Virus record (IMG/VR): IMGVR_UViG_3300033144_002186
Span: 1 to 27,834 of that record
Origin: a virus
Reading direction: 5' to 3' (one strand)
Length of the DNA stretch: 27,834 nucleotides
Each line of letters begins with the position of its first letter. The first letter of the stretch is position 1. Under the pieces are notes generated by a model. It saw only the letters and a list, made by a program, of their open reading frames with translations, was not told the origin of the DNA and did not search any database. The translations under genes and the position numbers were made by a program. This document shows, one piece after another, positions 1 to 27,834 of the stretch.

Positions 1-860
1 GTGATAGCATCATAATCATCATAAGGTAAAACTCCAGCAGCACCTTGTGCAACTAACCAAGCATTCGTATGTGGACCTTCATATGTACAATCACCTTTAG
101 TTGAAATATTAAAAGTGTTAACTTGACCTGCTGGAGTCGATAATGGAAGAACATCATCCCATGCTATTTTAGCTGTAGTTCCAGTAAAATGTCCTCCATA
201 TTCAATAGATGCGAAAGTTATATCATAGAAGTGTATTCCAAATGCCACACCAGCATCTACTAAATTAATGGTACAATAGGCACTAACTGCACTAGTAGCA
301 TATAATTCAACATTTGAATAGGTTCCAGCCCACGAAGGATCAAGTACATCAAATCCTACTTGTTGACCTGCTGGCATAGTCTTTATTCCATAGTTTTCTG
401 TAGAATACATAAGAACTGGTGCCTGTAAATTAACTGCCATAGTTAAATGATATAGAAAACAATCATAATCCCCAACTGCTTTTGATCTTCCTATGCCAGA
501 CATTCTATCCCAACCATGATCCCATGGCACAGTCCCTCTTGTCACAGGGTAACCATTCTGTTCAGTTGCTATAGCTAATTCTGGATAATTAATATCTACA
601 GCTGCTGCATTTATATCTGGATTCCAAAAAGGAGGTTGAAGTATATAAGCGTCAACAGAGGAAGTACCCTTCCCATCTTCAGTCATGGATACCATATCAT
701 CTAATCCAGTCTCCCAATCATCTGTGTCGGTTCCTTCGGCATTTCTAACTATAACAGTAAGGAGACCACTCACAACTCTTCGAGGACTTCCAATTCTTCC
801 ATAAAATTTACAAAAATCGGCTTTTCTCCCCCCTCTATTTGTTATTCCACTGAAAGCCAT
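1..860 (-). CDS. Virion structural protein, unknown family (C-terminus cut by window edge)
   Basis: An open frame of 286 codons runs from an ATG at 860 to the left edge without a stop, so the C-terminus is missing. The ATG overlaps the stop of the upstream fibre gene in a TAATG junction, which supports the start and its place as the last visible gene of the late operon. The protein begins MAFSGITNRGGRKADFC. It is rich in Gly, Ala, Thr and aromatic residues, with no signal peptide or membrane segment. It has alternating hydrophobic stretches suggestive of beta-structure, for example around residues 190-240. I do not recognise a family. Its position directly after two large tail genes suggests a tail or fibre-associated virion protein, which is inference from context only. 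Confidence 0.85.
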   Translation of the reverse strand, partial: MAFSGITNRGGRKADFCKFYGRIGSPRRVVSGLLTVIVRNAEGTDTDDWETGLDDMVSMTEDGKGTSSVDAYILQPPFWNPDINAAAVDINYPELAIATEQNGYPVTRGTVPWDHGWDRMSGIGRSKAVGDYDCFLYHLTMAVNLQAPVLMYSTENYGIKTMPAGQQVGFDVLDPSWAGTYSNVELYATSAVSAYCTINLVDAGVAFGIHFYDITFASIEYGGHFTGTTAKIAWDDVLPLSTPAGQVNTFNISTKGDCTYEGPHTNAWLVAQGAAGVLPYDDYDAI

Positions 861-3652
861 TAGGTATACAACTTCCCAACGTCAACACACGCACCAGCTT
901 GTTCATAAAAACACCCTACAATAAAATAATTATTATAAAAATCTGCATATCCACCAGATAGATGTTGTGAAAGAGGGTCTCCATCTTCAATACCTAATTG
1001 AGTTCTCACATTCCAACTATCATACCAATGTACCCCAATTGGTGCATCAGCATAAGCCCAAGGCTCATTTATATGTACACCATATTTAGTATTTTCAATT
1101 TCTAACCTTTGAGTTAAATTTGCATTTAAATGTTGTGTTAGCCCAAAATGTAAATCATTACCAGTTATTGTTACATCACCAGAGAAACGAGTAGATGATT
1201 CAGTAACATCTAAAAGAGAACCACTAGTATTTACAATAGTAGCACCATTACCAAATTCTAGATCATTACCCTCAATATGTAAATCACCTTCAAATCTTCC
1301 ATTTCCATTTTTATCTAATTCAAAATCCCCAGTTGCAGAATCACTGTCTGTGAAAGATATTTTAGGGTCTTTAGTATTGTCATTTGCATTAGTTATTACA
1401 AGTTTAGCATCGTCTGTATCGAAATTAAAAGTATTTGCTCCACCAGAAGCCTCAAGATATACATTTCCTCCTCCTGGTTGCAATAATATGTCTGATGATG
1501 TTCCTACTGTGGTCATTCTAAAATTAGCACCATTTGCACCAGGACCAGTAATAGTCAATGTAGGAGAAGAATCCATATTGAATTTATAAAATATTGGTAT
1601 TTTTGTTGAAAGATTCGAGAATTGTATCTCATTTCCGTCAGCAACAATATGTATATCAGCAGAACTATAAAGCCATAAATGGTTATCAATTGCATTAAGC
1701 CATGTATGAGTAGCAGTTGAATATATTGATAGATCACCTGCGCTTCCAAAATTAGTACTTCCATATTCATTAGATTGCAAATGGTCATGTGTTGTCACAT
1801 AAGGAGTATTGTATGTTATTATATCTGCATCTAAATCAAATTTTCCGAAACCAGCACCTGCATTAGCAGCGTCCATACTAAATGTTATGTCAGCAGCGTC
1901 ATTAGCATTCATAGATATATTAGTTGTGTCTGTACTATCTATGGAAAGTGTTGTAGCATCCCAAGTCCCATTTGCACTATCTAAATCTAAAGTACCCACG
2001 GCAGTAATGTCTATATCTCCATCTGCATCTATGTCTAAGTGACCTACTCCAGCACCAGCATTAGTAGCCCTAATTGAAAGCGTTTTGTTCCCAGCATCAT
2101 TTACATCCATTCTGAAATTTGAAGTATCATCAGAATCCAATTGCATAACACCTGTACTATTAATTTTTGCACCACCCGTTCCAGCGTTTATATCTATAAG
2201 TATAGCATTTAGTTCAACCTCAGTTCTAGTGGCAACATCTCCACCAATTGTAATCTTAGCAGCTACAGCATCATGACCAATACGAATAGTACCCGCACTT
2301 GAGTTAAGGTCTAATGTACCATCAGAATCAAGTAATAATGTATCATCTGAATTAATAATTACATCACCAGTTCCAGTAGATGTTAAAGATATACCCCCAG
2401 TTCCAGCATTTAATGCAAGTGCAGTTGCGCCAGTAACATTACCAAGTGTCGTGTTAACCGCAACAGCATCAGTCCCGATATTAATTGCACCACCTGAAGT
2501 ATTAAGTTCCAATACTCCATCAGCGTCAAGGAGTAAAGTATCATCTGAATTAATTGTTATATCTCCTGCTCCCGTTGACGCTAAGGCTATCCCACCAGTT
2601 CCCGCATTTAGATTTACAGCAGTTGCTCCTGTTACATTACCAATAGTAATTGTTCTAGCAGTAGCGTCTGTTCCTATGCTTATATTACCAGCAGCATCAT
2701 TTACACCAATCTCTATAACACCACCGTCAGTATCTAATCTTATCTTACTTAAACCACCAAGAGCATCCATCTGAATCTCACCCTGAGAACCCATTCCAAT
2801 ACCTGCAGTCCCAGCATAGTGGTAAAGGGCTGTTGTCCCTGTCGCATTTCCCAGTGTAATAATTCGTTGTGCTGCACCAGTACCAATATTAATACCAAAT
2901 GCATCTGCATCGTTTCCTATATTTAAAGTTCCTGCCGTTGAATTAATAGTAGTTCCGTTAGTACCATCCACAGAGAATGCACCATCAGAAGTGTCAATAG
3001 TTACTTGATCTAAAGTCGTTGCTCCATCTACATCTAATGTAGTTGCTGCTTCGATAGCTTGAGCTGCGATTGTTACTGAATCAGTAATACCGTCAGTTGT
3101 TGTTACACCATCTACATCTAAATCAGTAAAAAAAGCATTTGCTGGAGTTGTTCCTCCTATATCTAAGGGGGCATCCCAATCTGCACCACTTAAAGCTGCT
3201 ACATTTAAAAGGGCAACTTCTGTGGTGGATACAACAGTAAATGGAGATGTGCCAATAGAAATGTCGCTATGAAATTGCTCTGCCGTAATATCGAAAGAAC
3301 CAGCATCCCAATCAGCTAATAATTCTCTAGTACCAGCATCAACTAATAGATACTGAGGATGGTCATCGTCAGAAAGACCGCTTAAATCATAATGGTCTGT
3401 TACTCCCCCTCCACTACCACTAGACGAACCTCCCCCTCCTCCATATATTTTAACAGTAGGCATTTCCCCAGAAGAAGCCACTGCCTTCCAATGACCTTTT
3501 TCTTTTACATATTCTACCGTCCCAGAGCCTTCAACCTTCCTAAATGTTATATCACCGTCATATCCTTGAGTTTGTTGGGGTTCACCATCTCCAAACGTAG
3601 GCTGTTTAGCTTTGTGATGTAATAGTTTCCGTTCTTCTCTAGTTAGTCCCAT
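860..3652 (-). CDS. Repetitive tail fibre protein
   Basis: This 930-residue protein is a probable receptor-binding fibre or tail spike. The N-terminal 60 residues look like a particle anchor. A Gly/Ser linker follows at residues 71-83, then a fibre-type motif with the core SGLSDDDHPQYLL at residues 91-103. Residues about 267-535 are built from imperfect repeats of 66 to 70 residues carrying GNVTGAT, LNAGTGG, NSDDTLLLD and NIGTD motifs. This composition, rich in G, T, D, I and N, fits a trimeric beta-helical shaft. The C-terminal part is non-repetitive and may be the host-contact tip. No S74 chaperone domain is seen, unlike the fibre at 10023-12155. Start and stop overlap the neighbouring genes by one base (TAATG). 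The fibre role is firm from composition and motifs, while host specificity is unknown. Confidence 0.9.
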   Translation of the reverse strand: MGLTREERKLLHHKAKQPTFGDGEPQQTQGYDGDITFRKVEGSGTVEYVKEKGHWKAVASSGEMPTVKIYGGGGGSSSGSGGGVTDHYDLSGLSDDDHPQYLLVDAGTRELLADWDAGSFDITAEQFHSDISIGTSPFTVVSTTEVALLNVAALSGADWDAPLDIGGTTPANAFFTDLDVDGVTTTDGITDSVTIAAQAIEAATTLDVDGATTLDQVTIDTSDGAFSVDGTNGTTINSTAGTLNIGNDADAFGINIGTGAAQRIITLGNATGTTALYHYAGTAGIGMGSQGEIQMDALGGLSKIRLDTDGGVIEIGVNDAAGNISIGTDATARTITIGNVTGATAVNLNAGTGGIALASTGAGDITINSDDTLLLDADGVLELNTSGGAINIGTDAVAVNTTLGNVTGATALALNAGTGGISLTSTGTGDVIINSDDTLLLDSDGTLDLNSSAGTIRIGHDAVAAKITIGGDVATRTEVELNAILIDINAGTGGAKINSTGVMQLDSDDTSNFRMDVNDAGNKTLSIRATNAGAGVGHLDIDADGDIDITAVGTLDLDSANGTWDATTLSIDSTDTTNISMNANDAADITFSMDAANAGAGFGKFDLDADIITYNTPYVTTHDHLQSNEYGSTNFGSAGDLSIYSTATHTWLNAIDNHLWLYSSADIHIVADGNEIQFSNLSTKIPIFYKFNMDSSPTLTITGPGANGANFRMTTVGTSSDILLQPGGGNVYLEASGGANTFNFDTDDAKLVITNANDNTKDPKISFTDSDSATGDFELDKNGNGRFEGDLHIEGNDLEFGNGATIVNTSGSLLDVTESSTRFSGDVTITGNDLHFGLTQHLNANLTQRLEIENTKYGVHINEPWAYADAPIGVHWYDSWNVRTQLGIEDGDPLSQHLSGGYADFYNNYFIVGCFYEQAGACVDVGKLYT
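2051..2854 (-). repeat. Tandem coding repeats of the fibre shaft (about 198-bp period)
   Basis: Residues about 267-534 of the fibre contain four imperfect units. The G-N-V/A-T-G motifs lie at residues 267-272, 337-342 and 403-408, and a degenerate copy starts at 469. The two central units are exactly 66 residues apart. The DNA copies have diverged at third positions while the protein motifs are kept, which suggests selection on the protein and not a recent slippage expansion. Confidence 0.75.
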
Positions 3653-6600
3653 TATTTAGCACCTTTCATTCTATAAATAATTGTTATATCATTAATTTCA
3701 AATGAAGCTGGAACAGACCCACTGGCTGAAAATTTCAAAGCAAAGGAATATATATTATTAGATTCTGATGAAGCATTTGGCGTTAAGGTTGCCTGATGCC
3801 AATAGTCACTAACGGTAGTATCTAATAAATTAGATGCAAAATTATCGCCATCTTTAAATATTAAACCAAAAGTCCCTGCACCATTTATATCATACTTAAC
3901 CTGTACATTAGCAGCCACGGTATCAGTCTTATAAGTAACATATACCTTATAAATCTTTTTTCTTACAGCTGGTTTGCCAAAATCAATATCCATAGTTTGA
4001 TAAGCAAAATTTGATGTTGCTGTAGGCAATGAATCCCAAGTCTTAATAGTACAATCAGTATCGTCTATCCAAGTAATCTTTTCATCATCATTAAGAGAGA
4101 AATTGGTCATAGCAGTCGTTACCGAAATTTTACCAGCCCCACTCGTCCATGCAAAAAATGTTAAGTCAAATAAATAAATATCATTATTATTATTCTTAAA
4201 AATTAATTCCCTAGATTTTGGAATATATGAAATCATTGCATTGCCGCCAGATGGGTCAGTCGTGCTATGAGTAACAAATCCTTCCCAAGTGACTTCATTA
4301 ATTAATTTCAATCCTTCTTTTGTAAGAAGGTCATTCACTTTTTGCCCATCATAAAGATAAACACCATGTTTATTAAACCAAGCAATTCCAATATCGGTTT
4401 TACACACATGATGAGGTTGTAAAACGCCTTTATTATGGAAAGTGTCTTCAAGAAATTCTATATTTTCAGCAACATTTATTATATATAAACTCTCTTGTTT
4501 AAATTGCAATATTCTATCTGCGTAAGCTTCAAGCTTAATAATACTTTCACCGTCCCTTACAGCTACATCTATAAATCCAGAATCAGATGGAAATGTATCA
4601 AATCTACTTACTTCACTTTTTAATATTCTATCTGGATAATGTTTTCCATCTTGCTTTACATTGCCTATATAAATTCTTCTTCCTTGCAATACGGCAGTTT
4701 TATATTGGGCACTTAATGAAGATGTAGTAGTTTTAAAACCATTTATACTTCTATATGTATCTATATAATTTGCCCCTCTAGGAGTAATCCCCTTTACTAT
4801 TGAATTAGTTATATTTGTAGGGACATTTGGTGCTGCTAATGTTGCGGAACTAGCACAATCGGTCAAATCATATGATATTGTATCTGTATCGGGAGTCCAT
4901 CTCCATCCTTTTTCTATAAAATCAACCTCACCAACAAGAAAATAATTATCATTACTTTCCTCTTTAAAATAATATCTGCAACCAGTAACTCTTTTATTAA
5001 AACAATATGTACTAACCGTAGGAAGACCTACCATATCCAAAGAATCTATATATACTTGAAATTCAAGAAGGAGAGGTCCACCAATGATTGCAAGTTTATT
5101 CACATTTGTTGAGCTTGTCCCGTCACCATCTAATAAAGTTGGTAAAGATTCTTGATTCCCGTCGTATAAAAGAGTATTGTGAAATGTATAAACTCCTTCT
5201 TGCCATCCATCAATATTTCCGTCAGCAGACATTTCAGCGACACCCCCAAGAAATACCGAAGGAGAAGTTGTACCTGAACACATTAATCTAACAGCTAGGC
5301 TATCAGCAGCTCTTTCTGCGTCCCAAGCAGTGGCACCTTCTCCATTATAATCATAGTTAATAGAACTTAAAATGAATAGATTCCAACAATCTGGAGTAAC
5401 ATCTGATGAAGAAAATACCCATTTTCTCTCACCCTCTAAAGTCATACTACCATAGCTTGCTGAATCTAACTGATAAGCCTCAAATTCAATTGTTTCATCA
5501 ATCTTTGCAAGGTTTGAAGATGAAATGAATAGTGGGACAATAATACTTTGTGATTCATCTTGCCTAAAAGTATCTCCAGTCCACCAAAATACATCATATG
5601 ATGGAGGGGTTTTACCTGCTGAGCCTGATAAAGCAACAGTCCTTTTCCCAAAAATAGGTTGAGGCATAGAATATTCTTGACTCTTACCAAAGTCAGTACC
5701 TCCACCACCAGCATAATTAAGATGGTTCCAATTACCCGATTCACCAGTCCCAATAAGATTCTTATGCTGTATTCCAACTCGTAAATTACAAGTCCCATTA
5801 TTTGCAGTAAGATCGTTATTTATACTACAAGCTATAATTTGTAAATTACCAATATATTCCGAGTCTGGTGAATTTGGTCCTGCATCGGTAATCCCTCCCT
5901 GTGAAGCCACGCAAGTATTCTCCCCAACAAATGGCGTTGATATAAGACAGATACCAGGGTCAGAAGCCCCTCCATTGTCTGTGCCTACTATTTCTTGACT
6001 ACCAGAAAACCATAAAGGGGTTGGTGAAGTATCATCATTGCTACTTGTCCTTAATGTATTAAATCTATGGTCCTCTATATAGCCAAACCATTTGCTTGCT
6101 CCATTGAAATTAGCATCAGAAACTCTTAGTACACCATCAGCTGAATAAAAACATGGGTCAATACCAGTCGTTCCCATATCAATTCGATTTGCATGCCACC
6201 CATCGCTATCATAACCATGTATATGTTGGTCATTATCATATAAAAATAATAATGTTTCAGCATTCTCTCCCTCATCAAATTGCCTATCAGACTTCATAGA
6301 AAAAAGCCCCTTATGCTTTGTCGTATCTAAAGAATCTGTTTTGCAATAAATTTCATATTCTGAAGTATTGTCAGTATCAGCACCAAGAGGGAAAGCAGAA
6401 ACCAAAGCAATATTGTCTCCATAAGTTGTATTATCGGCTGTACCAGAAGGGTCGTATTGCATTATTTCTCTTTCATTCCCCGAATTCGTACCAGCAGTAA
6501 TGCTTATCCATAAACCAGTATAGTAATCTTGTTTAAGGTGGCTACCTGCATCAAGTCTTACCCATGTTCCTCCTGACACTGCAAGATTATTTTGACAAGT

Positions 6601-6777
6601 ATCAATATATTTCCCGCTAACTCCTGAACTAGAACCCCCAATTAAAGTTAATTTACCAACTGCTGAGATAGCAGCATCTGTTAACAAAGGGGATTCTGTT
6701 ATAGCAATGTCTCTTGGGTCAGAACTTGAATTTATCCCTCCATGAAAATGCTTTAATTCTAATGTGCTTTTAGCCAC
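3652..6777 (-). CDS. Large virion protein, possibly P22 gp10-like tail/stabilisation protein
   Basis: This 1041-residue protein uses a GTG start (CAC at 6775-6777 on the plus strand). The start overlaps the peptidase stop by one base (TAGTG). The N-terminus reads MAKSTLELKHFHGGINSSSD, the kind of opening found in podovirus proteins that plug or stabilise the portal channel. The middle, around residues 715-815, has the pattern of a beta-propeller tail protein. A segment naming a DNA-like register (FDTFPSDSGFIDVAV) is followed by a ruler-like ILQFKQESLYIINV strand and then a GIAWFNKHGVYLYDG strand. The last 150 residues look like a beta-sandwich. There is no signal peptide or membrane segment. 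I am sure it is a real virion gene. The gp10-like assignment rests on pattern resemblance and would need a profile search. The alternative is a generic tail hub or adaptor. Confidence 0.9.
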   Translation of the reverse strand: MAKSTLELKHFHGGINSSSDPRDIAITESPLLTDAAISAVGKLTLIGGSSSGVSGKYIDTCQNNLAVSGGTWVRLDAGSHLKQDYYTGLWISITAGTNSGNEREIMQYDPSGTADNTTYGDNIALVSAFPLGADTDNTSEYEIYCKTDSLDTTKHKGLFSMKSDRQFDEGENAETLLFLYDNDQHIHGYDSDGWHANRIDMGTTGIDPCFYSADGVLRVSDANFNGASKWFGYIEDHRFNTLRTSSNDDTSPTPLWFSGSQEIVGTDNGGASDPGICLISTPFVGENTCVASQGGITDAGPNSPDSEYIGNLQIIACSINNDLTANNGTCNLRVGIQHKNLIGTGESGNWNHLNYAGGGGTDFGKSQEYSMPQPIFGKRTVALSGSAGKTPPSYDVFWWTGDTFRQDESQSIIVPLFISSSNLAKIDETIEFEAYQLDSASYGSMTLEGERKWVFSSSDVTPDCWNLFILSSINYDYNGEGATAWDAERAADSLAVRLMCSGTTSPSVFLGGVAEMSADGNIDGWQEGVYTFHNTLLYDGNQESLPTLLDGDGTSSTNVNKLAIIGGPLLLEFQVYIDSLDMVGLPTVSTYCFNKRVTGCRYYFKEESNDNYFLVGEVDFIEKGWRWTPDTDTISYDLTDCASSATLAAPNVPTNITNSIVKGITPRGANYIDTYRSINGFKTTTSSLSAQYKTAVLQGRRIYIGNVKQDGKHYPDRILKSEVSRFDTFPSDSGFIDVAVRDGESIIKLEAYADRILQFKQESLYIINVAENIEFLEDTFHNKGVLQPHHVCKTDIGIAWFNKHGVYLYDGQKVNDLLTKEGLKLINEVTWEGFVTHSTTDPSGGNAMISYIPKSRELIFKNNNNDIYLFDLTFFAWTSGAGKISVTTAMTNFSLNDDEKITWIDDTDCTIKTWDSLPTATSNFAYQTMDIDFGKPAVRKKIYKVYVTYKTDTVAANVQVKYDINGAGTFGLIFKDGDNFASNLLDTTVSDYWHQATLTPNASSESNNIYSFALKFSASGSVPASFEINDITIIYRMKGAK

Positions 6778-7157
6778 TAATCAAGTATCTCCACATGAAC
6801 TAAATCATCAAATGAATTATCTTTAATTTCTCCATCACTATCCCAGTCGCCACCCCAACGAATAGTAACTCCAAGCTGTTGTCCAATACCACGAACCATA
6901 CCACCCATATAATGAAACCTTTCTCTGTCATTCCAGTCTATGGGATATGGGGCTAAATCAACAGCCTTACCTTCCATATGCTTTGAATATTTAACCTTCG
7001 TTGCCCCTTTTTCAAGGAGTTCAGCCTGTCTTTCTTTAGAACGGACACCTTCAATGATAGTCACATCCATTATTTTAATTAATGCATTTAATACATTTAC
7101 TAATTTAGCGTTTACGCCCTTTAGTCTTTCCTTGCTTCGTTTTCCGAATCTTGGCAT
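6777..7157 (-). CDS. Endolysin, M15-family L-alanyl-D-glutamate-type peptidase
   Basis: This is a 126-residue metallopeptidase that should cut peptidoglycan cross-bridges at lysis. The M15 signature is complete. S58-K-H60 with G63 and D67 gives the first two zinc ligands (SKHxxGKAVD). D118-L-V-H121-V-E gives the catalytic aspartate and the third zinc ligand, by comparison with the phage T5 endopeptidase (H66, D73, D130, H133). An RSKERQAELLEKG helix at residues 39-51 is also typical. The length is that of a single-domain lysin without a cell-wall-binding domain or signal peptide, so export needs a holin. Holin-like genes lie just upstream. The start ATG lies inside the 38-codon ORF at 7105-7221. 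The ribosome site is the purine run GGGAAAGAAA. Confidence 0.93.
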   Translation of the reverse strand: MPRFGKRSKERLKGVNAKLVNVLNALIKIMDVTIIEGVRSKERQAELLEKGATKVKYSKHMEGKAVDLAPYPIDWNDRERFHYMGGMVRGIGQQLGVTIRWGGDWDSDGEIKDNSFDDLVHVEILD

Positions 7158-7221
7158 TTTTCTTTCCCTTTTTTGGAGGTCTCCCTCTAGTTGTTCCGTA
7201 TGTTCCTTTGCCTGCCGCCAT
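7105..7221 (-). CDS. Small basic protein with AT-hook-like GRPPKK core
   Basis: This ORF encodes 38 residues starting MAAGKGTYGTTRGRPPKKGK. About 15 of the residues are Lys or Arg. The RGRPPKKGKK stretch resembles an AT-hook, the short minor-groove-binding core G-R-P flanked by basic residues. The ATG shares a base with the stop of the 52-codon gene (TAATG). The last 53 nt overlap the endolysin gene in another frame. That overlap, a good coupling junction and a strongly biased composition favour a real gene over chance. Small basic proteins opening KGTYG with GRPPKK occur in other phages, to my recollection. DNA binding or compaction is a guess, and no function is established here. Confidence 0.65.
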   Translation of the reverse strand: MAAGKGTYGTTRGRPPKKGKKNAKIRKTKQGKTKGRKR

Positions 7222-7379
7222 TACTTAAAGCTGTCCATAGCTTTTTTAATCTTAGCAACCAATTTATCATCTTCCTTAGAAGGTGTCATTTTTACTACAA
7301 TATCTAATACCATAATAATAAAACCCTTAACACCATGTTTTTTTATTTTACGTTTAATATAACTTGAAAGCATACTCAT
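7221..7379 (-). CDS. Small protein with a basic N-terminus and hydrophobic segment
   Basis: This 52-residue ORF has a clear ribosome site (AAAAGGA eight bases before the ATG at 7379). It opens MSMLSSYIKRKIKKHGVKGF. A hydrophobic stretch follows at residues 20-31 (FIIMVLDIVVKM) and then a charged helix-like tail. The hydrophobic part is too short for a confident membrane span, so an amphipathic membrane-associated helix is more likely. It sits between a holin-like cluster and the endolysin and is coupled to the 38-codon gene by TAATG. A lysis-related role is inferred from position alone. Confidence 0.7.
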   Translation of the reverse strand: MSMLSSYIKRKIKKHGVKGFIIMVLDIVVKMTPSKEDDKLVAKIKKAMDSFK

Positions 7380-7409
7380 TTTATTATTCCTTTTGTTTTT
7401 ATGTTAAAA

Positions 7410-7478
7410 TAATCCGATGCATCCAGTAGCGTAGGAGATGTAAGAGGCGATAGGAAGACTAAAGAACACATCGGATTA
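7410..7478 (-). other. 10-bp inverted repeat around the end of the 25-codon ORF
   Basis: TAATCCGATG at 7410-7419 and CATCGGATTA at 7469-7478 are perfect complements separated by 49 bases. On the minus-strand transcript the first arm lies in the last codons of the 25-codon ORF. The second lies in the untranslated spacer before the 52-codon gene. The stem could isolate or protect a message segment. It has no U-tract, so it is not an intrinsic terminator. Confidence 0.55.
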
Positions 7479-7536
7479 AATAATATCTGATGATGCCGAA
7501 CAGGAAGGGAGGAGGAGAAAACATCCAGAGTCGCAT
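7459..7536 (-). CDS. Hydrophobic 25-residue micro-ORF
   Basis: This ORF encodes MRLWMFSPPPFLFGIIRYYL and five further residues. An almost ideal ribosome site, AAAGGAG, lies seven bases before the ATG at 7536. It is made by the last codons of the preceding 48-codon gene, whose stop is one base before the ATG (TAAAATG junction). The second half is hydrophobic with two arginines. The site and ATG sit in a small hairpin with GAGTC/GACTC arms (7528-7532 and 7542-7546). Translation may therefore depend on ribosomes arriving from upstream. The peptide could be a lysis accessory or simply a reinitiation product. The translation signals are better evidence than the sequence itself. Confidence 0.45.
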   Translation of the reverse strand: MRLWMFSPPPFLFGIIRYYLIRCVL

Positions 7537-7537
7537 T

Positions 7538-7684
7538 TTATGACTCCTTTATTTTTTTTGTTTTTAAATATAGGTAATAAATCTGTGCTGTAAACATTAC
7601 ACACATCAAGACTCCCGAGAGAACATCTGTCCAGTATACTAAACCTAAACTTGTACTTATGCCTGTTACTTTTAAACTATCCAT
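7538..7684 (-). CDS. Small single-span membrane protein, holin-like
   Basis: This 48-residue ORF begins MDSLKVTGISTSLGLVYWTD. A hydrophobic span follows at about residues 19-40 and the C-terminus is lysine-rich (KTKKIKES). Its ATG overlaps the last eight bases of the 107-codon gene, a typical coupled phage junction. The topology is short N-terminus, one membrane segment, basic tail. Together with its position among holin-like genes next to the endolysin, this suggests a small holin, antiholin or other membrane lysis factor. No family is recognised. The span and coupling are seen; the function is inferred. Confidence 0.65.
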   Translation of the reverse strand: MDSLKVTGISTSLGLVYWTDVLSGVLMCVMFTAQIYYLYLKTKKIKES

Positions 7685-8000
7685 GATTTTTTCCATTTAT
7701 TCTGCTTAGACTACCTTTTATCTCAGATACTTGGTTATCTAAATCGTTAATTTCTTTATTTAAAGCATCAAACTTCCTATCTAACTTATCATCACTTGCA
7801 TTCCATCTGCCAATCAATTTAATAATCATTCCTTCCATGTTCTCCAAAGTCTCAGATTGCCCTTTATTTTCTACTTTTAAATCTTCTAATGTTTCCTGCT
7901 GAGCAGACGCTTTGTTCGACATCTGTACCACCAAGTAAACAAACATTGCTCCAACAACGCCTATCATTCCAGCTTCGCCATATACCGCTATAAAATCCAT
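7677..8000 (-). CDS. Membrane-anchored coiled-coil protein, holin candidate
   Basis: This 107-residue protein has one membrane span at about residues 5-27, starting directly after a very short N-terminus. A long heptad-rich, charged helix follows (about residues 30-100) and ends in SRINGKNHG. The layout of N-terminal span plus cytoplasmic coiled coil is that of BhlA/UviB-type phage holins, although no sequence match is claimed. It lies immediately upstream of another small membrane protein and three genes before the M15 endolysin. AGGA is about ten bases from the ATG at 8000. The alternating heptamer element at 8030-8055 lies just before it and may control it. Confidence 0.82.
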   Translation of the reverse strand: MDFIAVYGEAGMIGVVGAMFVYLVVQMSNKASAQQETLEDLKVENKGQSETLENMEGMIIKLIGRWNASDDKLDRKFDALNKEINDLDNQVSEIKGSLSRINGKNHG

Positions 8001-8029
8001 TATTCATATTGTCCTGTAATTTTGTTATC

Positions 8030-8055
8030 GTATTACCAGTAATACAGCGTATTAC
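8030..8055 (-). promoter_or_regulatory. Three alternating heptamers, possible RNA switch or operator
   Basis: On the plus strand GTATTAC (8030-8036), GTAATAC (8039-8045) and GTATTAC (8049-8055) follow one another, spaced by two and three bases. The middle copy is a perfect complement of either neighbour. In RNA, two mutually exclusive hairpins are possible. In DNA, it is a pair of overlapping palindromic sites. The upstream copy covers the stop codon of the 56-codon ORF, and the downstream end is about 15 bases before the ribosome site of the holin-like gene. Confidence 0.5.
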
Positions 8056-8222
8056 CACCAGATTTCGTAGTAGTCATCGTACTCATACGACTTCCACATT
8101 GACCATTGATACAAGTCTGCGAGAAAATCTCCTAACCATACATCCATCGGGCTATTAAACCATAGTAGTCTGTCTGCTGTATGACCTATGTGATAGAACA
8201 TTATTGATAGCATCTTTCTCAT
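8052..8222 (-). CDS. Trp/Tyr-rich 56-residue microprotein
   Basis: The ORF opens MRKMLSIMFYHIGHTADRLL and ends in a strongly aromatic, acidic tail (YEYDDYYEIWW). It contains six Trp and six Tyr in 56 residues, an unusual composition that random AT-rich sequence would rarely give. Its ATG overlaps the stop of a 21-codon ORF by four bases (ATGA), so translation is probably coupled to that ORF. No strong ribosome site of its own is seen. No signal peptide or clear membrane span is present, though the C-terminus could sit at a membrane surface. I do not recognise a family. It lies in the lysis region upstream of the holin candidate. Confidence 0.6.
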   Translation of the reverse strand: MRKMLSIMFYHIGHTADRLLWFNSPMDVWLGDFLADLYQWSMWKSYEYDDYYEIWW

Positions 8223-8284
8223 TCCGAAATTCTTCGTTCCGAGTAATTAAGGACGAAACCTGATGATTTGTTACTAATTTTCAT
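8219..8284 (-). CDS. 21-residue leader ORF coupled to the Trp/Tyr-rich gene
   Basis: This ORF encodes MKISNKSSGFVLNYSERRIS plus one residue. A good AAGGA ribosome site lies six bases before the ATG at 8284. Its TGA overlaps the next ATG (ATGA). It may be a leader whose main task is to deliver ribosomes to the 56-codon ORF, which lacks a clear site. It is too short to judge by sequence. Confidence 0.4.
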   Translation of the reverse strand: MKISNKSSGFVLNYSERRISE

Positions 8285-8317
8285 GCTTTATCCTTATTTT
8301 TCATATTAATTCAACTA

Positions 8318-8394
8318 TTTGCGTTTCAAAACGCAAAATGTATTAACTATTTGCGTTGTATAACACAATGTAGCATAGCGTTGCGTAACGCAAC
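8318..8394. repeat. Cluster of TTGCGTT-type palindromes in the 210-base lysis-region spacer
   Basis: Three related inverted repeats lie in about 80 bases. A 20-base palindrome at 8318-8337 has TTTGCGTTT/AAACGCAAA arms. An imperfect one at 8351-8368 has TTGCGTT/AACACAA arms. A 15-base one at 8380-8394 has GTTGCGT/ACGCAAC arms. A fourth half-site (TTGCGTAATTGCA) follows. AACTATTTGCGTT and AATGTAGCATA are each repeated directly. No U-tract follows on either strand, so these look like protein-binding sites or message hairpins and not terminators. The rest of 8285-8494 shows no convincing gene. Confidence 0.7.
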
Positions 8395-8494
8395 ATTGCG
8401 TAATTGCAGAATGTAGCATAATTCGCACATTTTACTTCAAGTGGTTAGTCTCACTACCCAAACTCGCAGTTTATGTTATTTATTGCAGACAGAA

Positions 8495-8812
8495 TCACTT
8501 CTTTTTACGCTTTCCCCAACTAAGTGGGTTAATGTTAAATTCTTTTTCATAGAAATTCACTTTCTCTTCTAACTGCTCTCGCTGTATAGTTTCTTCAACG
8601 ATGTGTTTGTCAAGTAGACCCCCAATTTTAATGTCATTCGCAACCATCGCTTCTTCAAGGCTTCCCAGTCGAGACTCGATACGCCAATAACCGTAAACAA
8701 GCATCCCGACCAAAACAAGTAATTGCCCCAACCATTTGAGATTAATACTAACCACAGCATTATCATCAACGACAGTGCCCTTGTAACTTCGAGCAGTCTC
8801 AAGTTTAGCCAT
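8495..8812 (-). CDS. Single-span membrane/coiled-coil protein of marine phage type
   Basis: This 105-residue protein begins MAKLETARSYKGTVVDDNAV. One membrane span lies at about residues 27-44 (WLGQLLVLVGMLVYGYW). A charged coiled coil follows, and the end is NPLSWGKRKKK. The opening and ending resemble a small uncharacterised membrane protein that I recall from cyanophages and other marine phages. With the 107-residue gene downstream it forms a pair of one-span coiled-coil proteins. One may be the holin and the other an accessory such as an antiholin or inner-membrane spanin. No lipobox-containing partner is visible, so a spanin role is only a possibility. The ribosome site is weak. A promoter-like element lies about 20 bases upstream. 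Confidence 0.85.
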   Translation of the reverse strand: MAKLETARSYKGTVVDDNAVVSINLKWLGQLLVLVGMLVYGYWRIESRLGSLEEAMVANDIKIGGLLDKHIVEETIQREQLEEKVNFYEKEFNINPLSWGKRKKK

Positions 8813-8831
8813 TTAAACATACTATTTGGTG

Positions 8832-8860
8832 ATTATAATCCCGTATAAACATACTTTACA
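8832..8860 (-). promoter_or_regulatory. Candidate sigma70-like promoter before the lysis region
   Basis: On the minus strand TGTAAA (8860-8855) is separated by 17 bases from a perfect TATAAT (8837-8832). The TATAAT is within GATTATAATC, itself a palindrome. The -35 match is only three of six. AGTATGTTTA occurs twice around it. The element lies in the 72-base spacer upstream of the 105-codon gene, so it could drive lysis genes separately from the upstream structural genes. Confidence 0.35.
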
Positions 8861-8884
8861 GGGATTCCATATGATGTTGAAATA

Positions 8885-9100
8885 TTACTCTTTTTTACCA
8901 TCATCTTTCAATTCCTTTTCCAATTCATTGAGAAAAGATATTTTGCAAAAACTATACTGGTCAACATCAAATTGAGCCTGTCTTAATTTACCATCTATAT
9001 CACCTAAGTGATTTATAATAGCCTTTTGCTTATCTGAAAGTTTATCTTCATCATACTCTTTTCCAAATAAATTTAATTTCCTGCTCTCTTGCTTCTCCAT
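8885..9100 (-). CDS. DUF6447-like small protein
   Basis: I place the start at the ATG at 9100, giving 71 residues, because AGAGGAT lies at proper distance (about eight bases to AGAGG). A longer start at 9145 would overlap the upstream gene and has no ribosome site. The protein opens MEKQESRKLNLFGKEYDEDK and has the L-F-G-K-E-Y-x-x-D-K-L-S-D-K-Q-K core. A helix with an AQF(D)xxQ pattern follows. This is the layout of DUF6447, a short two-part protein widespread in marine phages and of unknown role. It lies between the small virion proteins and the lysis cluster. The family call is from memory of the motif and fairly confident. Confidence 0.82.
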   Translation of the reverse strand: MEKQESRKLNLFGKEYDEDKLSDKQKAIINHLGDIDGKLRQAQFDVDQYSFCKISFLNELEKELKDDGKKE

Positions 9101-9120
9101 TTTACTATCCTCTTTATTTA

Positions 9121-9585
9121 TTAAGTATTTATGTCCATTGTCCACACAGAAGTAAACATATGGTCTGTTCCACTCGCTTTAGGTGTAATATCCCATGTAT
9201 AGTGGAAATATGCTTTATTTCCTTTAGTTACCACTCTAGTTCCTGTCCAACTATCCCCATACCTCTTTGTGTTATGGTCTTCTACATTTGAGTAGGCTAT
9301 TGATTCACTACCAAGAGTTGTAGATGAACCTGCGCCTTGATCTCTGCTACCAAGTACTAAAGTTCCAGTAAAACCATTTGCTATATCATCAGTAGCGTAA
9401 TCCATCGTTAGGAATGTAATATCGAAAGGAGCAATGAGATATGTATCTGTACCTGAAGAGGATGATTCCCCAGCATCTGACCACGGTAAAAATATAGAAT
9501 CACCAGGAGCAGGTTGGTCATTAAAATTATGACAAAATATTAGATACTTTGTAGAGTCAGCTGCTCTAGTTATTATATTAGGCAT
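9121..9585 (-). CDS. Small virion protein, unknown family
   Basis: This is a protein of about 154 residues beginning MPNIITRAADSTKYLIF. There are two adjacent ATGs, at 9588 and 9585. The second has the better spacing (six bases) from AGGAGG, so I use it. The sequence is rich in Ser, Thr, Gly and aromatic residues and reads as a beta-rich domain, with no membrane segment or signal peptide. Segments such as FDITFLTMDYATDD and the WTGTRVVTKGNKAYFHYTWD core resemble jelly-roll head-decoration or fibre-tip domains, but no family is recognised. It follows the 125-codon gene with its ribosome site overlapping that gene's stop, which suggests coordinate expression with the fibre cluster. Confidence 0.85.
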   Translation of the reverse strand: MPNIITRAADSTKYLIFCHNFNDQPAPGDSIFLPWSDAGESSSSGTDTYLIAPFDITFLTMDYATDDIANGFTGTLVLGSRDQGAGSSTTLGSESIAYSNVEDHNTKRYGDSWTGTRVVTKGNKAYFHYTWDITPKASGTDHMFTSVWTMDINT

Positions 9586-9595
9586 CATTCACCTC

Positions 9596-9973
9596 CTATG
9601 TGTAATAAGTGAAAGTAACACCTTCACCAGATACAGTTGCATCTATATAGACATCATTTAGATCGTCTATATCAATTGAATAACTATCACCAGCATTTAA
9701 TGGTGTTCCTTGCCTTGTTGCTAACAGAGCTATACAAGTAGAGCCACCTACCACTATAATTCCAGTATTATCAGTTTCAGCTGTTATATCAACTCGTTGA
9801 CAAGTAGTCGCACCAGCAAGAACTTCTGCTGTCGCTGCTGCCGCTACAACTTTTCGTCCATTTGCTATTCCAGTAATTGAAACACTACCCGATTCTACCT
9901 TTAGAGCAGTTTCACCTACATTAAGCACTTTATTTAATATTTCCTTTGATTGATACTTTTGTAATGCACTCAT
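9596..9973 (-). CDS. Small virion protein, unknown family (cement or fibre-associated?)
   Basis: This 125-residue protein opens MSALQKYQSKEILNKVLNVG. After a short helical start it is Gly/Ala/Thr/Val-rich with alternating beta-strands, including GSTCIALLATRQGTPLNAGD and DLNDVYIDATVSGEGVTFTYYT near the end. The end pattern, in which a spatial or unit constant is followed by a Y-I-D-A-T strand, is common in small phage proteins with a beta-sandwich fold attached to heads or fibres. The ribosome site AAGGA lies eight bases before the ATG. It is placed just after the S74 fibre gene, so a fibre-associated role is possible. Function is not established. Confidence 0.85.
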   Translation of the reverse strand: MSALQKYQSKEILNKVLNVGETALKVESGSVSITGIANGRKVVAAAATAEVLAGATTCQRVDITAETDNTGIIVVGGSTCIALLATRQGTPLNAGDSYSIDIDDLNDVYIDATVSGEGVTFTYYT

Positions 9974-10022
9974 TTTACTTTTCCTTTTTTTCCGCCACCA
10001 CCGCTAACTTAATAGCAATTAT

Positions 10023-12155
10023 TTACTTTTCTAACTCAATTACCCTACTAGAGAGTTCTTGTACTGCTTTTATAAGAGGTACAACTAAAGCTTCATATTT
10101 TACCCCTTGTTTTCCATTTGGATTTTGATTCCATATATCTGATTCAATTCCTAAACTATCAAGAGCAGCTTTAACTTCCTGTGCTACTAAACCATGATTC
10201 CAACTATCATTATCAGCTGGTCTTTCATCAGGTTCACGAACAACTTCATCTTCATCATCATGTTGAGTAACCCTTCTTTTAAATCGTCTTTCGAGAATTG
10301 CTTCTGGATAATCAGCAGGATTTACTTTTTGAAATCTTACTGGTCTTAATGCACTAATAAAATCTAAACCTAAATCAGCATCCTCTATATTTCTTTTAAT
10401 TCTTTCATCTGAATATGTTGTCCATGAAACTTGAGCTTTTGCATCTGTTATAGATGTATTTCCCATAGCAATATTATTATCACCAATTCCATCTGTAGCA
10501 TATCCAAATACCATTTCATTAGTTGGAGTAGTAGTATTAAAATCTGCATCAGAACCAACAATTACACACTGTGTAGCTGTGACTACCTGTGCTGATGCAC
10601 CAGTATGCTCTCCAGCTTGATGACCGATAGCGACATTGCTGCTTCCATCTATATTGTAATAAAGAGCCTGGTGACCCATGGTGCTGTTGCCCGTTCCACT
10701 CGTATTACGATGCATACAGGCTTTCCCGATTGCCATGTTGTTATTTCCACCCAGATTATTAGTAAGAGCAAGCCTTCCGATAGCCATATTGCTGTCACCG
10801 ATAGAATTAGAAGACAGAGCAAAGGCTCCAATTGCTGTATTACTATCTGCATCATTTACAAGGAGGGCTGTATAGCCAATTGCTACATTATATTCCCCGT
10901 CTGGAGATGCATTTAGTGCATTATATCCTATCGCTACATTACGAGTTGGCTTATCAATATCGCCAGCCAAAGCTCCAGTTCCAAGACCCAAACTTACATT
11001 CGTAGCATCAGTTTTACCATCTGATAAGCCATCTATCTCAGTTGCTCCTCCACCACTTGCCTCCTCAATTATATTTCCAGAAGAATCAACAGCAAGGTAT
11101 TTTGCTGCAGTTCCAGTAAAAGTACCAATACCATAACTATTTAATTTAACACCTTGAGTTGAAAGAAGAGTCAAAGCTTCTACATTACCATTAGTTCCAA
11201 ATACAAATTGGTCTGAACTATGTTGGTATCCAATTATTCCTGCATATCTTTCACTTCCAGTAACACCATCTGAAAATGCTATAATACCCTGAGAACCTTC
11301 ACCAGCTATAGTCATCCCTCCTTCACCACTATTATATATTATAAAATCATCTCTCTGCCCAGTAAGAGCATAATCCTGTACTGCCACAGCAGTATCAGTA
11401 GTAACAACCAAGCCTCCAGTTGCAGTGTGTTTTATAGTTGTCGCATCAAGAAAAGTACCACCATTTGCCGCTGAAACAAAATCAGTTGGAATAACTTGGT
11501 CACCAGAGTTTATGTTAGATAAATTACCTAAATCAGTAATCATCTGTGCAGTAATGTTATTTGCTTCGTGTGCTACAAAAATTGGGTCAGATTCAGAGAA
11601 AGTCTCAAGAGGTTGACCTCCCATAGCACCAAGATAACCCCACTGAGTAATAGTTATTGTTTCAGTATTAATATTTTGTAAAGCAGTTATTTCAGTTGAA
11701 GCTAAATCTTCCGTTAATGCATATTTAGTATGATGTGCTCCTGCTAGTGCAGTATGAGTTGCAACAATAGCATCAACTTCACCATCAGTATATTTAGTAT
11801 GATGTGCCGATGCTAAAGCAGCGTGTGTAGCTATATCACCATCAATTTCGGCAGAATGATCTCCCCAACCATATGCAGTATCCCAATTAGCGTTATTGTA
11901 ACCTGCGACAACTGGGTATAAACCAGCGTGATTGCCCCAACCGAACGCTGTATTTGCATTAGCAGAACTTCCACCTGACCAAGTTAATGTACCACTAGCT
12001 GTGAAATTCCCAGCATTATCTATGGTAAGACCAGTAGAATTACCACTGCCATCAGTTATACTTCTTAAAGTTCCGTCAATCTCTTGATTTAGACCATCTA
12101 TCTTTAATAGACTTTTATAAGTAGCTGATGGAGTTTTTCCTGTTAAACTTGACAT
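10023..12155 (-). CDS. Tail fibre with YadA-like head repeats and S74 self-cleaving chaperone
   Basis: I start at the ATG at 12155, giving 710 residues. It forms a TAATG junction with the 55-codon gene, whereas the longer TTG start has no support. The N-terminal third is an anchor and shaft containing repeated AxAHHTKYT and GWGxH motifs. The middle carries NxAIGxxAL repeats like those of the YadA adhesin head (NTAIGAFAL, NMAIGRLAL, NMAIGKACM, NVAIGHQAG). The last 130 residues are a peptidase S74 intramolecular chaperone. S582 and K587 of YSDERIK form the Ser-Lys dyad, and the GLVAQEV motif is present. This domain trimerises the fibre and is then cut off. The mature fibre should end at about residue 581. 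It is a probable receptor-binding protein. Confidence 0.95.
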   Translation of the reverse strand: MSSLTGKTPSATYKSLLKIDGLNQEIDGTLRSITDGSGNSTGLTIDNAGNFTASGTLTWSGGSSANANTAFGWGNHAGLYPVVAGYNNANWDTAYGWGDHSAEIDGDIATHAALASAHHTKYTDGEVDAIVATHTALAGAHHTKYALTEDLASTEITALQNINTETITITQWGYLGAMGGQPLETFSESDPIFVAHEANNITAQMITDLGNLSNINSGDQVIPTDFVSAANGGTFLDATTIKHTATGGLVVTTDTAVAVQDYALTGQRDDFIIYNSGEGGMTIAGEGSQGIIAFSDGVTGSERYAGIIGYQHSSDQFVFGTNGNVEALTLLSTQGVKLNSYGIGTFTGTAAKYLAVDSSGNIIEEASGGGATEIDGLSDGKTDATNVSLGLGTGALAGDIDKPTRNVAIGYNALNASPDGEYNVAIGYTALLVNDADSNTAIGAFALSSNSIGDSNMAIGRLALTNNLGGNNNMAIGKACMHRNTSGTGNSTMGHQALYYNIDGSSNVAIGHQAGEHTGASAQVVTATQCVIVGSDADFNTTTPTNEMVFGYATDGIGDNNIAMGNTSITDAKAQVSWTTYSDERIKRNIEDADLGLDFISALRPVRFQKVNPADYPEAILERRFKRRVTQHDDEDEVVREPDERPADNDSWNHGLVAQEVKAALDSLGIESDIWNQNPNGKQGVKYEALVVPLIKAVQELSSRVIELEK

Positions 12156-12322
12156 TATTGATTCACCCAACTATTCCAATTGTAAAGTATTAAATTTTCC
12201 CATTGAACAGTAGCCATTTTTACCCAAGAATCAAAGATTGTTGAATCCCAAGTTACTATTATCTCTCCTGAAGATGAATCCCAAGTGGCAGTTGCCTTTC
12301 CTAATGATTGAGTCCACCCCAT
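12155..12322 (-). CDS. Trp-rich 55-residue protein
   Basis: This small ORF starts one base after the stop of the 163-codon gene (TAAAATG) and ends in a TAATG overlap with the S74 fibre. It therefore sits exactly in a coupled chain. The product begins MGWTQSLGKATATWDSSSGE and has seven Trp in 55 residues. These are arranged as short TWDS-type repeats at residues 13-16 and 24-27 plus four more tryptophans towards the end. The pattern suggests a small beta-stranded structural peptide, perhaps a fibre adaptor. I recall comparable Trp-rich small genes next to fibre genes in other marine phages, but no family can be named. Confidence 0.75.
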   Translation of the reverse strand: MGWTQSLGKATATWDSSSGEIIVTWDSTIFDSWVKMATVQWENLILYNWNSWVNQ

Positions 12323-12323
12323 T

Positions 12324-12815
12324 TTATCTTACAGAATGAGGTGATGTTGTACTAACGAGACTAAACATTTTTTTATTACTAGCATTATCTCCTACCTTCT
12401 TCCAAAATTCTTTCATATAATATTCTTTTGTAGGTATATCACTACCCAAGTCAGACGACATAGCTTTCACATAGTCACAAACAGCAAGACTAAGAAATCT
12501 ATTTAAATTAACATGGGAATCTTCATCTAGAGTCCCAAGTAGAACAGTTTCTTCAACTAATGTGGGATTAGCAGCACCATCTAATTCACTAGGGTCTACA
12601 TCTACAAAAGGTTCTATATAAGCAGTCCCCTCAAACATCAACCCTTCAACTATTGACTCTGACGGGTATATTAACTGCGCTCCATAGAAACTCCCAGGCA
12701 ACCTTATTTTATGACCAGCTAATTCGTCTACCCCAGCAACATCTACAGATTGCCATAAATTAATATTCCTACCTACAACTCGATAGAACCAATTTTCATT
12801 TGTTCGATAACTCAT
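12324..12815 (-). CDS. Virion-associated protein, unknown family
   Basis: This 163-residue protein opens MSYRTNENWFYRVVGRNINL. Its ATG overlaps the end of the preceding gene by one base. The first half is beta-rich (KIRLPGSFYGAQLIYPSE, GLMFEGTAYIEPF) and the second half helical (LSLAVCDYVKAMSSDLG and TKEYYMKEFWKKVGDN). A small beta domain followed by helices ending in YYMKEFWKKV is common in head-to-tail adaptors of podoviruses. Its place between the 92-codon gene and the fibres fits a connector or neck component. The assignment is by position and general shape only. Confidence 0.85.
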   Translation of the reverse strand: MSYRTNENWFYRVVGRNINLWQSVDVAGVDELAGHKIRLPGSFYGAQLIYPSESIVEGLMFEGTAYIEPFVDVDPSELDGAANPTLVEETVLLGTLDEDSHVNLNRFLSLAVCDYVKAMSSDLGSDIPTKEYYMKEFWKKVGDNASNKKMFSLVSTTSPHSVR

Positions 12816-13093
12816 TATTCTGGGTCAGTATCCTCTGATATGGTAGGAGTTTGTACCAATCTTTTGATTCGTTTATATTTACTATCCGTAGTGTCTAATA
12901 CAGATATAGATTGAAGCCTAATTAAATTAGATGGAAATGGATATTCTCTAGTTAAATCAGTTATATCCGTTTTCCATGTAGCAACTTGGTCATCACTATT
13001 TGATTGAATCAAATGTATGGCATCTCTTATCCATGCAATAGCTAAGTTGGTATTTTTAATACCAGTTCTTTCCATTACCTCCTGGACAGTCAT
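12815..13093 (-). CDS. Head-tail connector-like small protein
   Basis: This is a 92-residue product with first residues MTVQEVMERTGIKNTNLAIA. The ATG at 13093 comes one base after the previous stop (TAAAATG). An internal ATG at codon 8 has a strong AGGAGGT before it, but only two to three bases away, so the first ATG is preferred. The sequence starts with a helix-turn-helix-like pattern and an AIAWIRDAIHLIQSN helix. A single aspartate-rich linker follows, then LTREYPFPSNLIRLQSISV, where a tyrosine-proline element leads to a beta-strand. This layout, helix then Y-P-P/F strand, is common in phage connector proteins. Function is inferred. Confidence 0.82.
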   Translation of the reverse strand: MTVQEVMERTGIKNTNLAIAWIRDAIHLIQSNSDDQVATWKTDITDLTREYPFPSNLIRLQSISVLDTTDSKYKRIKRLVQTPTISEDTDPE

Positions 13094-13094
13094 T

Positions 13095-13604
13095 TTACGA
13101 TATTACAGCATATTCAACAGCAATCTGAGCAGTGCCAGCAGCATTTGCTATATCAAACCCAGTTGAGTTAGCAGCTCTTGGAAAAGTTATAGCTTCCCCA
13201 GGATACAATACTGCAATTATTTCTGTACCAACGGTGATTGAAAATGCTTCATCTGTTGTCCAGACACCAGCGGTTTTTGTTAATGCCTCACCCAATGCTC
13301 CTGCATCATATAGAGAACCAGTATTCTTAATGAAAACTACACTATTTGTTGCTCCAGTTATTGTTGGGGTTGCATTTGAATCTAAATGAGTACAAGTGCC
13401 AGTTGCCCATCCCGTAACATCGTCACCAGATGCTGTTAGTGTAATATTATCACCAGTGGGACTTCCTACAACTCCCCCACCTCCTAGCGACTTTGCTACT
13501 TCAGAATCCATTACCTTTGTGGCATTTCCCTCATCTGCTGAAAGTGCAACAGCGGGAGTCATGGATGTCGCAAACTGAATTTCATGTGTTTGTGCTACTG
13601 CCAT
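13095..13604 (-). CDS. Small beta-rich virion protein
   Basis: This 169-residue protein begins MAVAQTHEIQFATSMTPAVA. The ribosome site AAGGA lies seven bases before the ATG, and the start is one base after the stop of the large coiled-coil gene (TAAAATG). The composition is rich in Ala, Thr, Gly and Val. The strand NSVVFIKNTGSLYDAGALG and the end AANSTGFDIANAAGTAQIAV resemble small beta-sandwich proteins whose last strands read like a local unit description. Such proteins are often attached to heads or fibres. No enzyme motif, membrane span or signal peptide is present. No family can be named. Confidence 0.87.
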   Translation of the reverse strand: MAVAQTHEIQFATSMTPAVALSADEGNATKVMDSEVAKSLGGGGVVGSPTGDNITLTASGDDVTGWATGTCTHLDSNATPTITGATNSVVFIKNTGSLYDAGALGEALTKTAGVWTTDEAFSITVGTEIIAVLYPGEAITFPRAANSTGFDIANAAGTAQIAVEYAVIS

Positions 13605-13605
13605 T

Positions 13606-16600
13606 TTATTGTCCTTGTTGTTGTGCAGCGACTTGTGCTGCCATTGTTTGTTGTATCATCTTTGAATTGTTCTGGATATAAGTGCTTATTTCATTCTGCG
13701 CCCACTGATAATACTTAGACGATTCCTTCTCATAGAAAGCAACTGTTTGCTGGTCTAATGTACCAGATTGAGACTGCTCTGCTATCAAGGCTTGAAAGTT
13801 AGTAATCTCAGAAGAGAACAAAGCTACTTTACTTTGGTATTCCTGAACATTTTTATTCAAAGTATTTGTGAAATCTGCTATTTCCTTATTAATATTTTGT
13901 TGATATTCTTGCATTTCTGCTGAGTATTTTTGTAAAAGTTGTCCATCATGGGCTGACTCTAATTGAGCATCTTGTACAGAAGTCTGTACTTGAGCTTGAA
14001 ATACTGAATTCAACTCATTAAATTTATTCAATTCATTTTGCATATCCGAAGAATATATTTGCATATCACTTTGGATATTTGTTTGCCATATAGATAATTC
14101 TTTTTGTATTTCATTAATAGTATATTCTTGAATCTCGGCATTAACTGTTTGCTGATATAATCCAACATCTGCACCAAATTTTTGTAGAGAAGATGCATAT
14201 TCTTGCACATCCTTTTGGAATCCTTGTATAGCATTTTGAAGTGATAATTGGACAGCATTATCAAGATTTGATTTTTTAATATGTAATTCACTTTGAGTAT
14301 CTTGGATAGCGAGTTGCAAATCTTTTTGCAAGTTTTGAACTTTATTTTGAATATCCTCTTGGTATATAACATTTTCTTTATTAAAAACATTTAAAGCGTC
14401 TTGCAATTCAGCTTGATATTTATTAATAACTGCTCCCACTTCAGCTGTATATACTTGAGTTTTCAAACCCCATTCATTTTGCCAAGCAGATATTTCAGCA
14501 GTATTTTGTTGAATTATGTTATTTACTTCCGATGAATAAGCTTGGACTTCTGTACTATATTTTTGTATAGCTTGTGCATCATCTTGAGAAGATAATTGAG
14601 CATCTTGGATTGCAACTTGCAAAGAAGCTTGATATTCAATATTTGACTTATTGAAGATATTCAAATTATTATTAATATCAGCCTGATACTTACTTATATC
14701 CAATTGATGTTCTGATACCACCTTATTTAATTGGGCAGTAAAAATTGAAACTTGAGATTCAGACACTTGAGACTCGCCACCAATTTCTGCTTGATATGCA
14801 CTTATTATAGCAGAAACCTCTGCAGAGTATTTCTGAGTCTTAGTACTCCACTCATTTTGCCAAGAGGATATCTCTGCTGTATTTTGTTGTATGATAGAGG
14901 TTACTTCAGCTTGATAACTTTGATTATCTGCTAAATATTTTTGAATAAGTCTGTCTTGATGGGAATTATCTAATTTACCTTGCTCTAAAATCTTTTGAGC
15001 TTCCATATTAAATATGGCATTATTTTTATCAAATTCCTTAGATGCATTAGCCATTTCATTTTGATGTCTCTGAAGACCATTAGTATAATCAGCTTGAGCT
15101 AATCCCAATTGTGCTTGAAATATTTTTACTTGAGAGTCTGATACCTGAGCTTTACCCTGTTGAGTAGATGAATAAGTACTTACAATAGCCCCTACCTCTG
15201 CTGAGTATGCCTGAACTTTAGTAGTCCATTCACTTCCCCAAACTTGTATTCTTCCTTGGTTCTCTGTGACCGCAGCATTTACCTCAGTTTGGTATGCTTG
15301 AATATTTGCTTGATAAGTATTGACCTCAGCCGTATTCTTTTGAACAATCTCTTGTAATTGAGCATTGAGAACAGCAACTTGGGATTGAATAATTGATGAT
15401 TTGCCTGTAGCCTCACCTTGATACTTATTTACCAGAGCATTTAACTCAGTTGAGTATTTTGAAACCCTTGTTTGCCATTCATCTGACCAAGCCTTTATCT
15501 TTCCTTGATTTTCTGCTATTTCAGAATTCACCAAAGTTTGAAATGATTGTACATCTGTACCATACCCAGAAACTTGTGTCTGGATACCTTGAATTCTTGA
15601 TGCTGCCATTTCGGAATCTTCTTCAACATTAATCCAATCATCGAGATCAGCATAATTATAAAATGGTGAAACTGGAGCTGATGGGAAATCCCATGTTATT
15701 GTAGGGGCTTGTTCAAAAGCAAGCGAAGGAACAACAATATCTGGAGGAAGGTCTAAATCATCAACAACTTGAGTAATACCACCCCAATCTAAAACTGGTT
15801 GTATAGGAGCAGATGGAATATTCCATGTAATAGAAGGAGGTGTCTCAATATCTAATTGAGGAATAATAATTTCTGGAGGTAAAGATAAAACATCTAAAGC
15901 TTGTGATACACTAGCAAAATCATATAAAGGGCAAACAGGAATATTATAGATTGGATAATAAGAAGAAACATCAGCAAGAGTCTGGGCAGCAATTGGGTCT
16001 GGCACAGGTGGATTTGGAAAATTCCAAGAAACCGATGGAGTAGCATCATAATCTAATGATGGCAAAACGACTCCGCTAGGCATTTCCATAGCAGATAAAC
16101 TTTGAACTACGCTTGAAAAATCAAAAATAGGAGAAATTGGTATTATATAGTCATCCAAAGAATCTCCAAAAGATATTGAATTTGAACTTAATGTAGGTGA
16201 CACTGGTGGAGATGGAAAACCCCAACTCATAGATGGAAAAGAATCAACTTCCAAACTAGGCAAGACCACAGATTGAGACTCATAGGTTGGAACACTTGAA
16301 GCATTTGCCATATCGGATACACCAATTAAAGGTTTTACTATAGAATCAACACTTGCATCACTATATGTAAAACTTGGAGCATTTGGTGTAACAGGAATTA
16401 TCGTTGATATACTTAAATTATCTATACTCGGATTAGGAGTTAATGATGGCACCTGTTTTGTATAAGAAGGAGATACCCAACCCGATATATCTACAGATGA
16501 TAATGTAAGAGAAGGTGGAATAGGGGGTGATGAATCTATACTTGAATCTGCTCCAAAATTAGGCACTGCTGGAGGTGTGGGAGAAATGGGAGATGTCCAA

Positions 16601-17112
16601 GATGGAATCCCAGTTCTTGCCAATTTAGAATATTCCCCTGAAATAGCACGAAAGACAACCGCACTCCTTAAATCACTTTCATCACCTATTTTCTCATAAT
16701 CTACATATAAAACTTTCGCAGGTTGAGCATCAGTTGGCTCTGGTTTGACTATAACAATTACACCTTTATCAACGACTGAATTATCAAGATAATACATTGG
16801 GAATTTATTTGTTGGTGCAAAAAGACTTGTACTCCCCGCATTAATAAACCCTTGAAGTTCATATCCTACTTCTTCAGCACTAAATCCATTTCTTGTTACA
16901 CTCAATAGACTATCAGTCTGCTGTGGCATAACTATATTAACCCCATTTGAAGTATTCCCACCATCAGTAAGGGATGTAAAAGTAGATGCCCACTTTAATA
17001 AATTTTTTGGTATACTAGCTGCAACCGCCTTCTGTGCGTCTACTAAAATGTCAGCATTAGAGGATGCACCAGTTATTGCTGCTATACTGCCTTGTATATC
17101 AGTTGTTGCCAA
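13606..17112 (-). CDS. Giant coiled-coil virion protein with Pro-rich repeats
   Basis: This 1168-residue protein uses a TTG start at 17112. AAGGAGGTGA six bases upstream is the strongest ribosome site in the window, and no in-frame ATG is better placed. Residues 1-175 form a globular N-terminal domain. Residues about 175-490 are proline-rich with four related motifs of the type S/T-W-x-F/I-P-S/N-x-P (Trp at 297, 363, 430 and 474). Residues about 500-1168 form a Gln/Glu/Ser-rich coiled coil in which the pattern YSAEVxxIIQQNTAEISxWQNEW recurs. Rod proteins of this kind are annotated as coil-containing in podovirus-like marine phages. It may act as an ejected internal protein, a tape-measure substitute or a long fibre. 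The rod is clear and the role unknown. Confidence 0.9.
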   Translation of the reverse strand: MATTDIQGSIAAITGASSNADILVDAQKAVAASIPKNLLKWASTFTSLTDGGNTSNGVNIVMPQQTDSLLSVTRNGFSAEEVGYELQGFINAGSTSLFAPTNKFPMYYLDNSVVDKGVIVIVKPEPTDAQPAKVLYVDYEKIGDESDLRSAVVFRAISGEYSKLARTGIPSWTSPISPTPPAVPNFGADSSIDSSPPIPPSLTLSSVDISGWVSPSYTKQVPSLTPNPSIDNLSISTIIPVTPNAPSFTYSDASVDSIVKPLIGVSDMANASSVPTYESQSVVLPSLEVDSFPSMSWGFPSPPVSPTLSSNSISFGDSLDDYIIPISPIFDFSSVVQSLSAMEMPSGVVLPSLDYDATPSVSWNFPNPPVPDPIAAQTLADVSSYYPIYNIPVCPLYDFASVSQALDVLSLPPEIIIPQLDIETPPSITWNIPSAPIQPVLDWGGITQVVDDLDLPPDIVVPSLAFEQAPTITWDFPSAPVSPFYNYADLDDWINVEEDSEMAASRIQGIQTQVSGYGTDVQSFQTLVNSEIAENQGKIKAWSDEWQTRVSKYSTELNALVNKYQGEATGKSSIIQSQVAVLNAQLQEIVQKNTAEVNTYQANIQAYQTEVNAAVTENQGRIQVWGSEWTTKVQAYSAEVGAIVSTYSSTQQGKAQVSDSQVKIFQAQLGLAQADYTNGLQRHQNEMANASKEFDKNNAIFNMEAQKILEQGKLDNSHQDRLIQKYLADNQSYQAEVTSIIQQNTAEISSWQNEWSTKTQKYSAEVSAIISAYQAEIGGESQVSESQVSIFTAQLNKVVSEHQLDISKYQADINNNLNIFNKSNIEYQASLQVAIQDAQLSSQDDAQAIQKYSTEVQAYSSEVNNIIQQNTAEISAWQNEWGLKTQVYTAEVGAVINKYQAELQDALNVFNKENVIYQEDIQNKVQNLQKDLQLAIQDTQSELHIKKSNLDNAVQLSLQNAIQGFQKDVQEYASSLQKFGADVGLYQQTVNAEIQEYTINEIQKELSIWQTNIQSDMQIYSSDMQNELNKFNELNSVFQAQVQTSVQDAQLESAHDGQLLQKYSAEMQEYQQNINKEIADFTNTLNKNVQEYQSKVALFSSEITNFQALIAEQSQSGTLDQQTVAFYEKESSKYYQWAQNEISTYIQNNSKMIQQTMAAQVAAQQQGQ

Positions 17113-17123
17113 AAGTCACCTCC

Positions 17124-17321
17124 TTAATTAATTGCTTCGTCTAAAGCATCTTCGACCGCTGACCAAATACCTTCTAGTAATTCACGCTCATCCTGTTCGT
17201 CTAGAAGAGGTAAATCCATCTTCTTATTCATACCATCTATGATTTGGTCTTTTTTACTAAGAATAAGTTTCTTAGCCAATTTTGGAAGAAGGTTTCCAAA
17301 AACTTGCATTAATTTTTCCAT
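17124..17321 (-). CDS. Small acidic helical protein
   Basis: This 65-residue ORF has AAGGAGA five to nine bases before its ATG and lies just downstream of the terminator at 17331-17374. It encodes MEKLMQVFGNLLPKLAKKLI followed by a charged, largely helical remainder ending EDALDEAIN. The N-terminal 20 residues form an amphipathic, basic helix and the C-terminal half is strongly acidic. No family is recognised. Because it starts the segment that contains the giant coiled-coil gene, it may be a small chaperone or assembly factor for it, which is inference only. Confidence 0.8.
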   Translation of the reverse strand: MEKLMQVFGNLLPKLAKKLILSKKDQIIDGMNKKMDLPLLDEQDERELLEGIWSAVEDALDEAIN

Positions 17322-17330
17322 GTTATCTCC

Positions 17331-17374
17331 TTAAAAATAATCTGCCCCCGAAAAATTCACGGAGGCAAATTATT
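17331..17374 (-). terminator. Rho-independent terminator after the capsid block
   Basis: On the minus strand the outer arms AATAAT/ATTATT and inner arms TGCC/GGCA and CCG/CGG build one long stem (17374 down to 17336) with two G-U pairs. The loop is TGAATTTTT. A run of five T follows at once (17335-17331). It lies 10 bases downstream of the stop of the gene at 17385-17846. It would end part of the capsid transcription and lower expression of the genes that follow. Confidence 0.75.
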
Positions 17375-17384
17375 GTTTTATCGG

Positions 17385-17846
17385 TTATTCTCCTGAGACT
17401 GAAGCGGATAGATCATATCCCGAAACAGTAATCTCATAAGAAACAGTTTTACCAGCAGCCGATTTAAAAGCCGCTGCTTCTGCCAAAATATCTTTAGCAG
17501 CTGCAGCAGGTGTATCAGCAGTTGATGTGGCACCAGCACACACAGAATGTATAGACTCGCCATCACCAAGACCACTTAAAGTGGTACAGAGTTTCTGACC
17601 AGATGTCTCAACATCAAGTATACAAGCGACTGCGCCAAAGTCATCAGCAGCAACTTCAGACATATTCCTTACCGAGCAAAGCACGGGTTGGAAATAAGCT
17701 GGAATACCTTCTGCGACTACAGCACTTCCATCAGCAACGCCAGTTGAATCAACGTCAGCTACAATGTATCTCAAAACTTTCCATTGAGCGGAAATATTAT
17801 CAATACTGTTGTCAGCCTTGTTTTGTCCATATAGAGGATTAGCCAT
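17385..17846 (-). CDS. Probable capsid decoration or head-associated protein
   Basis: This 153-residue protein directly follows the major capsid gene, and AGGAGG is nine bases before the ATG at 17846. It opens MANPLYGQNKADNSIDNISA. The middle is Ala/Val/Asp-rich with beta-stranded stretches (VLRYIVADVDSTGVADGS) and an alanine-rich helix (AAAAKDILAEAAAFKSAAG). Being the last gene before a terminator and so coexpressed with the capsid protein, it is a good candidate for a head decoration (cement) protein. No family motif is recognised, so this rests on position and composition. The alternative is a minor structural protein. Confidence 0.85.
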   Translation of the reverse strand: MANPLYGQNKADNSIDNISAQWKVLRYIVADVDSTGVADGSAVVAEGIPAYFQPVLCSVRNMSEVAADDFGAVACILDVETSGQKLCTTLSGLGDGESIHSVCAGATSTADTPAAAAKDILAEAAAFKSAAGKTVSYEITVSGYDLSASVSGE

Positions 17847-17859
17847 TATTCATTCCCTC

Positions 17860-19338
17860 CTATGCAGTCCAGATAGCATGGGCTTCGGGCATATGAATTT
17901 CCAAGCCAGCTTCTGTCTGAATTAAGTCAACCCGACGGTCAACGCCACTATTCTCTAGAGTCTGAACACCAACATAAATAGCAGTGTCACGCTGTAAGCC
18001 ATTACCGACCAATGGACGATAAGCTACATGGCGCATATTAACACCTAACATATTAATGTCTGTTCCATCAAGGTGAATATTCCTAGCAACTTGCATATCT
18101 CCGTAAGGAGTAGAAATTACAGAAATGTCAACACCAAAGACTCTCTTTTTTCCCGTCATAGCAAAATGAGCCATGCCAGAACCGTTAGCGATACCAACTT
18201 GCGGAGTCGGTGTAGTATTACCTGAAGCAGGAACTACCATACCAACATTGTTAGCAAAGTATCCACTTAGTTTATGTAACCAGTTGTAAACAGCTGTGTT
18301 GACAAAAAACATAGTAGCATTTGCATTGTTGTATCGAGGGTCAAGGAACGCACTTAGGTCATCAAGAAATGAATCTTGAGACTTAGTTGTGAGGTCCATT
18401 GAAAACTGATTGCCAAATGAAGTAATATAATTGACAACACCATCTGTAGACCAAGCATCGCTAGATGTAGAAGCGGTACTATTAAACAGAAGTGATTGCT
18501 CAATATCATACTTATGCTCAATCAGTTTTTCTTTCCAAACTCTAGCCCATTCGCTAGGATTGTATTTTAAGACAGTTGCTCTGGATGTGTTATCCATTGC
18601 CATGGCGGTCTTCCAAATCTGGGTATTTCCATATCCAGTTGAGAAAGGCTGGTCTTTCCATGTTTCGGGGTATCCGCTACCTTGTGCAAACGCAGTGCCT
18701 ATAACGAAGGAACGCTTTTCTGCAAGAGATTCTTGAGATTGTCCTCCCTTACCAGCGTCAGCTGCATTGGAAAAGGTAAGTTCCAAATCAGTCGGAACTT
18801 TTACCATTGATCCAGTAAGTAGTTTCATGTTAGCCTGAGCAGAAGCCTCAACACCAGTCACCTTAAATACTGCATATCCAGTATAGGCTGCGCCTAAAGT
18901 ACCAGATGCGGGTATTTTAACAAGTTGACCTGGGATGAAAAACTCAGGGTCTGTGCCAGCACTACCAATCGTAATTAAATTGGAGGCGTTACCATATGTG
19001 CTGCCTTTGTTTCCAGCAGAATAGTAATCGCCAGCCATAACGATTTTTGTAGTGTTAGCGGTTAAAGGGCTGCCAACAGTGGGTGCGCCAGTATCGGCTG
19101 CTCCCCATGTATATGCATACCTTTTATGGAAGGATGGTCTCCGTTCTGTAAATTTGAACTGAGGGTCATCCGTTGGTTTCTTAGCGATTTTTGATACCAA
19201 TCGGAAGAAAGGGTCTTGTGCTATTGCTAACTCAGACACTCTATTCCCAAAGTTATACTTTCGTCTAAGGTCACCAGTCGATAGACTACTATTATCATCA
19301 GCCACACCGAGGTGACCTAGATTAAATAAATCAGCCAT
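17860..19338 (-). CDS. Major capsid protein
   Basis: This 492-residue protein should form the icosahedral shell in an HK97-like fold. It is preceded by a scaffold gene and the portal, in the usual order. Shell-type features include the N-terminal arm (DPFFRLVSKIAKKPTDDPQ) and a beta-rich insertion at about residues 80-200. A helix region AVYNWLHKLSGYFANNVGM and the C-terminal MRHVAYRPLVGNGLQRDTAI strand are also present. The end is LIQTEAGLEIHMPEAHAIW, a closing motif I associate with capsid proteins of marine phages. The ribosome site AAGGAG lies nine bases before the ATG. No protease gene is evident, so maturation may not require cleavage. The capsid call rests on order, length and end motif. 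Confidence 0.9.
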   Translation of the reverse strand: MADLFNLGHLGVADDNSSLSTGDLRRKYNFGNRVSELAIAQDPFFRLVSKIAKKPTDDPQFKFTERRPSFHKRYAYTWGAADTGAPTVGSPLTANTTKIVMAGDYYSAGNKGSTYGNASNLITIGSAGTDPEFFIPGQLVKIPASGTLGAAYTGYAVFKVTGVEASAQANMKLLTGSMVKVPTDLELTFSNAADAGKGGQSQESLAEKRSFVIGTAFAQGSGYPETWKDQPFSTGYGNTQIWKTAMAMDNTSRATVLKYNPSEWARVWKEKLIEHKYDIEQSLLFNSTASTSSDAWSTDGVVNYITSFGNQFSMDLTTKSQDSFLDDLSAFLDPRYNNANATMFFVNTAVYNWLHKLSGYFANNVGMVVPASGNTTPTPQVGIANGSGMAHFAMTGKKRVFGVDISVISTPYGDMQVARNIHLDGTDINMLGVNMRHVAYRPLVGNGLQRDTAIYVGVQTLENSGVDRRVDLIQTEAGLEIHMPEAHAIWTA

Positions 19339-19396
19339 TAGACTTTACTCCTTATTTACTTAGGGTTAAAGCATCTGGCTAATGAGCGTTCAGCTA

Positions 19397-20254
19397 TTAA
19401 CCAAATGCGGTTTCTAGTTGTTTGTCAAGCCCCATAATAGCGTCAAAAACATCATCCTCTTCAGATACTTCAACCTCGGCTGAACCAGTTGATGCAAGAG
19501 ACCGTGGTCTTTCTTGCACACTTTGAGTATGTTGAGATGCTTTTCTTGAAGAAGAAGCACTTCTTGGTTCTGCTTTTGCGACTCCAGCTTCTTTCTGTCT
19601 TAGATACAAAATATCATCAAGAGATAGAGGCTTAGAATCTGCATACTCTTTGAATTCAAACCATTCATCCATCGACATATTATGCTTATCTCTAAATGCA
19701 TCAATTTCGGAATGAACTTTTGCGTCTTCCCTCTGTTGTTGCACTTGGTCGTTAAGCCTTTTCTGTACGACACCATCAATAGTTGAATTCAACACCTTTG
19801 CTGAATCACTTTTAGGGTCAGTTACTGCTTCGTCAGGGTCGAAGATAAAATCTTCGTCTAACTCAAGCTTTTCAGTGACACTCTGTGGAGTTTGACCACC
19901 ACCCTCAAAATAGCCTTTCACATGAGAGACTAAATTCGGGTCTTTTCGCATTTCGTCAAGAATGGGTAAGTAGGGTTCAATTTCTTTTAGGCGGTTATTA
20001 AGTCGTTTGCCTTCGGAACTTGAATCCGCATACCTCTTTTTAAGAGTCTCGACATCCTCTTGCTGAACTTCACGAACAACACCCTCGTCCTTGTTAGTGT
20101 TAGAAGATAAATTGAGTGAAGAGTCATCATTTGCGTCCAAAATCCCGCTATTCACTTCACTGTCTAAAGCAGCGAAAAAATCATCAGCGGAATGTGATTC
20201 TGGATTGGAACTATTGGGGGCTTCTTGCGAAGCGTTGCCTGTAGCAGTATCCAT
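19397..20254 (-). CDS. Scaffolding protein
   Basis: This 285-residue protein between portal and capsid genes is acidic, Ser/Gln-rich and mostly helical, as expected for a scaffold. The N-terminal 60 residues are disordered and acidic. A coiled coil runs from about residue 64 (VQQEDVETLKKRYADSSSEG) to beyond residue 100. A second charged helix near residue 160 is rich in Gln. The C-terminal part has a basic Ser/Arg/Gln stretch around residues 235-255, probably the capsid-binding end, and finishes ETAFG. No protease motif is seen, so cleavage is not predicted. The ribosome site AAGGAC lies about nine bases before the ATG. It should direct prohead assembly and then leave the shell. Confidence 0.9.
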   Translation of the reverse strand: MDTATGNASQEAPNSSNPESHSADDFFAALDSEVNSGILDANDDSSLNLSSNTNKDEGVVREVQQEDVETLKKRYADSSSEGKRLNNRLKEIEPYLPILDEMRKDPNLVSHVKGYFEGGGQTPQSVTEKLELDEDFIFDPDEAVTDPKSDSAKVLNSTIDGVVQKRLNDQVQQQREDAKVHSEIDAFRDKHNMSMDEWFEFKEYADSKPLSLDDILYLRQKEAGVAKAEPRSASSSRKASQHTQSVQERPRSLASTGSAEVEVSEEDDVFDAIMGLDKQLETAFG

Positions 20255-20285
20255 TATCTTTTTGTCCTTGTTTTATTGTTGAAAT

Positions 20286-22502
20286 TTATTTCTTATTATC
20301 CTTTTCCTGCAAGTTCTTTTTATCGAAATCATCTTTTAGGATTTTTCTGTAATATTTTTGTTGAGCTTCAGTTTCAAGCGTGTCTTTTTCTGTTTGCTTG
20401 GAACCAACATCTACCTTATGTTTTATCCCTGCCTGTACTAATTGACGTTCAAGAGTTTCAATTGTTCCCTCTTTATCTTGGGCATCTTTTTCAAGATTTT
20501 CAACTTGTTGTTGCAACTGAGAATAGAGAGACTTTCTTTCAATAATTGCTTCTTTACCTCTTACATCAGTTTCTGCCAACATTGCTATATCATCAATTAA
20601 TCCAGCTTGGAACCATTTGAAATATTCTTCAACCAAAGCCCATCTATTAATAGGCATAACTGCTCCAGCTACAATTCTAACATCGAATCTTGATGATGCA
20701 TAATCATTCCAAAGACTTATTTCATCACCATAATCATTGTATACTGGAATATTAATTCGTGTTTGTCTTTCCTCATAATCATCACCAGCTGTATTTGGTT
20801 GAACTATTCTAAAAACTTTATCTATTTTATAATGAGTTTGAGCATGCTCTTTAAAAACAGTCCCAAGATGTTCAAGGGAAGGCTCTAAAACACTATTCAT
20901 CCAAGCCTTAATTCTTCTTGTTCCAAATTCATCATTCGCAAGAAGTCCTCTATATGTCTCAGCTTGTTCTTGTACAAACCCCATCATTGCACTAGGAATA
21001 CCAGCAATATATTCCATATCATTCTTCCCTTCCTGCGTAACAGTATAGAAAGCATTATTTATAGCGGCTGGAAGCACTGGCGTCGGAGGTGTAAATCCAG
21101 GTCGGTACTTTAATAATGCACCTGGAGCGGACGAATATTGTTCCCACTCTTCTTCTGGGACACTTCCTTCTTCATATAGCCACCTCAAATTAGAAGCAAG
21201 GTTGGCATTATGAAGCATAACTTGATGAGCTTTATTTATTTCTTGTTGTTTCCCAACCATAGGAGTTACTGCACTCATAGGAAAGGGGGTTCCTGTATAC
21301 ATATAAGGAATAGGGACGATAGGATAGTCAGCAATTGGTAGAATCATTTGATATAAAGTAACATCTTTTCCTATTGTGCAAGTAACCTTTACTCTCCTTT
21401 CGTGAAACATAGAAGCATCAATAACAGTTTCAGCAATATCCTTGTTCTCCATAAGGATTTCATATTCTTTTTCAGTAACGATTTTTTGCTCAGTCCTATT
21501 AAGTTCCTCTTGAGTGGCATAATCAATCTCAGCCTTTTTCCTATTTACTCCACTATCATGAGATTCTTGAGCTTTCTTTATTTCAAGGTCAGCTCTTTCC
21601 TCTATCATTTCCCCAGTTGCCAATGCTTGCTCTACTTGTATAATTTTCTCTTTTGTAGCAACTGCAGATTCTTCAATAAATGATTTGAGTTGTTTTTCAC
21701 CAATTTCTTTAACATATTTAATGTCTTTTGGTGTAGGGTAAACATTAATGGTTAAATTATAAAAAGGGACTCTTACTTTCTCATAACACTCATGGTAATC
21801 AAGAATATCATCCTTTTCCCCATACTCATCAACTGCAGTTACAATATCTTCTGGGATTATAGCATCAGCTTCACCCCTATCAGCCTGTGAAAAGGATAGT
21901 AGAGAGTTATCGGTAGAAGATTTCTTAATTTTCCTCTTATATTGAGGAAACATCACATTTAATTGTCTTCTAGTAAGTCTCTTTTTTACAAGAATGAAAG
22001 AAGCATCTCTTAAAAGAAAATCTCTACTCATGGGGTCTGGATAAACATCATAAGGGTCTATCCTTTTAAATATTACATCCCCTCTTCCATTATCCATATC
22101 GGTATCTACATCAACAAAGAAATAACCAACGCCCTTTGCTAGACAATCTAGAATAACACTACCATATACAGCCTTTCCGTTTGAGATTCCCCAACAATAA
22201 TCAGATATATCACTATGGATTTGTGCAAGATTTGTGTCGCTTCCCTCTACAGCAACTGCTTTCCATCTAGGATTGTTTGCTGTAACAAAATATTTCATTA
22301 TTTCAATAATAGGAGTAATTCTATTGATTTGAAATGTAGGCATACCAGATTCTTCTAAAGCATTTTTCTCTTCTCTAGTCAATTGCTCATTAAGATAAAA
22401 ATCATATCCTCTTTGGCTATCAGATTGCCATTTCATTCTCTCTTCAGAGTTCACAGACTTCCATAAGGAATGAATTCTTTCTGATTCTTTAATTTTAGCC
22501 AT
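20286..22502 (-). CDS. Portal protein
   Basis: This 738-residue protein should form the dodecameric portal at one vertex and nucleate head assembly. It starts three bases after the terminase stop. The N-terminal region has W-x-SDSQRGYDFYLNEQLT and FQINRITPIIEIMKYFVTAN, which are the helix-and-loop pattern of P22-type podovirus portals. KRIDPYDVYPDP at about residues 145-157 and a QEQAETYRGLLANDE region further on are typical. The length matches the P22 portal class (about 725) and not the shorter HK97 class. The C-terminus is a coiled coil at about residues 665-738 that may form a barrel extending into the head. The role is supported by motif and order. Confidence 0.95.
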   Translation of the reverse strand: MAKIKESERIHSLWKSVNSEERMKWQSDSQRGYDFYLNEQLTREEKNALEESGMPTFQINRITPIIEIMKYFVTANNPRWKAVAVEGSDTNLAQIHSDISDYCWGISNGKAVYGSVILDCLAKGVGYFFVDVDTDMDNGRGDVIFKRIDPYDVYPDPMSRDFLLRDASFILVKKRLTRRQLNVMFPQYKRKIKKSSTDNSLLSFSQADRGEADAIIPEDIVTAVDEYGEKDDILDYHECYEKVRVPFYNLTINVYPTPKDIKYVKEIGEKQLKSFIEESAVATKEKIIQVEQALATGEMIEERADLEIKKAQESHDSGVNRKKAEIDYATQEELNRTEQKIVTEKEYEILMENKDIAETVIDASMFHERRVKVTCTIGKDVTLYQMILPIADYPIVPIPYMYTGTPFPMSAVTPMVGKQQEINKAHQVMLHNANLASNLRWLYEEGSVPEEEWEQYSSAPGALLKYRPGFTPPTPVLPAAINNAFYTVTQEGKNDMEYIAGIPSAMMGFVQEQAETYRGLLANDEFGTRRIKAWMNSVLEPSLEHLGTVFKEHAQTHYKIDKVFRIVQPNTAGDDYEERQTRINIPVYNDYGDEISLWNDYASSRFDVRIVAGAVMPINRWALVEEYFKWFQAGLIDDIAMLAETDVRGKEAIIERKSLYSQLQQQVENLEKDAQDKEGTIETLERQLVQAGIKHKVDVGSKQTEKDTLETEAQQKYYRKILKDDFDKKNLQEKDNKK

Positions 22503-22505
22503 TTT

Positions 22506-24098
22506 TTATGCCACAACCCACGGTCTTGCCTTCCTTTTTGGTTTTACCCATCTTCTTTCGCCTTTATTTTCGGTTTTTTTCATATTTGGAGGAAATGCAT
22601 GCAGTAGTGCGTAAAAAAGAGTTTCAATTGTATCATCATGAGCCATTTTTGGTCCAAAAGTAACGATTTCATGCTCCAAGTCATACATTTTATCCCTTAA
22701 ATATACCGTTCCAGTACTAAACCTACCAGATAAACCTGAATATATCTTATTTCTTTTATCCATACGTCCTGGAGGCTTTTCTGGGACGACAGCTATGCTA
22801 AATTTGTTCTCAATCCTTCTTCTTTCATTAAGAGATTGAAAAACAGACCTATTCATAGCAACATCCTCAACAGTACTGGATGTGCAATGATATTTTTGGT
22901 GAAGTTCCATTATATAGTCGACAACACCCTTTTTCCCTATTAATTTATCTGAGCTATCTCTTGGACCAACAGTTGGGATACTTCTATGCCTTTCATACTC
23001 TAATACATAAACATTATTATCTGGAGTAACGGCAACAACCATTATAACGGAGAAATCTGATGTCTTTGTATCTATATCAGTTGCTGGGTCACAACCTATA
23101 AATGTATTAACGGGTATATCTTCACCATCCATTACTAAATAATTACAATCATCATCACCTCTCTTATAATAGCCCTCCCAATACTTAATATAGTTTCTAC
23201 CAAATAATGCCTCATCTTCATTCTGTACTTCTAGTTCATATTCTTGGTAATAACCATTTGAACGACCAGCCTGCTCGTAGTCTCTCTTAATTATATCGAG
23301 TTTCTCTCTTGGCATATATGTATCCCACAAAACTCCACCCTCCATTTCTGGTTGAGTAGATTTATAGTGGATAACATCCCAAGTATAATCATTTTTATTT
23401 TCAGCTTTTAAATAACCATCTAAAATATTCTGACATAAGCTATCAAAGTGAACGGGTGTTCCAGCGAATATCAATCTTCCATCAACATCAAGAGCTGGTT
23501 TAACACCATTATATACAATATTCTTAATTTTTTCTCTAGCATCAAGAGTAACGGTATTCGTTTCACTCTCAGTATCATCAAGGGCAACAATATCATATCT
23601 TTTACCAAGATAGTTTTCACCACGAACACTAGAAAGATTTGAACGACTTATTAATTTAGCATTTGTATTTGTTACTATATCAGTCTCTGTCCATTTTGTC
23701 CCGACAACATCGCCAAAATAGTATTTAATCATGTCATTTGTTTCGAAATGCTGTTTAAGATATTGTAGGTTAAGAATTGATTTTCTATGGTTATCAGAAA
23801 CCCAAGCCATAAACAAAAGGTCATCAGATTCCTTAAATAATATCTTATGCATAAGAAATGTCTTAAACAATTGTGTTTTAGCTGAACTTCTAGGGAGAAT
23901 CAAAGCTAAGGATTTCGTGGTATTCTCTAGAAGAGCATCAGCTATTTCATAGTGAAATGGAGGGGATTTGGATTTGCCAAAATCTCCAGGCAAAAACAGT
24001 TTGCCAAAAGCTATAAGAGAATGTTTAGTTAATTCTAAGACTTCTTCTGCCTTAGATACATCTCTTAAATTAATGTTTACTTCTTTCTTCTCTTCCAT
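22506..24098 (-). CDS. terL: Terminase large subunit (DNA packaging ATPase/nuclease)
   Basis: This 530-residue motor protein translocates phage DNA into the prohead and cuts it. The ATPase part has a variant Walker A, L68-P-R-S-S-A-K74-T75, and a Walker B V171-A-L-D-D175. A coupling segment follows (FAGTP, 211-215). The nuclease part has three acidic clusters: D337 in G-C-D-P, E411 in V-E-D-V-A-M-N-R, and D488/D489 in H-D-D-T. The full length and both domains are present. The ATG overlaps the last codons of the metallophosphoesterase gene by 22 bases, and the portal gene follows three bases later. The Walker A lacks the usual glycines (PRGxxK), a notable variation. The function is certain in kind. 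Confidence 0.96.
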   Translation of the reverse strand: MEEKKEVNINLRDVSKAEEVLELTKHSLIAFGKLFLPGDFGKSKSPPFHYEIADALLENTTKSLALILPRSSAKTQLFKTFLMHKILFKESDDLLFMAWVSDNHRKSILNLQYLKQHFETNDMIKYYFGDVVGTKWTETDIVTNTNAKLISRSNLSSVRGENYLGKRYDIVALDDTESETNTVTLDAREKIKNIVYNGVKPALDVDGRLIFAGTPVHFDSLCQNILDGYLKAENKNDYTWDVIHYKSTQPEMEGGVLWDTYMPREKLDIIKRDYEQAGRSNGYYQEYELEVQNEDEALFGRNYIKYWEGYYKRGDDDCNYLVMDGEDIPVNTFIGCDPATDIDTKTSDFSVIMVVAVTPDNNVYVLEYERHRSIPTVGPRDSSDKLIGKKGVVDYIMELHQKYHCTSSTVEDVAMNRSVFQSLNERRRIENKFSIAVVPEKPPGRMDKRNKIYSGLSGRFSTGTVYLRDKMYDLEHEIVTFGPKMAHDDTIETLFYALLHAFPPNMKKTENKGERRWVKPKRKARPWVVA

Positions 24099-25114
24099 GC
24101 TAAGTAATCACAACCCTCTTCTGGGTCGAAAATTGTAGTAATTAATCTATTATCATTATCATTATACTGGGGGTCAATAATTGTCACTGGGCATTTGAAT
24201 ACATTTTGGTCAGGCAAGCCTTTCTCAGCAGCGTATCTATCTATCTCCTTATAAGAAGCAATTCTTAATGCATGGGATATTAATCCAGTAGCAGGACACT
24301 TCAATACTTGATAGCCACTTACATGAGTGTGACCAGCAGTTAATATATGGTCTCTCCAACCCATTTGTATTGCCTTAACTAATCCATGAGCTGTATTCCA
24401 CATTGAATGTCCTGCGAAAGTATGTCGTGCATTCAACCTCACTTGTTTCTTATTTGGGAAGATTAAATTCATCCTTACCCCATTATTATTAAATATACCA
24501 TTCTTTTGGCTAGTCATCCATTCTAATGGGTCTCCACTTCCAGTCCAAGCATCATGATTCCCACCAACTAAATATAACCAATCAACTTTTGTTATAAAAT
24601 GTTCAGTTAGTCGCCAAGATTCTTTAGCTGAAGTAGATTGTTCGCCATATAATCTAGCTAATCTTCCAATCCAATTATTTTGATTATCGCCTATATTCCC
24701 CCCAAACATACCTTCAGCATTTTGTATTAAATCTGCATGCATCAATAATTGAGCAATATTAGTACCATCATCATCTATATGAGGGTCACCAAAATGAGCA
24801 ATTCCTATTGGACCATCTATATTAATTTTAACATTAAGTAATATTTCATCAGTTGTGGCTTTGCTCTTTAAATCAAACTTTCTTATTCTGTTTTCAATTA
24901 AATCGCCTATGGGTTCATTCCCAGTTGAATAGTCTTCAACAGAAAAATCATCTTCTATCTTTTGCTGCTTTATTATCCCCTTCCATTTCCTAATTGTTCT
25001 TGGATGCACCCCCATAACCTCAGCGGCATATCTAACTGTGTATCGTTCAGCTAATTCCGCTCCCTTCTTATAGTCATTTATATCAAATTTAGATTGATTC
25101 TTCTTTGTGCCCAT
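24077..25114 (-). CDS. Helix-turn-helix/metallophosphoesterase fusion protein
   Basis: This 345-residue protein lies between the small and large terminase genes and overlaps both. Residues about 18-50 form a helix-turn-helix (AERYTVRYAAEVMGVHPRTI then RKWKG) like those of small terminases and resolvases. From residue 104 it has the calcineurin-like phosphoesterase set: D110-x-H112 (GDPHID), G142-D143-N, G185-N186-H187-D188, H236 (AGHS) and G261-H262-T-H264 (GHTH). All metal-binding motifs are present, so activity on phosphodiester or phosphomonoester bonds is expected. The substrate is unknown. Candidates are DNA ends produced by terminase or a nucleotide second messenger. A ribosome site GGAGA precedes the ATG. 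The enzyme fold is certain; the role in packaging is inferred. Confidence 0.93.
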   Translation of the reverse strand: MGTKKNQSKFDINDYKKGAELAERYTVRYAAEVMGVHPRTIRKWKGIIKQQKIEDDFSVEDYSTGNEPIGDLIENRIRKFDLKSKATTDEILLNVKINIDGPIGIAHFGDPHIDDDGTNIAQLLMHADLIQNAEGMFGGNIGDNQNNWIGRLARLYGEQSTSAKESWRLTEHFITKVDWLYLVGGNHDAWTGSGDPLEWMTSQKNGIFNNNGVRMNLIFPNKKQVRLNARHTFAGHSMWNTAHGLVKAIQMGWRDHILTAGHTHVSGYQVLKCPATGLISHALRIASYKEIDRYAAEKGLPDQNVFKCPVTIIDPQYNDNDNRLITTIFDPEEGCDYLAWKRRKK

Positions 25115-25838
25115 TTTTTATCTCCAAAGGTTTAACAGCTATTTGGTGGTTAGTATCTTCTAGTTGTTCACGGGAAAAGCCCTTGAAAACCCCCAGTATA
25201 CCCACATCTTTTTTAGTGACTCCACTAGTACCTATAATCTTTCCAAGTTCTTTTACAGATTGAAGAACAATATTATCATCATCACTCCTATCTACAAGGC
25301 ACTTTAACTTATTTAAAACATATTCATGATTAATGCCTAGTGATTTGGCAATATCATTCACACCTTTTTCTATTTCACTCATTATTCTCTCCTGTTTCAA
25401 CAGAATTATTGCTTTTTTCTTTGCTTTTTTAAAATCTTCAAGTTCGTATGCATTTTTAGCAGCATCAATAGCAGACATACCAGTAATAACATGAGTTGTG
25501 AATTCTCTCTCTTTGTTTGTTATTTTCTTTCTTGTCTTAAAATTATCAGATGCAGTTTTTAGTTTCTTTGAAAAAGTATATCTATTGGGATGCTGTTCAA
25601 AGTCAGTATCCATTTTAGACTTATCATTAAGTAAAAAAGTACCAACAATAGTCCTTACATAACAATCATTTGCTTTATAATTCTTTCTGTCGTTAGGATG
25701 ATTTATACTACCAACTTTTAGCACCTGAACAATCCCTCCATCATCAGACTCAACCCATTCCCCCTTCTCTGGAGACTCTTTCCAATATTTTAATGGTTTA
25801 CCGACTTCTTTTTTGAATTCATCCCGTGTTTCATACAC
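25089..25838 (-). CDS. Probable terminase small subunit
   Basis: This is a 249-residue protein. The start is a GTG at 25838, because no in-frame ATG exists there. The ribosome site is weak, and the frame stays open upstream to a stop inside the neighbouring gene. Residues about 105-200 hold the small-terminase pattern: an entry helix (KEREFTTHVITGMSAIDAAK), a YELEDF turn, a run of helices with MSEIEKGVNDIAK, then LGINHEYVLNKLKCLVD and SVKELGKIIGTSG. It should recognise phage DNA and recruit the large subunit. The N-terminal 100 residues, including an IV(Q)VLKVG segment, are not recognised. It is longer than most small terminases (typically 150-200), so an extra N-terminal domain is likely. 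Confidence 0.72.
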   Translation of the reverse strand: MYETRDEFKKEVGKPLKYWKESPEKGEWVESDDGGIVQVLKVGSINHPNDRKNYKANDCYVRTIVGTFLLNDKSKMDTDFEQHPNRYTFSKKLKTASDNFKTRKKITNKEREFTTHVITGMSAIDAAKNAYELEDFKKAKKKAIILLKQERIMSEIEKGVNDIAKSLGINHEYVLNKLKCLVDRSDDDNIVLQSVKELGKIIGTSGVTKKDVGILGVFKGFSREQLEDTNHQIAVKPLEIKNGHKEESI

Positions 25839-25855
25839 AAAATGCTTTCTGCCTC

Positions 25856-26056
25856 TTATTTCACCGTACTCGACTGTCCCCCCTCCTCTTCATGCATCCA
25901 TGTTGCGAGTTTTTTAATTAACCTATCAACTTCTTTTGGGATAACATACACAATGCCATCAATTTCTACTGGAACAAAATCATTTGCTAGTCCAGAAAGT
26001 ATAAACTCCTGACCTTCGAGTGGTAAAAGCATTAGTTCGGTTATTAATTTAGCCAT
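25856..26056 (-). CDS. Small hypothetical protein at the operon start
   Basis: This 66-residue ORF begins MAKLITELMLLPLEGQEFIL. A short beta segment (FVPVEIDGIVYVIPKEV) and a helix with an acidic tail follow. No strong ribosome site precedes its ATG at 26056. Its last bases carry an AGGAGG run that could serve the small-terminase gene, but the spacing to the GTG at 25838 is long. It is the first gene of the packaging operon. A domain with VEIDGIVYVIP could be a small beta-hairpin fold, but no family is recognised. Confidence 0.7.
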   Translation of the reverse strand: MAKLITELMLLPLEGQEFILSGLANDFVPVEIDGIVYVIPKEVDRLIKKLATWMHEEEGGQSSTVK

Positions 26057-26169
26057 GCAGAAATTTAATACTTATACAGTTAAGACTCCTACAGTAATTA
26101 CTGATTAAGTTTTATAGTATTATCTTTAAGCCCCCCACCTCACCCTTGAAATTAAGACATTATGCAAAT
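26057..26169 (-). promoter_or_regulatory. Leader/promoter region of the late packaging operon
   Basis: This 113-base gap separates the oxygenase gene from the operon start. It contains a perfect 12-base palindrome, CAGTAATTACTG (26092-26103), and an AT-rich block TACTATAAAAC on the minus strand about 55-65 bases before the ATG. It also has a C-rich run (26131-26136) that reads as G-rich on the coding strand. No sigma70 -35 element with correct spacing is seen, so a phage-specific promoter or activator would be needed. Confidence 0.4.
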
Positions 26170-26745
26170 CTAGTCAATATTAAAAAACCCTACATATACC
26201 AATCTCCCATCATCTTTCCCAGTACCCCAACTCTTAAATGGGAAACGACTGTGAAAGTAGTTTGATGAGAAAATAAGAAGCCTGTTTTTCTTCATTTCAC
26301 ATATATCATAACGCTTCCACTTCTTTAAATTGTAAGAATCGTGAGTCAGAAGCCTATTATTCTCAGCAACATCATCATAAGGAAAAGATTTTCCATGTGC
26401 ATAATGAGAAAAGAAAGCTGTACCATATTTACAATCAGTATCAGGTGCATCTGACATATAAAATATCCACGCATAACTAGAACCCATTAACGCATCAGTG
26501 TGAATTCGTATTCTGTTGTCTTTATACTTGGTATATAATCTCAAAAAATTATGAGTTACAGTGATTTCAGAACCAAAGGCATTTTCAACAACAGGAACAA
26601 TTTCGTTGTAAAAAATTTTAGGTGCCTCAGAAATATAGAATTCATAATCCCCAGATTCCACAACAGAAAAAGAAGCATTATCCCTGACTCGTCTTTCTAA
26701 AACTGAAAAATTCTCAGATACATTATCAAATACAAATTTCTTCAT
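26170..26745 (-). CDS. 2OG-Fe(II) oxygenase (prolyl-4-hydroxylase-like)
   Basis: This 191-residue protein fits a 2-oxoglutarate/Fe(II) dioxygenase jelly-roll. The iron triad is H82-x-D84 (RIHTD) and H165 (NYFHSRFPF). R181 (GRLVYVGFF) is placed to bind the 2-oxoglutarate carboxylate. The spacing between the HxD and the distal histidine is 81 residues, usual for this fold, and the length is that of a minimal domain. It opens MKKFVFDNVSENFSVLERRV, with no signal peptide. Marine phages carry many such genes, proposed to modify proteins or DNA bases; the substrate here is unknown. It is separated from the operon start by a 113-base regulatory gap and lies beside the divergence point. The ribosome site is weak. 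Confidence 0.85.
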   Translation of the reverse strand: MKKFVFDNVSENFSVLERRVRDNASFSVVESGDYEFYISEAPKIFYNEIVPVVENAFGSEITVTHNFLRLYTKYKDNRIRIHTDALMGSSYAWIFYMSDAPDTDCKYGTAFFSHYAHGKSFPYDDVAENNRLLTHDSYNLKKWKRYDICEMKKNRLLIFSSNYFHSRFPFKSWGTGKDDGRLVYVGFFNID

Positions 26746-26845
26746 ATGCTAATTTACCAAAAAAATAGTGTCTAAATGCAGTCTACCATATACTTACACC
26801 CCATACCTATAAAATGGATTTTTAATTAACTAAAAGGAGTTAAAA
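26746..26845. promoter_or_regulatory. Divergent intergenic region
   Basis: These 100 bases separate two genes read in opposite directions, so they should hold promoters for both. On the plus strand CCTATAAAATGG (26807-26818) carries a TATAAA-type -10 block about 30 bases before the start of the 62-codon gene. AAAGGAG gives a good ribosome site seven bases from that start. No matching -35 element is obvious for either direction. Confidence 0.4.
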
Positions 26846-27034
26846 ATGGTTGAATTCCAATTACGTCGCAAGGTAGAATCTATCGTAATCGTAAATGGCG
26901 AAGAACGCAAAGTTTCAGAGACAGTTGACTTTGAAATGTGTTATGACCCAGAGAGCGGTGATTGCTGGTTTGTAGGCAAGAACTCGACAGCTTTTAACAT
27001 CTCGAAAGAGATGATTGAAGTAATTACACAGTAG
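26846..27034 (+). CDS. Small plus-strand protein, unknown family
   Basis: This is the first plus-strand gene right of the divergence point. It has 62 residues beginning MVEFQLRRKVESIVIVNGEE. The ribosome site AAAGGAG is seven bases from the ATG. A beta-strand pattern (VESIVIVNGEERKVSETVDF) leads to a short C-x-D-P-x-S-G-D-C segment at residues 32-40. That segment has two cysteines and looks like a small turn, not a confident zinc site. It ends with an acidic helix. Its codon use looks less AT-rich than the late genes. It may be an early gene. No family is recognised. A hairpin-rich region follows directly after its stop. Confidence 0.8.
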   Translation: MVEFQLRRKVESIVIVNGEERKVSETVDFEMCYDPESGDCWFVGKNSTAFNISKEMIEVITQ

Positions 27035-27040
27035 TGTAGT

Positions 27041-27099
27041 GGGAGCGAAAGCTCTCGGTTCTCGGAGATACTCCCCCGCTCTGTCACTCAAGGGGGTAG
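27041..27099 (+). other. Double hairpin after the 62-codon gene
   Basis: GGGAGC/GCTCTC with a GAAA loop (27041-27056) is followed by CTCCCCC/GGGGGTAG (27071-27099, with one bulged T). No U-tract follows, so termination by the intrinsic route is doubtful. RNA protection, or the entry structure of the proposed RNA, fits better. Confidence 0.5.
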
Positions 27100-27188
27100 G
27101 TTAGCACTTATATCACACACTATACTAATATAGTCAAGATTTCAAATAACATGGGCAATAACATACAAATAACAAGGAGTCTAATAGC

Positions 27189-27311
27189 TTGAGTATACAT
27201 TTTGCACCTAAGGAGAAGATATGGTATGTTCTTCTTAATGGTACGTCAGTAGTCATGTTCTATAGTATATTCCGCACACAGTGTGTGGAGTACATGGAGC
27301 AACGCTCTTGA
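27189..27311 (+). CDS. 40-residue micro-protein with TTG start
   Basis: The ORF begins at a TTG, with AAGGAG nine bases upstream, and no in-frame ATG lies before it. It encodes MSIHFAPKEKIWYVLLNGTS followed by VVMFYSIFRTQCVEYMEQRS. The order is aromatic strand, NGT turn, second strand with F-Y-S, then a helix with EYMEQ. It resembles a widespread type of tiny phage protein with a YVxxNGxxVxxFxTxxECxxYI pattern. That pattern is stronger evidence than length. No function is known. It lies in the hairpin-dense region, so the RNA could be bifunctional. Confidence 0.5.
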   Translation: MSIHFAPKEKIWYVLLNGTSVVMFYSIFRTQCVEYMEQRS

Positions 27312-27414
27312 CCTCGTCACCTGGGTATGTGAGAAACTACCCAAAGATTTTAGTAATACAGTAGGTATAGCAACGCCATATACAGGGCAACATGATTACA
27401 TGGAGCATGTATAG
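27283..27414 (+). CDS. Micro-ORF 2 of the overlapping ladder (GTG start)
   Basis: This frame is one step on from micro-ORF 1 and overlaps it by 29 bases. From a GTG it gives 43 residues beginning MWSTWSNALDLVTWVCEKLP and ending YTGQHDYMEHV. No ribosome site is seen before the GTG. The composition looks protein-like (LPKDFSNTVGIATPYTG), but a 43-codon open frame is expected by chance fairly often, so confidence is low. Confidence 0.22.
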   Translation: MWSTWSNALDLVTWVCEKLPKDFSNTVGIATPYTGQHDYMEHV

Positions 27415-27511
27415 GGTTCATCAATTGATGACGCAAGCGGGAGATATCCTTGAGTTTAATGTACTATCGGGTACGCCTACTGTTAGACCAGTGGCTATAA
27501 ACTATCTGTGA
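27392..27511 (+). CDS. Micro-ORF 3 of the overlapping ladder
   Basis: Again one frame on, overlapping the previous ORF by 23 bases. From the ATG at 27392 it encodes 39 residues opening MITWSMYRVHQLMTQAGDIL and including EFNVLSGTPTVRPVAINYL. An alternative ATG at 27407 overlaps the previous stop. No good ribosome site precedes either start. The second half has a strand-like VLSGTP-VRPVAINYL pattern. It is either a real micro-gene or chance. Confidence 0.25.
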   Translation: MITWSMYRVHQLMTQAGDILEFNVLSGTPTVRPVAINYL

Positions 27512-27520
27512 GTAGGTCAT

Positions 27521-27638
27521 ATGACTGAATCGGATAAACTCTGAACTTGACGAAGTTCTTAATGCGGGGACACACGTCCGCAAGGTAGCCCATCGCTTAT
27601 ATAGTAAACAGGTGTCTTCTCTATGTCGCCTCGTCTAG
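27521..27638 (+). CDS. Micro-ORF 4 with possible +1 frameshift at CUC-UGA
   Basis: An ATG at 27521, five bases after AGGT, opens MTESDKL and then meets TGA at 27542. If one base is skipped there, the frame goes on as ELDEVLNAGTHVRKVAHRLY and ends at the TAG of 27636-27638, giving about 38 residues. The CUC-UGA arrangement is like the CUU-UGA site of the release-factor-2 gene prfB. An upstream ribosome-like stimulator is not clear. A one-base sequencing or assembly error, or no gene at all, are the alternatives. The continued frame also forms hairpins (27543-27558 and 27563-27582). Confidence 0.25.
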
Positions 27639-27681
27639 TGGGTTCAGCGAGCCTGTATAAATATTAAAACAATTGAACCCA
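27639..27681 (+). promoter_or_regulatory. 8-bp inverted repeat around a TATAAATA box
   Basis: TGGGTTCA (27639-27646) and TGAACCCA (27674-27681) are perfect complements with 27 bases between them. Inside lies TATAAATA (27656-27663), which is the consensus -10 of T4-type late promoters. The next gene's ATG is about 50 bases downstream. It could be a phage-specific promoter with a stem that affects it, or an RNA stem before the gene. Confidence 0.4.
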
Positions 27682-27712
27682 ACATATTTAATTAATAATA
27701 AGGAGAATAATC

Positions 27713-27834
27713 ATGAGCAGACCATATTCATTTGACTTCAAACCTTCTACTGATGGTCATAAAGATATTGAAACATCTCCTATCAATCGACCTATGGTTT
27801 ATTGTCCTAAGATCAAAGACATTATATCAGCTGC
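27713..27834 (+). CDS. Plus-strand protein, N-terminus only (cut by window edge)
   Basis: An ATG at 27713 has AAGGAG seven bases before it, a clear ribosome site. The frame stays open to the right edge for 40 codons, starting MSRPYSFDFKPSTDGHKDIE and including NRPMVYCPKIKDIISA. The visible part is polar with no signal peptide. Only the first tenth or so of a gene may be visible, so the family cannot be judged. It probably begins an early or replication segment running to the right. Confidence 0.75.
   Translation, partial: MSRPYSFDFKPSTDGHKDIETSPINRPMVYCPKIKDIISA

Follow-up and report, generated by a model that had tools for sequence, protein, structure and literature searches.

What does the hairpin-dense stretch at positions 27035-27681 of a 27,834-base IMG/VR virus record (the whole of this DNA is hereafter referred to as the window) encode? 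A sequence-only reading had interpreted it as a possible single, ornate phage RNA of the size class of GOLLD and ROOL, lying in a gap without a strong ORF. The contig carries leftward structural genes, among them those for terminase (22506-24098), portal (20286-22502) and endolysin (6777-7157), and its first rightward genes are found at the right end, where the stretch comes 3' of a 62-codon gene. The source is a tailed phage, and the RNA cassette described below belongs to its rightward operon. The window ends about 120 nt inside the next gene of this operon, which is thereby truncated (27713-27834, + strand). Two further products may be mentioned here: a 191-aa protein encoded beside the packaging genes (26170-26745, - strand), with weak similarity to 2OG-Fe(II) oxygenases (Pfam, below the cut-off), and a phosphoesterase-like protein with an N-terminal HTH encoded between the terminase subunits (24077-25114, - strand). 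The latter exhibits 46% identity to proteins of the Pseudomonas phages FBPa42 and IME307, which may be taken as a weak hint at the host. No match to the region was found among cultured phages, and the same was true for the RNA of L004, the nearest relative of the window.

Comparison with relatives shows the stretch to be a composite, made up of a leader, a promoter-like motif, a 40-codon gene, one further hairpin and an RNA cassette of 330 nt. The leader (27038-27110, + strand), conserved in L004, L049 and L061, comprises the GAAA tetraloop hairpin that had been noticed from the sequence (GGGAGC-GAAA-GCTCTC, near 27041) and a second hairpin, CCCC-GCTCTRTCACTCAA-GGGG. The first of these has another sequence in L004 with pairing retained, and the leader fold is unremarkable (z -0.26). 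The 11-base motif ATAACRTGGGY follows at 27146-27156 (+ strand; ATAACATGGGC in the window), and most relatives have a copy at the corresponding position; many possess a second, divergent one about 500-1100 bases off, upstream of the structural genes. Two copies were observed in L009, L013, L016, L021-L024, L046, L048, L051, L052 and L062, and both end in the same base (C or T) within each two-copy genome. The motif is a likely phage promoter element or regulator site. Neither a sigma-70 promoter nor an intrinsic terminator was found in the region, and a search of 13 records for a T7-type RNA polymerase, run without a positive control, found none. The motif also accounts for one of the two long-range pairings proposed to close the stretch: ATGGGC is conserved without its partner GCCCAT because it is part of ATAACRTGGGY, being kept where the 3' side reads AATCCC. 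The other closure, ACTATA/TATAGT, is equally unconserved, since ACTATA is missing there in L004.

The 40-codon gene (MSIHFAPKEKIWYVLLNGTSVVMFYSIFRTQCVEYMEQRS; 27189-27311, + strand) has a TTG start preceded by an AAGGAG ribosome-binding site, the start being ATG in L049, L015 and L017. Its protein is conserved in nine relatives (L004, L009, L013, L015, L017, L022, L049, L061 and L066; consensus MSLHFAP.EKLW.V.L.GT..VLF.S......C...MEQR) and had no PHROG or Pfam match. Thus, about one fifth of the supposedly ORF-poor gap is coding. A hairpin, GGGTA..TACCC followed by AAAGATTTT (27323-27351, + strand), then forms the left border of the exchangeable stretch, and about 330 nt without a gene separate this tail from the next gene at 27713. 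The same hairpin with AAAGATTT, its stems differing in sequence, is present at the joints of L004, L009, L013 and L022; copies with changing stems were located at 7528, 7234 and 6602 in L013 and at 7482 and 6587 in L022 (all - strand), in addition to 27323-27351 in the window. A statistical test of the stem plus AAAGATTT tail revealed no enrichment; the recurring element is a possible processing or border signal.

The RNA cassette itself occupies 27357-27686 (+ strand, 330 nt) and contains no ORF of at least 60 codons. L013, a phage whose terminase is 83% identical to that of the window, lacks it at the joint that corresponds exactly. Positions 27189-27356 and 27687-27833 have their counterparts side by side in L013, with the left breakpoint at 27356, and the homologue of the 27713 gene lies there directly 3' of the hairpin. 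Since the flanks adjoin in L013, the 330 nt were either gained by insertion or lost at a single joint. Three parts were distinguished within or around the cassette. The first, module W1 (27358-27483, + strand), is a multibranched domain closed by nine pairs (ACAGTAGGT/GCCTACTGT); none of 200 shuffles was as stable (z -4.15, with borders picked after the fold had been seen), and no relatives were found elsewhere in IMG/VR. The second, module M, is a four-way junction considered below. The third is a set of trailing hairpins (27600-27690, + strand), including TGGGTTCA/TGAACCCA (27639-27646/27674-27681), with unexceptional stability (z -1.5) and no homologues.

Other features put forward from the sequence were partly confirmed. 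The 14-base palindrome is present (TCATCAATTGATGA, 27418-27431), and the stretch is less AT-rich than its surroundings (GC 42.3%, versus 36.7% for the window). Several short inverted repeats were found, namely six pairs of at least 7 nt within 60 nt. Folding energy gave a divided answer: taken as a whole, the stretch departs only mildly from shuffled sequence (z -2.65, from 20 shuffles only), whereas domains cut at their natural borders stand out. For 27313-27700, z was -1.21, with 11 of 100 shuffles equally good, and when the entire window was scanned in 130-nt tiles, those of this region showed no peak; stability was therefore rejected as sole evidence.

Module M (27491-27594, + strand, 104 nt; covariation on A3) consists of five helices: P1 (27493-27497/27586-27590), P2 (27503-27508/27531-27536), P3 (27515-27518/27523-27526), P4 (27543-27548/27553-27558) and P5 (27563-27568/27577-27582). 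Its relatives were found in L004/L005, L048/L062 and L046/L052, L004 and L005 being two contigs of the same phage (99.99% identical), and the terminases of L046, L048 and L052 are 51% identical to that of the window. Pairing is kept in 95.2% of cells across four distinct sequences. Compensatory changes among homologues, a check proposed at the outset, are indeed present, with ten pairs altered on both sides and still paired in four of the five helices. The covariation score of 0.531, obtained for a structure taken from the window's own single-sequence minimum-energy fold, compares with 0.283 for shuffled and at most 0.191 for slid controls, an excess of compensatory change characteristic of structured RNA; the sample comprises only four distinct sequences in two groups and hence few independent events. 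The stability of M (z -2.65) was calculated with borders picked after the fold had been seen. Indels of 1, 2 and 5 nt occur within M, which argues against a protein frame. Six pairs exchanged Watson-Crick for G-U pairing and one for A-C, so the + strand is likely the RNA, although part of this bias stems from the choice of structure. A covariance model, R1, detected M in seven records, at this locus only and in no unrelated genome, and none of five pattern matches in bacterial genomes passed R1. Taken together, these comparisons show that the + strand of M is selected to keep the four-way-junction fold, and strongly support M as a new, covariance-supported RNA.

The cassette might act in cis, as a leader controlling the next gene or as a put-like antitermination element for a long operon; the put RNA of HK022 acts in cis on polymerase and suppresses termination. 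Its position would suit this role: it lies early in the rightward operon, preceded by a promoter-like motif and followed by a gene that has a ribosome-binding site. So would the lack of a visible terminator in the region. Nevertheless, a protein gene intervenes between motif and RNA, the same downstream gene does without such an RNA in L013, and M precedes different neighbours in its relatives: the 27713 gene in the window, another gene in L004 and, in L062, a further RNA (X, described below) about 40 nt off. M is therefore not tied to one downstream gene. A cis role remains the main rival explanation, weakened because the neighbours of M vary and the L013 gene dispenses with M, and we consider it rather unlikely.

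Comparison of close relatives revealed how such cassettes change. At the joint shared by L009 and L013, with flanks 97% and 99% identical, L013 carries a gene and L009 a piece of 140 nt in which ATGGGGAT/ATCCCCAT form the closing stem (z -1.99). L046 and L062 share 442 nt at 99.5% identity, then differ in unlike pieces of about 130 nt, and are again 96% identical over 582 nt that take in M and the start of X. The piece in L046 is a well-folding closed domain (z -3.02), and that in L062 contains an RNA, N, of 85 nt with two hairpins. Copies of N in distant phages share 92-94% identity, and in L071 the element is found by itself between two genes. RNA N was located in L004 (2900-2992) and, on the - strand, in L071 (409-490), L062 (4173-4257), L048 (482-566) and L051 (5891-5973), and looks as if it had been recently exchanged. 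A 140-nt stretch of L022, considered as a further cassette, folds no better than shuffled sequence. These alignments show sister phages replacing cassettes as units at this joint and beside it.

The larger discovery of the analysis is RNA X in the sister phages. About 1 kb or less beyond the place of M, L009 and L013 carry GOLLD (171 and 174 bits, with an Rfam covariance-model cut-off for membership of 150 bits); in L013 it was located at 5837-6251 (- strand), in the operon where other members of the group carry X. X is an RNA of about 470 nt found at the place of GOLLD in ten records and closed by GATGC/GCATC, with sites in L063 (4253-4719, +), L066 (7346-7820, +), L062 (3523-3990, -), L064 (320-786, -), L067 (5368-5836, +) and L070 (8948-9414, -). 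Among its 117 pairs, 97.6% of cells are paired and 30 pairs changed on both sides (six distinct sequences). Covariation reached 0.370, compared with at most 0.083 when slid, a comparison that leans towards the structure since it was derived from the same alignment. Nevertheless, a model of the 5' third of X found the divergent members of L022 (6402-6530, -; E 2e-12) and L004 (4247-4377, +; E 3e-7), which had been left unused. Exchanges to G-U number 27 and those to A-C three. No match for X was found in Rfam, only its tRNA-Met matched in cultured phages, and no description of M, N or X was found in the open-licence PMC literature. In L063, L066, L068 and L070 a tRNA-Met gene ends 0-6 nt before the start of X. 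These alignments show that X has a conserved RNA fold and that in relatives the operon also contains tRNA-Met with either GOLLD or X. In L004 the order is M, tRNA-Met (about 750 nt after M) and X, and X is therefore predicted just past the end of the window contig, behind a tRNA-Met and within about 1.5 kb of 27834.

The proximity of M and X raises a second alternative, that M is a detachable 5' domain of X and the window RNA one half of a split large RNA whose remainder would follow beyond the contig. In L062 and L046 about 40 nt separate the end of M from X, the nearest relative has both, and GOLLD likewise has a less conserved, variable 5' part (PMC12286853). However, two genes and a tRNA separate M from X in L004, X occurs without M in L049, L017, L061 and L066, and L051 combines X and N with no M, making a split RNA improbable. 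Still less credible is an element acting as DNA, such as a replication origin or a site for packaging or recombination, with dyads that function in the DNA: the region is dyad-rich, lies near divergent transcription units and is a site of cassette exchange, but Watson-Crick pairs give way to G-U and hardly to A-C (6:1 in M, 27:3 in X), marking one strand as RNA, and the sequence here can be entirely unlike between close relatives. Finally, one ornate RNA of about 650 nt across 27035-27681, suggested by size, phage origin and the GOLLD of sister phages, was rejected as scarcely tenable, given the conserved protein gene inside, the lost closing pairs, the separate domains in a row and the absence of an Rfam match. 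What holds of that interpretation is selected RNA structure: the sequence-only reading found a real structured-RNA locus and drew its borders and unity wrongly. Its instinct was close, since large ornate RNAs lie about 1 kb or less downstream in the same operon of sister phages, a real GOLLD in L009 and L013 and a new RNA in twelve other loci.

With some reserve, we therefore favor reading 27357-27686 as the occupant of an operon slot for exchangeable, co-transcribed and probably trans-acting structured non-coding RNA. The cassette, which follows the 40-codon gene in the rightward operon and precedes the gene at 27713, would be transcribed together with the 40-codon gene from ATAACRTGGGY, and its domains would be either excised or active inside a longer transcript. 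The functional product would be the folded RNA itself, which would act in trans on the host's translation, RNA turnover or defence machinery, as is assumed for other tRNA-linked phage RNAs. Several results weigh against this slot-cassette reading: as a whole the cassette is hardly more stable than shuffled sequence, M is represented by four distinct sequences in two groups, W1 and the trailing hairpins lack homologues, and the region yielded neither a sigma-70 promoter nor an intrinsic terminator. A broader proposal can be offered only tentatively, as we think it more doubtful: that a dedicated slot swaps structured RNAs as units beside a constant large RNA, with M, N and X as new classes and X in place of GOLLD, in an RNA arms race.

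The alternation of GOLLD, the unrelated X and small folded RNAs within one operon provides natural comparisons, and features common to phages with GOLLD and phages with X should point to a shared job. GOLLD and ROOL form RNA cages, the job of which is, to our knowledge, not known. Should RNA cassettes truly be exchanged in the manner of anti-defence genes, phages would take over hosts by RNA more widely than is known at present.

How does the locus compare with known RNA classes? Rfam covariance models, including those for GOLLD and ROOL, gave nothing convincing in the window even at E up to 10, and GOLLD (RF02032) had no match there at the gathering threshold either. Like GOLLD, the cassette is phage-borne and structured, and it may be tRNA-linked, as suggested by the tRNA-Met about 750 nt after M in L004; in L009 and L013 GOLLD has a nearby place in the same operon; the cassette differs in being 330 nt of separate domains placed before the GOLLD position. 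ROOL (RF03087) was matched neither in the window nor in 45 related records, the latter searched without a positive control. Both GOLLD and ROOL, the latter likewise a large phage RNA, occur near tRNA islands (PMC12286853), and the setting found here, a phage operon with a tRNA and a large RNA in relatives, resembles theirs. Group I and II introns and HEARO had no Rfam match, and in L013 the genes on either side are intact and distinct. No tRNA was detected in the window by ARAGORN or Rfam, the four-way junction of M being unrecognized as one. The tRNA cluster of phage T4 offers a possible parallel in its small stable RNAs C and D, structured non-tRNAs that are made with the phage tRNAs and are not known to have a function; the present cassettes differ in being exchanged between close relatives. 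The sole CRISPR-DR53 match, at chance level, falls in the 62-codon gene outside the cassette (Rfam). RNA anti-CRISPRs (Racrs) are short RNAs that phages encode in compact operons to block the defence of the host, which they do by mimicking CRISPR repeats (PMC10651486). M, a four-way junction of 100 nt, had no convincing match among the CRISPR repeat models of Rfam. Racrs set a precedent for phage small RNAs used against defence (PMC10651486) and, if the proposed exchange of RNA cassettes is true, the slot would resemble gene exchange in a defence or counter-defence hotspot.
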